Shown here: positions 1 through 64,000 of the stretch, one piece after another
Layout: every line of letters begins with the position of its first letter
Position numbering within the stretch: the stretch's first letter is position 1
DNA from: a virus
Virus record (IMG/VR): IMGVR_UViG_3300023174_000002
Location: 35,209 to 99,208 of that record
Direction: 5' to 3' (one strand)
DNA length: 64,000 bases
Notes under the pieces: model-generated
Database searches by the model: none
Told to the model about the DNA's origin: nothing
What the model saw: only the letters and a program-made list of their open reading frames with translations
Made by a program: the position numbers and the translations under genes

Positions 1-333
1 ACCACTTAAACTAAAACTAGTACCAGTATTAGTTTGGTTAAGTGTACCATTATTTTGTAGTAGAGTACCACTAAAATTAATAGTGCCAGCAGTATTAGTA
101 AAGTTTAAAGTGCAACCAGTATTAATAGTAAGTCTACTAGTAATGGTTATGGCAGCAGCACCAGTAAGAGTAACGTTACCACCAATAGTTAATGTAGCAC
201 AAGTTTGACCGCCTAAGGTAACTGTTCCAGCATTAATAATTACATCATCAGCAGCGGCTGGAACACCACTAGGGCTCCAACTGGCCGCGGTAGCCCAAGT
301 ACCGGTCGTACCATTCCAAGTTTTAGTTGCCAT
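1..333 (-). CDS. Beta-repeat tail/surface protein, N-terminal part (runs off window)
   Basis: Reading leftward from an ATG at 333, 111 codons stay open to the window edge, so the gene is cut and its C-terminus lies outside. The visible part is rich in Thr, Ser, Gly, Asn and Ala, with alternating beta-strand periodicity (TLTIGGN, ITITSRLTIN, LNFTNT). This is the pattern of beta-helix or beta-strand-repeat adhesin-like proteins. It starts 12 bases after the stop of the collagen-like fibre gene and continues the minus-strand fibre operon, so a virion surface role is inferred. No catalytic motif is seen. Confidence 0.7.
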   Translation of the reverse strand, partial: MATKTWNGTTGTWATAASWSPSGVPAAADDVIINAGTVTLGGQTCATLTIGGNVTLTGAAAITITSRLTINTGCTLNFTNTAGTINFSGTLLQNNGTLNQTNTGTSFSLSG

Positions 334-345
334 TGTTGATGCCTA

Positions 346-1947
346 TTAAAATCCAGCTACTTTTGCTACTAGTTGCCACTTTGCTGGTGTTGAATTGTAG
401 ATAAAACCATAAAAATCCCACTTACTATTACCACTACTAGTGCCTGGTAAACTTAAATCAGTAGAACCTTGAAAAATACTAGCCCAGTTTAAAGTTTGCG
501 CAAAGGTACATTGAAGCTTATAAATTAATTTTTGGCCGTTTACGGGTGTTCCAGTTGGTGCACTTATCAATAATGTACCAGCAGCACCAGTCATAACCAT
601 TTCAGTTACATCACAATTGTCAGCATTAATAGCATAGGTAGTTGCACTAGCAGCTACGTTTACTCTAGACTGTAATCGTTTATTTGTTAATGTTTGAGTA
701 CCACTATCACTATATACCTTATTAACTACATCAGTGTTATTTGTAGGCGTTCCAGTAACTGTGGCATTTGCCATAGATGCAGTACCAGTAAAAGTAGGGC
801 TACTAAACATTGTAGTTTTACTTTCATTAGTAACATTGCCTAAATCAACGTCTGTAGCAGTATAAGTAGGTTTAGTAGCAGCTTTTGCCCAAGCATACAC
901 ATCACTAGCAGGGGCGCTGCCTACAGTAACTGTACCTAAAGTAGTAATACTAGTGCTGCCTGTCCAAGTACTTAATGCAGTATTTTCAACGTTAGCTAGG
1001 CCAACCATTGCCTTAGTAATACCACTAACTGTACCAGTAAAATTAGGATTAGCTAATGGCGCATAAGGAGAGGTAGTATTTTTCCACTTACTAGTACCAC
1101 TATCATATTGTAAAATTTGATTATTAGCAGCACTAGTAATTACAACATCGCTTAAGTATCCAGTATTAATATTTGCAAAACTAACATCATAGTCAGTACT
1201 GCTGTTTTTTACTAATACTTGATTTACAGTTCCGCCAACTGGCACTCCAGCTCCAGAAGCACCTGTAGCACCTGTAGCACCTGTAGGACCTCTTGGACCT
1301 TGAGCGCCTTGCACAGAATTTTCTAATGCAATATAATCTACTCTAGTTTCATGAGCTGCATTACCTTGATTGCTATGATATAATCTAAGTTGTGTGACTC
1401 CGCCGCTAATATAAGGAGTAGAGGAGAGTACTTCTAGTGCAAATTGATAATAACCATTTAAACCAGTATAACTACCAATAGAATCCCATGCACTAGACGT
1501 GTAATTATATAAATCTACATAAATTGTATGACCTGAATTAAGGCTGTAGTTAATGTTTAATACAGCTCTATTAAATTTTACTATATTGCTAAATCCAACG
1601 GTTAGAATCCAAGCAGGACCAGTGCCTGTACCATCAGTAAAATTATAGTAATTACCTGCGGCATAGTCACCATAAGTCTGAATACTACTTACAGTACCGC
1701 TTATGTAAACACCATTAGTTAAGCTAACACTACTAGCCAAATAAGTAGTAGTGGTAGGAAAAGGAATAGTTGACCAGCTAGCTGCACTACCGTTTGTGGT
1801 TAAAAATAATCCTGAATTACTAGTTTGGCTAGGCAGTACATTAGCAATAGCACTATTAAGATTAATAAAATTATTATCTACTTCTGAGTTGGTTAAGGGA
1901 CGACCAACGTTACTCGCCCCAACTTCTCTTGTGACAATAGTTGCCAT
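346..1947 (-). CDS. Collagen-like tail fibre protein
   Basis: 533 residues. The N-terminus (VTREVGASNVGRPLTNSEVDNNF) resembles an opening common in phage fibre subunits. A short Gly-X-Y collagen-like stretch near residues 212-233 follows a jelly-roll-like region. The C-terminal half repeats short Ser/Thr/Asn-rich segments and ends in a compact domain (about residues 430-533) that may be a trimerisation or receptor-binding tip. A good ribosome site (AAGGGA) precedes ATG 1947. It lies in the fibre operon downstream of the J-like gene, so adsorption is the likely role. The exact receptor and fold are unknown. Confidence 0.75.
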   Translation of the reverse strand: MATIVTREVGASNVGRPLTNSEVDNNFINLNSAIANVLPSQTSNSGLFLTTNGSAASWSTIPFPTTTTYLASSVSLTNGVYISGTVSSIQTYGDYAAGNYYNFTDGTGTGPAWILTVGFSNIVKFNRAVLNINYSLNSGHTIYVDLYNYTSSAWDSIGSYTGLNGYYQFALEVLSSTPYISGGVTQLRLYHSNQGNAAHETRVDYIALENSVQGAQGPRGPTGATGATGASGAGVPVGGTVNQVLVKNSSTDYDVSFANINTGYLSDVVITSAANNQILQYDSGTSKWKNTTSPYAPLANPNFTGTVSGITKAMVGLANVENTALSTWTGSTSITTLGTVTVGSAPASDVYAWAKAATKPTYTATDVDLGNVTNESKTTMFSSPTFTGTASMANATVTGTPTNNTDVVNKVYSDSGTQTLTNKRLQSRVNVAASATTYAINADNCDVTEMVMTGAAGTLLISAPTGTPVNGQKLIYKLQCTFAQTLNWASIFQGSTDLSLPGTSSGNSKWDFYGFIYNSTPAKWQLVAKVAGF

Positions 1948-1965
1948 GATCGTCCCTTATTTAAA

Positions 1966-2427
1966 TTAAGCTACTGTAACTTTCCAAGTAATAACTAAGG
2001 TATCCAGTGCACCCTTGTTAATAACAGCAAACACTGTGCGGCAAAGCATTGTGCCACTAGTACCTGCGTTAAAAATACCAGCTTCAGTAACTGCACCTGT
2101 ACCTGTACCTGCAGCAAATGTAGCAACATACTGAATGCTATCATTTGTAACAGTTGTAGTTACTAGTGTTGGCGAACCAGCATCTAGTGCAACACGTGCA
2201 AGTTGACTACCTAATGCAGTATCTGCAACTGCAGCTGCAGTACTACCACTACCAATTCCCATATGAGACATAGCAGTAGCTGAGGCGTCTTTCATACGAC
2301 TAGCAATATATGCTAGTCCTGTACCAACAACAGTATTAACGTGTTGATATTCTTCTTTAACGTTGCCAGCAGCATCCAAGAGTTTTACTTGCAAGACGCC
2401 ATTGGCTTTTAGTGAATCATTTAACAT
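1966..2427 (-). CDS. Virion-associated protein, tail fibre operon
   Basis: About 153 residues when started at ATG 2427 (MLNDSLKANGVL), which has AAAGGA 7-8 bases upstream. An upstream in-frame start would overlap the preceding gene and lacks a site. The protein is Ala/Gly/Thr-rich with the segment AYIASRMKDASATAMSHMGIGSGSTAA, typical of a widespread phage tail-operon family of about 150 residues whose role is unknown. It sits between two fibre genes. No enzyme motif is visible; a structural role is inferred from position and composition. Confidence 0.6.
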   Translation of the reverse strand: MLNDSLKANGVLQVKLLDAAGNVKEEYQHVNTVVGTGLAYIASRMKDASATAMSHMGIGSGSTAAAVADTALGSQLARVALDAGSPTLVTTTVTNDSIQYVATFAAGTGTGAVTEAGIFNAGTSGTMLCRTVFAVINKGALDTLVITWKVTVA

Positions 2428-2449
2428 GACAATTTTCCTTTGAAAAAAA

Positions 2450-5400
2450 TTAACTACCAATAGTTCTATTTGTGCCTACATATCCTGGCGCAACATAAGT
2501 ACTGGCAAAGTAATTCTGGTTATTAATAGTTCCAGAATCGGATTTAAGAATTTGGTCTGAGAATAGTGTAACTGCAAACTTATCGTATGTAAAAGTTTCC
2601 ATAAAATGTAGTGTTTCTACTACATTTTTTCCAACATTAAACTTATTTTCTTCAGATAGTGTAAATGCTTGTAGTTGCTGTATAAAAGCTGTATATTTAA
2701 AAGTATCAGTAGTAGTATTAGTATCGCTAAGAGTTTTATTAAAAGTAGCATATTGATCATCATCAATATTAGCAGCACCATAATAATCATCAGTTGCCGT
2801 AACTGTATCGTATAATCCAAATGAAGAAGTTAGTCTAGTAGTAAAATCCTCAAATACAAAATTTTGATCAGTTAAACCTTTATTGGGTTTTAAGTATTGA
2901 GTATCGTTATTTTGTAAATAAACATAATTATTTGTATTATCTAAATCTTTATTAACCTGTATGTACCTTCTTTCAAGACCGCTATTTATACTTAATATTT
3001 CTGGTATAATTCGCCGATAGTACATTTCTTTAATAAGATACTCTGCTAATACTAAAGTATCGGCCTGTACTTTTCTAGTTTCTAAACTATACTCATAATC
3101 GTCGCTGCCAATAATCTCTACTAAAAAGTCTATATAAACAACATTTGTAAATACTATATCTTCACTAGTAGTAATGCTATCATCATCGTTTACGTGTCTA
3201 ATAAATGATTTAGGTTGACTATAATTGTATATAGTATCTGTAGGAATGTACTTGTTAATATCAATAATTCTTTCTTCAAACTTACTAATTGTTTCAGTAT
3301 TTGGATAAATACTAATAAACATACTGTTTGTATCGCTATTTGCAAATAGTGCTTCTTGTGGACTGTATATTGTAAAAGTTATTGGCAATACATCAACGGC
3401 TTCGCCAATAGTTACATTATCCGCTACGCTTTTAATAAAATCAGCATACTGATCATCATCAATATTAGCTTGAGCATAGTAATCATCAGTAGCATCTATA
3501 AAATCTTGAAAATTACGAACAAAATCAGTAACAGTAAAACTTTCGTCAGTTTGTGTAACTAGGTCATTATCTGGATATTTATTAACTCGTTTTGCGTTGG
3601 TATCATCAATACTAAGCGGCTCACTTCTGTAATACTTTGAAAAGTATAATACAGTTTGATCTGTAAATGTTTTTAATTCATCAACTTGACGATAAAAATT
3701 AGCAACACCAGAATAATAATCTTGTGCTGTTACTGCATCTGATTTTATAATACTAGTAGCAATACTATCTATATATTCTGTAATATTTGCTCTATCAACA
3801 AAAACTCTATTAAATCCTGAAATTGAAAAGTACGGATCAGTTGCAGCTAAAGCATCATTAACTACAGTATTTACATTAGCATATTGAATTTCTGATAAAG
3901 TTGCTGAATCCAGCAACACTTTAAAAACGTCGGCATAATTAAATCTACTAGTTTGAAGTAAATCAGACAATGGTTTAGTTGTATTTAAACTAATAGGATT
4001 TAATGTTGTTGCAGCACTGGTTTCTGTAATGTACAGATTTTTAAGTATAAATAAATCTAAGTCATTTATATCTACTGGATCAACAAGCCGTTTTTTAACT
4101 GTAGCAATTTGATCATCATCAATATTAGCTGCACCGTAATAGTCATCAGTAGTAGTAATTAAGTCTTGAATATTTCGTACATAGCTAACTACTTTTCTAA
4201 AAGTTTCGCTATGTTGTAGTTGAGAATCGCCTGTTTGTCTAATAAATCTTCGATCAAAAGCATCTTGAATACTTAATTGATTTATTTTAACTAGTTGCGA
4301 CCTACTAGTAAACAATTCACTAGTTGTTTTATTTTCGTCTATATTTCGTATATAATTAACTATGCGACTAAAGTTACTTGTTTGAGTTACAGCATCAATT
4401 TCAGGAATACTTATTAAAATACTATTACTGCTGCTATTAACTATTTGATCAGTAAAACTTCTGTTAAATAGTGATTGAGAAATTAGCGGATCTGATATAC
4501 TCAATAGTTCTTCAAATATTTTACTAATATCAATAACTATAGGGTTATTGATACTTAAACTATCTGCGCTAACTTTAAAATACTCTGCAGATTCTAGATC
4601 CGATACTTTTTTAAGTTCATAGTAATTATTTACTAGTTCTAGCAGTGGTGTATTAGTACTGTATATAGCACTTTGTTTTACTGTAGTAAAATATTTTTGA
4701 AATCTTTGTTGTATAAGTAAATCATCATTGATTCTTTTATCAAAGTTTGCGTACTGATCATCATCAATATTAGCTGTACCATAGTAATCATCTGTAGTAG
4801 TAATAAAATCACTAATTGCACGTTTATAGTCTACTTGTCGATTAAAATCATCTGTATTACTTACACTATCCTCAAAACCTGTAGATTTTAAAATACTGGT
4901 TTGTGACTGTGTATATATAGGACTTACAAGATATTTTGCAACATCTAAGATATAATTACTATCATTTTGTAAACTAATACTTTGTAATAACCTTCTAAAG
5001 GTCATTTCTGGTATTAATATATCAGTTGTAGAAACTGCATTTAATACTAAAGATTGTAAAGTAATTTCTGGCGCGTCTGCAGGTCTAGCAAAGCTATATA
5101 ATACTCTGCCAAGTGATGTAATAAGATCTTCTAGAGTAACTACGGGACTAAGTTTTTCTAAATTATTAGTAAAGTTAACAAGTTCACTAATAGTTTTAAG
5201 TTCTTGTACATTTTTACCAATATTAAGCTCAACTAATTCATTATTAGCAGAATTTATATTGCTGTTTAATATTTTATTAGTTAAAATACTGGTACTATCA
5301 ACGCCACTGTAAAAATCTTCTGGATTAATATATACTGCAAAATATGGTAGTACATCAACAAGTTCGTTAATATTTAACAGATCTACAACGCCTTTGTTAA

Positions 5401-6373
5401 AATCAGCATATTGATCATCATCAATATTGGAAGCACCGTAGTAATCATCTGTAGAGATTACTAGATCAGAAAATTCTCTGAAAATACTCCAGACTCGTTT
5501 ACTGGTTTCCTGTACGGTTAAAATTTCAGTAAACAGTTTATAGGGAGTTATTGGTGTTTCTGTAGCAACTTGCAAATAGTCTTGTAAAAATCTTAGCAAA
5601 CTATAAGCATAATCAGCATCATTACTATAAGCAAAATCTGCTGATATTTCAGCACTAAATAACTTTGCTAAAATATCTGTTGTAGTAGTATTATCTGCTT
5701 GAATACTACTAACGCTGTTGCTTATTTCTAAATCTACTATACTAGTAGTTTCTACGCCACTAATATCTTTGATGTATTGTAAGGCTATATCAAGTAATTC
5801 AGTAATAGTAAGCGTATCATTATAATTTGCGCTAAGATTATACTCAATTCCTAAATCTGCAAAATTAATTACTTCTGCTAACTCTCTACCATACCCTATT
5901 TGTGTAGTTAGTGTATCTGTAGTAGTATAGAAATCTCTAAGACCTTTATTAGCAGTAAATATAATATATTCGCTGTTAAAAAATACTGGATCTGCAATAT
6001 CTCGCACATAGGCAACTAAACTACTAAAAGTATCTGTAATTTTATTAAAATCTTGAAATACTTTTTGTGGTTGTTTAGATATGGGATCTTTTACTTTTAA
6101 CTTGTCTAGTCCTCTAGCAAACTTACCTGGAGTTGCAGTAGTAGGTGTATCATCTTGTGTAGTAGTTAATCCTGGAACATTAACAGAAGTAGTAAGATCT
6201 GGAACAACAGGAGAACTTATAATACTAGGATTAGTAGTAGTTTGTGTTACTAAACTTGATTGACTGTTAGGCACAACGCCGGGCGCTACTACACCACTAG
6301 TTGCATCAGGAATTACTGTTTGAGTAGCAATAGGATTTGGTACAGTATTTGTAGTAGTAATTCCTCGTGGCAT
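2450..6373 (-). CDS. Giant repetitive fibre-operon protein with five TDDYYGAANIDDDQ repeats
   Basis: 1307 residues, with a Thr/Pro/Val-rich low-complexity N-terminus (about 1-85) followed by a long Asp/Asn/Ser/Leu-rich region. A motif of the form TDDYYGxANIDDDQYA occurs five times, ending near residues 320, 539, 754, 974 and 1206, so the super-repeat period is 215-232 residues. Between copies are degenerate units of about 40-60 residues (for example DYYSGVANFYRQVDE, DDFNRQVDYKRAISD). The acidic DxDxD-like cores could bind calcium, but this is inference. Ribosome site AAAGGA precedes ATG 6373. I do not recognise the family; a long rod-like virion protein is the best guess. Confidence 0.65.
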   Translation of the reverse strand: MPRGITTTNTVPNPIATQTVIPDATSGVVAPGVVPNSQSSLVTQTTTNPSIISSPVVPDLTTSVNVPGLTTTQDDTPTTATPGKFARGLDKLKVKDPISKQPQKVFQDFNKITDTFSSLVAYVRDIADPVFFNSEYIIFTANKGLRDFYTTTDTLTTQIGYGRELAEVINFADLGIEYNLSANYNDTLTITELLDIALQYIKDISGVETTSIVDLEISNSVSSIQADNTTTTDILAKLFSAEISADFAYSNDADYAYSLLRFLQDYLQVATETPITPYKLFTEILTVQETSKRVWSIFREFSDLVISTDDYYGASNIDDDQYADFNKGVVDLLNINELVDVLPYFAVYINPEDFYSGVDSTSILTNKILNSNINSANNELVELNIGKNVQELKTISELVNFTNNLEKLSPVVTLEDLITSLGRVLYSFARPADAPEITLQSLVLNAVSTTDILIPEMTFRRLLQSISLQNDSNYILDVAKYLVSPIYTQSQTSILKSTGFEDSVSNTDDFNRQVDYKRAISDFITTTDDYYGTANIDDDQYANFDKRINDDLLIQQRFQKYFTTVKQSAIYSTNTPLLELVNNYYELKKVSDLESAEYFKVSADSLSINNPIVIDISKIFEELLSISDPLISQSLFNRSFTDQIVNSSSNSILISIPEIDAVTQTSNFSRIVNYIRNIDENKTTSELFTSRSQLVKINQLSIQDAFDRRFIRQTGDSQLQHSETFRKVVSYVRNIQDLITTTDDYYGAANIDDDQIATVKKRLVDPVDINDLDLFILKNLYITETSAATTLNPISLNTTKPLSDLLQTSRFNYADVFKVLLDSATLSEIQYANVNTVVNDALAATDPYFSISGFNRVFVDRANITEYIDSIATSIIKSDAVTAQDYYSGVANFYRQVDELKTFTDQTVLYFSKYYRSEPLSIDDTNAKRVNKYPDNDLVTQTDESFTVTDFVRNFQDFIDATDDYYAQANIDDDQYADFIKSVADNVTIGEAVDVLPITFTIYSPQEALFANSDTNSMFISIYPNTETISKFEERIIDINKYIPTDTIYNYSQPKSFIRHVNDDDSITTSEDIVFTNVVYIDFLVEIIGSDDYEYSLETRKVQADTLVLAEYLIKEMYYRRIIPEILSINSGLERRYIQVNKDLDNTNNYVYLQNNDTQYLKPNKGLTDQNFVFEDFTTRLTSSFGLYDTVTATDDYYGAANIDDDQYATFNKTLSDTNTTTDTFKYTAFIQQLQAFTLSEENKFNVGKNVVETLHFMETFTYDKFAVTLFSDQILKSDSGTINNQNYFASTYVAPGYVGTNRTIGS

Positions 6374-6385
6374 TTTTAAATCCTT

Positions 6386-7006
6386 TTATACAGTTTGATT
6401 TGGCACATCGGCAGTATCATTTGTTGGACTAAATAATAGCTCTACCATACCACGAACAGGTTTAAATGTACGAGTAAAAACTGGATCTGTAGGCTCAGTT
6501 ACACGTAACTCAAAAAAGCCATAACTAGCACTGTCTGGTAGTGGTTTTACATTCCAAGTACTACCTAAACTACTAGGAAATTGTACATATATTTTATTAA
6601 GTTGAGTTATTTCCCAATTTGAATCTAAGTTGGGAGTTATTGAACTACTATAATTAATACCAGATAATAGTTTATAATACCTGTCTTTGTATAGAATTAC
6701 TTCTTCTTTATTATAAGACTGACCACTACTCCAAGTACCTAAAAATACTGGTAACCTAACAAATAATCTAGTAGTAGATGCACTAGGGTCAACAACAGTG
6801 GGTTTTTCAGTTTGTCCACTTATATTTTTTGCTTCAATTACAACTGCCTCATAGTTATAATTACCACTAGGCTTAACGCTTGCGTCTATAATAAAGTTTA
6901 GGGTAATAGGAAATTCTAGCTGTTCGCCATAGACCATAGACCAAAGTACTGCTCCAGCATCTGTAATTAAATCTAGACTTGTATCAGTTAATCTTGATCG
7001 TGCCAT
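6386..7006 (-). CDS. Structural protein with carbohydrate-binding-like module
   Basis: 206 residues. The middle (about 88-132) reads WSSGQSYNKEEVILYKDRYY followed by a conserved Trp (SNWEI), the pattern of CBM5/12-like carbohydrate-binding modules. A similar stretch occurs inside the J-like protein (WSSTGTYAIGDLVKYGGVVY). The N-terminus (MARSRLTDTSLDLITDAGAVLWSMVYGEQLEFPITLNF) has no recognised domain. It overlaps the upstream coiled-coil gene by 19 bases and precedes the repeat protein. A baseplate or fibre-attachment role with sugar binding is plausible but not proven. Confidence 0.6.
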   Translation of the reverse strand: MARSRLTDTSLDLITDAGAVLWSMVYGEQLEFPITLNFIIDASVKPSGNYNYEAVVIEAKNISGQTEKPTVVDPSASTTRLFVRLPVFLGTWSSGQSYNKEEVILYKDRYYKLLSGINYSSSITPNLDSNWEITQLNKIYVQFPSSLGSTWNVKPLPDSASYGFFELRVTEPTDPVFTRTFKPVRGMVELLFSPTNDTADVPNQTV

Positions 7007-7350
7007 GATGTTTCCCTATGTTTAATAATGGAGAGATCTTTTAACTTACTAATTTCACTAGTAAGTGCAGCAATTTCTTGATGCAATCGTTGATTTTCAG
7101 TAGTTAAGTTTCTAATTTGTTGGTTTAGTTCAATAACTTCTTCTTGTAGTTTACCTAATTCTGTACTTAATTTTGTATTTTGCTGACTCATACGTTCCAG
7201 TTCTTGGTGCATCATATTAAGTATAGAATTTTCTGTTTTATCTACTTTGAATCCGTTGAAGAATTTTTGTAATAGAAAACTAATAGTTAATAAACTGGCA
7301 AAACCAACACCTATAACCTGTAGTAATGAGTAACTTTCTTCTGGATTCAT
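6988..7350 (-). CDS. Membrane-anchored coiled-coil protein (holin/spanin-like candidate)
   Basis: 120 residues: one hydrophobic segment near residues 9-27 (LLQVIGVGFASLLTISFLL) followed by a heptad-rich coiled coil (about 40-108, repeated NxxLxxE patterns). It is the first gene after a consensus minus-strand promoter and has AAGGAG before ATG 7350. Similar one-TM-plus-coil proteins lie at 35778, 36065 and 36830. The layout fits an inner-membrane spanin or an atypical holin, but no Rz-type lipoprotein partner is adjacent, so a lysis role is only a hypothesis. Confidence 0.6.
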   Translation of the reverse strand: MNPEESYSLLQVIGVGFASLLTISFLLQKFFNGFKVDKTENSILNMMHQELERMSQQNTKLSTELGKLQEEVIELNQQIRNLTTENQRLHQEIAALTSEISKLKDLSIIKHRETSWHDQD

Positions 7351-7411
7351 TGGTAAAAGCTCCTTGAGTTACAAACACCAAAAAATTATGATAACATAGT
7401 AATTTTGTTAT

Positions 7412-7440
7412 ATTATAACACGGTAGGTTTAAAGTGTCAA
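7412..7440 (-). promoter_or_regulatory. Consensus sigma70 promoter
   Basis: On the minus strand TTGACA (7435-7440), 17 bp, TATAAT (7412-7417): a perfect match to the sigma70 consensus. It lies just past a bidirectional terminator and 60 bases before the gene starting at 7350, so it restarts transcription for the distal fibre genes. Confidence 0.85.
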
Positions 7441-7443
7441 TAT

Positions 7444-7487
7444 AAAAAAATACCCACCCCTGTTGTTAGGGTGGGTATTTTTTTTTT
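7444..7487. terminator. Bidirectional rho-independent terminator
   Basis: A 9-bp stem TACCCACCC / GGGTGGGTA (451-459 and 469-477 of the 7 kb block) has a run of T on the right and a run of A on the left, so it can terminate in both directions. On the minus strand it closes the unit ending with the gene at 7490. Confidence 0.85.
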
Positions 7488-7489
7488 AT

Positions 7490-9064
7490 TTAACGAACTG
7501 AAATTAATTTAGATTGTAAAGTCATAGTGTTTGTATACTGAGTTAAAGTACTTGTATCAGTTAGTCCATCATAAACGGTTGTAGCATTTTGACTTACATC
7601 ACCCCCAATGTATTCATTAACAACTCCACTTGGTAAAGTTACCTCTGGATGAAAGCTGCCTACATCAATATTTAAATAACTAATACCAGTATCTATTGTA
7701 TATCCAATAGCAGATATTGCAGTACCGTCTATAGGTAATTTAGCAAATAAATAGTTTCCATAGCCATTGACAGTTGTAGTTTCAAAATAAGTTGTACCTA
7801 CAAGATATAAAAAATTTCCTAAACAAGTTAGTCCAGTAGGAACAGTTTGTATTGAACCAGTGTTAATATAAATAGCACGAATCCATAACACAGCACCATT
7901 TGCTGCTGCAAATTTGTAGAGTAGTATACAGTCTGCAGTTGTATTAGATCTGCCATTTGTGGCAACGTAAATATTACCACTACTATCTGCAGCAATACCC
8001 ATTAAATTATTAGGACCAGAAGTTATGGGAGTGCCTGGTCCAGTATCAGTAGTTAGAGGAAACTGTGTAGTACTAGCTCTATTTCTATCTACAACTCTTG
8101 TCCAGATTAATCCGCCACCAGAATTATACATACCAACTACCATAATATATTTAGTTGGAGTTACTGAAGCTATACTGCCAGCTATTGCCATTGCTACATT
8201 ACCAGCACTAGTTGTAACAGTTCTGTATGGTACCATTTGTGCTGCTGAAGCATTATTTATTCTTAGTCTATATGCCCAACGAATACCGCCACTACTATTT
8301 AATGCAAGTAGTGTATTTCCTGTGTTATTAATTATACTATATACACTTATATAAATATTACCACTGGTATCTATGCTAATTCCTTTACCATAAAAGGCAT
8401 TAGTACTAGATATTGGAGAATACCAATATTTCCAAGCTAAAGTACCGTCGGTATAAAATTTAGCTACAAAACACTGATTAGCTATTAAACTTGAGCCAAC
8501 ATAACGTGAACCTTTACCTGTAATCACAACAGTATTGTCTGATGCAGAATACGCAATGCCTTCACCAAATTCAATACCACCGCTACCAAAAGTACTGTTC
8601 ATTCGTTTTGCAAATGCTAAAGTACCGGTTTTAGTGTACTTGCCAAAAAGCACATCTTGTGTGCCACCGCCTGCATACCCAGTAGGTTGATTAGCAGTTC
8701 CATAACTTGTACCAACCCAGTAGAGATCTCCAGCACTGTCAACACAACAATCTTGTGCATGGCAAAAACCTGCAAATGCTCCTACTATTTTTTGCCATTC
8801 AACACTGCCAGTACTTCTAATTTTCATTATAGCATGGCCGCCGTTACTAACAACTCCATTGTCTTTTCCAACTATATAAAAATCACCAGTAGTAGGATCT
8901 ACTGCTACCTGAGTACTAATATTTGTAGTATTAAAACCAGTATTACCAAAATTACCAATTCTGCCAAGCCAGGCAGTATTAATGCCTGGATTGCCAGTAG
9001 ATTCGTGACCTAAACCACCAAATCCAAGAACACTCATACTTGCTGTAGTTGCAATCATTGGCAT
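7490..9064 (-). CDS. Beta-propeller-like tail protein (SBBP-type repeats)
   Basis: 524 residues made of repeated blades of the type VDPTTGDFYIVGKDN, VDSAGDLYWVGTSY, IDTSGNIYISVYS and ADSSGNIYVATNGR, spaced about 45-60 residues. This is the signature of SBBP-like or NHL-like beta-propellers. The start ATG overlaps the stop of the upstream fibre gene (TAATG). A terminator follows directly. No catalytic residues stand out. Propellers in phage tails usually serve as receptor-binding or scaffold parts; that role is inferred from position. Confidence 0.65.
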   Translation of the reverse strand: MPMIATTASMSVLGFGGLGHESTGNPGINTAWLGRIGNFGNTGFNTTNISTQVAVDPTTGDFYIVGKDNGVVSNGGHAIMKIRSTGSVEWQKIVGAFAGFCHAQDCCVDSAGDLYWVGTSYGTANQPTGYAGGGTQDVLFGKYTKTGTLAFAKRMNSTFGSGGIEFGEGIAYSASDNTVVITGKGSRYVGSSLIANQCFVAKFYTDGTLAWKYWYSPISSTNAFYGKGISIDTSGNIYISVYSIINNTGNTLLALNSSGGIRWAYRLRINNASAAQMVPYRTVTTSAGNVAMAIAGSIASVTPTKYIMVVGMYNSGGGLIWTRVVDRNRASTTQFPLTTDTGPGTPITSGPNNLMGIAADSSGNIYVATNGRSNTTADCILLYKFAAANGAVLWIRAIYINTGSIQTVPTGLTCLGNFLYLVGTTYFETTTVNGYGNYLFAKLPIDGTAISAIGYTIDTGISYLNIDVGSFHPEVTLPSGVVNEYIGGDVSQNATTVYDGLTDTSTLTQYTNTMTLQSKLISVR

Positions 9065-12000
9065 TATGCATACCTCGCTACAGAAGCTATAATAGTATAA
9101 ACTCCGCCACTGTCTTTAAGTATTGTAAAAGTATAAACGTCTACGCTGCTTGCACCACCACTGCTGGGTACAATACCGCCTAGCCATTTTATAGAGCTAG
9201 CAGACTGTGCCACACTATCAATACTTAATGCAGCTTGATAGTATGCTGGAGTTCCATTTGATACTAAGTGAACAATAGATAAAGATCTATTATTCGTAGC
9301 TAATAAAGTAGAGACGCCTGTAATGTTTAGGGTCCAATTTGCTGTTGGATTTGCTGTAGTCCACATAATTGGTGCAATAATAGCATTTAGTGTACAATTA
9401 GTGCCATTAGGAGAAGTGGTATTAATAGCAATAATTTCTGTAGGTGCAACAAATAATGATTTATTAAAGGTTTGTAGAGCTGTCCAAGTATACGAAAAAC
9501 TAGGGTCTAAGGCGGTAGAACTTAATACTCCGCCAGTATAACTAAGTGGACCACCAAGTGCTACTGCAGTAAAACCACCAGCACCATTACCTGCAATAAT
9601 ATTACTGCCACTAGTAGGACCGGCAAAATCTGTACCAGCTACAGCTGTAGCAAAAGCAGTACCACTATATTTTACTATTCCTGTACCCCAGCTACTCTTA
9701 CCAGTACCGCCATTAGCTATATTTAATATACCAGTAACACCAGTACCGCCTAGTGGTAATCCTGTTGCATTAGTTAATGTAATAGATGTCGGTGTTCCAA
9801 GAGCAGGACTAACTAGTGTAGCATTACTTGATAAAACTACATTGCCTGTACCTGTAGAACCACTACTTGTGCCTGTACCGCCTTGAGTAGCTGGAAGCTG
9901 CCCAGTAGTCATAGTAGCTAAGTTTACTTTGCCCCATATTGGTGAAGTATTTGCCCCCTGCGTTAATAATACATTACCTGCAGCAGCTGCAGCTAATTTA
10001 CTTAATGCAATATTACTACTTGCATATAACATATCGCCAATTGTATATGCGCTTGTACCACCTTGACCAGTACCGCCTTGAGTAGCAGGTACTATATAAG
10101 TACTTACTAAACTACCGGCACTTCCTGTAGTACTTTGATTTAGTAATGGTACGTCTGCTGCCTGAATTCCTGACATAGTAATATTAGTACCATCTCCACG
10201 CGCATATGTGCCACTAGTAACTACATTATTAAATAACCCATTAATAGCGTTTTGTCTTGTAACCTGACCGGTACCCCCTAAACCAATACCTACAGTACTA
10301 GTTACACTACCAGCACTACCTGTGACGTTTGCACTCAGTGTAAGGCCAGTAAGCATAGCACTAGTAATTGCCGACATAACAGCATTACCTTGAGCATTAA
10401 TTTGTAATACAGTTCCAGCAGTAAGAATATTATTAGTTAACTCATTAATTGCTTTTTGTCTATCACTTTGGCCTGTGCCACCATTAGCAATTGCAACTAT
10501 ACCACTAATACTTCCTGCAGTATTTGCAGTATTTGCAGTAGTTGCATTACCAATAATATTAGCAGTAATAGTAAGACCGTTTAAATCACTAGCTGCAATA
10601 TTAGACATAACTATATTAGCGCCGTCACCTCGTAAATATCTACCTATTGAAGTATTACCAGCTAGGGCATTAATAGCGGCTTGTCTAGTAGTTTGTCCAG
10701 TTCCACCTTGAGTAATTTGTACTGTTTGCAGCACAGTATTAGCCTGTTCTGCAAAAGCTACATTAGCAGTGCCTGAAATAGTACTAACATTACCGGGGCG
10801 CCAAACATTAGCAGCAGCATTGTAGATTAAAATTTGGCCTGTGGTAGCACCAGCAGTATTAGCATCTGTTAAATTACTAAGTTTTGTAGGAACATTGGGT
10901 TTATTAAGTATAACTGCTAAACCTGTAGTAGCGTTCCAGTCACTATTAACTTGTGCTGTTGGAATATTGGGTTTATCTGCTAAATCTGCGTAACTACCAG
11001 TAATTGCCACATTGGCTAAAAGTGGTTTACCTAGTAAATCTGTATAACTACCACTAATTGCAACGTTTGAAAAATAACCTGCAGTATTATAATTAACACT
11101 AGTAATAAGTTTAGCCCAAGGACTCCAACTATTACTTACATCCCTGCGGCTACGTATATAGCCGTCTGCACTTACAGCAACGTTTGCTCCAGTACCTCCA
11201 GTACTAGGCCAAGCAAGGTAAATTTGTCCGTCACCTTCACCACCTAGGGTAAGCATATTTCCAAAAGCAGTTGGATAGTTATTATTGTTGTAGTTACTTC
11301 TTAAACTTAGAATATTTGACGGTTGCGCTGTTCCATTAGCTTCAGCATTAGATCTGCCTAAATTACCAGTACCAGTAACATAACCGCCTATTAAATTAGG
11401 CATAGGCACATCTACCCAGTCAACATCTGTTTCGCCAGCATTAACTCGTAAAAACTTTGTGCCTTTAGTAACATAATTAGGTAACAGATTAATTCTAGCA
11501 TTTGATGCTGTATTAGCACCAGTACCACCATTTGCTACATTTACAATGCCTGTTAGTGCAATGTTTACCTGACTGCTAGTACCACCACTTACTAAATTTT
11601 TTTGTGCAGTAAGTGGTGCAGACGTATTAATTGTAGTTATTACATTTTTAGCATCTATTGGAGCTTCCCAGTAAGAATCAGTTCCAGTATTATCTAAAGT
11701 TAATACCCATCCTGCCATTCCTGCACCAAGTGCAAGTGGCATAATATTTCGTCTAGCATTATCTCTAGTATTAGCATTTGTGCCACCATTAGCTATATTT
11801 AGTATACCAGTAGTTCCAGTATTTAAAGGTAGTCCGGTTGCATTAGTTAATATTGCAAAACTAGGTACTCCAATATTAGGTGTAGTATACCTAGGTATAT
11901 TGCTAGCAGTATTACTACTAGCATTATTAGAAGTATTAGGAACAGAAATAGATGGTGGCGCAGTTAAAACTGGATTAGCAATAATTAAATCATAAAGGAT

Positions 12001-12921
12001 ATTATTAGCAGCAGTAAGGTCTGCTCTAATTACACCGTTAGCAAAAACAATATTATCACCAATACTAACATTTTTTATACCGCCATTAGCGTTACCCATC
12101 AGCAAGTCTGCACCGCTAGTAGGGCCTACATAGTCTACGCCTGCAGTTCCTGTAATAATTGCACCAGTACTATTGCCTTTTAATAATCCAGTACCTAGAT
12201 TTGCTCTACCAGTACCACCTGAAGTAACTGGTAGAGCATTGCCTGGTGAATAGCTTAAACCTATGTTACCATCAGCTGTAAGCGGGCTGCCTGATACACT
12301 TAAGAAAAAGTTATTAGGAGTACCCAAACCAACACTGGTCAGGGCACCCACTCCACCAAGACTAATAACAACTGTATTGTTAGGACCATTATCTCTGATA
12401 ATAATGCCAGTACCTTGTGTTAATACTCGTTCATTAGTTAACTGACCACTACTGCTCATAACTACAAAACTTTCTGTAGTTTTTGCAAGTCCTGTAGTTT
12501 TTAATGTATTATTATCAAGTATTAGTCCGGTATCTAATGTAACATTTTGAAAACCGCCTGCACCATCGCCTGCCAATAAATATTCGCCATCCGTAGGATT
12601 TTCATACACAAACTGACTTAGTTCGTCAGAAACAGTATATCCTAGTGGACTAGGGTCAATATTAGATACTAGTGCATATTTAACATAATATCTGCTATTA
12701 GGTACTAAATTAGGTATATGAACTTGTAAACTTAAACCATCATATACTAGGTTACCAATTGGAGGGCTCTGAGTAGTTAAATCTTCTCCAGAAGTTAAAT
12801 AACACCAAACTTTAACTGTATTTAAATCATTTCTAAATCTACCACTATAGGTATCTGTAGGAGAACTTATGCTTAAATTTAAGGATTTAATTCCAGGATT
12901 TAAATATGCTCTTACTGTCAT
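9064..12921 (-). CDS. Large tail fibre protein with GGTG repeats and pyocin-knob-like domain
   Basis: 1285 residues. The N-terminal ~110 residues resemble a fibronectin-like fold next to the J protein. The rest holds many copies of the fibre repeat IANGGTGANT / QGGTGQTTRQAAINAL. Around residues 515-610 a segment (SNILSLRSNYNNNNYPTAF, then GEGDGQIYLAW and SPWAKLI) matches pyocin-knob domains found in phage tail fibres. The final ~115 residues are likely a C-terminal tip. Ribosome site AAAGGA precedes ATG 12921. It follows the J-like gene, so receptor recognition is expected. Confidence 0.75.
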   Translation of the reverse strand: MTVRAYLNPGIKSLNLSISSPTDTYSGRFRNDLNTVKVWCYLTSGEDLTTQSPPIGNLVYDGLSLQVHIPNLVPNSRYYVKYALVSNIDPSPLGYTVSDELSQFVYENPTDGEYLLAGDGAGGFQNVTLDTGLILDNNTLKTTGLAKTTESFVVMSSSGQLTNERVLTQGTGIIIRDNGPNNTVVISLGGVGALTSVGLGTPNNFFLSVSGSPLTADGNIGLSYSPGNALPVTSGGTGRANLGTGLLKGNSTGAIITGTAGVDYVGPTSGADLLMGNANGGIKNVSIGDNIVFANGVIRADLTAANNILYDLIIANPVLTAPPSISVPNTSNNASSNTASNIPRYTTPNIGVPSFAILTNATGLPLNTGTTGILNIANGGTNANTRDNARRNIMPLALGAGMAGWVLTLDNTGTDSYWEAPIDAKNVITTINTSAPLTAQKNLVSGGTSSQVNIALTGIVNVANGGTGANTASNARINLLPNYVTKGTKFLRVNAGETDVDWVDVPMPNLIGGYVTGTGNLGRSNAEANGTAQPSNILSLRSNYNNNNYPTAFGNMLTLGGEGDGQIYLAWPSTGGTGANVAVSADGYIRSRRDVSNSWSPWAKLITSVNYNTAGYFSNVAISGSYTDLLGKPLLANVAITGSYADLADKPNIPTAQVNSDWNATTGLAVILNKPNVPTKLSNLTDANTAGATTGQILIYNAAANVWRPGNVSTISGTANVAFAEQANTVLQTVQITQGGTGQTTRQAAINALAGNTSIGRYLRGDGANIVMSNIAASDLNGLTITANIIGNATTANTANTAGSISGIVAIANGGTGQSDRQKAINELTNNILTAGTVLQINAQGNAVMSAITSAMLTGLTLSANVTGSAGSVTSTVGIGLGGTGQVTRQNAINGLFNNVVTSGTYARGDGTNITMSGIQAADVPLLNQSTTGSAGSLVSTYIVPATQGGTGQGGTSAYTIGDMLYASSNIALSKLAAAAAGNVLLTQGANTSPIWGKVNLATMTTGQLPATQGGTGTSSGSTGTGNVVLSSNATLVSPALGTPTSITLTNATGLPLGGTGVTGILNIANGGTGKSSWGTGIVKYSGTAFATAVAGTDFAGPTSGSNIIAGNGAGGFTAVALGGPLSYTGGVLSSTALDPSFSYTWTALQTFNKSLFVAPTEIIAINTTSPNGTNCTLNAIIAPIMWTTANPTANWTLNITGVSTLLATNNRSLSIVHLVSNGTPAYYQAALSIDSVAQSASSIKWLGGIVPSSGGASSVDVYTFTILKDSGGVYTIIASVARYA

Positions 12922-12930
12922 AATAATCCT

Positions 12931-15900
12931 TTATTTTATATGAGTCACAGTTACTACTCCTAGTGAACTAGTACGACTATAATTGTTGTTTGTGTCTACG
13001 GTTCTGCAAGCAACTCTGTACTGAACTCCAGTATAAGTAAGCCTGGGCGTAGGGTTTATGCCAGTACCTAAACTAAATTCAATAAGATTAATTCTGCCGG
13101 GACCGCGGCTTTGAACTGTTTTTATATCATCTAATCCAGAACCTAATTCCCAAAAATCTCCAGTTCCTGGGTTTCTATACACTCTGTATTCAAAAGTTTT
13201 AAAATCACTGTTTTCTAGTAAGTCAAAATTTTGTGGAGTAACGTAAATATAGTGATCGTCTAATAAAACATCTACTATAGGAGGTTCTAGATAATTTCCA
13301 CCAGTTTTTCCAGTAATAGAAACTGTAACAGGTGGATATGACCAAGGTCCGACAATGCTACCAGTTGCATTAGAGTACCTTGTTTTAAGCTTATACCCTG
13401 TACTAGAAATCAGTCCTGGTACAGTAAAAGCGCTTTGTGATTTATCAACTGTCATGACTCCGGTTAGGGTGTCGTCATTAAATTGAGCGTCTGCTTCAAC
13501 AATAGCAAGTTGGATTTTAGTTGCTAATGCTGGAAGCCCTGTAGGATGGCCAATGGCTACAATTAGTGTATTTTGATAAACACCAGGAGATATTTGTACT
13601 GCATATAGTGGATCACTACTTGTATCAATAATAATTGGTGTTTGAACAATGCGCTGTATTAATACATCAGTATGCGATCCAGTAATATTTGGTAAAAATA
13701 CATCGTTAGCAAAATTATCATCATACAGTGTTGGCGAATAATCTGTAAGCGTAAGTTTAGCAGTATTATTATTTTGTGTTTCAACACTTAGCACAACTAA
13801 TTCTTGAGAATCTGTATATGTAGTAGGTACTAGCGTAGTAGTAATTCCTAACATATATAAATTATCTACTGTTGGTGGAGTAGATAATGTTAATAGTTGT
13901 TCACCAATAGTTATTTCATTTGTATACTGTGGAGCACCAATAGTTACTGGAGTACTAAAGGTTTTTACTATTGCACCTTGTATAGTTCTGATTCTAATAA
14001 TGTAAATTTTACTAGGCTCTATATAGAACTCTTCGCTTAAGGTTAGTTTAGTAGTGTTAGCAGTAGGATTTTCAATTTTTATAATTCTACCGGTTCCAAT
14101 ACCCCACTCAGGAATATCGTGTGAAACTCGTACTAAATCGCCTCTGGTACATACCAAGTGCTCAAAATCTACATTAATACTGTATGTTTCTGGTCGTAGC
14201 TTTGCTTGTGCTAAATGAAATTTAGCTAAATATATTGCTTGAGCTTTATTAGTTACACCGGGAAAATTTATTTGTTCATAAATTTTTGCAGTTGATTCTG
14301 TAAAACCTTCTCTATATACAAAAAACTCATCTGGTTGATAGGCTTTAGACTCATCTTGAATAGTAACTCTTAACGCATCAGGAAGTCTAGGTATTGCTTT
14401 TGTGGATTCAAATCCCCAACTATTATGAGGTGTAAAATGTTGTGTTACATATTGTCTAGGTCTATCAATAACAACTGTCCACTTACCATTTACAATTGCT
14501 GGACTAGCAAGACCTGCAGCACAAATATCTCTAAGAGTGTCCATTACGCTTTGAGTATTTGTAATTACATTATTAAAAGCTAGTTTTTTAACAAAGCAAA
14601 ATGTATGCCATTCCTGTAGTTTTAATAAATCAATTTCTGCACTTACCCTTGTTACAGGTATTGCATAAGCATTAGCACAATGTGTAAGCACATAAATAAA
14701 TAAACTAGCGGGATTATTTGTTGCTTGATTCGGTATCCAGTTAGTACCGTTTGATAAGGTATTAACAGGAATATTAGGATTAGTATTATTCCAACCAGTG
14801 CCATTCCAATCATAAGTTTTAGTAGTTACTAGTGCATTAATTCCATCTACAGTACCATTAATTTTTCCTGTGCTTTCAAGTCTAATTGCACTTTTTGCTA
14901 AGTAACATCCAGGTGGATTAGTAGTAGGACCATTATTGCTAAATCCGGTTAAGGAATTAACTTGTACAGTATTGAATAATCTAAGATCACCCTCTTCGTC
15001 TTTATCAGTATTTGCTCTACGCACTCTAATATCATACTGTGCTTTTGGAAGATTATAAAACCAATAAGTATAGTTAAATGGATCTTTTCGCTTTTCATAA
15101 GTACCAGCAATACCTATTGAAATTGTATTAGTAGTTTGTGGATTAGGATTTAAATCCCCTCCTGCAATATAGGTAATTTTTAGTGCAACTCGCCCAGCAT
15201 AAGAATTACCGCCTGCACTAAAACTAGCGTCACCTCTACTAATCAATCTTAAGTTTCTAACGCCTTGTGTAACATTTAGCGAAGTTGTAAATCTGGTTCC
15301 AAAAAAATTATTTTCAATATTAAGTACAGGAGTAATATCTTCTGGATTTAAAGGTAATTTTGATGTTCCTGCCGTATATTCTGGAAGTATAGATCCTATT
15401 CCTGGAGTTCCAGACCCTACTGGTGTGGCCACAAGACTAAGATCATCATTACTATTGCCAGGACTACTGTAATCACTACCAGCAACATATAAAGTTGCAG
15501 AACCTACTACAGCCATTTCAATATTATAATATCCAGTAGTAGGAAATGTTACGGCTGCATTTAAATCTATAACGTTGTTTCCGCTTGTTGCCCAGACCCC
15601 ACTACTAATTAGCAAAGGAGACCAAGTTGAAAGAGTATTGGTACTACTACTATAGGCATTAACATTACTAAAACTAGTGGAGTTAAATATTAAGTTTTCC
15701 GCACCAGTTTGATAATTTGTGGTTAAACCTAATAATTTTCCACCATTAAGAGTTACAGCTACAGCAGTAGGTGTTGATTGTACCCAGTCAAGTCCACTAG
15801 TGCTGTTGTTAACAATAGTAAGATTTAAACCACTATAGTTAACGTCTACTGTACCACGATAATCTACTGGAGTACCAAAAAGTCCTGTACCAGTTTTTAA

Positions 15901-17805
15901 ACAAAAATCATAAATCTTTATATCGCCTTGAGGTATTTGCGGTTTAACAACGTATAAGTAAGTACTTGAAGGCCCTGGGTATGACCAGTACACATTAAAA
16001 TTAGTACCATTGGGTTGGTGATTAGTATTTTGATTTTGTAAACTAGCGTATACTACTCCGCCATATTTAACTAAATCACCAATAGCATATGTGCCAGTAC
16101 TTGACCAAGGTTGAGCAACTAGTGATAAACTTGCAAAGTTTTTCTGATAATAATACGTTTTTATATTATAAGGTATAACAGTATCAGTAGGATTAAGAGT
16201 AGGGGTTCCTGCTGATAGTGTAAGTCTACCTCCTTGTCCAATACTAATAGTATGCCATTGGTATAGTGTTGGGTAGTCTGGATTAGTACTGGTTTCGGGA
16301 AAATCAATAGGTGTTGGAACAGACACTATCCAATTTTTAACCTGACTATTTAATAAATTTGAGCTAACTGCTGTAGCATACGCACCTTGAGTAACCCATG
16401 TATTATTTATACTTACGCCGTCTGCTTGATAATGAGGCTTATATTGAACTTCTATATCTGTTCGTGCAGTATGAATTGAACCATCTTTTACATTAACTGC
16501 TCTACAACCCTGTGGAAATGTAAAACTGAGTGCCATGCTGGTAACTTGATCAGTTAAATTAATTTCAGTCCAAGGGTTTCCAAGCGTATCATTATTTACT
16601 AACTCTACTGGACCACCTGCACTTGCATATACTTGTTGAATTTCTTGACCATAAATACTGTTAAAACTATCTTGATCTTCTGTTGGATAACCGTATAGAT
16701 GTGCTGGAGCTAATTGGCTTAGTGTACCAGTAGTTAAGTCGTTGTAAAAACTAGTCAGTGGTATAGTACCAATTTGCAAATCTTCAATTGCTAATGGGCC
16801 AAATCCCCAAATTAATAGTGTGGTAATATTATTACTATTTTCTAGACTATGAATATATGGTTGTGCACCAAGTATACCTGTCATGCGTACTTTGCCTAAT
16901 ACAACAGGAATTGCTCCAAATCTATTCATCTGGTTACTTGTACCATTGAATAAATTTAAGGTGCCTGGTGTACCAGGATCATTTACACTAGGATTTCTAA
17001 CCGGTGCAATTGCATTGATTAATCTGCCACCAATATAACTAATTGCAAAAGCTGTAGCTACATACGCTGCAGTATATGCAAGTGTACCTTGAGCCCCTGC
17101 CATTAACGCAACTTGTGGAGCAAAATATGCTACGGCTACAACTAATGCAATTGTTGCTAAAGCTCTTACGGCACGTTTACCTGCTAGTACCCTATATGCA
17201 ATAGTTTCGCCCGGCAATAATGTTTTAGTATGCCAGTGTGTTTTATCTACTGGTACGCCATCAACAAGTATAATAATTCTTTCAAATAATCTATCACCAA
17301 TTTGATATTTTTGTTTAATATAAACACTTAATTCTTCTAGAGTTTTTCCAGCTATTACCCAATCTGTAACTACTTCTTGAGTTCGTAGTGGATGTGGCGC
17401 TCCAGTTAGCTGAACTGTTTTAGAAGAGTATCTATAAATACCTTCTAGTCGTTTTGACCAATTAGAATTATTTAATGATTCAACTATACTGGTTTGACCC
17501 TCATTGATATGTAAAAAATTATTGTTACCAATGTAAATACCAATATGAGTAGGCTGACCTAAAATTTTAAATACGCATAAATCTGGTATTTCTGGCGTAG
17601 TAACCAATTGCCAAGACTCTTTTTGAATATTTACTAGTTCACGAATATTTTTGCCACTGTCACCATCATAGTCTTCGATTAAACTTGGTAAATCAATGCC
17701 AAATTGTTCCGAATATATTAGACGTGCTAATCCCCAGCAATCCGTACCAGAATGCTCTCTGCCATTATGTTTATAAGGTAATCCTATGTACTTATTATGC
17801 CACAT
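12931..17805 (-). CDS. Tail tip fusion: NlpC/P60 peptidase + tail assembly I-like + host-specificity J-like
   Basis: 1624 residues combining three lambda-type functions. Residues 1-130 are an NlpC/P60 cysteine peptidase with Cys23 (SGTDCWGL), His87 (THIGIYIG) and His99, as in lambda K. Residues about 135-290 resemble lambda I: a ubiquitin-like part, then a hydrophobic glycine-rich segment (ALATIALVVAVAYFAP). From about 290 onward lies a J-like central tail tip with an inserted CBM-like stretch (WSSTGTYAIGDLVKYGG) and C-terminal fibronectin-type domains. The ATG overlaps the preceding stop (CTAATG). It should form the tail tip, digest peptidoglycan and bind receptors. The fusion is unusual; in lambda these are separate genes. 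Confidence 0.8.
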   Translation of the reverse strand: MWHNKYIGLPYKHNGREHSGTDCWGLARLIYSEQFGIDLPSLIEDYDGDSGKNIRELVNIQKESWQLVTTPEIPDLCVFKILGQPTHIGIYIGNNNFLHINEGQTSIVESLNNSNWSKRLEGIYRYSSKTVQLTGAPHPLRTQEVVTDWVIAGKTLEELSVYIKQKYQIGDRLFERIIILVDGVPVDKTHWHTKTLLPGETIAYRVLAGKRAVRALATIALVVAVAYFAPQVALMAGAQGTLAYTAAYVATAFAISYIGGRLINAIAPVRNPSVNDPGTPGTLNLFNGTSNQMNRFGAIPVVLGKVRMTGILGAQPYIHSLENSNNITTLLIWGFGPLAIEDLQIGTIPLTSFYNDLTTGTLSQLAPAHLYGYPTEDQDSFNSIYGQEIQQVYASAGGPVELVNNDTLGNPWTEINLTDQVTSMALSFTFPQGCRAVNVKDGSIHTARTDIEVQYKPHYQADGVSINNTWVTQGAYATAVSSNLLNSQVKNWIVSVPTPIDFPETSTNPDYPTLYQWHTISIGQGGRLTLSAGTPTLNPTDTVIPYNIKTYYYQKNFASLSLVAQPWSSTGTYAIGDLVKYGGVVYASLQNQNTNHQPNGTNFNVYWSYPGPSSTYLYVVKPQIPQGDIKIYDFCLKTGTGLFGTPVDYRGTVDVNYSGLNLTIVNNSTSGLDWVQSTPTAVAVTLNGGKLLGLTTNYQTGAENLIFNSTSFSNVNAYSSSTNTLSTWSPLLISSGVWATSGNNVIDLNAAVTFPTTGYYNIEMAVVGSATLYVAGSDYSSPGNSNDDLSLVATPVGSGTPGIGSILPEYTAGTSKLPLNPEDITPVLNIENNFFGTRFTTSLNVTQGVRNLRLISRGDASFSAGGNSYAGRVALKITYIAGGDLNPNPQTTNTISIGIAGTYEKRKDPFNYTYWFYNLPKAQYDIRVRRANTDKDEEGDLRLFNTVQVNSLTGFSNNGPTTNPPGCYLAKSAIRLESTGKINGTVDGINALVTTKTYDWNGTGWNNTNPNIPVNTLSNGTNWIPNQATNNPASLFIYVLTHCANAYAIPVTRVSAEIDLLKLQEWHTFCFVKKLAFNNVITNTQSVMDTLRDICAAGLASPAIVNGKWTVVIDRPRQYVTQHFTPHNSWGFESTKAIPRLPDALRVTIQDESKAYQPDEFFVYREGFTESTAKIYEQINFPGVTNKAQAIYLAKFHLAQAKLRPETYSINVDFEHLVCTRGDLVRVSHDIPEWGIGTGRIIKIENPTANTTKLTLSEEFYIEPSKIYIIRIRTIQGAIVKTFSTPVTIGAPQYTNEITIGEQLLTLSTPPTVDNLYMLGITTTLVPTTYTDSQELVVLSVETQNNNTAKLTLTDYSPTLYDDNFANDVFLPNITGSHTDVLIQRIVQTPIIIDTSSDPLYAVQISPGVYQNTLIVAIGHPTGLPALATKIQLAIVEADAQFNDDTLTGVMTVDKSQSAFTVPGLISSTGYKLKTRYSNATGSIVGPWSYPPVTVSITGKTGGNYLEPPIVDVLLDDHYIYVTPQNFDLLENSDFKTFEYRVYRNPGTGDFWELGSGLDDIKTVQSRGPGRINLIEFSLGTGINPTPRLTYTGVQYRVACRTVDTNNNYSRTSSLGVVTVTHIK

Positions 17806-18815
17806 TAGAACAATCCTGGAAAATATTTTGGGGAAAAATTATAGGCAGGAAAAGGTTCTGTACTATAATTAATCATGCTAAGCTGAAGGTTAACGCCTTG
17901 AGCACTGTAAGTTACGCCGGTTATATAAAAATTTGAAAAAGATGCTTCTACATAACTGGGATTATCAGATAGTACAAGTTGTAGTAGGATTTTAGCAGGC
18001 GAATTTAAGTTAGTTCTAATAAATTCAATTAATTCTTTATTAGCATAATTAATACTAATATTACAACTAGAACTGCCATCATCGCTTTCACCTGGCAGCG
18101 TAATTTCCATTGGAAAATAAATAAAAGTACTATTAGTAATAAAATTACCACCAGTATTATAAGCACTATTTAAGGTATACTGTGCAAGAAATCCAGCACT
18201 ACCACTAGTAATTATTTCTCTAGGTGTAACATAGGCCCCGCCTTTTATACCAATTACTGTATGCGTAACCCTGCTTGGACCCCAAGTACTAGTTGCTGTA
18301 GTTTTAAACTGTTGGTTAATATAGTCTCTGGTTGACTGATCTAGCGATGTGGCATCCCAACTACCAATAGATACCAACTTTCCAGTTGGTATGTTTTGAA
18401 GAGCACTTTTAAGTTGTTGAGAATTACCGGCACCATAAGTATCATAGGTATTAGTACTTTCAACGGCAAAAGTAGTTGGATTTATTACCATAACACTGTG
18501 GCCGCGACCAAAAGTATAATTAACTGTTGTGCCGTTAATTTTAAAATAACTATATAATGGGCTTGTAGTACCATCAAAGTCGCTGCTTTGAACGTCTACA
18601 GTACCTAAACTATTAGCTCCACCTACCATACTAACACCGTATACCACATCCGTATCAGTAGTATATTCGTTTAGTCTTTGTGTAAAATTATCGGCTAAAT
18701 GTAAAACTTCAGTTGTATTATCTTTAGGGTCGTATACAGTTAATAATAATATTACTGCCTCTTCAGTTTCTGAAGAGTACATAGCCTGTATAGCTGATTG
18801 GCTTAATCCTCTCAT
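17805..18815 (-). CDS. Minor tail protein (DUF1833-like) with inserted ILEI/FAM3-like domain
   Basis: 336 residues. Residues 1-60 (MRGLSQSAIQAMYSSETEEA...) and about 225-336 (YFPMEITLPGESDDG..., NISINYANKELIEFIRT) look like the two halves of a DUF1833-type minor tail protein. Between them sits a segment with GRGHSVMVINPTTFAVEST, YDTYG, LVSIGSWDATS and VIGIKGGAY, matching ILEI/PANDER (FAM3) carbohydrate-binding-like folds. The start overlaps the upstream stop (ATGA). Its position between M-like and J-like genes fits lambda L. The domain insertion is inferred from motif order, not from a search. Confidence 0.7.
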   Translation of the reverse strand: MRGLSQSAIQAMYSSETEEAVILLLTVYDPKDNTTEVLHLADNFTQRLNEYTTDTDVVYGVSMVGGANSLGTVDVQSSDFDGTTSPLYSYFKINGTTVNYTFGRGHSVMVINPTTFAVESTNTYDTYGAGNSQQLKSALQNIPTGKLVSIGSWDATSLDQSTRDYINQQFKTTATSTWGPSRVTHTVIGIKGGAYVTPREIITSGSAGFLAQYTLNSAYNTGGNFITNSTFIYFPMEITLPGESDDGSSSCNISINYANKELIEFIRTNLNSPAKILLQLVLSDNPSYVEASFSNFYITGVTYSAQGVNLQLSMINYSTEPFPAYNFSPKYFPGLF

Positions 18816-19183
18816 GGCAATATTTCAAAAGTTAAACTAGCACTCCAGTATCCGGGTGCTAGGTATGTTAGTGTGTAAAATTCACCTTCGCCTTGAGGTA
18901 TAATTCTGGCTTCTACTGTAGTTCCCAACAATCGTGGATGTGGAAAGTTAAACCTTGCCACACCACGAATGTCGCTTTTTATAAAAGTTTCCAAAGTTTG
19001 CGTTTGCGCTGTAGTTAGGATAAAGCTAAGATTCATAGTGCTAGTTCTAGCATTACGCCTGCGAACCTTAGCAGGACCCATATCCATAGGACTTCTAATA
19101 ACACCTACTTGTACTGTTTCCTGAAAGCCCTTTTGTGGTACTTGTGGAAAACCATTTGCAGTAGGCCAATTAATAACAGCCAT
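18812..19183 (-). CDS. Minor tail protein (lambda M-like position)
   Basis: 123 residues with the family pattern of small phage minor tail proteins: GFPQVPQKGFQETVQVGVIRS, then the conserved MDMGPAKVRRRN motif, FILTTAQTQTLETF, a FNFPHPR motif and an LTFEILP ending. It has AGGAGAT before ATG 19183 and lies 4 bases after the tape measure gene. It likely helps form the tail tip around the tape measure C-terminus. Confidence in the family is high; the precise role is by analogy with lambda M. Confidence 0.75.
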   Translation of the reverse strand: MAVINWPTANGFPQVPQKGFQETVQVGVIRSPMDMGPAKVRRRNARTSTMNLSFILTTAQTQTLETFIKSDIRGVARFNFPHPRLLGTTVEARIIPQGEGEFYTLTYLAPGYWSASLTFEILP

Positions 19184-19186
19184 AGA

Positions 19187-22100
19187 TTATCTCCTTGCTA
19201 GCGCAGGTCTATTACCATATACTGCACCCATAGTTTGTTGTAGTGTACTATTTTTACTAGCAACTTGTCTTGCTACTATATCACCAATAGTTATTTCAAT
19301 ACTGCGATTACCACGACCATCTGTAGCTTCATTAGTCTGTACTTCTGCACTAGTATTATTATTAATAACAATATTTACATGAGATCCAGCGTTGCCGCCA
19401 TCAGTTCTAACTCCAAGATTGCCGCTACTATCTCGCATTAGTGGCATAATGGCTTCGGGACCGGCTTCACCCATTAAACCAGTGCCTTGAGCAAATTTAA
19501 ACATAGTAGGTTCATTTACTACGCTGTTAGTAAAACTACCGCCTCTAGCAAATGGGTGTACAGTATAACCTTCTTCAAATGCTCCGCCTTTGGCAAACTT
19601 ATTACTACGCTCATCAAAAGCAGCACCTTTAGCAGCAAAACTAAAAGCATCCATTGCATATGTGCCGCTAGAGCCAGTAACACTACCTGCATTACCACCA
19701 AAAAAGCTACCAAAAATATTTGATAAACTAAATCCACCACCGCCACTAGCAGCACCTTGACCAGGTATAGCAGGACCGCCAAGACCTAAACCAGGACGAA
19801 TATGTTGTTGATATTGTTGAAATAAGAACAGTCGTAATTCATACCTAGCTAAATCTTTGATAAAACTATCAATTAAGTCGCTAAAATTGCCTTTACCGGT
19901 ATTAACAAAATCAATAATAGAATCTGCCATGCCATCAAACATTTTAATAAATGCATCATTATAAGCTTTTTGGCGTTCATTCATAGAATATTGCAAATCC
20001 ATTGCAGCTTTTCTACCTGCCATAGTTTGTGCAATATTTTTCATCTCATTTTGATGAGATTGCTCAATAAATTTAGCTTTATCATTTAATAGGGTTAAAT
20101 CAGCATTTGCATCGGCTGCTAAAGTTCTTTTAATTGCGGCAGCATTTTCTAATTTTGCCTGTGTATAGCGATCATCTTCGGCTCGTTTAGCAGCAGTTGT
20201 ATCTGCTTCTAGTTTACCATAATCAATAATTTTTTGTTGGTCTTGAATTTGTTGTGGTGTTAACATATTAAGACTTTGTTGTGCTGATAACATTTGGCTC
20301 TTATTATCTAAAGCAATTTGAGTTGCTTTATTTCCTTGTTCAGCCAAAGTATTTTCCATCTGTAGTCGCTGTAAATCCCCAGCAAGTTTATTATTAATTA
20401 CAGCTTGTGCTTGTTTTACTTCAAAACTTTTTTGATCTAATCCTAAAGACTTTCGTAAATTATCTATTCTGACCTGCTCATTATTATATGCAGTAGGGTC
20501 AAAATCTATACCAGCAATAGCAGACTTTATTTTTAACTCTACCATTAGTCTTTGATTAATTAGATCTATATCATCAAGTTCTTGTTGGCGACGTCTAAAG
20601 CCTTCGTCTGCAATTTCTTTTTCTAGAGCTAAACGGTTTTCTAAAACTTTATCGGTTAGATAGGGCATATTGCTATCACTTAAACTATTAAGTTCTTGCT
20701 GTGATTTTAATCTAGCCATTGCAGCATCAGCTAATTTATTTTCGTATTCTCTAACTTGTTTTAGTAGATTAATTTCTGCATTTCGTGCATCTAGAAATTT
20801 TTGTTGTATATTATTTTTAGCATTAGCGGCGCTAGCACTCTCAAACTCTAGTTTTAATCTACCTTGAGCACGTTCGTATTCTGTAACCTCAGATGTTTTA
20901 TTAGCTGCTTTAGCTTGAGCAATTTTTGTTTGAAAATCAAGATACTGTTTAACGTAATTATCTTGCAATGAATTTTGTTGTTGCTGATAATCTAACTCAG
21001 TTCTACGTTCTTGAGTTAATTTTTGTGCAGCTGCTAACTCTGTTCCAGTTAATAAACCAGCATTATTATATAACTCTGTAACACTAGTTAGATAGGCAAG
21101 ATCTTGCCGTTGCTGTTGTATGGCAATATCGCGCATCTTATTTTGATGTTCAATTTCACGAGTAATAGCTGCATAAGCCCTACTAATTTCTTCTTGAGCT
21201 TTTTTAATTTGTGCAAGCTGATCTTGTTGTTTTTGTTGATTTTCTAGAGTATTTTTTTGACTTACTAAATCAGTTCTGCTTTTTTGAACAGCAGCCAACA
21301 ACTCTTTATCAGCACCATTTTTCTTTAATTGTTGAATTCTTAAGTCATCTTGAGCAATTTTATCAGTAATTGCTTTCATAGCAATTTCATTGTCTTTTAG
21401 CCTAACTGCATCTTCTAGTTGATCTCTACGTAACTTACCGCCTTCGCTTAAAAAGTCTAGTGATATACCTTCGCGATTAAAGGACTCTAACTCAAATTGT
21501 GCTTGTGTACGTTCCGCGGCTAATATACGTCCTCGTACTGCTTGTTGTTCTTGCAAAACACCTAATTGTTTTTTAAGTGATATTTCACTAGCTTTTCCAT
21601 TTAATGCAGCATTTTGTGCATTAATACCTTGATTAATTTGCCTAGATTCCATTGCATAACGTAATGCTGCTGGAGATAAGTTTTTATCTTCTGGTCCAAC
21701 GTCTTTGCCTTTTTGAACTGATTCTAGTACTTTACTTAAATCTTCTTGAGCTTTTTTATTTGCTCCTCTAGATTCTGTTGTAGCACCACCTGCTAATTCT
21801 TGTTTAATAGCTTCCAACTGTAAAAGTTGTTGCTCTTGAATAATTTTTGCTTCAAGTCCTTGTCTAACAATATTAGCTGTTAAATTTAACTGTTCTTTTT
21901 GAATAGCAAGATCTTTTGAATCTAATCTTGCTTGAGCCTCTGCCGTACCTGGGCCGCTCATACCACTTATAATTGCTCGTTCAATTCCTACTTGAGCTTG
22001 TCGCCTAGCCAATTCAGTTTTTTTATCTAATATGTCAAATGCTCGGGTAAGTATAACATCTACTATATTATTTAGTTGACCTTGAATTTTACCAATACTT

Positions 22101-24769
22101 TGTTCTTTGATATTAATACTAAAATCTATTGCTCCAAGAGTTTTTTCTAGTTTATTTTTGTTATCTTGTAACTCTTTCTTATCAGTACCAGTTGCAGTTT
22201 TTAATTTTTCGGCATTATCAATAAGATCTTGTTGTATTCTTACCCTATCTTGTTGCAATACATTTAATGTTTTTGAATTATCAATTGTGTCCTTAGTTTG
22301 TTTTGCTAACTCTTGAAATTCTACACCTAATAACTGTAGTGCTACTGGATCTTTAAATACGTCTTGTAAAGCCATAGCAGCTGTTTGCGCATCTTCGAAA
22401 GTTTTACTTAACTTTAGCCCCAAATCAATAGCATCAAAAGCAAATTTACTAATAGGATCACTTTGTAATAAACTATTTTGTAAATTTTTTGAACTAGTAC
22501 CTACTGCTGTAAGGCTTTCTTTTACTGCTTTAAGTGCTGAATTATATTCTTGCAACTTACCTACTGCGGGGCCTAATGCTTCATTAGCATCTTTTACAGT
22601 TCTGGCTAATTTATTTTCATCATATATATTATCTAAACTATTTTTAATAGCGTCAGAATCAAGAGCCGTAGTACCTAAAATATTTTGTAGTTTTACTTTA
22701 AGTGCTTCTTTTCCTGGGCCTTCAGGAATTGTTTTTAGTGTATTAACAATTGATTCTGCTGCAGTTTTTTGAAACTGAGGAATTTTTCCAAGACCAAAAA
22801 AATCACCAACACTATCAAGAATAGTTTCTACTGGGCCGCGTTTCTTTAAATATGCTTGAAAATCATCAACTGAACTTTTTAAGCCTTCAAATAATTCATT
22901 AGCATTTGTTGCTACTGCATTAAAATTTGTAGAATTAACGTTTTCAGCAAAACGCTTCATTATCTTATCAGTTAAGCTTGAGGTTTCACCTAGAGCGTCA
23001 AGACTACTACTTAACTTACTTGCTTCTGTTTCTGCACGACTAAAATAACTAGTAATAATAGCTATTGTAGTTATTACTACTTGAATAACAAAAAATATTC
23101 TATTTAAAGCTGCGGCTAAAAGTTCAGCAGTAGTGGCAGCAATAACCATAACACCACGAACTCTTGTCAAACCTTTTTCAAAAAAATTTAAACCAACAGT
23201 ATTTGTATCAATAGTTTGCTTTAAATTTCTGTAAGCATCCCTAACGCCTAAAACTTGAGTGTCATCTCCCGCTGCGGCAACAGTTTGTGCCATAAATGCT
23301 TTTTGTCTAGCTTGTAAACTGACTCGTTCACGTAAGCTAGCTTCAATATTTGGGGCTTCTGCTGCTGCATCATATTTACTGTTTGCGTCGGCAAGGGCTT
23401 TACGAGCTGCTATTAATCTTTCGTAAATTAACAGTTGTTTTTCTAACCTATCTGCAGTATCTTGCAAAACTTTTCTGTCTGCTTCGCTAACATTTAAGCC
23501 TTGTTTTCTAAGATCAACAATTTTTTGTTGTATTGCAGTAGTAGTGTCTTTGCCAAGTTCTTCCGAACCTTTTAACCCTTTACTAAGTGCACCATAAATT
23601 CTTTGATCTTGCGCGTCTTTAGCACTAGCATAGGCTTTATCTTTGGCTAAAAAATCTTGTCTGGATTTTTCATAAGCTTTTAAAGCCTCGTCAAGATTTT
23701 CTTTTAGCTTTGGTATATTATATTTTGCCTCAATTTTTTGTGCAAAAGCATCACCAAAACTTACGTTAATTTCTGTAGCACGACGTTTTGCTACTTCTGC
23801 TGCATCGTTTACAGCCTGTCGCCATTGACCTAATGCAGGCAAAGCCATGCCTATAATTTTTGTGCCAATTAAAGCAAGCGCTGCTACTAATGCGGTTGTA
23901 TTATTTGTAAAAAATTCTACTACTGGTACTAAAAATGTATTGAGTAGTTTAGTGCCTTGCAAAGCAATATTACTTAATGCTGCTGCTAGTTTTTCATAAG
24001 GATTAGCAGGAATGTTAACATCATTAAATTTGTCTTTTGCTTCCTTTAACACAGCGTTAGCAAAAGCTTGACGACGTTCAAAATCTGTTAAACTACCAAC
24101 GCTTTTGCCAACACTACGAGCATAGTCTGTAACTGCTTTGTCTAGTTTAGTAAATAAACCTAGTTCGTCCAGCAATTCAGGTTCTATTTTTGTAATACCA
24201 CGAGTTAAACGGCTAATAGCTTCAGCCGTATCAATACCAATAGTTTGGCCAGCCTTTTTAGCTGCATCAGCTAATTGTAGCATTTGTTTACTACTTAGAC
24301 CACTAGTAACACCTTTAGCAGCGGCACCCATTGCTTCTTTAAAATTAAGCGCACCATCTGTAGCAGCAACTAAGTTTTTAGCCAATGCATTAATAGCAAC
24401 ACCACTAGTAATACTTAGTTGTGTTAGTGCATTTTCTTGTATAGCTGCATTATATCCATCGCGTAAAAAATTAAAAGCAGTGGCAGCAGCATAAGTATTA
24501 GCAGCAAGTGTTGCGTATAGGCGAACTAATCCACCAAGACCTTGCTGTTCATTAGCAAAGTCTCTGGCACTAGCACCAGTTAAGCCGCTGGCGCCACGAG
24601 CACGACCATACTGCATACTGTCAGCACTAGCACCTACTTTACTGTATTCTTGTGCTTGCCTTACAGCTTTGCCTAACTCTTTGTTAAGTTCTTTGGTATC
24701 ATTAATACTTGCTTCTAAACTACCGTCAGACTTGACTTGTAGTTTAATATTTACGGTATTACCTGCCAT
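19187..24769 (-). CDS. Tail tape measure protein
   Basis: 1860 residues, by far the longest gene, placed after the G/GT chaperones as in lambda H. It has alpha-helical coiled-coil regions over much of its length (Gln/Lys/Ala/Leu-rich, about 700-1600), hydrophobic segments near 290-315 and 540-575, and a C-terminal motif LMGEAGPEAIMPL typical of tape measure proteins. CTGGAG precedes ATG 24769. It sets tail length and may be injected. At about 1.5 angstrom per residue, the known scaling for tape measures, it predicts a tail near 280 nm. Confidence 0.95.
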   Translation of the reverse strand: MAGNTVNIKLQVKSDGSLEASINDTKELNKELGKAVRQAQEYSKVGASADSMQYGRARGASGLTGASARDFANEQQGLGGLVRLYATLAANTYAAATAFNFLRDGYNAAIQENALTQLSITSGVAINALAKNLVAATDGALNFKEAMGAAAKGVTSGLSSKQMLQLADAAKKAGQTIGIDTAEAISRLTRGITKIEPELLDELGLFTKLDKAVTDYARSVGKSVGSLTDFERRQAFANAVLKEAKDKFNDVNIPANPYEKLAAALSNIALQGTKLLNTFLVPVVEFFTNNTTALVAALALIGTKIIGMALPALGQWRQAVNDAAEVAKRRATEINVSFGDAFAQKIEAKYNIPKLKENLDEALKAYEKSRQDFLAKDKAYASAKDAQDQRIYGALSKGLKGSEELGKDTTTAIQQKIVDLRKQGLNVSEADRKVLQDTADRLEKQLLIYERLIAARKALADANSKYDAAAEAPNIEASLRERVSLQARQKAFMAQTVAAAGDDTQVLGVRDAYRNLKQTIDTNTVGLNFFEKGLTRVRGVMVIAATTAELLAAALNRIFFVIQVVITTIAIITSYFSRAETEASKLSSSLDALGETSSLTDKIMKRFAENVNSTNFNAVATNANELFEGLKSSVDDFQAYLKKRGPVETILDSVGDFFGLGKIPQFQKTAAESIVNTLKTIPEGPGKEALKVKLQNILGTTALDSDAIKNSLDNIYDENKLARTVKDANEALGPAVGKLQEYNSALKAVKESLTAVGTSSKNLQNSLLQSDPISKFAFDAIDLGLKLSKTFEDAQTAAMALQDVFKDPVALQLLGVEFQELAKQTKDTIDNSKTLNVLQQDRVRIQQDLIDNAEKLKTATGTDKKELQDNKNKLEKTLGAIDFSINIKEQSIGKIQGQLNNIVDVILTRAFDILDKKTELARRQAQVGIERAIISGMSGPGTAEAQARLDSKDLAIQKEQLNLTANIVRQGLEAKIIQEQQLLQLEAIKQELAGGATTESRGANKKAQEDLSKVLESVQKGKDVGPEDKNLSPAALRYAMESRQINQGINAQNAALNGKASEISLKKQLGVLQEQQAVRGRILAAERTQAQFELESFNREGISLDFLSEGGKLRRDQLEDAVRLKDNEIAMKAITDKIAQDDLRIQQLKKNGADKELLAAVQKSRTDLVSQKNTLENQQKQQDQLAQIKKAQEEISRAYAAITREIEHQNKMRDIAIQQQRQDLAYLTSVTELYNNAGLLTGTELAAAQKLTQERRTELDYQQQQNSLQDNYVKQYLDFQTKIAQAKAANKTSEVTEYERAQGRLKLEFESASAANAKNNIQQKFLDARNAEINLLKQVREYENKLADAAMARLKSQQELNSLSDSNMPYLTDKVLENRLALEKEIADEGFRRRQQELDDIDLINQRLMVELKIKSAIAGIDFDPTAYNNEQVRIDNLRKSLGLDQKSFEVKQAQAVINNKLAGDLQRLQMENTLAEQGNKATQIALDNKSQMLSAQQSLNMLTPQQIQDQQKIIDYGKLEADTTAAKRAEDDRYTQAKLENAAAIKRTLAADANADLTLLNDKAKFIEQSHQNEMKNIAQTMAGRKAAMDLQYSMNERQKAYNDAFIKMFDGMADSIIDFVNTGKGNFSDLIDSFIKDLARYELRLFLFQQYQQHIRPGLGLGGPAIPGQGAASGGGGFSLSNIFGSFFGGNAGSVTGSSGTYAMDAFSFAAKGAAFDERSNKFAKGGAFEEGYTVHPFARGGSFTNSVVNEPTMFKFAQGTGLMGEAGPEAIMPLMRDSSGNLGVRTDGGNAGSHVNIVINNNTSAEVQTNEATDGRGNRSIEITIGDIVARQVASKNSTLQQTMGAVYGNRPALARR

Positions 24770-24829
24770 AGCATCTCCAGGTTATCTTATGTAGAATTTT
24801 AAATATTCCACACATTTTTATGTAGCTTC

Positions 24830-24858
24830 ATTATAACATATGGGCTACTTTATGTCAA
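24830..24858 (-). promoter_or_regulatory. Consensus sigma70 promoter before tape measure gene
   Basis: Minus strand TTGACA (24853-24858), 17 bp, TATAAT (24830-24835). It lies between the terminator of the chaperone genes and the tape measure start, so it launches the tail-tip and fibre unit separately from the head genes. Confidence 0.85.
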
Positions 24859-24878
24859 TACCGAAATTTTTAAACAAT

Positions 24879-24916
24879 AAAAAAGCTCGTCCAGTTTGTT
24901 AACTGGACGAGCTTTT
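24879..24916 (-). terminator. Rho-independent terminator overlapping the GT coding end
   Basis: A 16-bp perfect stem (24881-24896 with 24901-24916) with a 4-base loop and a T run on the minus strand. The stop codon of the GT-like reading frame (24899-24901) sits at the loop, so its last codons (KSSS) lie inside the terminator stem. Confidence 0.9.
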
Positions 24917-25246
24917 CTTTTTGCTGTTTATATCTTCTTGACGTATATTATCAATTATCTTAATTAGTTGAAATACAATATTTCTATCGCTAGGATCAAT
25001 GTCGCAGAAATTAAAAATTTCAGTAATGCCTGTTAGGGATTTTCCTAAATATACGCCATTCATGCCGTCCCAATCGTCTCGCATAAATTTGTAGACGTTA
25101 AGTGCTTGTTGTACATCTAGTGGAAAGTCATCAAATTCTACAGGTATTTCAGATTCTACAGGTTCGCTACCTAGCTGTTCACACATTTCAAAATATGCTT
25201 CCTTAGTCATAGCCAAAGAACTATTTTGTATGTAGTTTTTTAGCAA
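24899..25246 (-). CDS. Tail assembly chaperone T part (made by -1 frameshift from G)
   Basis: 115 residues if started at TTG 25246, but that TTG has no ribosome site. The frame is open upstream without a stop through a GGGAAAC heptamer at 25279-25285 inside the G gene. It is therefore best read as the T domain of a G-T fusion made by -1 frameshifting, as in lambda. Sequence: DFPLDVQQALNVYKFMRDDWDGMNG and an acidic/Lys-rich tail (EDINSKKKSSSS). The fusion binds the tape measure and helps tail tube assembly. Position just before the tape measure fits. Confidence 0.8.
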   Translation of the reverse strand: MLKNYIQNSSLAMTKEAYFEMCEQLGSEPVESEIPVEFDDFPLDVQQALNVYKFMRDDWDGMNGVYLGKSLTGITEIFNFCDIDPSDRNIVFQLIKIIDNIRQEDINSKKKSSSS

Positions 25247-25251
25247 CTCAG

Positions 25252-25671
25252 TTACTTCGTAGAGCTGCCTGTAGAAAAGTTTCCCAGATCGCTTACCTGT
25301 TCGCTAATAAATGCGTCAAAGTTACTGGAATTTTTCATTAAGTACAATGCATTTTCTGCAGTGAACTCTAGGAAATCGTCTGGATCTTGACCGGTTAAAT
25401 CAACTGGAGCCAACTGCTCCAAATAACTTAGTTTAAGGCCTTTCCAACCTTTAATTGCTTGTTCGCAGTATAACTGCAAAAATACATCTTCGTTAAAATC
25501 TTCTTGTGGTTGACGATTTTTAAATGAAGTTTTAGTAGACTTCTTACGAATGTTTAGCAACAGTTCACGAGATAAGAAACTCAACTGCAGCACAAACCCA
25601 GGCATGCCTGGATATTCGGTCTCTACTGATTTTGATGGTACTAGTAGATTTTTAAGAGAAAGTGTAGACAT
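25252..25671 (-). CDS. Tail assembly chaperone G
   Basis: 139 residues, close to lambda G (140). It has LSFLSRELLLNIRKKSTK and DPDDFLEFTAENALYLMKNSSNFDAFI. AAAAGGT precedes ATG 25671. Near its end the codons CTG GGA AAC contain the slippery heptamer G-GGA-AAC, one base different from lambda's G-GGA-AAG. Without frameshifting it ends at TAA 25252. It lies between the tail tube gene and the tape measure, the standard place. Confidence 0.85.
   Translation of the reverse strand: MSTLSLKNLLVPSKSVETEYPGMPGFVLQLSFLSRELLLNIRKKSTKTSFKNRQPQEDFNEDVFLQLYCEQAIKGWKGLKLSYLEQLAPVDLTGQDPDDFLEFTAENALYLMKNSSNFDAFISEQVSDLGNFSTGSSTK
25279..25285 (-). promoter_or_regulatory. Programmed -1 ribosomal frameshift site (GGGAAAC)
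   Basis: Minus-strand heptamer GGGAAAC fits X-XXY-YYZ in the zero frame of the G gene. Slipping back one base enters the open T frame, with junction residues LFYRQLYEVTELLKNY before the T domain. No stop occurs in the T frame between the heptamer and 24899. Confidence 0.8.
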
Positions 25672-25695
25672 GTTTACCTTTTGTTATTGGGAGTG

Positions 25696-25715
25696 GGGCT
25701 AGCCTAAGCTAGCCC
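25696..25715 (-). other. Stable hairpin after tail tube gene
   Basis: Perfect 8-bp stem GGGCTAGC / GCTAGCCC with a 4-base loop just after the stop of the abundant tail tube gene. There is no T run, so it is more likely an mRNA 3'-end stabiliser or processing stop than a terminator. Confidence 0.5.
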
Positions 25716-25731
25716 TACGTATTTTAAGCTA

Positions 25732-27663
25732 TTAAAGTACTGTGTAATAACGAATTTCAACTTCGTTAGACTGAGAAATATCAAATGCGTTAGCATTTGT
25801 ATAACCTTGACCAGTAAAGTTAATGGCTGTACTAATAACCTGTTCCGTAGCAATACTAGGAATAGTTAGCACAGCAGCGCTAACATCTAGTTCAACACGA
25901 ATTGGGTTTGAAGAACCGCCGATTGCAACAATCATTTCATAAGCAGGGTTAACATCCGTTAAACTTTGTGTTAACATATCGCTTAGCAATGTTGCTGTGC
26001 TATTGGGTACTGCAACTGTGCCGGTACGTAGATATGCATTTAGAGTACCTGTAATACTACGCGTACCTGTAAAGTAGGTAATAGGCTGGTTAACAATACC
26101 TAAGTTAGCTGGTGTCAAGTATGTGATATTATTACTAATAACCATTTGGCCGCCGGTTAAGGCTACGGTATAAACTGTACCAGTACCATTAATGCCACCC
26201 TTAACACTCATTGTACTCAACTTATTAGCAATGTAAGGTGCTAGATAGTTTTTACCTTTAGCTGTACCACTTAATCCACTACCAAAAGTAACCGATGTAC
26301 CAGCAGTAGCTGTTAAACCAGGCAATTGACGTAGTTTTGTACCTTTTCCAGCCCAAGCAATTGTTGCAATTGCATCTAAACCGAAGTCAATTGTAGCACT
26401 GTCCAACGCACAATTGTCGATAATAAAGCTGCTAGAGTCTAGTACGATAATTACGCCAAACTTTTGTAGTTGGTGAGCCTGCGAATAATCAGCAACTAGC
26501 TTAGAGTACTGATAGCCATCTGTCCAACCTGCTGTTGGGTTACCAATACTATCTGTGCTCATTAGTGCATTCCACAGTACGGCTTCTTCAGCAGTAACAA
26601 GGTTAACACCAGTATTAAGTACAACACCAGCACTAGGTGTATAAGTTACTTTAAATGTACTAGCAGTTTGAGCAAGAGTACCAACACCGTCAAAAGTTAG
26701 TTTAACAGCACCTTCATAAATACTAATACCAGCACTACCAGTAGTAAGATCAACGTCTGTAAATAGCGCACCACCTGCAGATTTTAAAATTTTATTTAAA
26801 CTACTTGTAGCAACAACAATTGCACCAGCACCACTAGCAACAGTTTGTACAACTGGAACTGTAATTTCATCAACAAGTGTACTTGCTGCTACACCATTGA
26901 CTACACCAGTTACAGTACAGCGATAAGTATTTGTTGCAGCACCAGTAGCAACACCAGCCGTATATTCTGTAGCAGCACTATTAATTACGTAACTACTACT
27001 TGTAGCACCAGTAATATTTGTAAAGCTACCTGTACTGCCGGCTTGAATAGCCCACTGATACGTAGGAGTAGTAATATTTTGTACACCAATAGCAAGTGTT
27101 GGAAATGTTCCTGGAAGTGTACCAGTTGTAGCTGCTTTTACAATTACTGTAGGACCATTTGTAATTGCTACATAGCTAGCAACATTTGACGATCCACTTG
27201 TAATAACATTAGCATTTGCAGTAGCACCACGACTTAGTGTATAGTTAAGTACTTTTGTTGCAGGTGTACTAACATTAGCTGCGCTATCTTTTACACTAAA
27301 GGCTACTGTAAGGTTTGCAACGTTTGCTGAAATAGAGCTAGGTGCTGGAACTGTAAGAATTCCACTATTAAAGCCGCCGGCAGTAGTAGTGCTAGAATCA
27401 GCAGGGCGAATATAAGTACTAAATGTAAAATCTACTGGATCAAGTGCCGTGTTAAAACTACGTTGACCACGAACAGGTGTTGCACCAGCTTCATTTAGAG
27501 TAACCACATCAGCCGTCGTATTTTGACTAAAGCTGAAGCCATCTAGAACTTGGATTTCATATGTATTGTTTGCTGTGAAACCACTGGTGGCTACTACACC
27601 ACTCGATGCATCCACATTAGTCGTGAAGAACATCCGACTATTACGAATTAAATTAAATGACAT
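25732..27663 (-). CDS. Major tail tube protein with Ig-like insert
   Basis: 643 residues, much longer than a plain tube protein (about 150-250). The N-terminus (MSFNLIRNSRMFFTTNVDA, EIQVLDGFSFSQ, PVRGQRSFNTALDPVDFTFSTYIRP) matches the start of phage major tail tube proteins. Residues about 85-290 look like one or two Ig/cadherin-like decoration domains (TPTYQWAIQAGSTGSFTNITGA, NTYRCTVTG). The C-terminal third returns to tube-like strands (INFTGQGY, SQSNEVEIRYYTVL). AAAAAGGA precedes ATG 27663. Position between tail terminator and G chaperone supports it. Confidence 0.75.
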   Translation of the reverse strand: MSFNLIRNSRMFFTTNVDASSGVVATSGFTANNTYEIQVLDGFSFSQNTTADVVTLNEAGATPVRGQRSFNTALDPVDFTFSTYIRPADSSTTTAGGFNSGILTVPAPSSISANVANLTVAFSVKDSAANVSTPATKVLNYTLSRGATANANVITSGSSNVASYVAITNGPTVIVKAATTGTLPGTFPTLAIGVQNITTPTYQWAIQAGSTGSFTNITGATSSSYVINSAATEYTAGVATGAATNTYRCTVTGVVNGVAASTLVDEITVPVVQTVASGAGAIVVATSSLNKILKSAGGALFTDVDLTTGSAGISIYEGAVKLTFDGVGTLAQTASTFKVTYTPSAGVVLNTGVNLVTAEEAVLWNALMSTDSIGNPTAGWTDGYQYSKLVADYSQAHQLQKFGVIIVLDSSSFIIDNCALDSATIDFGLDAIATIAWAGKGTKLRQLPGLTATAGTSVTFGSGLSGTAKGKNYLAPYIANKLSTMSVKGGINGTGTVYTVALTGGQMVISNNITYLTPANLGIVNQPITYFTGTRSITGTLNAYLRTGTVAVPNSTATLLSDMLTQSLTDVNPAYEMIVAIGGSSNPIRVELDVSAAVLTIPSIATEQVISTAINFTGQGYTNANAFDISQSNEVEIRYYTVL

Positions 27664-27739
27664 CTTTCATTCCTTTTTATTTAATGCCTTGTTGCATTAA
27701 CTAGACTTTTATCTGTTGCTAGCATTAGGGCATGGTTGC

Positions 27740-28177
27740 TTACATAATCTCGTAACGGACTTGTAAGATAATTTCTCCAACTGCATAAGGAGCTAAGAGC
27801 CCCTCATCCGTTGTAATTGACTGTATCAAGATATCAGTCGTGTAATGTCCGGTTGCAGTATTGTATACTAATCTGTTATTAGCGTCAATACAGGTTTCAA
27901 CATCTTCCAACAATTTTTCTAGTTGCTCACTGCTGTTTTCACCATGACAGTAAACTCGGATACATAATGTTAAAAATCCCCACTTAAAATCCCCTGGAAG
28001 ATACTCACGAATTTCATTGGTGGGTGTAACAAACATACTTGGAAAGTCTTTTACCTCATCCCAAAACTTTAGTTTAGCATAACAATTTTTAAATAAATTA
28101 ACGCGATAAGGTTGTTGACCATTAATCAAGTTAAGTTTTTGAACAAGGGCTTTTACAATACTAGTTCGTTTACTCAT
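27740..28177 (-). CDS. Tail terminator / tail completion protein
   Basis: 145 residues with the alpha/beta pattern of tail terminator proteins (lambda U type): SIVKALVQKLNLINGQQPYRVNLF, FPSMFVTPTNEIREYLPG, LCIRVYCHGENSSEQLEKLLEDVETCID and the closing strand VGEIILQVRYEIM. The start overlaps the upstream stop (ATGAG). It should form the ring that ends tube growth and binds the head. Family call rests on gene order plus pattern. Confidence 0.7.
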   Translation of the reverse strand: MSKRTSIVKALVQKLNLINGQQPYRVNLFKNCYAKLKFWDEVKDFPSMFVTPTNEIREYLPGDFKWGFLTLCIRVYCHGENSSEQLEKLLEDVETCIDANNRLVYNTATGHYTTDILIQSITTDEGLLAPYAVGEIILQVRYEIM

Positions 28178-29676
28178 ACATTCACCGATCTCAACCTATT
28201 CTTTATATTTTCTGCTGCAATATCCCTGATTGACTTAGCTATCAACAATTTAGGGTCTCTGCTCTTAGGATTTTCCTGAGCACCACCTGCACTAAAAGTT
28301 CCGTATGGATTACGCATATAACTATAAAAAGCGGTAATCATACCTTGTCTGCTCTCAGTTAGTCGTTCAATTTTTGCACTATTTGCAAATCTACCTGTTC
28401 TGTAATTTAATACTGTAGTACTTGTACCAGTACCCATATTTTTAACAATAGCTTCACGTAGCTTACCGTTAAACAGTGCCAATAACGAAGTTAAATCCGT
28501 AGCTGCTTGCATTGGTGCAGCTTGAATAACTGTAGGTTTATTAGGTGCCTGCTTTAATTCTTGAACAACTTTTTTAAGTTTTGAAATTGTATCTTTATTA
28601 TTACTTTTAACCACCTTAGTAGATTTTCTAGCTACTTCTGATTTTTGGCCTACATAAGTTTTTTTCTTGCTTTTACCAGTTTGAATAACTTCAGTTAAAT
28701 TATCTGCAAGCATCTGAATAAAACTAGGAGAGCCTTGTGAAGTTAATAGGGCTTGACCAAGAGTGGGGGAATTCTTTAATAATGCCTCAGCGTCACTGGT
28801 CTTTAAGGTAAATAAATTTCTAATTTCTTCTACGATACTAGCGCTAGCAGATCCAGCGGCTTGATTTTCTACACCAAATTGAAACTCTACTAAGTATTTA
28901 CCATAGCTATCTTTAACATAGTCAGCATAAATAACTTGATCGATTTGTTTTAAATTACTAGTAAGAATATCATCTGCTTCTAACTTTTTAATATATACAG
29001 ATAGTGCACCAATTAATGCATTTCTTTGTTCAATATCCTTAAACTGTAATTTTTCAATTTCATCTCTAGTTTGTTTAAGTAAGTTAGTTGCAACACTTAT
29101 TACATGGCCTTTGTTAGCATAATAACCAAATTTTCCATGTTCATCAGCTTGTTTTCGTGCTTTGCGTAAAGCATCTTGTTTTTCAGCAAAAGTTAAAGTA
29201 TTCCATTCTGGACTTGCTTTTAGTTCTGCTTCTTTTGCTTTGTATTCTACCTCTGCGGCATTTTCCAAAGCTAATTCCATAGCAGCTGATTCTTTAATGT
29301 CAAAAGCACTTAAAAATCTTTCATTAATAGTGCTAAAACCAATAGATTCAAATTTTACTGCTTGTTCACCATTTCCCAGTGTAATAAGTTCACCAGCACT
29401 TTCTTTACGTTTTTGAGGATTGGTTATAGCCGCGTTTTCTTCCATTAACGCATTAAAAACTGTTGCCGCAGCACCAACTGACATTTCTTGACCAGTTATA
29501 CGTTTATAAATACCCTCAATTTGATTTTGAGTAACATAAAAACTAGTCTTTGCAGCAGTTTGTTCTTTACTACGTAAGTCACCAGCAGCTTTTACAAGAA
29601 TACTATCTTTTAAAGTTTTTAGCCATTTTGTATATACTTCATTTTTAATAGCTGCTGTAAAATTCTCTATACTCAT
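28174..29676 (-). CDS. Neck / tail-completion protein (large)
   Basis: 500 residues lying where HK97 gp10-like neck proteins are found. The C-terminal ~100 residues (LNYRTGRFANSAKIERLTESRQGMI..., YMRNPYGTFSAGG) fit a neck or tail completion fold. The rest is alpha-helical and Lys/Glu/Ala-rich (residues about 130-330), an unusually long addition whose function is not evident. It overlaps both neighbours by four bases (translational coupling). The head-tail joining role is inferred from position and the C-terminal pattern. Confidence 0.6.
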   Translation of the reverse strand: MSIENFTAAIKNEVYTKWLKTLKDSILVKAAGDLRSKEQTAAKTSFYVTQNQIEGIYKRITGQEMSVGAAATVFNALMEENAAITNPQKRKESAGELITLGNGEQAVKFESIGFSTINERFLSAFDIKESAAMELALENAAEVEYKAKEAELKASPEWNTLTFAEKQDALRKARKQADEHGKFGYYANKGHVISVATNLLKQTRDEIEKLQFKDIEQRNALIGALSVYIKKLEADDILTSNLKQIDQVIYADYVKDSYGKYLVEFQFGVENQAAGSASASIVEEIRNLFTLKTSDAEALLKNSPTLGQALLTSQGSPSFIQMLADNLTEVIQTGKSKKKTYVGQKSEVARKSTKVVKSNNKDTISKLKKVVQELKQAPNKPTVIQAAPMQAATDLTSLLALFNGKLREAIVKNMGTGTSTTVLNYRTGRFANSAKIERLTESRQGMITAFYSYMRNPYGTFSAGGAQENPKSRDPKLLIAKSIRDIAAENIKNRLRSVNV

Positions 29677-30260
29677 GTGTAATCAGCCTTGTACAGGTCT
29701 AATACTCTACGAATATGTGCTGGCAGACTAGTAGTTGAAATATATTCAATCTGTACACTGTTAGTGCCGGGTGCTTTTGTACTGTGAATTGCCGCGTCAT
29801 TTTGACGATAATAACTTACTAAATCCATAATTGCTAATGCAACATCACTAGGTACATCATCATACCCTGCACGATAAATAACTCGATATCCACGAATATA
29901 CTTAATAAATCCTTGTGAACCAATGGCCACAACTTCGTCGCCATCTTGTACCCAATCTACATATTGTGTTAGTGCATTATAATTTTGACCATAGTCTGTG
30001 CTAAGGGCGACTTCACTAACACTGATAACTGGGCTTTCTTGCAAAATAAATTTTGATTGCCCTGCACCACCGTAACTAGTTGCACCATTAAAATACTCAA
30101 CTTTATCTACGTCAACAAAGTCTACAAAAGTTTTGTTGCAATATTTTTTTACCAGTTCACTTACGCGGGGAATTAGTCCAGCAATCTCTCTGTCGTAGTT
30201 GGTACTCTTAATTCCGGCATAAGTTTTATATTCAGCTAATGTAATTAAATTTAATGCCAT
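29673..30260 (-). CDS. Head-tail connector (HK97 gp6-like)
   Basis: 195 residues: LITLAEYKTYAGIKSTNYDREIAGLIPRVSELVKKYCNKTF at the N-terminus and YRVIYRAGYDDVPSDVALAIMDLVSYY in the middle are hallmarks of gp6-type adaptor proteins. CAGGGG precedes ATG 30260. A pair of strong hairpins separates it from the capsid gene. It should form the ring under the portal. Confidence 0.85.
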   Translation of the reverse strand: MALNLITLAEYKTYAGIKSTNYDREIAGLIPRVSELVKKYCNKTFVDFVDVDKVEYFNGATSYGGAGQSKFILQESPVISVSEVALSTDYGQNYNALTQYVDWVQDGDEVVAIGSQGFIKYIRGYRVIYRAGYDDVPSDVALAIMDLVSYYRQNDAAIHSTKAPGTNSVQIEYISTTSLPAHIRRVLDLYKADYT

Positions 30261-30276
30261 GTTTTTCCCCTGTGTC

Positions 30277-30332
30277 TTTTACATAGGCTCCTTAAAGCCT
30301 ATGTAAAAGACAGGTCTCGAAAGACCTGTCTT
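30277..30332 (-). terminator. Double hairpin between capsid and connector genes
   Basis: Minus strand: first an 11-bp stem AAGACAGGTCT / AGACCTGTCTT (30307-30332, loop TTCG) followed by TTTTA, then a 12-bp stem (30277-30308) whose loop carries AAGGA. The first can act as a weak terminator after the capsid gene; the second probably shapes the 5' end of the connector mRNA. Confidence 0.65.
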
Positions 30333-30347
30333 AGATTGATTAAAAAA

Positions 30348-32339
30348 TCAATTAACAACCAAACGTGCAACACCAGGACCGTAATTGCTTGTGACTTGCA
30401 CAAAACCAGTACGTAGGCTAGCAACCATAACACGACGTTGTGTTTCAACTAGCTCTTGCGTATCAATACGCAAGCCACGCTGATTACCAACGATAAAGTT
30501 ACCAGGAGCTAGAACAACACCTGCTGTAGAGTTAAAAGTAGTACCAGCTGTAGTCGTAGTACCATCCAGCTCGCCAGAAACTAGAACTGGGCTATTACCG
30601 ATCTGGCCAATTTGACCAGTTAGCAATGTAGCTGATGGACCAACTTGGTTCATTGTCTGGAAGACTGGATCGTCTAGCAAGTTGTAGTAAGTTGCAGTAT
30701 TAACAACATAAACCACATCTGCAGGATCAAGACCCCAAACACCAAGCTGCTTACGCATAGCGCGTAGGGTAGCAACGTTAGCACCTGTAGTTAGGTTAGC
30801 GTTAGTTGTGTATGCGGTTGAGCTGCTTGGGAAAGCCAACAACGACAAACCACTAATTGGATCGCCTGTACCACCAGCACCACGTAGCAGAGCTTTGTCA
30901 ACTGCGCGAGCAACACGACGAATCATGCCATCACGAATTACAGGCATAATAGCAATAAGACTATCTTCCTCTTCTTCGTAAGCGGTGTACTCATTCGTAG
31001 CCACTTTGTACGAATTAAGAGCAATATCTTTAAGTGCATGAACGACTGTATTACCAGCACTAGCACCTGCGCTAGCTGCCGAGACGTTAGCAGGATATGC
31101 ACCAAAGCTGCTGTTGTCAATCCACTGAGCAGTACCTGCTTCTGGATTTACAGGAATACGCATAACGTTGGTTTGCATTTGAATGCTTCGGAATAGTGGT
31201 GCAACCACTAGACGGCGGCGAACCTCAGCTTCCATGTTCAGGCTAACTTCAAGTTCCCAAGTATTTCCGGGTAGGTGAGGACCTTGACCCGAACCAGCGT
31301 ACTTTTCAATCATTTCACGACCAAACTTGGTGTCCCCAATACCCTTGTTTGACATTTTGGCTAACATAACGGCTTTTTCTTTGTCGCTATAAGCCATTTC
31401 GTTTTTGCCATCCAAGAACTGCATACGCGATTTTTGAATAGCTTCTAGTTCTTGAGCTTTCTCTTTAAGAGCCGACTCTAGACCAGCAATAGCGCTTTTT
31501 TGGGCTTCTTGTTCAGCAGCAAAACGCTTCTCAACTTCGGCCAATAGACGCTCAGCACCGGTATCTACTGTTTGAACGCTAGCAATAGCGGCTTTAACTT
31601 TAGCGTCAAGTTCAGCAGTAGCTTTTTCAGCAGCAGCTTTTTCAGCCAAAGCTTTTTCTTGAGCATCAGTAAATTGTTTTGCTGCTAGTTGGGCAGCTTT
31701 TTCGGCAGCTTCAGCCACCAATTTTTCAATATCTTTAGGATCCATTTTCCATTCCTTTGTAGTGTCGCTATTTGCTTCCACAGGGGACTCTAGCCCTTTA
31801 GCTGATTCCAACTTGGGCGCAAATTGCAGTTTGAAAGATTTAAGTTCTTCGTCAGTATTAAACGACTTAGACAAACTAAATAATGTGTTTTGATTTGCAG
31901 GCACGGACACTACTGAAATCTCATGTAGTTCCAGATCTTTTACAACAAACAGCTCACTGGCTGCATTATATTCCGCATCAGCGATACGAAAACCTATACT
32001 AAAAGCAGTAAGTACACCATCTTTGATAAGATTAAAGACTTCACCTGCAGCTGCAGAAATTCGTGCTTTAATCCACAAACCCTTACTGTCAACTCTATGA
32101 TCTACCATCCTACCAACAGGCTCACTATGATCATGATAAGCCAAAATTACTGGATTTTTCAAGTAATTTTGTATACCTTTTGACCATACTGTAGCTGGTA
32201 CAATATCACCTTGACGATCAGTATCAACAGTACTTGCGTAACCCTCGATCATAATCGAATCAATGCTCATATCTTTGGTAGGTAGATTACTCTTAGTAAA
32301 AGTACTCGTTAGTGTAAGTACTTTATTTTTATCTACCAT
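30348..32339 (-). CDS. Prohead protease - major capsid protein fusion (HK97 fold)
   Basis: 663 residues. Residues about 1-165 are a serine (S78-type) prohead protease: IEGYASTVDTDRQGDIV, NPVILAYHDHSEPVG (His), LTAFSIGFR (Ser) and HEISVVSVPAN. A Lys/Glu/Ala coiled-coil delta domain (about 200-320) follows. From about 345 an HK97-type capsid protein is seen, with ALLRGAGGTGDPISGLS, PADVVYVVNTATYYNLL and GNFIVGNQRGLRIDTQ. CAGGGAG precedes ATG 32339. Self-cleavage should release the mature capsid subunit. Separate protease and capsid genes are more common. Confidence 0.9.
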   Translation of the reverse strand: MVDKNKVLTLTSTFTKSNLPTKDMSIDSIMIEGYASTVDTDRQGDIVPATVWSKGIQNYLKNPVILAYHDHSEPVGRMVDHRVDSKGLWIKARISAAAGEVFNLIKDGVLTAFSIGFRIADAEYNAASELFVVKDLELHEISVVSVPANQNTLFSLSKSFNTDEELKSFKLQFAPKLESAKGLESPVEANSDTTKEWKMDPKDIEKLVAEAAEKAAQLAAKQFTDAQEKALAEKAAAEKATAELDAKVKAAIASVQTVDTGAERLLAEVEKRFAAEQEAQKSAIAGLESALKEKAQELEAIQKSRMQFLDGKNEMAYSDKEKAVMLAKMSNKGIGDTKFGREMIEKYAGSGQGPHLPGNTWELEVSLNMEAEVRRRLVVAPLFRSIQMQTNVMRIPVNPEAGTAQWIDNSSFGAYPANVSAASAGASAGNTVVHALKDIALNSYKVATNEYTAYEEEEDSLIAIMPVIRDGMIRRVARAVDKALLRGAGGTGDPISGLSLLAFPSSSTAYTTNANLTTGANVATLRAMRKQLGVWGLDPADVVYVVNTATYYNLLDDPVFQTMNQVGPSATLLTGQIGQIGNSPVLVSGELDGTTTTAGTTFNSTAGVVLAPGNFIVGNQRGLRIDTQELVETQRRVMVASLRTGFVQVTSNYGPGVARLVVN

Positions 32340-32351
32340 ATGTTCTCCCTG

Positions 32352-33539
32352 TTACTCTTTAGGGTTTGTGGCGGGGCGACCGCCCTGTGCTGGATCTACA
32401 GCACTACCAGCAATGTTAGCAGGAATACGTAATTCATCCTGACCATCAATTTTCTGATACCGCAATTCTTCTCTAGCTTCATTTGGTGTAATAATGCCGC
32501 CATTAACTAACGATACATGATAACTAGCTATATCTTTTAATTCTGGCTGTAGTGCGCTTACACTTGCAGTAATTGCTTCAACGTCATAACCAAAGAATCG
32601 TTCCAGCGCACTGGTATACTTACGAATAATTGGCATTACAGTTTCTAAATAAAATAACCGTAAGTTTGGCGAAATATTAGCATTGTTTCCACCGTCTACT
32701 AGTAGTGGTGGAACGCCCACACATTGCATAATTAGTTCGTTGTGTGTTTTTATAGCTTGATCAAAATCCATGTCTTTGAAATTTTGATTGCTAATCTGAT
32801 GTGGCTTTAAGCCAGAATCTAAGATTAGTGGACGCTTACCACCGTTTTTAGTGCTGTAGCGTTGCAACCAGTATTGAATAGTTTTTTCTTTAGCTACTTG
32901 TGAAAGTGTATTTTCACTAGTAAGCACTAAACCAAATATTGCACCGTTATCAAAAAATTGTTCTTGAAACTGATGCATGCTTTGTAAAACATTAATACTA
33001 TTTTGTGCTGCTTCTAGTCTGCTGGCACCGCGGTAAATACTACGCGAACTTAAATCACGGAAATGAAATACTTCATTTTCTGGAAATACAATGTATCCGT
33101 TGTATCGGTAACCACTAATAAAAGTTTTTGTATCAGTTAAGATTTCTACATACTCTGCTGGCAAGTGATACATAAATGTACCATCAAAATGTATAAATAC
33201 ATTGCCTTCTAATAACAAGTCTGTAAAAATTGCTTGACGAAATTCTTGAGCGCTTTGATAGGGATTAGGTCTAAAATTAAGCAGTGTATTTAACTGCTTT
33301 TGCCTAACGCCGTTTACGGCACCCTCGTATAGTTTGTCTTTAATATCGTAGTCTAGGGAGCTACACGCGCTTACTACCATATTTACACTACGATTTACAC
33401 TCTGTAATTGCTGAAAGGCTTGTTTATACAACAACTTGCTAGTTGTATTAACGTGTGTACCTTCCTGCTGTGCAATTCTTGCCTGTGCAGGATTCAGTTT
33501 TTCACGAATCCACTGCACGCTATTTGTAATCAAACCCAT
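32352..33539 (-). CDS. Portal protein (HK97 family)
   Basis: 395 residues from ATG 33539, which has TTAGGA 7 bases upstream; a TTG five codons earlier lies inside that site. Portal motifs: VNRSVNMVVSACSSLDYDI, LLNFRPNPYQSAQEFRQAIFTDLLLEGNVFIH, VFHFRDLSSRSIYRGASRLEAAQNSI and PPLLVDGGNNANISPNLR. It forms the dodecameric DNA entry ring. It lies between the HNH gene and the protease-capsid gene. Confidence 0.92.
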   Translation of the reverse strand: MGLITNSVQWIREKLNPAQARIAQQEGTHVNTTSKLLYKQAFQQLQSVNRSVNMVVSACSSLDYDIKDKLYEGAVNGVRQKQLNTLLNFRPNPYQSAQEFRQAIFTDLLLEGNVFIHFDGTFMYHLPAEYVEILTDTKTFISGYRYNGYIVFPENEVFHFRDLSSRSIYRGASRLEAAQNSINVLQSMHQFQEQFFDNGAIFGLVLTSENTLSQVAKEKTIQYWLQRYSTKNGGKRPLILDSGLKPHQISNQNFKDMDFDQAIKTHNELIMQCVGVPPLLVDGGNNANISPNLRLFYLETVMPIIRKYTSALERFFGYDVEAITASVSALQPELKDIASYHVSLVNGGIITPNEAREELRYQKIDGQDELRIPANIAGSAVDPAQGGRPATNPKE

Positions 33540-33547
33540 AGTTTTTC

Positions 33548-33976
33548 CTAACAAAATTCGCTAAAGAAACTTCCGTAGCTTTGCTTAGGAATCTCACCAA
33601 TACCCTGTAATTTATCACGTTGAATTTCAATCCAACGCTGCTGCTTGGGTTCGCTGCCAGGTTGAGGAGTTTTACCGTAAACACCATGAAGCGCTACATG
33701 ATGAGGATTACATAGGGTGTAAACCTGCTCATATAACTCTACGCGATGGCTATCGATAAACTCATCTCTAACAGCTAAAATTCCCTCATCAGTTGAAATA
33801 TCATAGCCCATTTTCTGTGACCAGCGTTCTAGTAGTAGTGTTACGCTGTGAAGATGATGCAATTCCAAGTCTTGATTTGTTTTACAGATATAGCAGTGAT
33901 CTTGCTTTTCGTAAGCTGACTTGGCCTTATCTCTAACGTGTTTAACGGGTATACGTTTATTTGTGTTTTTTGCCAT
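33548..33976 (-). CDS. HNH endonuclease of the packaging module
   Basis: 142 residues. The HNH core is visible: CYICKTNQDLELHHLHSV (zinc Cys pair and HH), later CNPHHVALHG. Phage HNH proteins next to the large terminase and portal assist terminase cleavage at packaging, so this is a likely packaging cofactor rather than a homing enzyme. It abuts the Dps gene (1-base gap) and lies 8 bases before the portal start. Confidence 0.8.
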   Translation of the reverse strand: MAKNTNKRIPVKHVRDKAKSAYEKQDHCYICKTNQDLELHHLHSVTLLLERWSQKMGYDISTDEGILAVRDEFIDSHRVELYEQVYTLCNPHHVALHGVYGKTPQPGSEPKQQRWIEIQRDKLQGIGEIPKQSYGSFFSEFC

Positions 33977-34417
33977 TTACTTTAAACTTGCGCGCAACAT
34001 CCACGAATGTTTTTTATGTGCATCTTGACGATCTGCTAAAAAGTTTGACAACCCATGATCACCAAATTGTTCTGCAACCATAAATAATTGCTGAAACTTC
34101 ATTGCCATCATGTCTGAATCCAACAGCAATTCTTGTAGCAAACCTTTCCAGTCACCTGGAGCATTTTCATCCTGAATATAAGTTAGTTGAGAAAACTGTG
34201 TAAGACTAGCAGGCGTTACAATTTGTAGCGCACGTAATTCTTCTGCATAGATATCAATAGATTCTAACACTTCATTGTAGATACGCTCTAGCATTAAGTG
34301 CAGTTCGTAAAATAACTGACCTTCTACATTCCAGTGGAAATTAGCAGCTTTTAAGTAAAAGCTAAACTCACTGGCAAAAACGCGCTTAAGTTCTAGGTAG
34401 TATTCTGTTTTGTCCAT
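33977..34417 (-). CDS. Dps/ferritin-like protein
   Basis: 146 residues, the usual Dps length. The N-terminal helix has ASEFSFYLKAANFHWNVEG and the second helix FYELHLMLERIYNEVLESIDIYAEELRAL, carrying the conserved His, Asp and Glu of the intersubunit ferroxidase site. It has its own promoter (34450-34478). Dps proteins bind iron and DNA and protect against oxidation. A copy inside a packaging operon is unusual; it may protect host or phage DNA late in infection, which is inference. Confidence 0.85.
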   Translation of the reverse strand: MDKTEYYLELKRVFASEFSFYLKAANFHWNVEGQLFYELHLMLERIYNEVLESIDIYAEELRALQIVTPASLTQFSQLTYIQDENAPGDWKGLLQELLLDSDMMAMKFQQLFMVAEQFGDHGLSNFLADRQDAHKKHSWMLRASLK

Positions 34418-34449
34418 GATTTTTATCAGTAATTTTTTATAATACAGGT

Positions 34450-34478
34450 ATTGTACACCTAAAGCACTAACAAGTCAA
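34450..34478 (-). promoter_or_regulatory. Sigma70 promoter for Dps-capsid genes
   Basis: Minus strand TTGACT (34473-34478), 17 bp, TACAAT (34450-34455), 32 bases before the Dps start codon and just after the terminase gene ends. Confidence 0.7.
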
Positions 34479-34495
34479 CGTAAATTTTTTATGAC

Positions 34496-35785
34496 CTAGA
34501 TAGTGTAGGTATAGAGTGCATAGCGAAGTGCATCAGCCATGTGAGAGTATTCATCATGCACAGGACGTTCACGTTGCAGTCCTTCGCGACTATCCCAACG
34601 ATATTGATCCATTACATTGAGTACATTTGTACAGTGCGGAGCAATTTTTAATCGGTTAGTTTCTACTAAGGTTTGTACATAGGCAATACCAGGTAGTACG
34701 TCTTTTTTAGCTTTAGTGGTGGAGATATTATAAGTATAGGCAAGGTCACTAGCAAACTGTGCAGCTGCACTGTCAATAAATACTACCTCTACACCCCAGC
34801 GTTCATTTAGTTCACGAAAGTGTTCTGCGTGTTTGTCTGTGGTTTGTTCACTTTTTAAATATTCATCAACCACATGAAACTGGTCACTAACAGGATTATA
34901 ACTAATAACCACGAAAGCAGTAGCATCACGATAGCCGGGATCGCAGCCAGCAATATATTCGCATCCTTCTTGGTGAACATACTCACTAACTCCTACTTCA
35001 CGACTAAAATTATATACCTGACCCTCAAACACATTAAAGCTAGCCAAGTATTCTTGTTCAAACTCAGCTTTTGACATGGACTTGCGTGCTTCTGCTACAT
35101 CCGACTCCGACATGCGGGCGTTTTCAGTATAGTCTGCTTGGATACTACACCACTCAGGATAGTCATTGCTATATCCACGTTGATAAAACTTTGAAAACCA
35201 ATTTTGTTGACCGCGGGGTGTGGAGATGAAAATAGCCTTTGAATTAGGTCGGTCTAGTGTAGGACGCAATTGCACGTTAAATGCCGATTCACCGTCATCG
35301 CCTAGTGCAGCTTCGTCGAATAGAATAATTTGATAACTACGTCCAACTGTGCTGTCCACTGTGCTTAACGAACCCATCCTAATGGTTGAACCATTTGACA
35401 ACTCTACAACTTTGTCCTTTAGGTTATCACGCTCTACTTCTAGGTCAAAGTGCCTGATAAACTTACGCTGCAGTTCAAATGAAATCGAACTCAAGTTATA
35501 GTTAGGCGATATAATCAGCACATTGCAACCTGGAACTAGTGATACCAGCTGTGCAATAATATTAGCAATATAAGTTTTGCCTAAACGTCTAGCTAATGCG
35601 GCACAAACAAACCTGTACTTAGGATTGTTAATGGCATTAATAAGTGCAATCTGTGGACGATTCATGGTGTCCCAGGCACCTAACAACTTTAAGTAGTTTT
35701 CAATCGGCAGTTTAATAAATCTGGTTTCTACAGCAAACTCAGTAATTTCATCGCGGTCTACATCGTCTCGGCTAACTTTAAGCAC
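34496..35785 (-). CDS. terL: Terminase large subunit
   Basis: 429 residues from GTG 35785 (GGGGA six bases before it). ATPase: Walker A-like ARRLGKTY near residue 65-71 and Walker B ILFDEAAL near 150. Nuclease: CDPGYRDATAFVV near 260-275 and VVFIDSAAAQFASDL with acidic metal ligands. The start overlaps the end of the upstream membrane protein gene. It pumps and cuts DNA at the portal. Confidence 0.95.
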   Translation of the reverse strand: MLKVSRDDVDRDEITEFAVETRFIKLPIENYLKLLGAWDTMNRPQIALINAINNPKYRFVCAALARRLGKTYIANIIAQLVSLVPGCNVLIISPNYNLSSISFELQRKFIRHFDLEVERDNLKDKVVELSNGSTIRMGSLSTVDSTVGRSYQIILFDEAALGDDGESAFNVQLRPTLDRPNSKAIFISTPRGQQNWFSKFYQRGYSNDYPEWCSIQADYTENARMSESDVAEARKSMSKAEFEQEYLASFNVFEGQVYNFSREVGVSEYVHQEGCEYIAGCDPGYRDATAFVVISYNPVSDQFHVVDEYLKSEQTTDKHAEHFRELNERWGVEVVFIDSAAAQFASDLAYTYNISTTKAKKDVLPGIAYVQTLVETNRLKIAPHCTNVLNVMDQYRWDSREGLQRERPVHDEYSHMADALRYALYTYTI

Positions 35786-36065
35786 TATTTTCCCCGTTTA
35801 TCTTTTTACCAGCTTCTATGCGCTCTAGTTCAATTAATTTACCACGTAGTTGTAGCACAGTATTTACTTTTTCGTTTAATCTGATCAAGTCGTTGTCTAG
35901 GACACGTACACGATCAATTAAGTTAATTAAAATATTAGTAGCTTTACTTATAGTAGGTTTTATGTCACTAACTACCCAGTTCCAGACATAGTAAATAAAA
36001 TAGCCCATACCTAAGGCAGCTAATACAGGAAACCCATAACGGTTTATAATTTCTACTGAATCCAT
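35778..36065 (-). CDS. Small membrane coiled-coil protein, packaging module
   Basis: 95 residues: one transmembrane helix at about 12-33 (GFPVLAALGMGYFIYYVWNWVV), then a helical, partly heptad region (INLIDRVRVLDNDLIRLNEKVNTVL). Similar in design to the next gene (36065-36340), sharing the G-F-P-x-A-A start of the membrane helix, so the two are probably paralogues. Located between small and large terminase. Holin-like or membrane-tether roles are possible; none is shown by the sequence. Confidence 0.7.
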   Translation of the reverse strand: MDSVEIINRYGFPVLAALGMGYFIYYVWNWVVSDIKPTISKATNILINLIDRVRVLDNDLIRLNEKVNTVLQLRGKLIELERIEAGKKINGENSA

Positions 36066-36340
36066 TAGTCTTTCCTTAAATCTTTTAGCTCACTACGAGC
36101 CATTCTGGTAAAGTCTGGACTCAAACCTAGTGCATAGCTTACTCTAGTATCAATACGCTCTAGCTGAGCTGTCATGGTGTCTATTCTGGCGTCTAGGCTT
36201 TGTGTAATTTGTGCAAGATTGTGTACTCCGCTGGTTACTCCAGCCAAGATAAACTTTAGTGTTAAAAATACAAAATAACCTGCGCTAATGGCCGCAGCAA
36301 TTGGGAATCCTACTTCACCTATTAATTTTACTACGTCCAT
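36065..36340 (-). CDS. Small membrane coiled-coil protein (paralogue)
   Basis: 91 residues from ATG 36340, which has AAGGAG at the right distance. Membrane helix at about 9-31 (VGFPIAAAISAGYFVFLTLKFIL) followed by an amphipathic coil (ARIDTMTAQLERIDTRVSYAL). Its stop overlaps the next start (TAATG). Likely a duplicate of the 35778 gene. Function unknown. Confidence 0.7.
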   Translation of the reverse strand: MDVVKLIGEVGFPIAAAISAGYFVFLTLKFILAGVTSGVHNLAQITQSLDARIDTMTAQLERIDTRVSYALGLSPDFTRMARSELKDLRKD

Positions 36341-36350
36341 TATAGACTCC

Positions 36351-36833
36351 TTATAGTTTATCGCCAAGGAGCTTTGAAATCAATGCTCCATACTTGGTTC
36401 CATCACCACCTTCGTTGATTTGCACATTTACTTGCGATTTAGGTCCAGCGCGTTCTGCACGCAGCTTTTCCAGCTGAATTTCACGGTCTAACAATTCCAT
36501 GGACATTTTATGTGATAGTGCTAAGAGTTCAGCAATGTCCTTATTCGACCCAACGTCCGCCTCTTCCATCTCACGAAACTTGCGCTTGAGTACGGCGTCC
36601 ATAGCAGCACGCATTTTAAAGCGATTGTTAAACCCTAGGTCAAAGAATACTTGGTTAATATAGGCTTTGACTTCACGGCGGCCTAAGATGTTACTAACAC
36701 TTTCTACTGGCATTGCTAGATTATCCGCCACAGCGCGTGCGTCTTGGCACTGCAAGTAGCAGTTAGCCACTTCCAGCGCTTCTGGTGATATGTTAAGTAC
36801 CTCGGCAGGTGCTGTGGTTGGGGTCAGGTTCAT
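36351..36833 (-). CDS. terS: Terminase small subunit
   Basis: 160 residues. An N-terminal helix-turn-helix region (ANCYLQCQDARAVADNLAMPVESVSNIL) is followed by helical oligomerisation segments and a basic C-terminal part, the usual small terminase layout. It overlaps the upstream gene by four bases. It should recognise phage DNA to start packaging. Distance to the large subunit is enlarged by the two membrane protein genes. Confidence 0.8.
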   Translation of the reverse strand: MNLTPTTAPAEVLNISPEALEVANCYLQCQDARAVADNLAMPVESVSNILGRREVKAYINQVFFDLGFNNRFKMRAAMDAVLKRKFREMEEADVGSNKDIAELLALSHKMSMELLDREIQLEKLRAERAGPKSQVNVQINEGGDGTKYGALISKLLGDKL

Positions 36834-37150
36834 TTCTTTAACTTTTCTTCTAGGATAACAATACGCTCACGATTAACGTGAATTAGTTCACGATTAGCTA
36901 AAATTTCACGCTCTAAGTCCTGACGCAGCTTTTCACAAGCCAGCTCAGCACCGGTATTAGTAGCCTGCTTATTATCGCTGGTAACTACTAGGCTAATCTT
37001 TGAATTCAACACCGTAACATCGTGTTGCAAGTTTTGCAGCGCAGTCATTAAGTAGACTACGCAGGTGAATAGTAGTGGTAACAAGGCAAAGGTAAGTTTT
37101 TCGATTAGCTGGCCTTTGGCGTGTGCTTCGTCTAGTTTTTCTTGCGACAT
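36830..37150 (-). CDS. Membrane coiled-coil protein
   Basis: 106 residues with one hydrophobic helix near 20-39 (LTFALLPLLFTCVVYLMTAL) and a C-terminal coiled coil (RQDLEREILANRELIHVNRERIVILEEKLKK). TAGGGAG precedes ATG 37150. Third protein of the one-helix-plus-coil type in this neighbourhood. It could be a spanin-like or holin-like protein; no partner lipoprotein is adjacent. Confidence 0.65.
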   Translation of the reverse strand: MSQEKLDEAHAKGQLIEKLTFALLPLLFTCVVYLMTALQNLQHDVTVLNSKISLVVTSDNKQATNTGAELACEKLRQDLEREILANRELIHVNRERIVILEEKLKK

Positions 37151-38148
37151 TATATTCTCCCTACTAAATTATACTCAAATATCTGCCAACACTTTTCCCA
37201 AGACCAGCGATAGCTATTTACTACCACCGTACGTCTGGGAATTGCCAGTGCTTGTACTACTGCCAGTTTCAAGTCAGCACTAACAGCACCAGTACGACCA
37301 CATTCAATTACGTCTTTGGGACCACAAACTGGATAACCAGCAACTGGTGTGCCACAGGCCATAGCCTCAATCATTACTATACCAAAAGTATCCCAACGGC
37401 TGGTAAAGACCAAGCAGTCTGCGGTACGGTAGTAATTAGCCAGTTCTTCGCCGGTTTTCATACCCACAAATTCCACCTCAGGGTATTTACTAGCCAAATA
37501 CTTTAATTGCGGCCCATTGCCTACCACAATCTTTTTGGCACCCAAATAGTCTAGTTTGCAAAAGTCTTCGCAGTTCTTTTCCGGCGCTACTCTACCAACC
37601 CATAACAGTGTAGGCATGCTTTGCTCACTGCCTAAACCACCGTAAAACTGCTGGCGGTCTACACCTCGGGTCCAGGGTACAATATCGCCCAAAAAGCCCT
37701 GCTGTTTAAGTTCACCGACCATACTAGCCGTAGTAGTTAACACCTTGCCCGAATGCTTGTGAAACCAACGCAAGTACCGGTAAGTCCAGCTGGTGGGAAT
37801 TTTATAGTATTTATTCAAGGCTTCTGGGATCTTGGTATGGTAGCTGGTGTTATACCGCCAGCCATGTTTGTCCATCCAGCAGCGTGCTGCTAAACCTAGT
37901 GGACCCTCAGTTGCAATATGCACATAATCAGGGTTTACCGCCGCCAGCTTTTCGCCAATGCCTTGAGGCCACGATAGCCTAATATCCCCATAACCAGGAG
38001 CACCACAATTAGGGAACTGCCGGGGATCACAATATACAAACTCATAGCCAGCGCGATCTGCTTGTAGTTCCAAGTTGTGAAACGTTGTAACCACTCCGTT
38101 AACTTGTTGGGGGACATTATCTGTGATTACTAAGATTGTTTTTGACAT
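37150..38148 (-). CDS. GT4-family glycosyltransferase
   Basis: 332 residues with GT-B fold features: N-terminal VNGVVTTFHNLELQADRAGY, donor-site region LLWVGRVAPEKNCEDF, and the GT4 motif SRWDTFGIVMIEAMACGTPVAGYPV (E-x7-E). It resembles enzymes that add a sugar to a diacylglycerol lipid. It shares an operon with the LpxH-like phosphatase, with only a small secreted protein between. In many bacteria a GT4 and an LpxH-like phosphatase gene are also paired, so envelope glycolipid remodelling during infection is a reasonable inference. Confidence 0.85.
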   Translation of the reverse strand: MSKTILVITDNVPQQVNGVVTTFHNLELQADRAGYEFVYCDPRQFPNCGAPGYGDIRLSWPQGIGEKLAAVNPDYVHIATEGPLGLAARCWMDKHGWRYNTSYHTKIPEALNKYYKIPTSWTYRYLRWFHKHSGKVLTTTASMVGELKQQGFLGDIVPWTRGVDRQQFYGGLGSEQSMPTLLWVGRVAPEKNCEDFCKLDYLGAKKIVVGNGPQLKYLASKYPEVEFVGMKTGEELANYYRTADCLVFTSRWDTFGIVMIEAMACGTPVAGYPVCGPKDVIECGRTGAVSADLKLAVVQALAIPRRTVVVNSYRWSWEKCWQIFEYNLVGRI

Positions 38149-38303
38149 TGTGAAACTACCTTGAATTGTGGAAATTTAAGTTGATACTGTATGGTACGTT
38201 GTGCAGCCAAACATTCTTGTTCTGTGTAAAACTCTAAGGTTACACGGCCCGGTACATCCTTAGGGTCCTGTGTGTGCACTGCTAGGATTATTAACAACCA
38301 CAT
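38130..38303 (-). CDS. Small secreted protein
   Basis: 57 residues from ATG 38303 (GGAGG upstream). A short hydrophobic N-terminus (MWLLIILAVHTQ) looks like a weak signal peptide, followed by FYTEQECLAAQRTIQYQL and a C-terminal Cys. It overlaps both neighbours, so translation is coupled. Two cysteines could form a disulfide in the periplasm. Function unknown. Confidence 0.6.
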   Translation of the reverse strand: MWLLIILAVHTQDPKDVPGRVTLEFYTEQECLAAQRTIQYQLKFPQFKVVSQCQKQS

Positions 38304-39045
38304 CTTTAGGCCTCCACTCCACAATTTCCCAGTAACCATTTGTGTGTTCTACTAGTGCAGTACACGACTCTACCCAATCACCCGAATTCATATAACCTAC
38401 ACCATCTACCACTTTAATCTCAGCTTGATGAATATGGCCACAGATTACACCATCAAACTTGCGTTTTTCAGCATATTGGGTAATAGTTTGTTCAAATTTG
38501 AAAATAAAGTCTACTGCACGCTTTACTTTATGCTTTAACCACTGTGATAGCGACCAGTAACCAAAGCCTAGGCGATGTCGTAACTGGTTAAAGTTAGTAT
38601 TTAAGCCTAGGACAAAATCATAAGCACTGTCTCCCAACCAAGCTAACCAGGGAGCTAGTCTGGTAATGCCATCAAACATATCGCCGTGTGTGACTAACCA
38701 ACGACGATTGTGGTGGTCTACATAAGTGCACTGATTTACCACCTCTATACGACCAAATTGCAGTCCATAGGTAATTAGTGGCCTGAGAAACTCGTCGTGA
38801 TTGCCTGCCACGTAAACCACACGGGTCTTTTCACGATTAGCTTTTGCTAAAACATGGCGGATTACATTAGTATGTGAGTTTGCCCAACGCAGTTTATTCT
38901 GCTTGACCTTCCAACCATCAATAATATCGCCTACTAAGTACAGCTCGTCGCAGGTGTTGGATTTTAGGAATTGTGACAAGTACTCGGCTTTACTAGCTTT
39001 AGTACCCAAGTGCACGTCCGAGATAAAAATCGCCCTGTAGTGCAT
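38260..39045 (-). CDS. LpxH-like calcineurin-family phosphatase
   Basis: 261 residues with all metallophosphoesterase motifs in order: ISDVHLG (8-14), LVGDIIDGW (about 37-45), AGNHDEF (about 79-85), THGDMFDG and ICGHIHQAE. The closest type is the UDP-2,3-diacylglucosamine diphosphatase group (LpxH-like). CTGGAG precedes ATG 39045 and the gene is the first after the minus-strand promoter at 39068. Its pairing with a GT4 glycosyltransferase suggests action on envelope lipids, but a general phosphodiesterase cannot be excluded. Confidence 0.85.
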   Translation of the reverse strand: MHYRAIFISDVHLGTKASKAEYLSQFLKSNTCDELYLVGDIIDGWKVKQNKLRWANSHTNVIRHVLAKANREKTRVVYVAGNHDEFLRPLITYGLQFGRIEVVNQCTYVDHHNRRWLVTHGDMFDGITRLAPWLAWLGDSAYDFVLGLNTNFNQLRHRLGFGYWSLSQWLKHKVKRAVDFIFKFEQTITQYAEKRKFDGVICGHIHQAEIKVVDGVGYMNSGDWVESCTALVEHTNGYWEIVEWRPKDVVVNNPSSAHTGP

Positions 39046-39067
39046 ATATCCTCCAGTAATTTTCTAG

Positions 39068-39097
39068 ATTATATCACCTTAGGCACCTAAAAGTCAA
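39068..39097 (-). promoter_or_regulatory. Minus-strand promoter of the left arm
   Basis: TTGACT (39092-39097), 18 bp, TATAAT (39068-39073) on the minus strand. The spacer carries an inverted repeat TTAGG-TG-CCTAA that could be an operator. It starts the whole packaging and head operon. Confidence 0.75.
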
Positions 39098-39128
39098 CAT
39101 AAATTTTTCAGCGCTGGTAAAAATATTC

Positions 39129-39157
39129 TTGAAATTTGTGGCTAATTGGTGTATAAT
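39129..39157 (+). promoter_or_regulatory. Divergent plus-strand promoter
   Basis: TTGAAA (39129-39134), 17 bp, TATAAT (39152-39157), with GGGGA and ATG 39178 shortly after. Back to back with the minus-strand promoter, it marks the strand-switch point. Confidence 0.75.
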
Positions 39158-39177
39158 AGTATTTTTTGGGGATATTT

Positions 39178-39327
39178 ATGTGGCGACTGTGGGCGAAAGC
39201 ATTAGGCGATAAGTATGGTTTAACGGATCGTGAGGCTGACGTAGTTTGCTGGATTAGAACTGCAATTGTGTTGTGCTATCTATTAACAAATTTGGTGATT
39301 GTGTTGGGCGTTGTACACCACTGGTAG
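39178..39327 (+). CDS. Small membrane protein
   Basis: 49 residues starting MWRLWAKALGDKYGLTDRE and ending in a hydrophobic helix (CWIRTAIVLCYLLTNLVIVLG). The ATG is 20 bases after a good -10 box and has GGGGAT upstream. It stands alone between divergent promoters and a noncoding AT-rich stretch. A monotopic inner-membrane peptide is likely; function unknown. Confidence 0.6.
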   Translation: MWRLWAKALGDKYGLTDREADVVCWIRTAIVLCYLLTNLVIVLGVVHHW

Positions 39328-39568
39328 CTGGCACCGAAAGTTTTGGGTAAATTTTTTTAAAGTTGGCCGTGTGGTAGGGCCCTAATCGTTCTATTAAACA
39401 GCACGTCCGATAACCCCCCTGTCTTTTTTATAATGATTATATATTATATATGCATATAATATTATAGCACATAGAGCGACCCCGCGTCAAGTCCCTGGCA
39501 TATAATATTTTCTTATATACTGCGCGCTTCTTATACGAAAACAATCTAACACATTTGCGATTTTGGGC
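39328..39568. other. AT-rich noncoding region, possible replication origin
   Basis: No ORF is convincing. The block 39427-39470 is nearly all A/T and holds nested dyads around a TATATGCATATA core. A minus-strand promoter-like pair, TTGACG (39485-39490), 18 bp, TATAAT (39461-39466), lies within. The site sits at the switch between leftward and rightward transcription. An origin or a transcription boundary are both possible; neither is shown. Confidence 0.3.
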
Positions 39569-39597
39569 TTGCACTCTCGGCTGACTTCCCGTATAAT
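39569..39597 (+). promoter_or_regulatory. Plus-strand promoter, ATG 7 nt after -10
   Basis: TTGCAC (39569-39574), 17 bp, TATAAT (39592-39597). An ATG follows after exactly 7 bases (39605), beginning an 11-codon ORF (MDRAITKGEAY, 39605-39640) that would be read from a leaderless 5' end. The HTH gene follows 100 bases later. Confidence 0.75.
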
Positions 39598-39603
39598 TCT
39601 TTA

Positions 39604-39743
39604 CATGGACAGAGCAATTACGAAAGGGGAAGCCTACTGACCTTAACTGTGCTTGTTAGCAGTTAATTTAGCAAGCGTCGCAACGCAGGGTTATACGATA
39701 ACTAATCCTGCACGTTAACCTTTATTTACTTTTGGAGAATCGC
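39604..39743 (+). other. Structured leader of the first HTH gene
   Basis: About 140 nt between the predicted start site and the HTH gene. It holds a mini-ORF (39605-39640) and a hairpin around GTTAT-ACG-ATAAC with GCAGG / CCTGC outside. It may be an autoregulatory leader; no known riboswitch is recognised. Confidence 0.4.
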
Positions 39744-40070
39744 ATGGCTGAGAAAGCAATTAACTATACCCCTGAGCAAACTGCCGCGCTTGTTGCTGAC
39801 TATCGCGATGGTATCAGCGTTGAGCAATTGGCAATGCAATTGGGTAAATCGGTACGCTCGATTGTTGCAAAGTTGTCTCGTGAAGGCGTGTATCAGAAAA
39901 AAGAATACAAAACCAAAACGGGTGAAGCCGTGGTTAAAAAGGATTCTGTTGCTGATGCAATTGGCGCAATCTTGCGCTTGCCTGAGAATGACATTGAATC
40001 GCTCACTAAGGCTAATAAGTCAGCATTAAAGGCAATCTTTGATGCATTGGCTAATTCCAAGCCGATTTAA
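39744..40070 (+). CDS. Helix-turn-helix DNA-binding protein, copy 1
   Basis: 108 residues from ATG 39744 (GGAG upstream). The N-terminal half, YTPEQTAALVADYRDGISVEQLAMQLGKSVRSIVAKLSREGVY, is a tri-helical HTH with recognition helix SVRSIVAKL. The C-terminal half (RLPENDIESLTKANKSALKAIFDAL) is a second small helical unit. Copies lie at 44313, 45434 and (minus strand) 46622. This is a small HTH type also seen in other phages, presumably a transcription regulator. Leucine is mostly TTG and never CTA here, unlike the rest of the window. Confidence 0.8.
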   Translation: MAEKAINYTPEQTAALVADYRDGISVEQLAMQLGKSVRSIVAKLSREGVYQKKEYKTKTGEAVVKKDSVADAIGAILRLPENDIESLTKANKSALKAIFDALANSKPI

Positions 40071-40071
40071 A

Positions 40072-40097
40072 TAAAGGGCGAAAGCCCTTTATTTAAT
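40072..40097. terminator. Terminator after HTH copy 1
   Basis: 8-bp stem TAAAGGGC / GCCCTTTA with a GAAA loop, flanked by T-rich sequence on the right and A/T-rich on the left, so it may work in both directions. On the minus strand it would end a ~65-nt RNA started by the promoter in the adjacent repeat. Confidence 0.7.
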
Positions 40098-40106
40098 TTA
40101 TAACGA

Positions 40107-40212
40107 CCAGGCTGTTGCAAAAAAACAACAGCGCTGGCGCCAAATTATAGCATATAATTTGGGCGCGTGTCAAGGGGGTGGGCGAAAATACAACACTAGG
40201 GAAAACCCCTAG
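40107..40212. repeat. Island intergenic repeat 1 (antisense promoter + stem-loop)
   Basis: From left: stem-loop CTGTTG / CAACAG (outer CCAG / CTGG), then a minus-strand promoter TTGACA (40168-40173), 18 bp, TATAAT (40144-40149) set in a GCGCC dyad, then GCGAAAATACAACA and a CTAGGG / CCCCTAG hairpin. A transcript from it would carry the stem-loop and end at the terminator 40072-40091. Confidence 0.75.
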
Positions 40213-40240
40213 TTGACCTGCTCGATTTTTGGTGTAGAAT
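40213..40240 (+). promoter_or_regulatory. Plus promoter of the SprT-like gene (leaderless type)
   Basis: TTGACC (40213-40218), 16 bp, TAGAAT (40235-40240). ATG 40248 follows after exactly 7 bases, so the mRNA would begin at or one base before the start codon. Confidence 0.65.
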
Positions 40241-40247
40241 TATGGTC

Positions 40248-40610
40248 ATGGATAAGTCACTAATTCTTCAGCGTGTAACGCAACGAGCCGACAAGGTATG
40301 GCACGACTTTACCTTGTTATATCCTCAATTGATTCGTTTTAATAAACCAACTATTGAATTAAATGGTCGGTTTACTAAAACAGCCGGTCGGTGCTGGATG
40401 GAAACCAATCATATTGAGATTGGGACTAAGTTTGTTATTGCCCATTATGATCAGATTATGGGCGAAACAATTCCGCATGAAATTGCACATCAGGTTGATT
40501 TTAACTTGAATGGCAAACCACGCGGTAATCGTTGGCATGGCCCAACATGGCAAAAGATTATGCAATCTTATGGATTGCCTCCCGAAACTTATCATAGCAT
40601 GGACGTTTGA
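40248..40610 (+). CDS. SprT-like zinc metalloprotease 1
   Basis: 120 residues from ATG 40248; an ATG two codons earlier lies too close to the -10 box. The zinc motif HEIAH (PHEIAHQVDF) is followed by a downstream His/Trp segment (RWHGPTWQKIMQSYG), as in SprT/Spartan domains. SprT-type proteins cut DNA-bound proteins; a phage copy might clear crosslinks or attack host DNA-binding proteins. The next gene starts directly after its stop. No Shine-Dalgarno is present, in line with a leaderless mRNA. Confidence 0.8.
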   Translation: MDKSLILQRVTQRADKVWHDFTLLYPQLIRFNKPTIELNGRFTKTAGRCWMETNHIEIGTKFVIAHYDQIMGETIPHEIAHQVDFNLNGKPRGNRWHGPTWQKIMQSYGLPPETYHSMDV

Positions 40611-40817
40611 ATGTTAGCATGGATTGGCACAATCAGCAGTATAATGGGATCGTTCCTTGTTGCTTTCGGCATAATGAATTGGGGTTATATTTGCTTTATT
40701 ACCGGAACCCTATCATGGTTAATTATTGCAATAGCACGCAAAGATAAAGCATTGGGCGTATTAAATGGCGCATTTTTAATTGCCAATATAATCGGAATTG
40801 TTCGTTATGTAATTTAA
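40611..40817 (+). CDS. Small membrane protein
   Basis: 68 residues, almost entirely hydrophobic, with three likely membrane helices (WIGTISSIMGSFLVAFGIM, YICFITGTLSWLIIAIA, GVLNGAFLIANIIGIVRYVI). It begins at the base after the SprT stop, so it is translated by coupling. Function unknown. Confidence 0.65.
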   Translation: MLAWIGTISSIMGSFLVAFGIMNWGYICFITGTLSWLIIAIARKDKALGVLNGAFLIANIIGIVRYVI

Positions 40818-40822
40818 TATGA

Positions 40823-40924
40823 CCAGGTGTTGTATTTTTACAACACGCTGGCGCCAAAATTATATCATAATTTTGCGGCCCGTGTCAAGGGGGTGTGCAA
40901 AAATACCACACTAGGGGAAACCCT
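40823..40924. repeat. Island intergenic repeat 2 (antisense promoter + stem-loop)
   Basis: CCAG-GTGTTGTA / TACAACAC-CTGG stem-loop (40823-40851), GGCGCC, minus promoter TTGACA (40883-40888), 18 bp, TATAAT (40859-40864) inside an AAAATTAT dyad, then GTGCAAAAATACCACA and a CTAGGGG / CCCT half hairpin. Same layout as repeat 1. Confidence 0.75.
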
Positions 40925-40939
40925 GCGACACCGTGTCGC
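40925..40939. promoter_or_regulatory. Palindrome, possible operator
   Basis: GCGACAC-C-GTGTCGC, a perfect 7+7 dyad with a one-base centre, 11 bases upstream of a -35 box. It is a candidate binding site for a dimeric regulator, possibly one of the island's HTH proteins (inference). Confidence 0.45.
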
Positions 40940-40950
40940 ACCTTGGGCGC

Positions 40951-40978
40951 TTGCACAATCCAAAAAACCCTGTATAAT
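40951..40978 (+). promoter_or_regulatory. Plus promoter with mini-ORF at start site
   Basis: TTGCAC (40951-40956), 16 bp, TATAAT (40973-40978). ATG 40986 follows after 7 bases and encodes only M-D-R-R-stop (40986-41000). The ribosome site GGAG of the next gene lies inside this mini-ORF. Confidence 0.75.
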
Positions 40979-41004
40979 ACTCTACATGGATCGGAGATAA
41001 AACG

Positions 41005-41175
41005 ATGGCAACTAAACTGCACTTAGCACTGGCAATGAAAAAAGCCAGTAAACCAGATAATCGGGCGCATAAGCCCCTATTTGTGAATAGCCCATTTAAG
41101 CCAAAGGTTATTCCAAATAAAAAGAAAACAAAATTGGCTAAACTTTTTAATGGTTGGGGATTTGGCGATGAATAA
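41005..41175 (+). CDS. Small basic protein
   Basis: 56 residues (MATKLHLALAMKKASKPDNR..., KPKVIPNKKKTKLAKLF), strongly basic. CGGAG 8 bases upstream of ATG 41005. It overlaps the next start (GATGAATAA). A nucleic-acid-binding role is possible from charge alone. No family recognised. Confidence 0.6.
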   Translation: MATKLHLALAMKKASKPDNRAHKPLFVNSPFKPKVIPNKKKTKLAKLFNGWGFGDE

Positions 41176-41365
41176 ATTTAATTTGATTGAACAGGCCGCA
41201 AGGTTTGAAACGTCGCAATTAACCCGCGACGAATTGATTTACTTTGTAGAATCTGTTAAAATGCACGAGATGATAGAATTGGATTATGAGGGTTTAGTAA
41301 AACGCGTTGAACGTACTGCTAAACACTTGGTTGATGTTGCACGTTTTTTTAACAAAGGAGAATGA
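41168..41365 (+). CDS. Small helical protein of unknown function
   Basis: 65 residues from ATG 41168, overlapping the previous stop, with GGGGA upstream. Sequence is mostly helical (LIEQAARFETSQLTRDELIYFVESVKMHEMIEL). No domain recognised. Linked by overlap to the genes on both sides. Confidence 0.6.
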   Translation: MNKFNLIEQAARFETSQLTRDELIYFVESVKMHEMIELDYEGLVKRVERTAKHLVDVARFFNKGE

Positions 41366-41367
41366 TT

Positions 41368-41547
41368 ATGTTTATGGCTAAAAGCACTAATGACGAAACC
41401 ATTATGTCAATTGGTAATTCCATTGAGGAAGTCTGGCAAGACTTGCAATTTGGATTTGAATTGACCGATGATGATTTTGAGGATTTAGAGTGGTTTGAGA
41501 TTGAACCAATTACCGTAAAACGTAAATTGGAATTCGTTATTGAATAA
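41368..41547 (+). CDS. Small acidic protein of unknown function
   Basis: 59 residues from ATG 41368, 7 bases after AAAGGAG; an earlier ATG at 41362 is only 1-2 bases from that site. Acidic (SIEEVWQDLQFGFELTDDDFEDLEWFEIEP). The net negative charge fits DNA-mimic or inhibitor proteins, but this is speculative. Confidence 0.6.
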   Translation: MFMAKSTNDETIMSIGNSIEEVWQDLQFGFELTDDDFEDLEWFEIEPITVKRKLEFVIE

Positions 41548-41555
41548 ATAACGAG

Positions 41556-41621
41556 CCAGGGTGTTGTAAATTTACAACACCGCTGGCGCCAATTTTACCA
41601 GTAAAATTGGGCGCGTGTCAA
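41556..41621. repeat. Island intergenic repeat 3a
   Basis: Perfect palindrome GTGTTGTAAATTTACAACAC (41561-41580) inside CCAG / CTGG, then a minus promoter TTGACA (41616-41621), 18 bp, TAAAAT (41592-41597). Confidence 0.75.
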
Positions 41622-41640
41622 CAAAAATTTAAAATTTTTG

Positions 41641-41724
41641 TGTTGTATTTTTACAACGCTGACCGCGCCAAAATTATACACTAGCCTGGCCCGTGTGTCA
41701 ATAGGGGTTTGTCCCTATGTTGTA
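41641..41724. repeat. Island intergenic repeat 3b
   Basis: Stem-loop GTTGTA / TACAAC (41642-41657), minus promoter TTGACA (41696-41701), 17 bp, TATAAT (41673-41678), then an ATAGGG / CCCTAT hairpin (41701-41718). The second element in the same gap, giving two antisense promoters in tandem. Confidence 0.7.
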
Positions 41725-41736
41725 TTTTCGCAAAAC

Positions 41737-41765
41737 CTGGCACAACCCGATTTTTCGTGTATAAT
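41737..41765 (+). promoter_or_regulatory. Plus promoter of the HAD gene (leaderless type)
   Basis: CTGGCA (41737-41742), 17 bp, TATAAT (41760-41765). ATG 41773 lies after exactly 7 bases. Confidence 0.65.
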
Positions 41766-41772
41766 TCACTAC

Positions 41773-42276
41773 ATGGACACAACGCAGGCAAACAAGATGA
41801 TTAAACGGATCGCAATTTATGACATGGACGGCACTATCGTGGATTCCAGCCACCGTTACCGGACTATTTTAACCGATGCTGGTGAGCGCATTGATATTGG
41901 CTATTGGCGAGACAATCAGCATTTGGCAATGTTGGATGGCTTATTGCCATTGGCTAATAAATTTTGGGATGACTTGGACGATCCAGAATGTTATACTATC
42001 ATTGCGACTGCGCGGGTTATGAATGATCCAGATTGGGAATTTTTGAATACTAAATTGGGTATGCCAGATTATGTTATTTCGCGTACCCGCGATGATCAAC
42101 AATCAGGTTCCACGCTAAAGATTAACGGATTGATTAAATGCTTTGAGACTGTTAATATCAATTTAGATAATCTGCAAGATGTTGTTTTCTATGAGGACAA
42201 TGTAGATTATCTCAAAGCGGTATGCGATTACTTTGGTTTTCGCGGTGTTTATATTCCTAGCAAACAAGGACACTAA
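41773..42276 (+). CDS. HAD-family phosphatase
   Basis: 167 residues from ATG 41773; longer starts would run upstream through the promoter and repeat. HAD motif I is IYDMDGT (Asp17, Asp19), with TIIATARVM as motif II region and FYEDNVDYLKAV as the motif IV region. The size and spacing resemble phosphatase domains of phage RNA/DNA end-repair proteins, so 3'-phosphate removal is possible; other nucleotide phosphatases are equally possible. There is no ribosome site before the ATG. Confidence 0.8.
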   Translation: MDTTQANKMIKRIAIYDMDGTIVDSSHRYRTILTDAGERIDIGYWRDNQHLAMLDGLLPLANKFWDDLDDPECYTIIATARVMNDPDWEFLNTKLGMPDYVISRTRDDQQSGSTLKINGLIKCFETVNINLDNLQDVVFYEDNVDYLKAVCDYFGFRGVYIPSKQGH

Positions 42277-42277
42277 A

Positions 42278-42373
42278 ATGACTAACGGAAACGATCCAGA
42301 CAAAATTGTTTTTTATGCGCTGATTGCTAGCGTTTGTGCGGTTGCTTATCTTGTTTTTACCGGAGCGGTATAA
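42278..42373 (+). CDS. Single-pass membrane peptide
   Basis: 31 residues (MTNGNDPDKIVFYALIASVCAVAYLVFTGAV) with one membrane helix. AAGGA 7 bases upstream of ATG 42278, and its stop overlaps the next start (TAATG). Size and layout fit a small inner-membrane regulator; function unknown. Confidence 0.6.
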   Translation: MTNGNDPDKIVFYALIASVCAVAYLVFTGAV

Positions 42374-42744
42374 TGAAACCATGGAATGAATTAACCCAAT
42401 TGGAGCAGTTGAATTGCATTTATTGGGATGCTTATAAAGAAGCGCATGGTATTCGTCCACGTTGGATTGATACTAGCACTTGGACTGTGGAACAATTCGA
42501 GCGTGAAATTCAGGAATTGTCGGATATTGCCGATCGTGCTAATGCACAACGCAATGCTGATGAATTGGCGGAATTTGAGAATGTAAAAGCCCGCATTCAT
42601 CAATTGCAGGAAATTCACGGTTTCGATTGGAATCAGGCCGTGAATTGGATTGATCAGGAAATGGGTACTAATGGCGACATTAGTTTCCTAGAATTTGAAT
42701 TGGGTATTCCCTACGGTTCGCTTACACTGGAGAATGTGCAATGA
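42373..42744 (+). CDS. Hypothetical protein
   Basis: 123 residues from ATG 42373, overlapping the previous stop. Trp/Glu/Gln-rich, helical (WTVEQFEREIQELSDIADRANAQRNADELAEFENVKARIHQL). Four-base overlap with the next gene. Not recognised. Confidence 0.65.
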   Translation: MKPWNELTQLEQLNCIYWDAYKEAHGIRPRWIDTSTWTVEQFEREIQELSDIADRANAQRNADELAEFENVKARIHQLQEIHGFDWNQAVNWIDQEMGTNGDISFLEFELGIPYGSLTLENVQ

Positions 42745-42947
42745 GTTTTTTAAATTACGACATTCTGGATTGTTGTGGTGCTTATGGCCGCAAGGCCAAT
42801 TGGGACGATTGGGTTAATGGCCTAGACTTTAAAATTATTGATGGCCCTTATTTTAGCATTAAAGACTGCAATAAGTTAAGCCAGGAATATGACGAATTGC
42901 ATTTTCGTTCTGCAATGGGAATTGAATTCCGGGTGTATTTAAAATAA
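42741..42947 (+). CDS. Hypothetical protein
   Basis: 68 residues (MSFLNYDILDCCGAYGRKANWDDWVNG...). GGAG precedes ATG 42741. The CCGAYGRKA segment is phage-like but not assigned to a family I can name. Ends just before repeat 4a. Confidence 0.6.
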   Translation: MSFLNYDILDCCGAYGRKANWDDWVNGLDFKIIDGPYFSIKDCNKLSQEYDELHFRSAMGIEFRVYLK

Positions 42948-42955
42948 ATAACGAA

Positions 42956-43018
42956 ATGTGTTGTAAAAATACAACACATGGCGCCAAAATTATACCATAA
43001 TTTTGCGGCGCGTGTCAA
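42956..43018. repeat. Island intergenic repeat 4a
   Basis: Stem-loop ATGTGTTGTA / TACAACACAT (42956-42979), GGCGCC, minus promoter TTGACA (43013-43018), 18 bp, TATAAT (42989-42994) in an AAAATTAT dyad. Confidence 0.75.
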
Positions 43019-43041
43019 GAAAAATTTCGTAAATTTTTCGT

Positions 43042-43136
43042 GCTGTTGTATTTTTACAACAGCTGACGCGCCAAAATTTTACCACCAAAAAATTTTTTTG
43101 TCAATAGGGGAAAACCCCTATGTTGTATTTTTGCAC
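43042..43136. repeat. Island intergenic repeat 4b
   Basis: Stem-loop GCTGTTGTA / TACAACAGC (43042-43063), minus promoter TTGACA (43099-43104), 17 bp, TAAAAT (43076-43081), then perfect ATAGGGG / CCCCTAT hairpin and TGTTGTATTTTTGCAC. Second of a tandem pair, as in repeat 3. Confidence 0.75.
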
Positions 43137-43139
43137 TTC

Positions 43140-43169
43140 CTGGCACTGGGCGAATTTTCGTGTTATTAT
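43140..43169 (+). promoter_or_regulatory. Probable plus promoter of the exonuclease gene
   Basis: CTGGCA (43140-43145), 18 bp, TATTAT (43164-43169). It shares CTGGCAC and TTTTCGTGT with the promoter at 41737. The start codon here is 40 bases downstream rather than 7. Confidence 0.5.
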
Positions 43170-43208
43170 CTTAACTCGGCGTCTTGCCGTGGCTCACCTT
43201 TACCTATC

Positions 43209-43910
43209 ATGGCCAAAAAGCAGTTTTTCGCAATTCTCGACACCGAAACCACCTGCAATGATACCGTTGCAGATTTTGCAATTGTTATTTGTGATCGTAA
43301 TGGTCGCATTTACAATAAATGCGCGGTATTGGTTCGCAATCATTTTGATGCAATGGATCTTTTTTATGACAAAACAAAACAAAACGGTGAAATGTGGTCG
43401 CGTGAATACGCAAGCAAAAAGCAAACCCAATATTTTGCAATGCTTGATTCAGGTTCGCGGCAATTGGCGTCTATTGCCTCAATCAATGCGTGGATTCAAA
43501 AAGCCATTGGCAAATACAATCCTACATTAACCGCTTACAATCTGGCTTTTGATAAATCAAAATGTGCCAATACCGGAATTGATTTGTCGGGTTTTGCTGA
43601 ATCGTTTTGCCTTTGGCAAGCGGCAATTGGCAATATTTGCAAAAAGCAATATCGTCAATTTGCATTAGACAATCATTTGTTTAATGCTCCGACTAAACAT
43701 GGCAATATGTCCATTAAAACTACTGCTGAATCTGTTTTTGCGTTTTTAAATGGCCAATTTGTTGAAGAGCCACATACTGCATTAGAAGATGCACAAGATT
43801 TTGAATTGCCAATTCTGGTCAATGTTTTAAAACGTCGCAATTGGCGTGACAATATCATTGCACACGATTGGAAAAAATTCCAAGTAAAAGATTTTTACAA
43901 GGCAATCTAA
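43209..43910 (+). CDS. DEDD (DnaQ-like) 3'-5' exonuclease
   Basis: 233 residues from ATG 43209 (MAKKQFFAILDTETT); longer starts would run through repeats 4a and 4b and are rejected. Exo I is LDTETT (Asp11, Glu13), Exo II lies near YNLAFDKSK, and Exo III is HTALEDAQDFELPI, giving a DEDDh set. The usual role is trimming DNA or RNA ends or proofreading. It is followed directly by the second SprT-like gene. No clear ribosome site is seen. Confidence 0.85.
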   Translation: MAKKQFFAILDTETTCNDTVADFAIVICDRNGRIYNKCAVLVRNHFDAMDLFYDKTKQNGEMWSREYASKKQTQYFAMLDSGSRQLASIASINAWIQKAIGKYNPTLTAYNLAFDKSKCANTGIDLSGFAESFCLWQAAIGNICKKQYRQFALDNHLFNAPTKHGNMSIKTTAESVFAFLNGQFVEEPHTALEDAQDFELPILVNVLKRRNWRDNIIAHDWKKFQVKDFYKAI

Positions 43911-43911
43911 A

Positions 43912-44253
43912 ATGGAAAATTTAGCATATTACATTGAATTCTTGGGGCTGAAAAGCCCCGTAGAATTAACGCTTAAAACCAAGTCAAATAAACATTCTGA
44001 TGCTCTTTACTTGCCAAAGTTTAATAATCGCGGCCATTTAAAAGCGCATAAAATTACTGTATTCCTGGGCAATCAAACCCCTAATTCTCGGCGTTCATTG
44101 GATGAATTGATCGCGCACGAATTGATTCACGCTTGGCAACAAGAAAATAACATTGCTGAATTTCACGGACTTAATTTTGTGTTGCAGGCAATTAGACTAG
44201 ACGAAAAATTTGATTTGCCTAATATTTACCTTGCTGAATTAGACGACGAATAA
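43912..44253 (+). CDS. SprT-like zinc metalloprotease 2
   Basis: 113 residues. Zinc motif HELIH (LIAHELIHAWQQEN) with a downstream FHGLNF, matching SprT-type domains. It starts one base after the exonuclease stop, so both are co-translated. Distinct in sequence from the SprT-like protein at 40248. Two such proteases within 4 kb is unusual. Confidence 0.75.
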   Translation: MENLAYYIEFLGLKSPVELTLKTKSNKHSDALYLPKFNNRGHLKAHKITVFLGNQTPNSRRSLDELIAHELIHAWQQENNIAEFHGLNFVLQAIRLDEKFDLPNIYLAELDDE

Positions 44254-44260
44254 TCTACAC

Positions 44261-44289
44261 TTGATTTTTTTACCTCAACCCGCTATAAT
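44261..44289 (+). promoter_or_regulatory. Plus promoter of HTH copy 2
   Basis: TTGATT (44261-44266), 17 bp, TATAAT (44284-44289), then CTGGAG and ATG 44313. Confidence 0.75.
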
Positions 44290-44312
44290 ATTACTTTACT
44301 GGAGAAAACGCA

Positions 44313-44639
44313 ATGGCTGAAAAGACTGTGAACTATACCCCTGAGCAAACCCTGAACCTTATTGCCGATTACAAAAACGGTTTTACCGTTGAAGAATTGG
44401 CTTTGCAAATGGGCAAATCGGTTCGCTCAATTGTCGCTAAACTTTCCCGTGAGGGTGTTTACGAAAAGAAAACCTATAAAACCAAAACTGGCGAAAAGGT
44501 TGTTAAAAAAGACGCGCACGCTGATGCAATTGGTGCAATCCTGCGATTGCCGGAAAATGACATTGAATCCCTGACCAAAGCCAATAAATCGGCATTGAAA
44601 GCAATTTTCGACGCATTGGCTAATTCAAAACCCATTTAA
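44313..44639 (+). CDS. Helix-turn-helix DNA-binding protein, copy 2
   Basis: 108 residues, nearly the same protein as the 39744 copy: identical over KSVRSIVAKLSREGVY and over the last 32 residues (RLPENDIESLTK...), with changes in the first helix and linker. Many codons differ although the protein matches, so the copies are not a very recent duplication. CTGGAG precedes ATG 44313. Likely regulator of the same or overlapping operators. Confidence 0.8.
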   Translation: MAEKTVNYTPEQTLNLIADYKNGFTVEELALQMGKSVRSIVAKLSREGVYEKKTYKTKTGEKVVKKDAHADAIGAILRLPENDIESLTKANKSALKAIFDALANSKPI

Positions 44640-44652
44640 TTGGGCGTTTAAT

Positions 44653-44680
44653 AAAACCGGCAATTGCCGGTTTTATTTTA
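44653..44680. terminator. Terminator after HTH copy 2
   Basis: An 11-bp perfect dyad centred on GGCAATTGCC, flanked by A4 and T4 and followed by TTTTATTTTA. It can work on both strands and would also end the short antisense RNA from repeat 5. Confidence 0.8.
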
Positions 44681-44687
44681 TGTAAAT

Positions 44688-44793
44688 CGTTTTAAAAACA
44701 ATAATAGTTATTGTTTTTAAAACGGCGCCCATTATACTAGTATAATGGGCAACGTGTCAAGGGGTTGTGCAAAAATACAACACTAGGGGAAAC
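44688..44793. repeat. Island intergenic repeat 5 (different stem, same design)
   Basis: The stem CGTTTTAAAAACAATAA / TTATTGTTTTTAAAACG (17 bp, 3-base loop) replaces the TGTTGTA stem of other copies but keeps full complementarity. Then GGCGCC, minus promoter TTGACA (44755-44760), 18 bp, TATAAT (44731-44736), and GTGCAAAAATACAACA with a TAGGGG / CCCTA hairpin. Confidence 0.75.
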
Positions 44794-44860
44794 CCTAATA
44801 GTCAAACCAAAAACGCACCCATTTACACCCATTTTTTCGTTATAAATTTTGGAACCATAT

Positions 44861-44935
44861 GGCGCCAAAATTGTATCACAATTTTGGGGCGCGTGTCAAG
44901 CGTTTTGCAAAAATACAACATAGGGACTTTCCCTA
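44861..44935. repeat. Island intergenic repeat 6 (partial)
   Basis: GGCGCC, minus promoter TTGACA (44894-44899), 18 bp, TACAAT (44870-44875), then GCAAAAATACAACA and a TAGGGA / TCCCTA hairpin. The leading stem-loop is missing. The wider gap 44681-45193 holds no convincing gene, only these repeats, tandem terminators, GC-rich hairpins and another antisense promoter (45125-45154). Confidence 0.65.
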
Positions 44936-44949
44936 ATAGGGTTTACCCT

Positions 44950-45012
44950 AACGGCAGATTTTGCCGTTGTTTTTTCACCACAGGCAGATTTTGCCGTTGT
45001 TTTTTCACCACA
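44950..45012 (+). terminator. Tandem 30-bp repeat with terminator-like hairpins
   Basis: A 30-bp unit repeats exactly twice (44953-44982, 44983-45012). The first copy forms AACGGCA / TGCCGTT (7 bp) followed by GTTTTTT, a terminator. The second has a shorter 4-bp stem because its flank differs. The duplication probably gives double termination of rightward transcription. Confidence 0.65.
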
Positions 45013-45124
45013 CCGGCAAAATTTTTCTTATAAATTCTGGCACTATGCTGCGGCGCAGCACGACCCCAGGCGCGCTGCGCCAGTGCAAAAACTAGTGCAA
45101 ATTCTTGCAAGTGCTTACGCCTGG

Positions 45125-45154
45125 ATTATACAGTGGTTGAGCTACCCTTGTCAA
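45125..45154 (-). promoter_or_regulatory. Antisense promoter without the repeat
   Basis: TTGACA (45149-45154), 18 bp, TATAAT (45125-45130) on the minus strand, same geometry as the repeat promoters. The RNA would start with a GC-rich hairpin region (45040-45120). Confidence 0.65.
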
Positions 45155-45193
45155 GTCAATATTTTTAGGCGTGGCACAAGCAAAAATTCAGTG

Positions 45194-45222
45194 TTGATTC
45201 TGCCCGCTAAAGCCTGTATAAT
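45194..45222 (+). promoter_or_regulatory. Plus promoter of the 41-residue acidic ORF
   Basis: TTGATT (45194-45199), 17 bp, TATAAT (45217-45222), ~30 bases before ATG 45253. Confidence 0.75.
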
Positions 45223-45252
45223 ATATTCTTAAGTTGATGAGGGAAACCAAAC

Positions 45253-45378
45253 ATGACAGACTTTCAAAGTGATCAAGAAGAATGGTGGCTAGATTGGAAA
45301 GACGAACATTTCGATTATCCTCAGTATCCGCAAAGCACGCCAGACCCTAGTAATTTTGATCTTGATATTCCCTACTGA
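45253..45378 (+). CDS. Small acidic Trp-rich protein
   Basis: 41 residues, MTDFQSDQEEWWLDWKDEHF followed by DYPQYPQSTPDPSNFDLDIPY. About a quarter of the residues are Asp/Glu. It has its own promoter and GAGGG before the ATG. Its last codons overlap the next promoter. Size and acidity recall anti-restriction or polymerase-binding inhibitors, but no family is recognised. Confidence 0.55.
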   Translation: MTDFQSDQEEWWLDWKDEHFDYPQYPQSTPDPSNFDLDIPY

Positions 45379-45390
45379 ACCCTGTATAAT
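45362..45390 (+). promoter_or_regulatory. Plus promoter of HTH copy 3
   Basis: TTGATA (45362-45367), 17 bp, TATAAT (45385-45390). It overlaps the end of the acidic ORF. ACCCTGTATAAT is shared with promoters at 40973 and 45791. Confidence 0.7.
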
Positions 45391-45433
45391 AGAATCTTCA
45401 ACAGCGCAGAAACCGAAACACAAAGGACATATG

Positions 45434-45742
45434 ATGACTGACAAAACTGTAAATTACACCGCAGAACAAACCGCTCAAATTATCGGACTTTACACCACGG
45501 GTAACTCTGTGGAAATGATCGCCGAGCAGGTTGGCAAATCTGTGCGGTCGATTGTGGCAAAGCTCTCCCGTGAGGGAGTGTACATCCCCAAGACCGCGGC
45601 TAAGGGTCAGGGCCGGGTTACCAAGGCCGACCTGATCGGTCGCCTTGCCAACAAGTTTGCGATTGACGCTACCGAAATCGCTAGCCTTGAAAAAGCTGGT
45701 ATGGGTGCCCTAGAGCTCTTGGTATCCAAAGCCGGGGCATGA
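45434..45742 (+). CDS. Helix-turn-helix DNA-binding protein, copy 3
   Basis: 102 residues from ATG 45434 (AAAGGA 6 bases upstream). NYTAEQTAQIIGLYTTGNSVEMIAEQVGKSVRSIVAKLSREGVY keeps the recognition helix of the other copies exactly. The linker and C-terminal half differ (GRVTKADLIGRLANKFAIDATEIASLEKAG). The gene is clearly more GC-rich in third positions than copies 1 and 2, pointing to separate acquisition. It is the last gene before the candidate large RNA. Confidence 0.8.
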   Translation: MTDKTVNYTAEQTAQIIGLYTTGNSVEMIAEQVGKSVRSIVAKLSREGVYIPKTAAKGQGRVTKADLIGRLANKFAIDATEIASLEKAGMGALELLVSKAGA

Positions 45743-45767
45743 TCAACTGGGGAGAAGAAATTCTGAC

Positions 45768-45796
45768 TTGATTCTTCTCCCCAAACCCTGTATAAT
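45768..45796 (+). promoter_or_regulatory. Promoter of the large candidate RNA
   Basis: TTGATT (45768-45773), 17 bp, TATAAT (45791-45796). A hairpin GGGGAGAAGAA / TTCTTCTCCCC spans 45748-45783 and overlaps the -35 region. Confidence 0.75.
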
Positions 45797-45803
45797 ATTA
45801 TTA

Positions 45804-46447
45804 TAGACAGTTAGGAAAGAGCTTATCTGAAAGGACAAAGCGCAGATACCGGCATCACGTACCACTACCCCGCCCGCAAGCATATGTATAGCTAGCAATT
45901 TGTAGTGCCAAGTACACGGCCGACGACTGTTTGTCTCAGTGGGTGACAGCGGCGCGTTACATATGCTGGCGTCTTAATTGTGGGGAATTTATGTTAAAGC
46001 CGAGCCACAGCCCTGAGCAGTTTACTCGATTTGTGATTTTAGTCACAAGTCTATTTTAGTGGCTAGTCTATTTTATTAGCTAGTCTTTTTACGAAATCCT
46101 GGACCCTAAGGTTCGCAACCCAGATGGCTACCAGGTGGTTGTAAATACCAAAACTTACCAAGTTGTCTAGAACTTGTAAATAACTTAGACAGTGTTCTTC
46201 CGGGACTTTACGAGAAGTGTGCAACTAGAGCAGTGCTGTCTAGCGGTTAGGCCCGCTAGTAAAAATATAGGCCCAGGGTTGATGACGTAGTGTGCTAGCG
46301 TTTGCGCTAGTTGCTCTGCCAGACCCTACCGCGGAATGACAGGTCGCTGTAGCAGACAAGCTCTGTGAAAACCACGTCAAACCTGCATTAAAAACTTCTC
46401 GAGAGTTCAAAAACCCGCAAGGCGACGGCCTTTGGCGGGTTTTTGTT
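45804..46447 (+). ncRNA. Candidate ~640-nt structured noncoding RNA
   Basis: A unit bounded by a sigma70 promoter and a strong terminator (46411-46447) with no convincing ORF; the longest plus-strand candidate with a ribosome site has 22 codons at 45991. Strong pairing is visible: CGCC-GCATATGTA (45871-45888) with TACATATGC-GGCG (45958-45971), TTGTGA / TCACAA near 46032-46049, TGTCTA / TAGACA near 46163-46192, TAGCGG / CCGCTA near 46241-46258, and CTAGCG / CGCTAG near 46296-46310. Composition is more GC-rich than the flanks. Large ornate phage RNAs such as GOLLD and ROOL are similar in size; I cannot assign this to either. Confidence 0.55.
46411..46447 (+). terminator. Terminator of the candidate RNA
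   Basis: AAACCCGC / GCGGGTTT stem (46411-46418, 46435-46442) with an inner AAGGC / GCCTT stem, followed by TTTTTGTTT. Confidence 0.9.
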
Positions 46448-46489
46448 TGCGTACAGTATTTACCACAAAAAATATGGTCTTGCGCCAAT

Positions 46490-46518
46490 ATTATACAGTG
46501 CTAAATCTAATTTGTCAA
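46490..46518 (-). promoter_or_regulatory. Antisense promoter facing the candidate RNA
   Basis: Minus strand TTGACA (46513-46518), 17 bp, TATAAT (46490-46495), 45 bases past the RNA terminator and pointing into it. It could make an antisense RNA to the 3' part. Confidence 0.7.
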
Positions 46519-46567
46519 CAGTAAATTTTTATTTCTGACCCTAAGCCACAGCAAGCAGTCACCCAAC

Positions 46568-46600
46568 AAAAAGCCCCACACAACTTGCGCTGATAGGGGC
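46568..46600 (-). terminator. Terminator after HTH copy 4
   Basis: Minus strand GCCCC / GGGGC stem with TTTTTGTT after it (46568-46600), inside a wider CTGACCCTAA / TTAGGGTCAG inverted repeat. It closes the leftward minigene operon. Confidence 0.75.
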
Positions 46601-46621
46601 GATTTAGGGTCAGATTTGAGA

Positions 46622-46942
46622 TTATTGAGGATTTGGGCAGTTTTGGTGACTTAAACGGGTTTCTATAACCTGAAGAATACCTTTATTCACCTTTTCCAGA
46701 CTTTCTAGAAGTTCTGGGTTCATATTTAAGAGCTTAGCAATGTTTTCTATGTGCTCTGACTTTTTAGTAGGTACTTCACCACGCTTGTTCAAGTAGGCTT
46801 TTTTCTGGTAGACACCTAAACTTGAGAGCTTAGCAATGATACTACGCTCCGGCACCTCCAGCTCCTGTGCAATTTTTTGGACGTGAACGCCGGTTTTGTA
46901 TTGCTCTATAAGACGGTCAGTAATTTCTTTAGTATATTTCAA
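46622..46942 (-). CDS. Helix-turn-helix DNA-binding protein, copy 4
   Basis: 106 residues from TTG 46942, chosen because AAGGAG lies six bases upstream and the length then matches the other copies. LKYTKEITDRLIEQYKTGVHVQKIAQELEVPERSIIAKLSSLGVYQKKAY is clearly related to the plus-strand copies (RSIIAKLS-GVY), as is the C-terminal LLNMNPELLESLEKVNKGILQVIE. It is the most diverged copy and is read in the opposite direction. Use of TTG start is unusual. Confidence 0.75.
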   Translation of the reverse strand: MKYTKEITDRLIEQYKTGVHVQKIAQELEVPERSIIAKLSSLGVYQKKAYLNKRGEVPTKKSEHIENIAKLLNMNPELLESLEKVNKGILQVIETRLSHQNCPNPQ

Positions 46943-46952
46943 GTTGGTCTCC

Positions 46953-47717
46953 TTAATTCCACGGTAAATCAACGACCCTATCAGCTAAGGGTTGCTGCAC
47001 TTGTTGTGGGTGAAAAATCTCTGAGTCTACTAGTGGTTTGGGCATCATATCCCAATTTTTAGGGTCTAGGATCATTAATTCGGTCCTAAGGCTGGGGTGA
47101 GCTACCCAAATCTGTGTAAGCATGGTGACTGCCAGCTTAGGCAGCCCAAAAAGCTCAGTGTCCTGAATGCCTGTTAGGGTCCACTTGCTGGTAGCCTTTT
47201 GCACACTACCAGCTTTGGCTCCGCTTTTGACTGTTAAACCCTGTTCTCTGATCTCCAGCAAACGCTCTGACCCTAAATCAGGGCACTGAGTAAACATTGC
47301 TTCCAGCAATTCCTGGTGTACCAGTTTAGTGTCTGGATTGAGCTGCCAAGCACTGTAAGGCACACTTTGATAGCGTTTGACCCCTGCTAGGATGACCGGA
47401 ACTAGTTGACTGCAATTAACACCAACGGGGCTACCCTGCAGTTTAACCAAACTGCCACGTTTTAGCTTAGTCACTACCCGCCACAAACCCATGTGCCAGG
47501 CTGTAGTAATATTCTGCTTGGCTGTTTCTTGCGGTAGTACTAAGCCCTGATCGTTGCGTATCAATTTCCAGCTACCATAGTGTGCTAGGATTTGTGGCAG
47601 CATCCAGCTGTTAAAATTTTGTAAGCCGTGTTTTTCTGCTAGGGCTTCTAGTGAGATGGCGTCTGCGTATTCTTCGAATGGAAATTCATCTATGTGCTGT
47701 TGTTTTAGTTTAAACAT
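46953..47717 (-). CDS. Hypothetical protein, 254 residues
   Basis: No recognised domain. N-terminal EYADAISLEALAEKHGLQNFNSW looks helical, followed by mixed alpha/beta sequence. It precedes HTH copy 4 by 10 bases and is preceded by a 250-nt leader with a giant hairpin, so it may be regulated at RNA level. The longest unknown gene of the leftward accessory block. Confidence 0.65.
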   Translation of the reverse strand: MFKLKQQHIDEFPFEEYADAISLEALAEKHGLQNFNSWMLPQILAHYGSWKLIRNDQGLVLPQETAKQNITTAWHMGLWRVVTKLKRGSLVKLQGSPVGVNCSQLVPVILAGVKRYQSVPYSAWQLNPDTKLVHQELLEAMFTQCPDLGSERLLEIREQGLTVKSGAKAGSVQKATSKWTLTGIQDTELFGLPKLAVTMLTQIWVAHPSLRTELMILDPKNWDMMPKPLVDSEIFHPQQVQQPLADRVVDLPWN

Positions 47718-47978
47718 TTTACGCCCGAATTGGGGGATTTTGTGAAAGTGGGGCCGCTTATTGAGGTTTAGGGTTGCATTAATAAAATAAGACGTAGTAT
47801 GGCTTTAGTGTATGTACAAATACAATTGGCCCCAAAAGACTTCCTAGATTCAATTAAATCTGAATAATCTGTTTATGTTTACGTGTGCCCTGCGGGTCTG
47901 TGGAAGATGAACACACTACATAAACGATTCTTCAATTTAATGAATCTAGGATTGTTTTAACCTCTTAGATTTAACAAT
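47718..47978 (-). other. Long 5' leader with giant hairpin
   Basis: No gene. On the minus strand it follows the promoter at 47979 and ends at the 47717 start. It contains an imperfect ~40-bp hairpin (47843-47950): arms begin CCTAGATTCA and end TGAATCTAGG, with GTTTATG / CATAAAC and GTGTG / CACAC inside and a GC-rich loop of about 24 nt. Confidence 0.6.
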
Positions 47979-48007
47979 ATTATAGCATGGATTTTGCTAT
48001 TTGTAAA
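47979..48007 (-). promoter_or_regulatory. Sigma70 promoter before the giant-hairpin leader
   Basis: Minus strand TTTACA (48002-48007), 17 bp, TATAAT (47979-47984), next to the stop of the gene at 48017. Confidence 0.65.
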
Positions 48008-48016
48008 GCGGTATTT

Positions 48017-48310
48017 TTAGTCGTGCTCTAGTTTTTCATACGAGTCTCTGTGGCAGAGGAAAAATTCTTTGAATGTTCTAGTATCTTCCCTGCCAAAGTC
48101 CAGTTCATAAATCCACACTAACAAGTGCTCTACTAAACTATCGCCTAGGATGTTAGAGACTAGTTCGTCATATGCTTTATGCACTGGGCCGTAGATTTGT
48201 AGCTGATTGTCGGGATCTAGCTGTTGAACAGCGTGTTGCAGTGTTTGCTCTAGCTCTTGGTGTTGTTTGATCGTGGCTACGTATTGCAGTGCTACTTCAA
48301 ATTTATTCAT
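48017..48310 (-). CDS. Hypothetical protein
   Basis: 97 residues, helical and acidic (VATIKQHQELEQTLQHAVQQL, FGREDTRTFKEFFLCH). Its ATG overlaps the stop of the small gene upstream (ATGAATAA). No family recognised. Confidence 0.65.
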   Translation of the reverse strand: MNKFEVALQYVATIKQHQELEQTLQHAVQQLDPDNQLQIYGPVHKAYDELVSNILGDSLVEHLLVWIYELDFGREDTRTFKEFFLCHRDSYEKLEHD

Positions 48311-48461
48311 AGTGTTGTTTGATTGTCCAGTGTTTGTAAGTTTCGGGTTCTTGGAGTAGTTGACGACTCCACTTTAGCAACTGCCACTTTAGGTCAGGCT
48401 CGTGGTTGGGCAGTTTAGCTGCTGCTAGTCGGATAAGTTCTGCCTGCTCAAATTTGGTCAT
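48303..48461 (-). CDS. Small hypothetical protein
   Basis: 52 residues (MTKFEQAELIRLAAAKLPNH..., WQLLKWSRQLLQEPE). Its ATG overlaps the methyltransferase stop (ATGA) and its stop overlaps the next start, so it is held in a coupled chain. It is too short for most gene finders. Function unknown. Confidence 0.6.
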   Translation of the reverse strand: MTKFEQAELIRLAAAKLPNHEPDLKWQLLKWSRQLLQEPETYKHWTIKQHYE

Positions 48462-48946
48462 TGTCGCCTCATTATAGTAACTAGGTGAATTTTATTTGGA
48501 TGCCAGTTTTGTGATAAGATCTCAAACTTGCCACGGAAACCGTAAGTTTTAGCCCAGCAGTGTTGATTGTCAAAGTAAAGTGGAAAAGTTTCCTCAGTAA
48601 TAATGTTAACGTGCTCTGGGTCTCTGAAAGCTGCTGCCGCAGGAAATGCTGGAGTATGTGAGTAGAATACGCCTTGTGGTTTTAACACCCTGTAAACTTC
48701 ATTCATCAGCTCTATAAAACTATTACGACGTTTGGGTGTGTAAATTACACGTGGAATGTGCTCGATAAAATCATAGGCAGTAACTACATCAAAGTGCTCG
48801 TCAGCCCAAGGAATAGGCTCTAGAGCCAAATCAGCTACACGAACATGTGGGTTATTGTAGTCTACAACATCTACGCCCCAAATTTCTGTGCAGTCAAACA
48901 TACTTTTAGGTTTAGGTCCACAACCTAAGTCTAATGCTATAGTCAT
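48458..48946 (-). CDS. SAM-dependent methyltransferase
   Basis: 162 residues. Class I fold: motif I IALDLGCGPKPKS, acidic loop VDVVDYN, DVVTAYDFIEHIP (motif IV region) and LKPQGVFYSHTP. The target is not indicated; such small phage enzymes may act on small molecules, sugars or nucleic acids. It overlaps both neighbours by four bases. Confidence 0.85.
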   Translation of the reverse strand: MTIALDLGCGPKPKSMFDCTEIWGVDVVDYNNPHVRVADLALEPIPWADEHFDVVTAYDFIEHIPRVIYTPKRRNSFIELMNEVYRVLKPQGVFYSHTPAFPAAAAFRDPEHVNIITEETFPLYFDNQHCWAKTYGFRGKFEILSQNWHPNKIHLVTIMRRQ

Positions 48947-49116
48947 TGTTTAAAATGCTCCTCAATACGCTCACTAGCTGTATAAGTAGTGCTGGCTTGT
49001 AGTGCAATATGCCTACACTGTTTTACAATAAGCTGACTGTACTTTAGCAGTTTTTGATCATCTACACCTTCGTGTAGACCTGCTTGTACTGCCAGCTCGT
49101 GATAACCTTTAGGCAT
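48943..49116 (-). CDS. Small hypothetical protein
   Basis: 57 residues from ATG 49116 (MPKGYHELAVQAGLHEG...), with GGAGG 12 bases upstream; an earlier in-frame start would lie inside the previous gene. It resembles short phage proteins with a Cys-His pair (VKQCRHIALQ). Unknown function. Confidence 0.55.
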   Translation of the reverse strand: MPKGYHELAVQAGLHEGVDDQKLLKYSQLIVKQCRHIALQASTTYTASERIEEHFKQ

Positions 49117-49331
49117 CAAATTGGTGTACCTCCATAATCTTCGTCGGTACCCCAACCAGCAGTTTTAAAGCTGTAGCCATCATCGTCGTCAAAATTATTT
49201 TCTTGATGCTCGTCTACAAAACGCTGTAGTATGTTTTGAATGTGTTGGTTTAGGGTAATATCTTGTTTGTGTGCTTGCATTGCTAGCAGCAACAATTCGT
49301 CATTGTCAAGTTCTAGTTCAATAGTTTCCAT
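49116..49331 (-). CDS. Ribbon-helix-helix-like small protein
   Basis: 71 residues from ATG 49331. IELELDNDELLLLAMQAHKQDITLNQHIQNILQRFVDEH fits a beta strand plus two helices of RHH type, followed by an acidic tail (NNFDDDDGYSFKT). A DNA-binding regulator is possible. Stop/start overlaps on both sides. Confidence 0.55.
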   Translation of the reverse strand: METIELELDNDELLLLAMQAHKQDITLNQHIQNILQRFVDEHQENNFDDDDGYSFKTAGWGTDEDYGGTPI

Positions 49332-49525
49332 TAGTAATAATCTCCACTGCAATGTTTAACTAGATAATTGTATACTGGTTGAGGGTCTAGCATCCATTGA
49401 CCCTCAGGCGTTAAACCACTAAAAGCTTTGTTTGGACTGTGCCACCAGCACTTGCCAAACTCAGGGCCTAGCAGTGCTAGCAGCATTTCATCACAGCGTA
49501 GTTTAAGTGTGTCCTTAGTTACCAT
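49331..49525 (-). CDS. MbcA/ParS/Xre toxin-binding-domain-like protein
   Basis: 64 residues. WWHSPNKAFSGLTPEGQWMLDPQPVYNYLVK follows the C-terminal pattern of Xre/MbcA/ParS (DUF2384) domains, where P-N-x-A-x-x-G-x-T-P and D-P are typical. No toxin gene is adjacent. In phages such stand-alone domains may act as antitoxin mimics, but this is inference. Confidence 0.5.
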   Translation of the reverse strand: MVTKDTLKLRCDEMLLALLGPEFGKCWWHSPNKAFSGLTPEGQWMLDPQPVYNYLVKHCSGDYY

Positions 49526-49907
49526 TAATATTTTCCTCTGTAAGAACTGGTGTATTTACATAAACTGCATAACCCGCGGCCAGGGTAAGGGGCAGAGCGA
49601 TCTGGGGAGCAATACCCGCTAGAATGCATAGATTATTAACGGCAGCAGCAGTCCATATAGTAGCTGCTGTTCTTTTTGGATTTTTCTGATTCTCTGGTGC
49701 CATTCGATCAATAGCATTAAGAATCAACACTTTAAGTAGCGTAACACCTACAAAACCTGCAGGATTGAGTTCATATCCTGCTCCTGTTCCAATTACCGCA
49801 GCAGTGGTAACGGTGTCAAGCACAGCAGCCTGTTTTGCATTAGGCACAGTACTACAACCAGTGCTAGCTAGTGACAAAATAATCAGTGTAGTAATAATAA
49901 AACGCAT
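49515..49907 (-). CDS. Lipoprotein
   Basis: 130 residues. The N-terminus MRFIITTLIILSLASTGC ends in a lipobox (LASTGC), so Cys18 is probably lipidated. The mature part has glycine/alanine-rich hydrophobic segments (TVTTAAVIGTGAGYEL, IAPQIALPLTLAAGYAVYV). Candidate roles are superinfection exclusion or an outer-membrane spanin-like part. It overlaps the next gene by 11 bases. Confidence 0.7.
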   Translation of the reverse strand: MRFIITTLIILSLASTGCSTVPNAKQAAVLDTVTTAAVIGTGAGYELNPAGFVGVTLLKVLILNAIDRMAPENQKNPKRTAATIWTAAAVNNLCILAGIAPQIALPLTLAAGYAVYVNTPVLTEENINGN

Positions 49908-49908
49908 A

Positions 49909-50094
49909 CTAACTAATAACTTGCAATCGTTGTTTGATAGCTAAATCCAACTCCGCAATCTGTTTAAGCCTAATATCATCCATGATATTTAAACCAACAA
50001 ACTCGCTCTTGAGGTTTTGCTCAGTCATCAGCCAAAGCTGATCGCGATACTTTTTAAGTGCGTCTAGGACAACATCGTAGTCATCACTATTCAT
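49909..50094 (-). CDS. Small hypothetical protein
   Basis: 61 residues, helical (DVVLDALKKYRDQLWLMTEQNL..., AELDLAIKQRLQVIS). ATG overlaps the upstream stop. Unknown. Confidence 0.6.
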   Translation of the reverse strand: MNSDDYDVVLDALKKYRDQLWLMTEQNLKSEFVGLNIMDDIRLKQIAELDLAIKQRLQVIS

Positions 50095-50453
50095 TTAATA
50101 TCCCAAGTAATCTTAGGGTTGTCGCGTTCGTATAGTTCTACTAGCTGATCCAGCGTCCACGGCGCGTCAGTTTCAAAGGTATCTAACCAGCGACCAAACC
50201 TGGCCCAATCTAGGCTAAGCATGGGCGGCACACCAATCTCTTCTCCGTAGGGATCACTGGTGCCCATGACATCAATTCTACCACAACTATAGCTTTTAGT
50301 AATTATTTCAAGTGTATAGCGCTCACCAGTTTTGCGTCCGGTGTACGGATTGTCCTGTTCTTGTACATGGTATTCTAGCGTGGTCAAACCACGCTTGCGA
50401 TACCAGTCCAGGCTAGCTGGACCCATCCAGTTTGTAGAATACCTGACTTTCAT
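50091..50453 (-). CDS. Hypothetical protein
   Basis: 120 residues, beta-rich (YTLEIITKSYSCGRIDVMG, WARFGRWLDTFETDAPWTLDQLVELYE). It and the next gene overlap by four bases. Not recognised, although the pattern of short phage proteins read from Trp/Tyr-rich sequence is common in lytic phages. Confidence 0.65.
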   Translation of the reverse strand: MKVRYSTNWMGPASLDWYRKRGLTTLEYHVQEQDNPYTGRKTGERYTLEIITKSYSCGRIDVMGTSDPYGEEIGVPPMLSLDWARFGRWLDTFETDAPWTLDQLVELYERDNPKITWDIK

Positions 50454-50785
50454 GCTACCAACCAGTTAACTTTGTCTTTGAGCATAATGGTTTCAATGCC
50501 GTCATACTCACTAATAATAAACTCCTCGCCTTGCTTAATCCAGCTGAGCTTAAGCCCATCAAACCCGCGAAACGCAACGTCTGGATGTGCCTGCTCAAGG
50601 TATTTATAGGCAGCGTCTTCAACTTCCCGTTCCAGTTCGGTATTACTGTCAGCACCCAGCCACCACAAGTACAGCTTAATCAACTCGGCATCAAACATAG
50701 TTTCAGGATACCAAGTAGCCCAAGCCGTGCCCCAATCATCGCTGTGGAGAATGGCTACTTCGCCGTTTAACACATACTTTTGCAT
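50450..50785 (-). CDS. Hypothetical protein
   Basis: 111 residues, Trp-rich and acidic (SDDWGTAWATWYPETMFDAEL, LELEREVEDAAYKY type helix). Overlaps both neighbours. No family recognised. Confidence 0.6.
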   Translation of the reverse strand: MQKYVLNGEVAILHSDDWGTAWATWYPETMFDAELIKLYLWWLGADSNTELEREVEDAAYKYLEQAHPDVAFRGFDGLKLSWIKQGEEFIISEYDGIETIMLKDKVNWLVA

Positions 50786-50991
50786 TATTCAACTCCAAAA
50801 TGTTGTTTAATCTCTAGAATAGGATGTAAGCATTCTTCGCCCGGTTTGCTCATTCTAACAGTGTAAGGAGCAATAATATCAATACATTCTTGCACAATCA
50901 ACTGGGCAAACATTTCCTGATCAAAATAAAGTCGCCCATCTAGCCTTTGATCCCAACACTGTTCAGCAAGTTTTTTGAAATTACGGTTCAT
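50785..50991 (-). CDS. Small hypothetical protein
   Basis: 68 residues (MNRNFKKLAEQCWDQRLDG..., FAQLIVQECIDII, EIKQHFGVE). The motif ending in IKQHFGVE and the LIVxECxDII segment are shared with small phage proteins of unknown function. The 49116 protein carries a similar Cys-x-x-Ile feature. Coupled to neighbours by stop/start overlaps. Confidence 0.65.
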   Translation of the reverse strand: MNRNFKKLAEQCWDQRLDGRLYFDQEMFAQLIVQECIDIIAPYTVRMSKPGEECLHPILEIKQHFGVE

Positions 50992-51131
50992 GCTTTATAT
51001 TCTCCACAAGGTAAATCCGGCCTGTATTCCCAGCAGTAAAAATTACCTATTGGCAGGTGTCGGCTGGGAAAATACCAAACCTTTCTGTAACCAATCCACT
51101 GTAAAAATTTATGCCAATACCACTGTATCAT
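50988..51131 (-). CDS. Small aromatic-rich protein
   Basis: 47 residues (MIQWYWHKFLQWIGYRKVWY..., CWEYRPDLPCGEYKA), unusually rich in Trp and Tyr. Its start overlaps the upstream stop (TAATG) and its stop overlaps the next start (ATGA), so it is very likely translated. Unknown function. Confidence 0.6.
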   Translation of the reverse strand: MIQWYWHKFLQWIGYRKVWYFPSRHLPIGNFYCWEYRPDLPCGEYKA

Positions 51132-51397
51132 TAGTTTAAGTTCCGCTTAGGCAGTTCGTTGGGATCTAGCATACCTAGTAGCTTAAGTTGCGTAGTTTCA
51201 CTCAAACCTTCAAATTCTTCATTAGTCAATTCACGAGACTCTTCGGCAAACTTACCGCTACGAAAGCCCTGTTTGATATGTTCAATTAACTCGTCCAGCT
51301 CCTCCTGCGTACCTTCAAAATCATCAAAGCACCCTGGCGCAAACTCCAGTTCCATTTCCTGCATTTCTTCCTGAGTAATGTCATCAAACTTTCGCAT
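51131..51397 (-). CDS. Acidic hypothetical protein
   Basis: 88 residues from ATG 51397, seven bases after CAGGAG; an ATG one codon upstream is closer to that site than usual. Very acidic (ITQEEMQEMELEFAPGCFDDFEG, TQEELDELIEHI), which suggests a DNA-mimic or inhibitor role only by charge. Overlaps the upstream gene. Confidence 0.6.
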   Translation of the reverse strand: MRKFDDITQEEMQEMELEFAPGCFDDFEGTQEELDELIEHIKQGFRSGKFAEESRELTNEEFEGLSETTQLKLLGMLDPNELPKRNLN

Positions 51398-51524
51398 CAT
51401 CAGACTCCTGTTTTTTATTCAACAACCATTCGTATGATTTAATTTCATCCCAGTAGAGCTGCAGTGCAGTTGCACGATCTACCTGATAAAATTCCATAAC
51501 AAATTCCAGTGCTTCTTTGTTCAT
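51384..51524 (-). CDS. Small hypothetical protein
   Basis: 46 residues (MNKEALEFVMEFYQVDRATA..., WDEIKSYEWLLNKKQE), one or two helices. Start overlaps the upstream stop (TAATG). Unknown. Confidence 0.55.
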   Translation of the reverse strand: MNKEALEFVMEFYQVDRATALQLYWDEIKSYEWLLNKKQESDDAKV

Positions 51525-51685
51525 TAGTCCAACTCCCCAGTAGGTACACCAGTGCACACAAGAATATCTGCAAGCATATACAGTGCTTCAAGAATCTCGT
51601 GATCAGTTAAAAAATCTTTAAGCGGGTTACCACACTGCTCTTGCCATACAGCATGCACAACTTTTTCAGCTAGGTGTTTGTTCAT
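51524..51685 (-). CDS. Small hypothetical protein
   Basis: 53 residues (MNKHLAEKVVHAVWQEQCGN..., EILEALYMLADILVCTG). Start overlaps the stop of the next upstream gene (51682-51852). Helical; unknown. Confidence 0.55.
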   Translation of the reverse strand: MNKHLAEKVVHAVWQEQCGNPLKDFLTDHEILEALYMLADILVCTGVPTGELD

Positions 51686-51852
51686 TTGTCTAGCCCCTCC
51701 TGTTTGCCTATTTCGTAGGCAGCTTTAAGCCACGGCAGCATTTTGTCATACAGCTCTTCGTTGCCGCCCAAGTCGTCTAGGAATCGCTCAGCACGAAAAC
51801 CAAAGCCTTCCAGCTCATAAAACCAGGCATAAAATGCTTCTAGTTTATTCAT
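51682..51852 (-). CDS. Small hypothetical protein
   Basis: 56 residues from ATG 51852 (MNKLEAFYAWFYELEGFGFR...). A longer frame would run back through the upstream gene. The opening MNK plus a helix rich in aromatic and acidic residues resembles the two neighbours (51384, 51524), so the set may derive from old duplication. Confidence 0.55.
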   Translation of the reverse strand: MNKLEAFYAWFYELEGFGFRAERFLDDLGGNEELYDKMLPWLKAAYEIGKQEGLDK

Positions 51853-52051
51853 CACACAACTCCTTGGTCTGCTTACGCAGCTTTCTGATTTCTTCAGCAG
51901 CTTCCTTGCACAAGCCACGCAGCGTAACATTAGCTTGGTGTAGTGTATCAAAATTTTCTGGAAAAGCCACGTCAGGCTGTTCTAAGATTTGTGCTATATC
52001 TAAATACGGCGAGTCTGGGATATACGAGTGTTTGGGATTATTCAGTAACAT
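51845..52051 (-). CDS. Small hypothetical protein
   Basis: 68 residues from ATG 52051, which follows GGAGGACGATA. Contains NVTLRGLCKEAAEEIRKLRKQT, a coil-like C-terminus. Overlaps the genes on both sides. Unknown. Confidence 0.55.
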   Translation of the reverse strand: MLLNNPKHSYIPDSPYLDIAQILEQPDVAFPENFDTLHQANVTLRGLCKEAAEEIRKLRKQTKELCDE

Positions 52052-52235
52052 TATCGTCCTCCACCGCTTCCCACATACGCATATAAAAATGTTTGCCGTA
52101 ACTTTCACGAACTTCGTCAGGATAGCCTGCCCAGTACAGCCAGTTATCTACATCGGGATCTTTAGTGCTATCCCAGATCTGCGGAAATCCATACCGCCAA
52201 CCGCTTGGCGGATCAACCCATAGTTTTTTAGTCAT
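52038..52235 (-). CDS. Small hypothetical protein
   Basis: 65 residues (MTKKLWVDPPSGWRYGFPQI..., YGKHFYMRMWEAVEDDN). The Trp-Val-Asp-Pro-Pro-x-G-W-x-Y-G-F-P pattern is frequent in small phage proteins of unknown role. ATGA overlap with the upstream stop. Confidence 0.65.
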   Translation of the reverse strand: MTKKLWVDPPSGWRYGFPQIWDSTKDPDVDNWLYWAGYPDEVRESYGKHFYMRMWEAVEDDNVTE

Positions 52236-52390
52236 AGTGCTTTACCGCCTTTAAGCTTACATTCACCAACAGCTTTACTAGCACAACGACTAAATTTTAC
52301 ACACCAGTCGTTGTATGTTTTAGCTAAATTAGAACCTGCTGGATGTCCTGCATTATGATGATGCTTACAGTCCTTGCAATGTTTGTTCAT
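52232..52390 (-). CDS. Small Cys/His-rich zinc-binding-like protein
   Basis: 52 residues from ATG 52390 (AAAGGG upstream). MNKHCKDCKHHHNAGHPAG, then WCVKFSRCASKAVGECKLKGG: at least five Cys and four His, consistent with a zinc knuckle. It is the first gene after its own promoter (52419-52447). Confidence 0.65.
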   Translation of the reverse strand: MNKHCKDCKHHHNAGHPAGSNLAKTYNDWCVKFSRCASKAVGECKLKGGKAL

Positions 52391-52418
52391 TGTTGTGCCC
52401 TTTCTCAATTTATATAAT

Positions 52419-52447
52419 ATTATAGCACAAACACAAAGGGCATTCAA
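52419..52447 (-). promoter_or_regulatory. Sigma70 promoter in the minigene block
   Basis: Minus strand TTGAAT (52442-52447), 17 bp, TATAAT (52419-52424). Its -35 box sits inside the terminator hairpin 52438-52473. Confidence 0.65.
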
Positions 52448-52473
52448 CTGCAAAATATTGCCGCTGAATGCCC
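52438..52473 (-). terminator. Terminator-like hairpin overlapping a promoter
   Basis: GGGCATTCA / TGAATGCCC (9 bp) followed on the minus strand by TTTGTGTTTG. It lies after the gene at 52482 and shares bases with the next promoter. Confidence 0.55.
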
Positions 52474-52481
52474 CTGTGGTG

Positions 52482-52670
52482 TTACATAAACTTATCTTCT
52501 GGTGGTTCAAATTCAAACCATTCGTGCAACTCGTGCATTACATTGTGCACTACTTGCTCAACAATCTGTTCTCTAGTAGGTTCGTCTGTGTATTTAAAAC
52601 TGCGATAGACGCCGGTTTGTACCCCGTCCTCAATGCAACGCTCTAGTAGTTTTAATATGTTGGGTTTCAT
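52482..52670 (-). CDS. Small hypothetical protein
   Basis: 62 residues from ATG 52670 (GGAG six bases upstream). Helical, with PTREQIVEQVVHNVMHELHEWF. A slightly earlier TTG has no better site. Unknown. Confidence 0.6.
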   Translation of the reverse strand: MKPNILKLLERCIEDGVQTGVYRSFKYTDEPTREQIVEQVVHNVMHELHEWFEFEPPEDKFM

Positions 52671-52682
52671 GCACAACTCCAG

Positions 52683-52757
52683 TTATTTTCTAGCAGGACA
52701 ATCCCTACCCTGTCTACAGTTCTGATTACAGGGCGGGCAAGTTTTAGTGTAGGCCAT
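52683..52757 (-). CDS. Tiny Cys-rich protein (CPxC...CxQGRxCP type)
   Basis: 24 residues: MAYTKTCPPCNQNCRQGRDC followed by PARK. The Cys-x-Gln-Gly-Arg-x-Cys-Pro pattern recurs as a tiny protein in many phages. It overlaps the end of the upstream gene. No experimentally known role. Confidence 0.5.
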   Translation of the reverse strand: MAYTKTCPPCNQNCRQGRDCPARK

Positions 52758-53013
52758 AGTGTTTAAGAATTGCAACATCTACTTTTTCTTCGTCTAGTAG
52801 TGCTAATCGTGCTTGTAGTGCACACTGCCTAACAATGTTTTCGCCAAACTGCATTAGCATCAACTCAATCTTTTGCTCTTCACTAAACTTTTGTAGTTGT
52901 GGGTTGTTAAGTTGCATATGAGCACTGTATGCTGCTTCCTGCATGGGTTTAGGCATTGCAGGAATTTGTGGTTTTTGTTGTGGTAACAATTGTTGTAGTA
53001 CTTGATCAATCAT
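52744..53013 (-). CDS. Hypothetical protein
   Basis: 89 residues, Gln- and Pro-rich N-terminus (VLQQLLPQQKPQIPAMPKPM) and helical C-terminus (LLDEEKVDVAILKHYG). Overlaps the upstream stop. Unknown. Confidence 0.6.
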   Translation of the reverse strand: MIDQVLQQLLPQQKPQIPAMPKPMQEAAYSAHMQLNNPQLQKFSEEQKIELMLMQFGENIVRQCALQARLALLDEEKVDVAILKHYGLH

Positions 53014-53216
53014 CGGACTAGGCCGCCTTTGTTGTTAATACCCTTAAGGTCATTTAGGTTGAATACTGGAAAATAGTGACCTTTATGCATTGGTACAATG
53101 GTACGAGTAACCCTGCGGCTAGATTCTTCGCCACAAGGCATACACAGTTTTTTAGTGTGCTGAAGTGCCCAGCGACGTGGATCAACTGGTTCATCGCAAC
53201 GACGACAATTATGCAT
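53010..53216 (-). CDS. Zinc-ribbon-like small protein
   Basis: 68 residues. CRRCDEP and CMPCGEE give two Cys-x-x-Cys pairs about 20 residues apart; the tail HKGHYFPVFNLNDLKGINNK is a conserved ending in related small phage proteins. A nucleic-acid or protein-binding zinc ribbon is likely. Confidence 0.65.
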   Translation of the reverse strand: MHNCRRCDEPVDPRRWALQHTKKLCMPCGEESSRRVTRTIVPMHKGHYFPVFNLNDLKGINNKGGLVR

Positions 53217-53391
53217 ATTTGGTTCTCACAGAGTTTTTAATTTGTTCAATCTGACTGTCGGTTAGTGGTCCATCATCTGGTTTATATTCTTTGAGTGGTT
53301 CTTGTTGCTGCATCATGTGCCATGATCTATTACGACTAGCGCGCTGTGATACACTTTGCATCATGTTTTGTAGCATTTGACGACTACGCAT
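53209..53391 (-). CDS. Small basic protein
   Basis: 60 residues from ATG 53391 (GAGGA upstream), Gln/Arg/Met-rich (MRSRQMLQNMMQSVSQRASRNR). Overlaps the next gene by eight bases. Unknown. Confidence 0.5.
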   Translation of the reverse strand: MRSRQMLQNMMQSVSQRASRNRSWHMMQQQEPLKEYKPDDGPLTDSQIEQIKNSVRTKYA

Positions 53392-53392
53392 A

Positions 53393-53734
53393 TTAATCTT
53401 CCTCGTTTTTACGCCAAACTGCACGCAAACGTTTAATAAGTGTTCGAATGTATTCTTCATAAGAGTTTACAGTAGCACGTTGACCGGGCAACCAATTTGG
53501 CTTAAGTACTAGAGCTACTTCTTCATCTAAGGTAATAAGTATGGGTTTAGTTGTACCGTCCATCCAACGAAGATTTTTAAGTAGTAAGGTACAAGTAGCT
53601 ATTGATCCATCATTATTTAATGCTGGTATTGCTAATTTAACCCCGCCTTTTCGTTCCATATCATCTAGTAATGATAATGGTAAGTCTATTACGGTGATTG
53701 GCTCAAAGTCTTTTGTATAAATTACTACATTCAT
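53393..53734 (-). CDS. Hypothetical protein
   Basis: 113 residues, mixed alpha/beta (FEPITVIDLPLSLLDDMERKG, TCTLLLKNLRWMDGTTKPILI). Its ATG lies only two bases past a -10-like box at 53737, so translation from that promoter alone is doubtful; read-through from thyX would supply mRNA. Unknown function. Confidence 0.6.
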   Translation of the reverse strand: MNVVIYTKDFEPITVIDLPLSLLDDMERKGGVKLAIPALNNDGSIATCTLLLKNLRWMDGTTKPILITLDEEVALVLKPNWLPGQRATVNSYEEYIRTLIKRLRAVWRKNEED

Positions 53735-53736
53735 AT

Positions 53737-53765
53737 ATTATATCAGAGACAAGCTCCGTGTTCAA
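53737..53765 (-). promoter_or_regulatory. Promoter-like pair at the start of a gene
   Basis: TTGAAC (53760-53765), 17 bp, TATAAT (53737-53742) on the minus strand; see the gene at 53393 for the start conflict. Confidence 0.5.
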
Positions 53766-53767
53766 GT

Positions 53768-54448
53768 TTAAAGACTAAAATCTTCTTCTGCAAGTACTTG
53801 CGGAAAGAAAGCTCCAATAGTAATAGGTGCAACCACTCTAAGCTGTTGTAACACTAATTCAGCTAATTCACGATGTTCTTTTTGAGTAGTAGAGTCTAGT
53901 CGTTGTTGTAGGTAGAATATCCAACTGCGTATGGTACCGTTCATGTACATACGACTTGGTGTCAAACCCTCAGGCAGAATAGCCCGAGCCTGCTCTTTAG
54001 CTATGCCTTGCTCTAGTGCCCACTCGTATGCTTCAGTAGTTTTCTTGATTAGTGCATCTTGTAGTACTTCCCATTGATAAGCAAGTTGTCGTTGTTTATC
54101 TACACTCAAATCAATTTCCAGTGAATTTTGACGGTTCTTCTGGTCTTGTAGTCTACAGTCTCTACGCTCTAACTCGCCTAAGCTATTTACATCAGCATAG
54201 CGCTGTGAAAATTCCTGAAAACTAAAACTACGATGCCGCAAGATTTGGCGTGCAATATCACGTGTAGTATTAATTTCTAGGCATACATTAGCCATTTCAA
54301 ATGGTGATACATGACCATGTTTGATCATGTACTGTAACAATCCAGTAATACTAGGATTATCTTGATTTTTAGGGTTGGACACTCTGGCAATATAAGCTAT
54401 CTGCCCGTCAATATCCTGAGTTGCCCACATAGTTTTAACTTTTTGCAT
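53768..54448 (-). CDS. thyX: Flavin-dependent thymidylate synthase ThyX
   Basis: 226 residues, usual ThyX length. The family signature RHR-x7-S is present at residues 71-81 (RHRSFSFQEFS), followed by QRY, with the nearby helix GHVSPFEMANVCLEI and the C-terminal motif EGLTPSRMYMNGTIRSWIFYL. It makes dTMP from dUMP with FADH2 and methylenetetrahydrofolate, supporting phage DNA synthesis in an AT-rich genome. It follows the SleB-like gene by 11 bases. Confidence 0.93.
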   Translation of the reverse strand: MQKVKTMWATQDIDGQIAYIARVSNPKNQDNPSITGLLQYMIKHGHVSPFEMANVCLEINTTRDIARQILRHRSFSFQEFSQRYADVNSLGELERRDCRLQDQKNRQNSLEIDLSVDKQRQLAYQWEVLQDALIKKTTEAYEWALEQGIAKEQARAILPEGLTPSRMYMNGTIRSWIFYLQQRLDSTTQKEHRELAELVLQQLRVVAPITIGAFFPQVLAEEDFSL

Positions 54449-54459
54449 TTTTGTCCAGG

Positions 54460-54894
54460 TTAAGTGTAGAATACGTGATTGCCAATTTTATCTGTACGTT
54501 CTAACCGCCACTTTGGTTTAACTGTTAAGTTATGATAGTACATAGCAGGAGTTTTACTTAGTTCAGGGTTTAGCATTAGCAGTTTAGCTAAATGCAGGCT
54601 TTCTGTCCAAGCATTGTTGTCTAGGATAGGCTTATACTTGCTATTAGTCCAGCTAAACTGTCCACGCTGATATACTACACCACAAATTGTATTTTTGAAT
54701 TTACCGCTGGCTACACGGTTTAGGGTAACTTTGGCCACAGCTAGTTTTCCTCGAATAGATTCTCCGCGAGCCTCGTGATAGATATTTTTAGCCAAACAAA
54801 CAGTCTCGTTGGTATATACCCAAGATCTAGGAATAGGAGCGGAATCAAGTAATTGCGGAAGTGCTAGCAGGCCCAGTAGTAGGAATTTTATCAT
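54460..54894 (-). CDS. SleB-type cell wall hydrolase
   Basis: 144 residues from ATG 54894 (AGGA upstream). A hydrophobic signal-like N-terminus (IKFLLLGLLALPQLL) is followed by a Hydrolase_2 domain: CLAKNIYHEARGESIRGKLAVAKVTLNRV (catalytic Glu region) and CGVVYQRGQFSWT. It likely cleaves peptidoglycan and is the best endolysin candidate in the window, with own promoter at 54932. No holin is adjacent. Confidence 0.85.
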   Translation of the reverse strand: MIKFLLLGLLALPQLLDSAPIPRSWVYTNETVCLAKNIYHEARGESIRGKLAVAKVTLNRVASGKFKNTICGVVYQRGQFSWTNSKYKPILDNNAWTESLHLAKLLMLNPELSKTPAMYYHNLTVKPKWRLERTDKIGNHVFYT

Positions 54895-54931
54895 TATATG
54901 TCCTAAATTTGTGCCAAATCTTACATAAATA

Positions 54932-54960
54932 ATTATAGCACAATGGCCTGGCAAAATCAA
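54932..54960 (-). promoter_or_regulatory. Sigma70 promoter of the SleB-thyX genes
   Basis: Minus strand TTGATT (54955-54960), 17 bp, TATAAT (54932-54937), diverging from the plus-strand promoter at 55007. Confidence 0.7.
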
Positions 54961-55006
54961 GTTAATTTTGTGTGAGGGTGCTGCGCCAACGGCAAAAATT
55001 TTTGCG

Positions 55007-55035
55007 TTGCCAATGTTTGCCCTTTGTGTTATAAT
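55007..55035 (+). promoter_or_regulatory. Divergent plus-strand promoter
   Basis: TTGCCA (55007-55012), 17 bp, TATAAT (55030-55035), before the GTG-start gene at 55057. Confidence 0.75.
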
Positions 55036-55056
55036 AATAAAAATTGGAGGATTGCT

Positions 55057-55266
55057 GTGTTACCAACTCAAAAACAAAATACCCAAGAACGATACATTCA
55101 AAAACTTGAACATTTAATTAATACTCAACTGCTTCCAGTCTATATGGAATATCGCAAACAACAAGGGCTAAATCCTGTTAGTGACATTCCCAAAGAGCTT
55201 TTAGCAAACGTAAAAAAACAAAACTCAGTACCTGCCTTGTTAAAACCTATTGAAAAATTATATTGA
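55057..55266 (+). CDS. Small hypothetical protein
   Basis: 69 residues from GTG 55057, chosen for TTGGAGG just upstream; a longer TTG start begins at the promoter and has no site. Helical (IQKLEHLINTQLLPVYMEYRK). First gene of the rightward block. Unknown. Confidence 0.6.
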   Translation: MLPTQKQNTQERYIQKLEHLINTQLLPVYMEYRKQQGLNPVSDIPKELLANVKKQNSVPALLKPIEKLY

Positions 55267-55291
55267 TTTTTTATTTTAGTTTTGATATAAT
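55263..55291 (+). promoter_or_regulatory. Plus promoter of the DUF5664 gene
   Basis: TTGATT (55263-55268), 17 bp, TATAAT (55286-55291). Confidence 0.65.
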
Positions 55292-55324
55292 ATAAAAATC
55301 GCAACCAACACAAACAAAACAATT

Positions 55325-55774
55325 ATGGAAACTACTATTATTACACCAGAAATGTTACAAGGACTTTTGAATAGTACAGATACCTGGAAACCGGGCGAAT
55401 ACATTAAATCACTTACAGCAGAAGATTTTGAAAAAATGAAAGATACTGTTCCAACTTTTACCGTTAGTGCTATTAAACACGACAGTGATAAGCCACCAAT
55501 GAATCTACTTAGCCGTGAGGCACTAGAGCAAACGGCCATGGTAATGGCATTTGGCAAGGAGAAGTATGCAGCACATAACTGGCGTGGCGGCTTTGCTTGG
55601 TCACGTCCACTAAGCGCAGCAATGCGGCATTTGATGGCATTTAACGATGGCGAAGATAAAGACCCTGAGTCTGGTCTTAGCCATCTTGCTCATGCAGCTT
55701 GTTGTATTATGTTCCTATTAGAATTTGAGAAAACTCATAAACATCTAGATGATCGTTTCAAGCCAACTAAATAA
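55325..55774 (+). CDS. dATP/dGTP diphosphohydrolase-like protein (DUF5664)
   Basis: 149 residues. The domain pattern KHDSDKPPMNLLSREALEQTAMVMAFGKEKYAAHNWRGG, then RHLMAFNDGEDKDPESGLSHLAHAACC matches the DUF5664 family. It includes the MazZ-like dATP/dGTP diphosphohydrolases of 2-aminoadenine phages, but it also occurs widely without purZ. No purZ is seen here, so nucleotide-pool trimming is the cautious reading. No ribosome site before the ATG. Confidence 0.75.
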   Translation: METTIITPEMLQGLLNSTDTWKPGEYIKSLTAEDFEKMKDTVPTFTVSAIKHDSDKPPMNLLSREALEQTAMVMAFGKEKYAAHNWRGGFAWSRPLSAAMRHLMAFNDGEDKDPESGLSHLAHAACCIMFLLEFEKTHKHLDDRFKPTK

Positions 55775-55979
55775 TAAACTTGTTCGTGAGCTATTGGGCA
55801 CACGAAAAGATTTAACCGCCGTATGTGAAGACCTAGGTATTAGCTTTGAAGAAATAACTAGATCAGGCGGACCTGGAATCCCACAATGCACACATTGTGG
55901 GCGCTGGGAATTTAAACTAATTCCAGACTTAGACAATAACCCTATTTGTAAATATTGCCGAGACATAGAAGGCATGTAA
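55749..55979 (+). CDS. Zinc-ribbon small protein
   Basis: 76 residues. C-terminal CTHCGRWEFKLIPDLDNNPICKYC gives two Cys-x-x-Cys pairs. N-terminus (LVRELLGTRKDLTAVCEDLGISFEEI) looks like a helix-turn-helix. It overlaps the previous gene by 26 bases and the next start by one base. A DNA-binding role is possible. Confidence 0.65.
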   Translation: MIVSSQLNNKLVRELLGTRKDLTAVCEDLGISFEEITRSGGPGIPQCTHCGRWEFKLIPDLDNNPICKYCRDIEGM

Positions 55980-56389
55980 TGCACAATTTAACAGATGAAA
56001 TATTTAAACTTACTGCTCCATACGATAACACCTATCAAGGACGCAATCGGCGCTGGCTATTTGTATGCAGCGCAGGGTTGTTGCGTTCACCTACCGCTGC
56101 TCAGATTGCCAGCAAATATGCACTAAATACTCGCAGTTGCGGTACTAGCGAATATGCACTAATACCTCTTAGCGTTAACTTGTTAGAGTGGGCGCATAAG
56201 ATCATATTTATGGGCCAAGATAATTTTGACGAGGCTATTGCAACTTTTAGTCAATTAGACACAGAAAACAATAGTCCATATTATGAAAATATGATTCGTG
56301 ATAAGTCGAGCGTGTGGGCAATTCCAGACAAATACGAATACATGAATCCAGATCTAGTAGCCATAATTGAAGATAAGTTACTAGCATAA
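55979..56389 (+). CDS. Low-molecular-weight protein tyrosine phosphatase-like
   Basis: 136 residues from ATG 55979 (TAATG overlap). The P-loop LFVCSAGLLRSPTAAQ gives Cys30-x5-Arg36, the LMW-PTP catalytic signature, with a late IPDKYEY as the likely general acid. LMW-PTPs in bacteria control polysaccharide kinases and signalling; a phage version may alter host capsule or signalling (inference). Confidence 0.8.
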   Translation: MHNLTDEIFKLTAPYDNTYQGRNRRWLFVCSAGLLRSPTAAQIASKYALNTRSCGTSEYALIPLSVNLLEWAHKIIFMGQDNFDEAIATFSQLDTENNSPYYENMIRDKSSVWAIPDKYEYMNPDLVAIIEDKLLA

Positions 56390-56467
56390 AATTTTACAGC
56401 AGCCTATTTAGGTGCTGTGTAACCACGGGCAAGTTGCCCACCTTAATCTTGCTTTTAGGAGATTCAA
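56390..56467 (+). other. hsp20 leader with hairpins
   Basis: 78 bases holding TTACAGCA / TGCTGTGTAA, then GGGCA-AGT-TGCCC (56427-56439), then CCTTAA (56441-56446) that can pair with TTTAGG (56454-56459), hiding part of the AGGAG ribosome site through a U-U mismatch. An RNA thermometer is possible. Confidence 0.35.
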
Positions 56468-56887
56468 ATGACAAACTTTGATGTTAAACTATTAAATCGT
56501 GCCCTTGTTGGGTTTGATCACTTTTTCAATAATTTTGAAACACGTCACGCAAATCAGGTAAATACTAACTATCCGCCCTACAACGTAATCAAATTCGGTG
56601 AAAATGATTATATTATTGAAATGGCTGTAGCGGGATTTAAACGTGAAGAAATTAATATTGAACTAGAAAATGATGTACTTACTATTCGTGGCGCTAAACG
56701 CGATCAAAAAGCGGATACACCGCAGTATCTCTACCACGGCTTAGGTGCTCGTGGATTTCAACGACAGTTTACATTGCACAGCGATTTAATCATAAAAGAT
56801 GCACAACTAGAAGATGGTATTCTTAAATTACTAATCCTACACGTAGTTCCAGAAAACAAAAAACCAAAGCAAATCAAGATTAATTAA
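56468..56887 (+). CDS. Small heat shock protein (Hsp20/alpha-crystallin)
   Basis: 139 residues, close to IbpA. PPYNVIKFGENDYIIEMAVAGFKREEINIELENDVLTIRG is the start of the alpha-crystallin domain, and YHGLGARGFQRQFTL and DGILKLLI its later strands; ENKKPKQIKIN resembles the I-x-I tail. It binds unfolding proteins, and phage Hsp20 is known from cyanophages. AGGAG precedes the ATG. Confidence 0.92.
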   Translation: MTNFDVKLLNRALVGFDHFFNNFETRHANQVNTNYPPYNVIKFGENDYIIEMAVAGFKREEINIELENDVLTIRGAKRDQKADTPQYLYHGLGARGFQRQFTLHSDLIIKDAQLEDGILKLLILHVVPENKKPKQIKIN

Positions 56888-56896
56888 AAACTAATC

Positions 56897-56925
56897 TTGA
56901 CACGGCGGGTATAATTTGCTATAAT
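56897..56925 (+). promoter_or_regulatory. Consensus plus promoter of the uvdE pair
   Basis: TTGACA (56897-56902), 17 bp, TATAAT (56920-56925), a perfect match. Confidence 0.85.
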
Positions 56926-56948
56926 ATATCTTCAATTTGGAGATTTTT

Positions 56949-57152
56949 ATGGCAGGTTATACCCGCAATTTTTTGATTGATGTTGCACTACACCGATACC
57001 ACATTCTTAATCTTTCAGCAGAAGAACAGGCCAAAGATCGTGCTAGATGTGAACTTACTTATGATAAGTACGGCAAAGATAAATTTCGTGAGTATACTTG
57101 CGTAACTCCACAAGCAATTCGTGATTATAAAGCCTACCTAAAAAATGTTTAA
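56949..57152 (+). CDS. Small hypothetical protein
   Basis: 67 residues from ATG 56949 (GGAG upstream; an ATG four codons earlier is upstream of that spacing). Helical and charged (EEQAKDRARCELTYDKYGKDKF). Overlaps uvdE by eight bases. Unknown. Confidence 0.6.
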   Translation: MAGYTRNFLIDVALHRYHILNLSAEEQAKDRARCELTYDKYGKDKFREYTCVTPQAIRDYKAYLKNV

Positions 57153-58158
57153 TCAAAACGTCAAACGCATTGGTTTTGCTTGCAAAATCCAAGAATCTCA
57201 AGGCAAAGCCAATCCTAGCCTAAATACTAAAACTACTACTCTTACTTGGCTTAACAAGCAGACTAAACACGTTGCAGTAGAACGACTACACGATATTGCT
57301 AAACACAATATTCAAATTTTGCAACGTCAAATGACTTGGCTTGCTGCTAGCCCGCCACACCTACGTATGTTTCGTATGAGCAGCGACCTGCTGCCAGCAT
57401 ATACTCACGAAGACTGGACTTGGGCCTACTTTGATCAAGACATGGTTAATCTACTTAGTACCGGCTTTGCCAAAGTAGGCGAGCTGGCTCGCAAACACGA
57501 TATTAAGATTAGTTTTCATCCAGGTCAGTTTTGTGTGCTAGCTAGTGAAAATCCTAACGTAGTGGAAAATTCAATTCAAGAGTTCGAGTATCACTGCGAC
57601 ATAATCCGCTACATGGGATATGGCCAACAATTTCAAGACTTTAAATGCAATGTTCACATTGGCGGCAAGCTAGGTCCACAAGGTATCAAAGCTGTGCTGC
57701 CTAAACTCAGCCGCGAAGCACGTAACACTTTGACCATTGAAAATGCAGAGTATACTTGGGGTCTTGATGCTAGTCTTGAACTAGTCAAAGATTGTGCACT
57801 AGTGCTTGACATACATCATCACTGGATTAATACTGGCAAGTACATTGAGCCTACCGACCCTAAGGTAATGCAAGTTATTGATAGCTGGCGCGGCGTTAGA
57901 CCTACACTACACTACAGTGTTAGCCGTGAAGATGTACTAGTAGATCACGATACCACAACCATGCCGTGTCTACATCAACTAAAACAACAGGGGTTTACCA
58001 GTGCCAAGCTTAGAGCTCATAGTGATTATTATTGGAATCAAGCTGTTAACGCTTGGGCCAGCAGCTTTCTGGACAATTTCGACATTATGTGCGAGTCGAA
58101 AGAAAAAAACTTAGCCAGCCATGAGTTTGCAAAATCTGCACTTGATTTTGCAAGCTAA
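57145..58158 (+). CDS. uvsE: UV damage endonuclease UvdE/UvsE
   Basis: 337 residues, full family length. TIM-barrel motifs: RIGFACK, FRMSSDLLP, KISFHPGQFCVLAS, CNVHIGG, LTIENAE, LVLDIHHHWIN and RAHSDYYW. His, Glu and Asp metal ligands of the family are visible in these. It nicks 5' to UV photoproducts for repair. A phage copy fits an environment exposed to sunlight. Confidence 0.93.
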   Translation: MFNQNVKRIGFACKIQESQGKANPSLNTKTTTLTWLNKQTKHVAVERLHDIAKHNIQILQRQMTWLAASPPHLRMFRMSSDLLPAYTHEDWTWAYFDQDMVNLLSTGFAKVGELARKHDIKISFHPGQFCVLASENPNVVENSIQEFEYHCDIIRYMGYGQQFQDFKCNVHIGGKLGPQGIKAVLPKLSREARNTLTIENAEYTWGLDASLELVKDCALVLDIHHHWINTGKYIEPTDPKVMQVIDSWRGVRPTLHYSVSREDVLVDHDTTTMPCLHQLKQQGFTSAKLRAHSDYYWNQAVNAWASSFLDNFDIMCESKEKNLASHEFAKSALDFAS

Positions 58159-58170
58159 ACAGAGTATAAT
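58142..58170 (+). promoter_or_regulatory. Promoter of tRNA-Leu(UAG)
   Basis: TTGATT (58142-58147, inside the end of uvdE), 17 bp, TATAAT (58165-58170). The tRNA lies ~130 bases downstream; between them 58171-58300 holds no gene, only a hairpin around TTAAAATGCATTTTAA near 58270. Confidence 0.65.
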
Positions 58171-58301
58171 AACTATATAGCCCCTTGATCAAGGGAAAAT
58201 CTGGTCGAACAACAATGCGTTCGCGGCACATCCAGACGCAGCAGCTAAACCCTTAGGCTGCTACCCATATTAAAATGCATTTTAATAGTGTGTTTTAATA
58301 T

Positions 58302-58385
58302 GGGCGAGTGGTGTAATGGTAGCCACGCTGGTCTTAGAAGCCAGTGCCGCAAGGCGTAAGAGTTCGAGTCTCTTCTTGCCCACCA
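58302..58385 (+). tRNA. tRNA-Leu (anticodon UAG)
   Basis: Acceptor GGGCGAG / CTTGCCC, anticodon loop CTTAGAA with anticodon TAG (reads CUA), a long variable arm GCC-GCAA-GGC typical of class II tRNA, and T-arm AAGAG-TTCGAGT-CTCTT. CCA is encoded (58383-58385). CUA is very frequent in the phage genes outside the island. Confidence 0.93.
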
Positions 58386-58398
58386 TCAAGGAGCTAAT

Positions 58399-58722
58399 AT
58401 GAGCCGTACTAACAAAGACAAAAACTGGAAACTTAAATTTCCAGAATTAGACTGGGAATTTGATAGTGTAAAAATTACCAGCGAAAATAGCTATAGTGTT
58501 CGTTATATTAAATTGCCGGGTGTAAAAACTAAAAAGAAACGGGAATTGGATACTGATTGGCATTGGCTTAATTCAACGCCTAGTTGGTGGACTCGTCTAA
58601 TGATGAATCGTCCACAACGTCGTGCTGGTCGTGTATGGGAACATAAAGTACTTAAAGAGCTAGACTTGGAAGATTGCGATCCTCCTAGTGTAGGACACAA
58701 ACCTCACATATATTATTATTAA
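58399..58722 (+). CDS. Hypothetical phage protein
   Basis: 107 residues. AAGGAG follows the tRNA closely and precedes ATG 58399. The segment TPSWWTRLMMNRPQRRAGRVWE is a recurring motif in phage proteins of unknown function. Basic middle. Role not known. Confidence 0.7.
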   Translation: MSRTNKDKNWKLKFPELDWEFDSVKITSENSYSVRYIKLPGVKTKKKRELDTDWHWLNSTPSWWTRLMMNRPQRRAGRVWEHKVLKELDLEDCDPPSVGHKPHIYYY

Positions 58723-58724
58723 AT

Positions 58725-59300
58725 ATGCAACATTTTTACGAACAAATTCCTGGCTGGTCACATGATATTATTGGACAGTACAGGGACGCAGTTGAACGGG
58801 CAACAAACGGAGCACACTTTGTAGAAATCGGCAGCTGGAAGGGCCGTAGTGCTGCTTTTATGGCTGTAGAAATTATTAACAGCAACAAACAAATTACTTT
58901 TGATTGTGTTGATCATTTTCAGGGCAGCGAAGAGCATCTTACTGTTGGAGGCGAAGGCTATGATAAAGACGCAGCCGAAGGCAGGCTACAAGCAGTATTT
59001 ACTCAAAATATGCTACCAGTAGCAGGTCACTATAATCTAGTAGCACAACCTAGTCTTCAAGCAGTACAACAATACGCAGATGGTAGTCTAGATTTTGTGT
59101 TTATTGATGCCGCGCATGATTACGATAATGTAAAAGCAGATGTTTTAGCTTGGTGGCCAAAAGTTAAACCAGGTGGTATTTTAGCTGGACATGATATTAG
59201 GCATCCGCCAATTGATAAAGCTCTTAGAGATGTAGAGCCTGAAATTGGAAGATACGTTAGTAACTTCTGGGATTGTTGGCAAATTACTAAACCAGTTTAA
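58725..59300 (+). CDS. SAM-dependent methyltransferase (Methyltransf_24 type)
   Basis: 191 residues. HFVEIGSWKGRSAAFMA is the SAM motif, with FDCVDHFQG, DGSLDFVFIDAAHDYDNVKADV and WWPKVKPGGILAGHD; this is the O-methyltransferase-like group often seen in glycan clusters. Adjacent glycosyltransferases support a sugar-related role. Confidence 0.8.
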   Translation: MQHFYEQIPGWSHDIIGQYRDAVERATNGAHFVEIGSWKGRSAAFMAVEIINSNKQITFDCVDHFQGSEEHLTVGGEGYDKDAAEGRLQAVFTQNMLPVAGHYNLVAQPSLQAVQQYADGSLDFVFIDAAHDYDNVKADVLAWWPKVKPGGILAGHDIRHPPIDKALRDVEPEIGRYVSNFWDCWQITKPV

Positions 59301-59305
59301 TATAA

Positions 59306-59397
59306 AGAGAGTTGGCTGAGTGGCCGAAGGCAGCGGTTTGCTAAACCGTCGTATGCAGAAATGTGTACCGTGGGTTCGAATCCCACACTCTCTGCCA
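59306..59397 (+). tRNA. tRNA-Ser (anticodon GCU)
   Basis: Acceptor AGAGAGT / ACTCTCT, anticodon loop TTGCTAA (anticodon GCT, reads AGU and AGC), class II variable arm, T-arm GTGGG-TTCGAAT-CCCAC, encoded CCA (59395-59397). AGT is very common in this genome. Confidence 0.93.
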
Positions 59398-59403
59398 AAA
59401 ACT

Positions 59404-60078
59404 ATGAAAAAATCATTAGAAATTTTTTGCCTACACTGGGATAATATAGATCCTAGAATGATGACAGCACATAAAGCTGTAATGAAACATTTTGAGATTC
59501 CAGTAACCTACCACGGTATTAATATGGACCATGGTACATGGATGACTAAAATTATGGAAGTAAGTGAGGCGGATGTGGTAGCTTTTATAGAACCAGACTG
59601 TATCCCCATCAATAAAACCAAATTTTTAGAGTGCGTTCACTATGCTATTGGTAATGATACCTTTTGCGGTATTGCACAGGCTAGCAACCACCTAGAACCA
59701 AAAAATCATATTTATGCAGCACCTGGATTTTTTGTAATTACAAAAAGTGTATATAACAGGTTAGATAAACCACAATTTTTATGCACTTTTCGTAGCGATA
59801 CTGGCGAAGAAGTTAGTTGGGCTGCTGAACATAAAGACATTAGCTACAGAGTAATTTTACCTACGCATTATGAAAAACCTTCTAAAGAAGGCATTTGGAA
59901 TCTTGGTCCGTTAGGACAATATGGAATTGGTACTGTATTTGATAATACAGTATATCATCTATATCAAGGTCGTTATAATGATAACGTAGAATTATTTGTT
60001 AAACGTTGTAACGAAGTTATTGCAGGCACTTTTAGTACTGCTGGTTTTAAAAAGTGTATGACACTAACAGGAGAGTAA
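59404..60078 (+). CDS. GT-A-like glycosyltransferase
   Basis: 224 residues from ATG 59404, six bases after the tRNA CCA; upstream in-frame starts run through the tRNA and are rejected. VVAFIEPDCIPINKTKF carries an acidic E-x-D metal-binding motif of GT-A type, and later PGFFVITKSVYNRL and YHLYQGRYN fit a sugar transferase. No ribosome site. It may act with the 61722 protein on host or virion glycans. Confidence 0.7.
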   Translation: MKKSLEIFCLHWDNIDPRMMTAHKAVMKHFEIPVTYHGINMDHGTWMTKIMEVSEADVVAFIEPDCIPINKTKFLECVHYAIGNDTFCGIAQASNHLEPKNHIYAAPGFFVITKSVYNRLDKPQFLCTFRSDTGEEVSWAAEHKDISYRVILPTHYEKPSKEGIWNLGPLGQYGIGTVFDNTVYHLYQGRYNDNVELFVKRCNEVIAGTFSTAGFKKCMTLTGE

Positions 60079-60079
60079 A

Positions 60080-60346
60080 ATGCCTTGTATGCGTTGCAGT
60101 AATGGTAAATATAAATATGGTGTACATGGCGACTGCCAGTTTGATACACTAGCTAAATGTAAAGCAGCTGCTGCTGCTATTCATATTCATGAGCCCGGCC
60201 CTCACGGACCAACCCCACAAACTGGAACATCTATGCAACAATCTATTCAACCAGTGCAACCCGTACAACCAACAAACCCATATCATGATTCAACCTGTCA
60301 ATGTGCTGGGTGTAAAGGTATGTATCCTAAATATCCAGCGAAATAA
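60080..60346 (+). CDS. Hypothetical protein with K-Y-G-x-x-G-x-C motif
   Basis: 88 residues. The start MPCMRCSNGKYKYGVHGDCQ followed by DTLAKCKAAAAAI is a motif repeated at the ends of many phage head and scaffold-related proteins. The rest is Pro/Gln/Thr-rich with a terminal Cys set (CQCAGCKGMYPKYP). Possibly metal-binding; role unknown. Confidence 0.6.
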   Translation: MPCMRCSNGKYKYGVHGDCQFDTLAKCKAAAAAIHIHEPGPHGPTPQTGTSMQQSIQPVQPVQPTNPYHDSTCQCAGCKGMYPKYPAK

Positions 60347-60351
60347 TAATC

Positions 60352-60666
60352 ATGGATTTATATACACAAAACCTCAAAGAGTACATTAACGCACTAGATA
60401 GATTTATTGAAAAAGAATCAAAACTAAAGCGTGGAGATAGTGTAAGCTGGAACAGCAGTGGTGGTACAGCCCGCGGAAAAATTACAAAAGTAATTACTAA
60501 TGGTAGTGAACAAGTACCTAATAGTAGTTTTAAAATTACAGGTACTCCAGAAGACCCTGGCGCACTTATTAGGGTATACGCTAAAGACGGTGACGGATAT
60601 AAACCAACAGATACCATTGTAGGCCACAAACTAAAAACCTTAACCAAAATACCCAATTTAGATTAA
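60352..60666 (+). CDS. DUF2945 / TUDOR-like domain protein
   Basis: 104 residues. KRGDSVSWNSSGGTARGKITKVI and the later FKITGTPEDPGALIRVYAKDGDGYKPT with VGHKLKTL match the hypervirulence-associated TUDOR-like (DUF2945) family, a small beta-barrel fold. Function in phages is unknown. Confidence 0.75.
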   Translation: MDLYTQNLKEYINALDRFIEKESKLKRGDSVSWNSSGGTARGKITKVITNGSEQVPNSSFKITGTPEDPGALIRVYAKDGDGYKPTDTIVGHKLKTLTKIPNLD

Positions 60667-60677
60667 CAGGAGATATA

Positions 60678-60884
60678 ATGAAAAACCCTTTAGCACCTCA
60701 AAATGCACAACCTATGGGCACACCTTTTGAAGAAGGTCAAGCCGATCAAATTGACCCTAAAACAGGGCGAGATCCCAGCGACATTACTCCGGGCGGTGCA
60801 GAAACCATGCAAGTTAATATTGTTAATCGTAGCGAGCATATTACACACGACGGCGACATGGGTCGTTTAGGCCAGAGCGAATAA
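60678..60884 (+). CDS. Small hypothetical protein
   Basis: 68 residues, Pro/Gly/Asp-rich and probably disordered (PFEEGQADQIDPKTGRDPSD). CAGGAG precedes the ATG. Unknown. Confidence 0.55.
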   Translation: MKNPLAPQNAQPMGTPFEEGQADQIDPKTGRDPSDITPGGAETMQVNIVNRSEHITHDGDMGRLGQSE

Positions 60885-60924
60885 GCCTTAAATTATTTGC
60901 AACACACAACACACAAGGAATATT

Positions 60925-61152
60925 ATGAATCCATTTGAATTGCGTACAAAATTACTGGAGATGGCTACAGATCATCTCAAACGTCAGCACGAAATTAACT
61001 GCGACTTTGCTAAAGAAAGTTTTAGCCAAATGATTAAAACTGGTCAAGCTATTCAACAAGACTACCAAAAATACATGCCTAAAATGTACACATTTGACGA
61101 TGTAGTTAGCGAAGCACAAAAGCTATACGGATTTGTCAATAATGCTAAGTGA
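60925..61152 (+). CDS. Small helical protein
   Basis: 75 residues, helical (LRTKLLEMATDHLKRQHEINCDF..., KMYTFDDVVSEAQKLYGFV). It resembles phasin-like small proteins in size and pattern, but this is weak. CAAGGA before ATG 60925. Confidence 0.55.
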   Translation: MNPFELRTKLLEMATDHLKRQHEINCDFAKESFSQMIKTGQAIQQDYQKYMPKMYTFDDVVSEAQKLYGFVNNAK

Positions 61153-61303
61153 ATTATGGCGTAACCTACAACAACTGTTTAGGCCTTATAGCTTAGAAGA
61201 TTACGTTAGGGATTGTGACCCTAAGGACATTATGGAACTAGAGTCTCGTATGCGTAATTGGGAACGTTACCAGCGAGGCATGGATTTTCGTAACAGCTAT
61301 TGA
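61142..61303 (+). CDS. Small DUF3563-like protein
   Basis: 53 residues (MLSELWRNLQQLFRPYSLED..., DPKDIMELESRMRNWER). The Tyr-x-x-x-Cys/Asp, Asp-Ile/Leu-Glu-Arg-Arg-Met-Arg pattern resembles DUF3563. Overlaps the previous stop. Unknown role. Confidence 0.55.
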   Translation: MLSELWRNLQQLFRPYSLEDYVRDCDPKDIMELESRMRNWERYQRGMDFRNSY

Positions 61304-61312
61304 GATAATATA

Positions 61313-61447
61313 ATGAACAAATACGAATGTGAAGTTTGTGGCAATGTACATGATGAAGCAGTAGACGGCTTGTGGGATGAGCTTCCACAGTTCTATCTAT
61401 GCCCTGAATGTGGTTGTCACAAAGACGAGTACTTTTTAGTAGAGTGA
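61313..61447 (+). CDS. Minimal rubredoxin-like protein
   Basis: 44 residues: YECEVCGNVHDEAVDGLWDE, then YLCPECGCHKDEYF. Two Cys-x-x-Cys pairs (Cys6, 9, 30, 33) match an iron-binding rubredoxin fold in its shortest form. It could carry electrons for a phage or host enzyme; no partner is nearby. Confidence 0.7.
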   Translation: MNKYECEVCGNVHDEAVDGLWDELPQFYLCPECGCHKDEYFLVE

Positions 61448-61451
61448 TATG

Positions 61452-61484
61452 AAACGGCAAGTCTATGGCTTGCCGTTTTATTTT
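61452..61484 (+). terminator. Terminator after the rubredoxin-like gene
   Basis: AAACGGCAAG / CTTGCCGTTT (10-bp stem) with TTTATTTTA after it. Confidence 0.9.
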
Positions 61485-61572
61485 AGGCTTTTACGTCACA
61501 GTTTGCTGTATTACAACAAATAATGTACCAGTACTCAAGTACGTATATATTTTTGCAACAAAAATTACTATA

Positions 61573-61601
61573 TTGACTTTTAGTGCTTGGTAATGTATAA
61601 T
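61573..61601 (+). promoter_or_regulatory. Promoter of tRNA-Leu(UAA) and glycosyltransferase
   Basis: TTGACT (61573-61578), 17 bp, TATAAT (61596-61601), ~18 bases before the tRNA. Confidence 0.8.
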
Positions 61602-61619
61602 ATTTTTAATAAACAAATT

Positions 61620-61704
61620 GCCCAAGTGGTGAAACGGTAGACACAGGAGACTTAAAATCTCCCGACAAATAGTCGTGCCGGTTCGAATCCGGCCTTGGGT
61701 ACCA
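61620..61704 (+). tRNA. tRNA-Leu (anticodon UAA)
   Basis: Acceptor GCCCAAG / CTTGGGT, anticodon loop CTTAAAA (anticodon TAA, reads UUA), long variable arm, T-arm GCCGG-TTCGAAT-CCGGC, encoded CCA (61702-61704). Confidence 0.93.
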
Positions 61705-61721
61705 ATAATTTTAATTTACTT

Positions 61722-62426
61722 ATGAATTTACATATTGCTACACCAATGTATGGTGGACAGTGTTTTGGTAGCTATACTGACTCTATTTTAAAACTGCTTT
61801 TAGAATGTCAAAAATTAGGTGTTGAACTTAGCTGGGAGTTTATGTATAATGAATCCCTAATTCCACGAGCCAGAGATAATTGTGTGCACAGTTTTTTAAA
61901 AAGTGATGCAACACACCTAATGTTTATTGATGCAGACATTAAGTTTGAACCACAACACGTGGTTAAAATGCTTTTAGCAGATAAAGATGTGTTATGTGGC
62001 GTTTATCCTAAAAAAGCCATCAATTGGGCTAAAGTAAAATTTGCTATTGAGAGTGGACTAACAGAACAACGTCAACTTGAGCGCAATAGTGTTGATTGGG
62101 TTGCTACCACGGAAACTGAGGGCGAACTTCATGACAAAATGAATGCTGCTACTCCAGAAGAAATTATCTATGGTGGTACTGGTTTTATGATGATTAAACG
62201 TGAAGTTTTTGAAAAGCTAAAACCAGAAGTTATTACCTATAAAAACAATACAATTCACTTAGATGAAAAAACACACGGATTTTTTCAATTGTGTGTAGAT
62301 CCTGATACTAACGTACTGCTTAGCGAAGATTATTTCTTTTGCAATAAATGGCGAGCAATTGGCGGTAAAGTGCATTTAGCACCTTGGGCTATCCTGCAAC
62401 ATACAGGCACATATAGTTTTGGATAA
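61722..62426 (+). CDS. GT-A glycosyltransferase
   Basis: 234 residues from ATG 61722, 17 bases after the tRNA. HLMFIDADIKFEPQHVVKML carries the metal-binding Asp-Ala-Asp of GT-A enzymes; LCGVYPKKAINW and IIYGGTGFMMIKREVF fit the acceptor side; LLSEDYFFCNKWRAIGGKVHL is the usual late motif. No ribosome site is seen. A host envelope or virion glycan is the likely substrate. Confidence 0.82.
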   Translation: MNLHIATPMYGGQCFGSYTDSILKLLLECQKLGVELSWEFMYNESLIPRARDNCVHSFLKSDATHLMFIDADIKFEPQHVVKMLLADKDVLCGVYPKKAINWAKVKFAIESGLTEQRQLERNSVDWVATTETEGELHDKMNAATPEEIIYGGTGFMMIKREVFEKLKPEVITYKNNTIHLDEKTHGFFQLCVDPDTNVLLSEDYFFCNKWRAIGGKVHLAPWAILQHTGTYSFG

Positions 62427-62435
62427 CTAAACTGA

Positions 62436-62515
62436 TTTAAGCACATATATTTATGTGCTTAAATTTTATACTATATAAACTAAATCGGGTTATATAGTAT
62501 AAAATTTAAGCGCAC
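62436..62515 (+). promoter_or_regulatory. Mutually exclusive hairpins (attenuator-like)
   Basis: Hairpin A pairs TTTAAGCACATA (62436-62447) with TATGTGCTTAAA (62452-62463). Hairpin B pairs 62455-62478 with 62490-62515 (24 bp, one 2-base bulge, 11-base loop). They share 62455-62463, so only one can form. A further GTAATACT / AGTATTAC hairpin follows near 62539-62557. The 62427-62605 gap has no ORF. Confidence 0.5.
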
Positions 62516-62605
62516 TATTGCAGTGAGCTAACCGGCAGGTAATACTTGCCAGTATTACTTGCTATATATAAACCCTAACAATAACTAAAATAAAAGGGGA
62601 ATATT

Positions 62606-63367
62606 ATGGCAGAAGTTTTAAGTCCAGGTGGCATGATGATGGCCGGCGGTGATGGCGGTCTTGGTTTTGGTAGTGGTGGTGGATTGATTGGCGGCCTTAT
62701 CTTAGGCAGCCTATTACGTCAGGGCCGCGGTGGTCTTTTTGGTGGTGATGGTGATGTTGCCGTTGCTCCACAAAGCGCACAAGCTACAGCCAATATGCAG
62801 TTAATGCAGTCGATTGGTCAAGTTGACAAGGCAGTTGCTGTTGGTACAGCTGCTATGGAAGCCAGTCAAGCCACGCAAACAATTGGTCTTACCAATCAGT
62901 TTAATTCGACAACCGGTTCTTTAGCTACTCGTGTTGAAGGCGTTAAAGATACAGTTAATAGTAATGCAGTTGCAATTATGCAACAGCTCAACGGTGTTCA
63001 GTCTAGCGTTGATAAAAATGCTTGGAATTTGAATCAGCAGATTACAGCAGACGGCGATAAAACTCGTGCGTTGATCACACAGCAGTACGAAGCCACACTG
63101 AATCGTCAGCTTGGCGAAGCCAATGCTGCGCTGATTGAGTTGCGTAACCGTGAGTATGTTAGCGAGCGTACACGCGGTGTTGAGGTTAATACAACCAACA
63201 ACATCAACCAAATGCAACAGCAACAGCAAACTCAAAATGAATTTGCACGACTCTATGGCGCAATGTGGAATCTTGGTCAGAGCATTCGTGACACAAATTC
63301 GGCAATCAATGTTGGTTCGGGCACACAAACAGCCACCAACACGCCTACCAATACAAACATTCGGTAA
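62606..63367 (+). CDS. Glycine-rich virion-like protein
   Basis: 253 residues. A Gly-rich N-terminus (GGDGGLGFGSGGGLIGGLIL) and a long helical Gln/Asn/Ala-rich part with heptad traits (VEGVKDTVNSNAVAIMQQLNG, MQQQQQTQNEFARLYGAM). AAGGGGA precedes the ATG; a terminator follows. It opens the plus-strand structural block with the collagen-like protein, so a virion role is inferred. Confidence 0.6.
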   Translation: MAEVLSPGGMMMAGGDGGLGFGSGGGLIGGLILGSLLRQGRGGLFGGDGDVAVAPQSAQATANMQLMQSIGQVDKAVAVGTAAMEASQATQTIGLTNQFNSTTGSLATRVEGVKDTVNSNAVAIMQQLNGVQSSVDKNAWNLNQQITADGDKTRALITQQYEATLNRQLGEANAALIELRNREYVSERTRGVEVNTTNNINQMQQQQQTQNEFARLYGAMWNLGQSIRDTNSAINVGSGTQTATNTPTNTNIR

Positions 63368-63385
63368 TCCTGAACTAGGTATACA

Positions 63386-63419
63386 GCCCTCATAGCCACA
63401 AGCTGTGAGGGCTTTTTTA
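63386..63419 (+). terminator. Terminator
   Basis: GCCCTCA / TGAGGGC stem with TTTTTTA after it, between 62606 and 63433 genes. Confidence 0.9.
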
Positions 63420-63432
63420 TAGGGATTACAAA

Positions 63433-63927
63433 ATGGATCAAAGACAACGACAAGGAATGCCTTTTGGTTTTCCTATGATTCCCTACATACCGCCAGCACC
63501 TCCAACTATTCCGGCATGGTGTCCACCACCAATGATATTTGATGATGATATAAACATCAGATATACTCCGCCAGGACCTCCTGGACCGCCCGGACCCGAA
63601 GGCCCGCCAGGCCCGCCTGGACCACAGGGTCCCCCTGGTTCACTGGCAAACCTGCCTGTTACACTAGTAGACTCCGCAACTTATAGTGCTACTAATGATG
63701 ACTATTTTATTGGAGTGATTTTTGATGGTAGCACTACAATTACCTTACCCGCTGGTACTCTTGGTAAAATATTTATTATCAAGGATAGCGCGGGCGATGC
63801 ACTGGCCAATCCGATTACGGTGGTTGCGACCGCTAGTACCATTGATGGTCAGGCAAGCTACGTAATTAATACACCTTGGGGCTCCATTGGCCTTATATAC
63901 AATGGAATTGAATGGAACGTAACTTAA
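63433..63927 (+). CDS. Collagen-like structural protein
   Basis: 164 residues. Pro-rich N-terminus, a collagen-like run of about eight Gly-Pro-Pro-type triplets (about residues 47-70), then a beta-rich C-terminal domain (TYSATNDDYFIGVIFDGSTTITLP, NGIEWNV) resembling phage fibre tips. Probably a decoration or short fibre trimer. AGGGATT before ATG 63433. Confidence 0.8.
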   Translation: MDQRQRQGMPFGFPMIPYIPPAPPTIPAWCPPPMIFDDDINIRYTPPGPPGPPGPEGPPGPPGPQGPPGSLANLPVTLVDSATYSATNDDYFIGVIFDGSTTITLPAGTLGKIFIIKDSAGDALANPITVVATASTIDGQASYVINTPWGSIGLIYNGIEWNVT

Positions 63928-63952
63928 TAGCCTGATAAAAAGGAATAATAAA

Positions 63953-64000
63953 ATGGCTTTTAATTCTCCCTTAGCTTCACCCACCAGTTATGGTGTGGTT
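63953..64000 (+). CDS. Start of a further structural gene (cut by window end)
   Basis: ATG 63953 follows AAAAGGA and gives MAFNSPLASPTSYGVV before the window ends. Only 16 codons visible. By position it belongs to the same plus-strand virion-type block as the collagen-like gene. No family can be assigned. Confidence 0.55.
   Translation, partial: MAFNSPLASPTSYGVV

Follow-up and report, generated by a model that had tools for sequence, protein, structure and literature searches.

Self-complementary promoters facing backwards between the genes of a T5-like freshwater phage and its relatives

Why should a phage place strong promoters between its genes and point them all against the direction of those genes? 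This question is raised by a stretch of 64,000 nucleotides (the window) from a 99-kb T5-like virus (IMG/VR record IMGVR_UViG_3300023174_000002), in which the DNA polymerase is about 50% and TerL 49% identical to those of T5-like phages. The original prediction described, between rightward genes at 40.1-44.9 kb, about eight intergenic repeats, each with an antisense sigma70 promoter, nearly all followed by a stem-loop and most preceded by a TAGGGG/CCCCTA hairpin. It read the complementary changes in the stem arms as selected structure and proposed either a new class of phage small RNA or a transcription-interference device. The observation is confirmed. The interpretation is supported only in part: selected structure is strongly supported and transcription interference remains plausible, but a small-RNA class is not established. 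The main feature had been missed, as in the typical copy the promoter itself is a palindrome. The -10 box pairs with the spacer, the arms co-vary, and the centre of the palindrome shifts while promoter spacing stays at 18. The arrangement recurs in dozens of relatives and was found in no cultured T5-like phage examined, and any function is at present inferred from sequence alone.

The eight elements and their gene block

All eight promoters are present on the minus strand, with TTGACA starting at 40173, 40888, 41621, 41701, 43018, 43104, 44760 and 44899, a spacer of 17-18, and a -10 that is TATAAT in five, TAAAAT in two and TACAAT in one. The minus strand of 39.5-46.7 kb has seven 12/12 and three 11/12 matches to the consensus, whereas the plus strand has one 11/12 match. 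Stem-loops follow seven of the eight promoters (none at 44899). The predicted antisense 5′ ends fold far better than shuffled sequences, with z between -3.2 and -8.0 in the five tested. Hairpins of the TAGGGG/CCCCTA type precede copies 1, 2, 4, 6, 7 and 8, while copies 3 and 5 have AAAAATTT-type hairpins instead. The TAGGGG hairpin plus its GTTGTATTTT tail is itself terminator-like and occurs in both orientations. The original prediction placed a terminator within about 65-75 nt in copies 1 and 5. Terminators within about 75 nt are real for copies 1 and 7, whereas copy 5 only scores as terminator-like, with a weak T-tract.

Element 1 (40107-40173) has its -35 at 40168-40173 and its -10 at 40144-40149, with a spacer of 18. 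Its palindromic core reads CAAATTATA-gca-TATAATTTG on the plus strand (40141-40161), and it is accompanied by GGCGCC at 40136-40141, a stem-loop at 40107-40137 and a bidirectional terminator at 40070-40095, about 70 nt downstream. Element 2 (40823-40888) has a promoter at 40888-40859 (TTGACA/18/TATAAT, TGn), the palindrome AAAATTAT/ATAATTTT and a stem-loop at 40823-40851. Element 3 (41555-41621) has a promoter at 41621-41592 (TTGACA/18/TAAAAT), the palindrome CCAATTTTAC/GTAAAATTGG and a stem-loop at 41555-41587. Element 4 (41642-41718) lies in tandem behind element 3. Its promoter at 41701-41673 (TTGACA/17/TATAAT) has no -10 palindrome, its stem-loop is at 41642-41657, and a TAGGGG hairpin (41701-41718, terminator-like on the plus strand) abuts the -35. 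Element 5 (42956-43018) has a promoter at 43018-42989 (TTGACA/18/TATAAT), the palindrome AAAATTAT/ATAATTTT and a stem-loop at 42956-42979. Element 6 (43042-43121), in tandem behind element 5, has a promoter at 43104-43076 (TTGACA/17/TAAAAT), the spacer palindrome AAAAAATTTTTT, a stem-loop at 43042-43063 and a TAGGGG hairpin at 43104-43121. Element 7 (44688-44800) has a promoter at 44760-44731 (TTGACA/18/TATAAT), the perfect palindrome CCCATTATAC-TA-GTATAATGGG, a 17-bp stem-loop at 44688-44724 and a TAGGG hairpin at 44781-44800. Element 8 (44858-44935) has a promoter at 44899-44870 (TTGACA/18/TACAAT), the palindrome CAAAATTGT/ACAATTTTG, no downstream stem-loop and a TAGGG hairpin at 44921-44935. 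Two further minus-strand consensus promoters lie beyond. One, at 45125-45154 behind the last arrayed element, reads TTGACA/18/TATAAT, is followed by CCAGGCG and has no palindrome; the other, at 46518, is an ordinary, non-palindromic one.

A gene for a D5-like HTH DNA-binding protein lies at 39732-40070 (plus), with paralogues at 44313-44639 (plus), 45356-45742 (plus) and 46622-46972 (minus), and is the commonest cassette gene in related arrays. A SprT-like gene (PF10263, E 3e-14), which fixes the sense direction, occupies 40242-40610 (plus), and a conserved gene (phrog_20187) 43212-43910 (plus). Between the element pairs 3/4 and 5/6, a HAD-phosphatase gene at 41774-42276 (plus) is similar to T5 dmp (E 2e-9, 33% over 88 aa), a pre-early marker. 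Given this dmp-like gene, the block is probably the pre-early (first-step-transfer) region.

Orientation and self-complementarity in related viruses

IMG/VR holds such arrays in 68 loci, with 235 distinct cores. Conservation of TTGACA, TANAAT and GGCGC in this set is partly by construction, because those letters were in the search pattern. No mixed orientation was found in 59 multi-copy loci. The promoters are antisense to the homologues of SprT in 43/43 loci, of the conserved gene in 52/53, of T5 dmp in 52/53 and of the HTH gene in 61/61 (61 of the 68 loci), whereas TerL is on the promoter strand in 50/50. Only 17/187 cores overlap a sense ORF above 80 aa, and gene cassettes between elements occur in different orders. 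By contrast, matches to the pattern in genome contigs are single and scattered, unlike the viral arrays, which argues against chance. Among isolated phages, the region gave no megablast hit and the core no full-length hit.

The most strongly co-varying stem is not in the putative RNA but in the promoter core, upstream of the expected start, so that the core is not transcribed from its own promoter. The 235 cores are bimodal, and 164 have a perfect stem of 8 or more that includes the -10. On 28 distinct cores, 99.6% of pair cells are standard and the covariation score is 0.246 against 0.066 for shuffled sequences (0/500), with slid controls at most 0.07. Beside orthologous genes, palindromes change register or change by compensation in 786 of 947 comparable pairs, which are not independent; 59 pairs carry an unpaired change and 102 are identical. 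A covariance model, which had been proposed beforehand as a test, finds elements 1, 2, 3, 5, 6, 7 and 8 (57.6, 38.5, 30.1, 38.5, 22.9, 22.1 and 36.1 bits, respectively), none in T5, BF23, SPC35 or Vibrio T5-like stretches, and clusters in 18 of 20 related records. However, the palindrome is not essential to the array, since more distant T5-like records (L145, L183 and L137) have similar arrays without it. Non-palindromic copies also have spacer inverted repeats more often than shuffles (19% vs 6% with stems of 5 or more), but the effect is weak.

A downstream stem-loop scoring 8 or more follows 64% of cores, against 10% further downstream and 1% in shuffled sequences. Intrinsic-terminator-like sites within 160 nt are found at 55 of 232 elements in the antisense direction, 59 in the sense direction and 0 in shuffled sequences. 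A forward promoter lies behind the element in 39% (vs 17% vs 3%). The downstream stem-loop varies freely in sequence, and in some relatives the repeat is by sequence a host-protein site: parS, Fur boxes or a Zur-like site. The parS sequence TGTTTCACGTGAAACA, exact or within 2 mismatches, occurs at element-linked positions in 18 array loci, 30 of 34 hits lying just downstream of an element, 25-130 nt from it, but it is absent from the window. A phage-encoded ParB does not explain these sites, as no ParB_N is encoded in 13 records. Generic operator consensus sequences for FNR, CRP, LexA and ArgR gave no pattern in the downstream repeats.

A tentative roadblock model and its rivals

In our preferred but tentative reading, each element is a punctuation module between small gene cassettes, loading host sigma70 RNA polymerase facing backwards, against the gene in front. 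The sequence itself establishes the near-consensus backward promoter, the pairing of the -10 with the spacer, a second inverted repeat (or in some relatives a host-protein site) just after the expected start, terminator-like hairpins in both directions, a forward promoter for the next cassette behind a sizeable fraction of elements, clustering in one block, fixed orientation and a cassette order that differs between phages. What these parts do, including transcription and protein binding, is inferred. Because the hairpin or bound host protein sits at about +5 to +60, the antisense polymerase would be paused or terminated early. It would then act as a head-on roadblock, or insulator, that stops read-through from one cassette to the next, and as a divergent partner that aids the next forward promoter, antisense RNAs being mostly short by-products. 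The self-complementary -10 would tune promoter opening, through hairpin or cruciform formation in supercoiled or single-stranded DNA, or fold in the sense mRNA 3′ end. Repeats of this kind would also give homology for cassette exchange. However, roughly three quarters of elements have no clear terminator within 160 nt downstream, so that antisense RNAs could be long, and a roadblock does not by itself require a palindromic -10. A -10 box that co-varies with its own spacer, in fixed antisense orientation across a virus group, is unusual and points to a nucleic-acid structure acting at the promoter. It matters because the block is probably the first-step-transfer region, where the T5 stop mechanism and the pre-early switch remain unsolved. 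The arrays give a precise set of sites, whose host-protein sites suggest candidate host factors.

A live but doubtful alternative is a DNA-entry brake, in which host RNA polymerase on the consensus promoters, together with ParB, Fur, Zur or LexA on adjacent sites, would form roadblocks that pause transfer of the first-entering DNA, functionally like the T5 injection stop signal. The block carries the dmp-like gene and lies between the TerL side and the early genes, as the T5 terminal repeat does, and parS accompanies the elements in relatives. The first-step-transfer regions of T5, BF23, SPC35 and Vibrio D258 hold Fur, LexA and/or DnaA sites, while 48 kb of other T5 DNA has none. The T5 stop signal, located at the inner end of the terminal repeat, is described as palindromes and DnaA boxes that may form structures or bind host components (PMC13250531). 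Conversely, T5 has its stop signal at one end, whereas these elements are spread through the block, no DnaA boxes were found in the window or near elements in relatives, and the window's own repeat TGTTGTA-N4-TACAACA is not known to match any host site. Two-step entry is unproven for this phage, whose genome map is circular.

The antisense small-RNA family of the original prediction is also a live rival but an unlikely one. Each promoter would make a short structured RNA that pairs with the 3′ end of the upstream mRNA or acts in trans. Strong promoters, structured 5′ ends, the terminators of copies 1 and 7 and the 55/232 antisense terminator-like sites speak for it. Against it, the co-varying core lies upstream of the start, the stem-loop sequence is unconstrained across lineages and becomes parS or Fur sites, most elements lack a nearby terminator, and nothing in 39-47 kb came near a gathering score against the Rfam 15 covariance models.

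A more speculative reading, unlikely but not excluded, is that the backward promoters and the adjacent parS, Fur and Zur sites form a dispersed DNA-entry or take-over checkpoint of T5-like phages. Host RNA polymerase and chromosome-binding proteins would be recruited onto the first-entering DNA as roadblocks, with the -10 hairpin acting as a DNA-state (supercoil or single-strand) switch. If true, this would be a promoter class whose -10 is conserved by base pairing and not by letters alone.

It is improbable that the palindromes are operators for a dimeric phage regulator such as the D5-like HTH proteins. The HTH family is present in 61 of 68 arrays and the palindrome overlaps the -10 as a repressor site would. 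However, the arms change together (TATAAT/ATTATA, TAAAAT/ATTTTA, TACAAT/ATTGTA), and the centre moves over 2.5 bp relative to the -10 with loops of mostly 2-5, unlike a fixed dimer site. Structure without present function is no more likely. In this view, hairpin-templated mutation (quasi-palindrome correction) keeps copying the -10 arm onto the spacer and the repeats spread by recombination, in line with frequent register switches next to nearly identical genes and with homogenised stem-loop families within a genome. Yet other strong promoters in the same genomes do not become palindromic, and antisense orientation and intergenic position are almost invariant. A single-strand promoter or priming site, at which a hairpin would let RNA polymerase prime complementary-strand synthesis, is very improbable: the few wobble cells favour the antisense strand (G-T/T-G 6, C-A 1), but the numbers are tiny, no single-stranded stage is known in T5-like replication, and the -35 lies outside the stem in most copies.

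Comparison with known systems

The closest known elements are the PeSLs (promoter-early stem-loops) of T4-like phages (Arbiol et al. 2010; Comeau et al. 2014; cited in PMC4503421), which are repeated intergenic cassettes of a strong sigma70 promoter plus stem-loop in a block of small variable genes, associated with shuffled gene order. The present elements share the repeated intergenic placement in a block of small variable genes and the strong sigma70-type promoter in each copy, while a stem-loop follows 64% of cores and is terminator-like in only about a quarter. They differ in lying in T5-like genomes, in pointing against the genes rather than driving the downstream gene, in having the -10 box in a co-varying palindrome and in the host-protein sites of some relatives.

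The T5 injection stop signal and first-step-transfer region belong to the same virus group and probably to the same genomic block, with palindromes and host-protein sites, but T5 has no array of antisense palindromic promoters. T5 single-strand nick sites are rejected: GGCGC in the elements fits Pu^GCGC, but the AGGG that follows at the three distinct T5 nick sequences is missing, and GCGCAGGG, as T5 nicks read, is absent here. Mirror-symmetric bidirectional promoters (Warman et al. 2021) reportedly carry a -10-like sequence on both strands; here pairing extends to 8-12 bp with co-variation, and only one strand has a -35. Phage-wide repeated operators, such as SPbeta SPBRE, the P1 c1 operators and the L5 stoperators, are likewise dispersed, oriented intergenic sites at promoters, but they keep one sequence, whereas here the arms and their spacing vary.

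The promoters and their self-complementary core

The sites identified in the original prediction are present as described. Between 40.1 and 44.9 kb of the window, the minus strand carries eight promoters composed of TTGACA, a spacer of 17-18 bp, and TATAAT, TAAAAT or TACAAT, and seven of them are followed by a stem-loop. In the region 39.5-46.7 kb, the ten best promoter matches (11-12 of 12) are all located on the minus strand, although nearly all genes of the block are on the plus strand. The gene direction is fixed by Pfam and PHROG hits to an SprT-like gene (40242-40610), a second SprT-like gene, HTH proteins, and a dmp-like phosphatase.

The original prediction missed that the promoter core is itself an inverted repeat, in which one arm is the -10 box. 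On the plus strand, copy 1 reads GGCGC-CAAATTATA-gca-TATAATTTG-GGCGCG-TGTCAA, whereas copy 7 is a perfect CCCATTATAC-TA-GTATAATGGG. Relatives were collected from IMG/VR by means of patterns that fix the -35, the -10 and GCGCC but not the palindrome. Conservation of the fixed letters is therefore partly built in, whereas palindrome, stem-loop, orientation, clustering and host sites are not. The resulting set comprises at least 235 distinct cores from at least 68 loci; counts are lower bounds, several loci come from one record, and all relatives are metagenomic contigs.

In this set, stem length is bimodal, as 164 cores have a perfect stem of 8 or more and 71 do not. Replacement of the spacers by those of other loci lowers the mean stem from 8.4 to 5.7, with a maximum of 6.1 in 60 trials. 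On an ungapped alignment of 28 rows, 99.6% of cells pair, 17 cells are changed on both sides, and the covariation score is 0.246, as compared to 0.066 after shuffling (0/500) and to at most 0.07 in slid controls. Loops are mostly 2-5 and the centre moves over 2.5 bp relative to the -10, while promoter spacing is 18 in 159 of 164 palindromic cores. Beside orthologous genes, 698 of 947 comparable pairs, which are not independent, have switched register, 88 differ only by compensation, 59 have an unpaired change, and 102 are identical. This speaks for base pairing rather than for a fixed two-fold protein site.

Orientation and genomic setting

Among 59 loci with two or more elements, none is of mixed orientation. 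When proteins of the window were used as probes, genes beside the elements were found on the opposite strand in 61/61 loci for HTH, 43/43 for SprT, and 52/53 for the conserved gene; the T5 dmp probe likewise gave 52/53. Conversely, TerL is on the promoter strand in 50/50. In records of 80-105 kb the elements form one cluster, and between them lie cassettes of one to four small genes whose order differs between phages. In the window, four paralogous D5-like HTH DNA-binding proteins are encoded in one block (39732-40070, 44313-44639, 45356-45742, and 46622-46972), and the family recurs in 61 of 68 related arrays.

The viral record has 99,208 bases with overlapping ends. Its DNA polymerase and TerL are about 50% and 49% identical, respectively, to those of T5-like Vibrio phages, and NAD ligase, SbcCD-like and D5-like proteins fit this relationship. 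T5 dmp, a pre-early gene, matches a gene inside the array (E 2e-9, 33% over 88 aa). In addition, the order of TerL side, plus-strand block, and minus-strand early genes resembles that of T5. It is inferred, without mapped genome ends, that the array is the pre-early block.

Sites beyond the start and possible mechanisms

The second stem-loop is present after 64% of cores, as compared to 10% further downstream and 1% in shuffled sequence. Its sequence is free, since dozens of unrelated stems occur, usually alike within one genome. In some relatives, however, an inverted repeat at that place is a known host-protein site. parS (TGTTTCACGTGAAACA) occurs 34 times in 655 kb of array loci, 30 of them 25-130 nt from the -35 of an element, against 9 in 1.3 Mb of other viral loci. 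Exact or near-exact parS lies about 60-100 nt downstream of antisense promoters in the array loci L152, L175, L162, L201, L085, L216 and others, in T5-like phages that lack a ParB_N gene, suggesting recruitment of host ParB. No ParB_N domain was found in 13 records. Fur boxes occur in seven array loci, and a Zur-like site in one; in the latter phage (L164, about 5080-5200), the Zur-like repeat GTGATGTTATAACATCAC follows antisense promoters.

Coliphage T5 (L354; sites at 6213, 9411, 9552, 9656, and 9691), BF23 (L359), SPC35 (L360), and Vibrio D258 (L361) also carry strong Fur, LexA and/or DnaA sites in their first-step-transfer regions, and T5 has a perfect Fur 19-mer at 9656 inside the injection stop signal, whereas 48 kb of other T5 DNA has none of the Fur, LexA or DnaA sites. 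None of these cultured isolates has the antisense palindromic promoters.

Terminator-like hairpins lie within 160 nt of 55 (antisense) and 59 (sense) of 232 elements, and of none after shuffling. A forward promoter lies behind 39% of elements, as compared to 17% on the other strand and 3% in shuffled sequence. The TAGGGG hairpin with its GTTGTATTTT tail scores as a terminator in either orientation.

The mechanism tentatively favored is a backward-facing roadblock and insulator with short antisense RNAs. The analysis establishes the anatomy, orientation, covariation, and distribution of the elements, whereas transcription and protein binding are only predicted from sequence, and an effect on DNA entry is no more than a possibility. 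The original interpretation is partly supported. A DNA-entry brake seems less likely, and a family of antisense RNAs is doubtful. Operators are unlikely, and equally unlikely are palindromes kept by hairpin-templated mutation. A single-strand promoter is the least probable of these possibilities. Among the systems considered for comparison are the PeSLs of T4-like phages (PMC4503421). SPBRE, P1, L5 and symmetric promoters provide further background.

Promoters without the -10 palindrome

In the more distant T5-like records L145, L183, and L137, similar promoter arrays occur without the -10 palindrome; the polymerase identity is 49-51% in L145 and L183. Some of these arrays have an inverted repeat inside the spacer or including the -35 (ACAAGCGC-agc-GCGCTTGT). 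Moreover, non-palindromic promoters preceded by a TTTAGGGTCAG motif and a TTTGCACT spacer are found at 46490-46518 of the window and in class B copies such as those of the loci L152, L164, and L222. They are few per genome and apparently constitute a separate promoter class at the edge of the array.

Follow-up and report, generated by a model that had tools for sequence, protein, structure and literature searches.

A predicted modular family of large structured RNAs in a T5-like phage and its relatives

The locus and its gene ends

The window analysed here is a stretch of 64,000 nucleotides (bases 35209-99208 of a viral contig), and its source is, judging from its terminase and D5-like HTH proteins, a T5-like phage. 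Identity between the terminase and its counterparts in Vibrio T5-like phages is 49%, and the HTH proteins encoded around the RNA region match D5-like DNA-binding families. One of these genes (45434-45742, plus strand; phrog_1725 / phrog_323) is the upstream neighbour of the RNA and lies outside it; its product is 91% identical in L008 and 79% in L077, two of the related sequences, and had no match at E 0.01 among cultured phages. The window contains four or more small HTH genes that resemble each other (39732-40070, 44313-44639, 45434-45742 and 46622-46972), and in most relatives the RNA is flanked by two plus-strand HTH copies and one minus-strand copy. A TTTAGGGTCA-like motif has 15 matches in the window with at most one mismatch, against 4.8 expected (for example 46536-46545, 46603-46612, 47268-47277 and 60752-60761). 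In relatives the motif is found beside genes, promoters and the RNA, often as inverted pairs, and it is perhaps a candidate operator for the HTH proteins.

Downstream of this HTH gene the initial annotation had placed a candidate non-coding structured RNA of about 640 nt of the GOLLD/ROOL kind, bounded by a promoter and a strong terminator and lacking a convincing ORF, and both ends and the coding status were borne out. The sigma-70-type promoter (TTGATT-17-TATAAT; 45768-45796, plus strand) matches the consensus at 10 of 12 positions, and of 46 distinct units 41 have a promoter at the matching place, ahead of the 5' domain, D1; several of those that lack one are incomplete. The intrinsic terminator (46408-46447, plus strand), a hairpin with T runs on both strands and hence bidirectional, is kept in 4/4 close sequences. 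It is directly preceded by a small hairpin (AACU..AGUU; 46394-46407, plus strand), a segment also matched in L015 and L069, in which the inner sequence varies while pairing is mostly kept. The longest ORFs with ATG, GTG or TTG starts that lie wholly within the unit encode 42-53 aa. Every frame has at least six stops in the window, L008, L077 and L139, and indels of 1, 2 and 4 nt are common among these four. The GC excess that had been claimed holds against the flanks (0.470 versus 0.41-0.42), but the adjoining HTH gene is richer still (0.53). The antisense promoter reported at 46490 is a perfect one (TTGACA-17-TATAAT, 12/12; 46518-46490, minus strand) and faces the terminator; similar sequences were seen by eye in relatives. 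Another perfect minus-strand TTGACA/TATAAT promoter is situated at 45154-45125, and neither of the two has an obvious gene directly after it.

Conserved structure of the region

The stems of the region had also been offered as support, and here the outcome was different. Stems and folding energy alone are not unusual: the z score of the region is -3.7 with 20 shuffles and -2.7 with 60 dinucleotide shuffles, it is -0.8 when the terminator is removed, and 14 other 644-nt tiles of the window have a mean z of -3.5. As the region is not singled out among the tiles, the case cannot rest on predicted folding, and folding energy was rejected as evidence. The long-range pairing of the initial annotation, a 10-bp helix of AGCAUAUGUA with UACAUAUGCU, does exist in the window sequence, where it beats 1000 of 1000 shuffles, but in the relatives it is at chance level (p 0.58 in L008, 0.17 in L077 and 0.21 in L139). 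It was set aside as unconserved and is also in competition with P2b, a local hairpin of domain D2 that is conserved.

Comparison with relatives was more informative. These were collected from IMG/VR as homologues of the upstream HTH protein, and the region was compared by blastn. Near full-length matches were obtained in L008 and L077, and in dozens of other relatives short stretches matched at two constant positions: the promoter together with the 5' end, and the block 45940-46019, which lies about 230-380 nt past the HTH stop codon in relatives. Within this block is D2 (45941-46013, plus strand), a 73-nt three-way junction composed of P1 (GGGU/GCCC), P2a (GAC/GUC), the hairpin P2b, a linker (UUAAUU) and P3 (GUGG/CCAC). 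Among 27 diverse sequences D2 has 37 invariant columns; the window copy scores 67 bits with covariance model R1, the window itself being one of the 27 training rows of that model. P1 is GGGC in some sequences, and P2a is GUC/GAC in L060. A GCG/CGU register for P2 proposed by RNAalifold was dropped in favour of GAC/GUC because in L060 both strands of GAC/GUC are changed. The P2b hairpin varies freely in both sequence and length, its 43 variants being unrelated in sequence with a mean z of -2.07.

A structure search anchored on the linker returned 78 matches, of which 76 were in place across 55 units, compared with 0.025 per shuffled unit; the two out of place (position 1100 of L077 and position 1416 of L139) look like chance. 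Most units contain D3, a diverged second copy of the junction that the D2 covariance model detects weakly. In the 76 instances of D2 and D3 taken together, all three helices have changes on both sides and several pair types occur at nearly all P1, P2a and P3 positions. P2a alone was found as GAC/GUC, GUU/AAC, UAA/UUA, AAA/UUU, GGA/UCC and GUA/UAC, and P3 has many pairs. Since the search demanded pairing, the raw pair counts lean toward structure, and the shuffle rate serves as the control.

For the structure outside D1, D2 and the terminator we relied on the four close sequences only (the window, L008, L077 and L139), which are 79-89% identical. RNAalifold predicted 149 pairs for this set, 13 of them with changes on both sides; the window and L139, and likewise L008 and L077, often share states, so that there are fewer independent events than 13 pairs. 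With the 76 junction instances and their three helices, these pairs supply the covariation in relatives that the initial annotation had named as a check. In the surroundings of D1 and D2 parts of the RNAalifold consensus conflict with the D2 fold supported by the wider family, and there we relied on that fold. D1 (45804-45936, plus strand; AGACAGUUAGGAAAG ... CGACUGUUUGUCU) is closed by the helix ACAGU/ACUGU and contains an inner arm (45850-45922) in which A-U to G-C, C-G to U-A and U-A to G-C replacements occur among close relatives. In relatives the closing helix takes the forms ACAGUCG/CGACUGU, CCAGUCG/CGAUUGG, CCAAUCG/CGAUUGG and AGUUUGG/CCAAACU. A 7-bp partner for D1 is found in about 9% of shuffles, which makes single cases weak, and it is the consistent placement within each subtype that counts as evidence.

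After D2 the window copy carries an AT-rich insert of about 66 nt with TAGTCTATTTTA-like repeats (46027-46091, plus strand), which is missing in its three closest relatives and was seen in no other copy of the RNA; in L077 similar repeats occur outside the RNA, downstream of the terminator. Two stem-loops follow on the plus strand, CCUGG/CCAGG in the middle region (46098-46135), kept in close relatives, and UUAC AAGUU / AACUU GUAA (46155-46179), invariant in them. The 3' domain (46189-46350, plus strand) is closed by a covarying long-range helix spanning 150 nt, ACAGUG (46189-46194) with CGCUGU (46345-46350), which in L008 and L077 is ACGGUA/UACCGU. It encloses an inner stem-loop (46240-46259) that occurs as CUAGCGG/CCGCUAG and CCAGCGG/CCGCUGG.

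Distribution and exchange of modules

The exact D2 pattern is present in 54 IMG/VR stretches and was not found in GTDB genomes, and blastn of the region DNA against cultured phages gave no match. D2 is single copy in 15 of the 17 records that were searched whole. In most stretches it lies between plus-strand and minus-strand D5-like HTH genes, and in L097, L106, L114, L117, L123 and L141 the unit is located elsewhere. L103 and L131 start within the unit, so their coverage begins there. In several relatives the unit is near a UV-endonuclease gene rather than HTH genes; in the window a UV-damage endonuclease gene is found at 57145-58158. In the cultured Vibrio phage X1 there are only weak D2-like matches, located in coding genes; one of them (16 bits; L145:1586-1501), on a gene's minus strand, is probably due to chance.

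From promoter to terminator the units span 568-1524 nt, with 647 nt in the window and about 870-1500 nt in most relatives. Parts can be absent or added: L016 is without D2, and in L027 D2 is inserted between the neighbours that adjoin each other in L016. A tRNA-Glu (TTC) lies within the unit at no fewer than nine loci (L010, L012, L036, L052, L055, L056, L061, L069 and L071), and its place varies between the gap separating the second module from the hammerhead motif described below and a position between the two modules. A second promoter is found 9-49 nt upstream of D2 in 38 of 46 units, and a promoter also precedes the hammerhead motif in L097 and L103. The promoter before D2 is missing from the window, L008, L077, L139 and L027, where D1 continues straight into D2. 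Because of its absence, one transcript is the simplest reading of the window unit; the long relatives may make a single large RNA, or else RNAs that are nested or separate. As it has no hammerhead, tRNA or second module, the window copy represents a minimal subtype.

The hammerhead motif of relatives has a type I core (CUGAUGAG, a covarying stem II, CGAAA and stem III) and, paired in stem I, a UH cleavage site. Under a strict rule (CUGAUGA...GAAA core, all of stems I-III, and UH preceding the site of cleavage) it was detected in 19 of 46 units as against 3 of 1800 shuffles, and the core is present in 30 of the 39 complete units. Examples are L016:4667-4747, L050, L012, L036 and L064, among some 30 units. 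The Rfam model HH9 finds the identical core and site in L016 (17.2 bits against a cut-off of 52, E 0.041), skipping 43 positions in the alignment, which correspond to a long insert in stem III; it is because of this long stem that these motifs are missed at Rfam cut-offs. In L012 the core alone was matched, by a type III model in another arrangement. From their sequences we regard the motifs as putative type I hammerhead ribozymes. The CUGAUGA...GAAA core is absent in the window, L008, L077 and L139.

Possible functions and relation to known large RNAs

The computational basis consists of gene ends supported by consensus and conservation, non-coding status, homology with covariation, and modular exchange, and we consider the region to be almost certainly a structured RNA gene; on this central point the comparative evidence upholds the initial annotation. 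Several hundred nucleotides long and non-coding, with its own predicted transcription unit and a conserved structure of several domains, the unit has the attributes of a large ornate phage RNA as far as these can be judged from sequence. By the same comparisons it is a member of a previously undescribed modular family whose large folded RNAs occur in dozens of related phages. No published description of such a family was found in a search that took in few subscription papers and preprints.

Rfam scans of the window at gathering and permissive thresholds gave nothing in the region, including for tmRNA, RNase P, OLE, HEARO and 6S, and so the family search that had been suggested, GOLLD and ROOL among its models, ended without a match there; the only Rfam hits in the whole window were three tRNAs at 58-62 kb. 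GOLLD (RF02032, 150-bit cut-off) had no match in the window at either threshold; 17 relatives scanned at gathering and 5 scanned at E<=1 gave none either. It was likewise absent from 18 whole records, and from 14 control genomes, so that the sensitivity of that comparison is not shown. ROOL (RF03087, 99.1-bit cut-off) also had no match, either in the window or in whole records, the control genomes being equally without one.

We propose that the RNA, about 640 nt long, made of several domains and transcribed from its own sigma-70 promoter to its own terminator, would act through its fold, as an abundant structural RNA or an RNA-protein scaffold during infection, and not as an mRNA or a leader. 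The parts of the family would be D1, one or two junction modules (D2/D3), optional tRNA-Glu and type I hammerhead cassettes, and the 3' domain. Cleavage of the primary transcript by the hammerhead would, in relatives, separate the 5' portion, with or without a tRNA, from the 3' portion. By analogy, on account of the size, the origin in phages, the inserted tRNA and the several domains, we give a probability of roughly 0.5 to a large structural RNA working like GOLLD and ROOL.

The promoters that stand directly ahead of D2 (38 of 46 units) and, in two units, ahead of the hammerhead fit equally well with an array of small RNAs made separately. D1, D2 and the modules after them would then each have a promoter and processed ends to themselves and act independently, as regulatory sRNAs or protein decoys; the absence of D2 in L016 and its addition in L027 would also agree with this, and the window copy would be two such RNAs fused. 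Against it, D1 runs into D2 without a second promoter in the window, L008, L077, L139 and L027, and the modules mostly keep their order and share one terminator, none being established between modules. We regard an array as rather unlikely. The position of tRNA-Glu between modules or before the hammerhead, together with the proposal that prophage hammerheads process long transcripts (PMC3088659), could instead mean that the modules and the hammerhead mature or protect the phage tRNA-Glu or flanking transcripts, with tRNA-less copies such as that of the window being remnants. This is improbable, as most units are without a tRNA, D2 is the most conserved part, and the pairing of the window subtype is kept under sequence change, unlike what is expected of a remnant.

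Regulation in cis, as a leader or attenuator or as the 3' UTR of the HTH gene, might be suggested by the position of the unit directly 3' of that gene in most relatives. The unit has its own promoter and a strong terminator, however, with no same-strand gene directly downstream, and it occurs away from HTH genes in L097, L106, L141 and several other contigs, so that it is not the leader of one gene; these exceptions already largely refute such a role, which we hold to be barely credible. The consensus promoter facing the unit could make an antisense RNA that controls the large RNA by pairing to its 3' end, an addition to the structural reading rather than an alternative. With a bidirectional terminator, such a transcript would end after only about 70 nt and overlap with the terminator alone, and the same promoter type occurs elsewhere in the window; control of this kind seems very unlikely.

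If the structural reading is followed further, the family may constitute a novel class of giant and modular RNAs in phages, a lineage beside GOLLD and ROOL that evolves by cassette exchange and in which several promoters and self-cleavage choose the RNA pieces, a view that we put forward tentatively and at slightly less than even odds. To our knowledge, there is only a handful of large structured RNAs without known function in bacteria and phages. GOLLD and ROOL have recently, it is reported, been seen by cryo-EM as oligomeric RNA cages.

The source phage resembles the Demerecviridae (T5-like) in its terminase and D5-like HTH proteins, and D2 was found neither in T5 nor in Vibrio phage D254. 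The hammerheads of relatives share core, stems and UH site with known type I hammerheads of bacteria and phages, and differ in that they lie inside a large structured RNA and not beside genes, and in their long stem III insert. ROOL is of comparable length (a 574-position model), phage-encoded and often near tRNA islands, whereas the new family has no match to its model, as was also true of the controls. GOLLD RNAs, often of 800 nt or more, occur in phages near tRNAs, sometimes with a tRNA in a linker, and their 3' region is conserved and the 5' region less so (PMC12286853). The new family is like GOLLD in being a large non-coding structured phage RNA with a tRNA inside some units, and unlike it in its repeated three-way junctions, the type I hammerhead of most relatives and its several internal promoters. 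If our interpretation is right, T5-like phages encode an unrelated family in the size class of GOLLD and ROOL, and its recognisable modules, presence/absence variants and built-in hammerheads let one ask which parts assembly needs and why phages need such RNAs.
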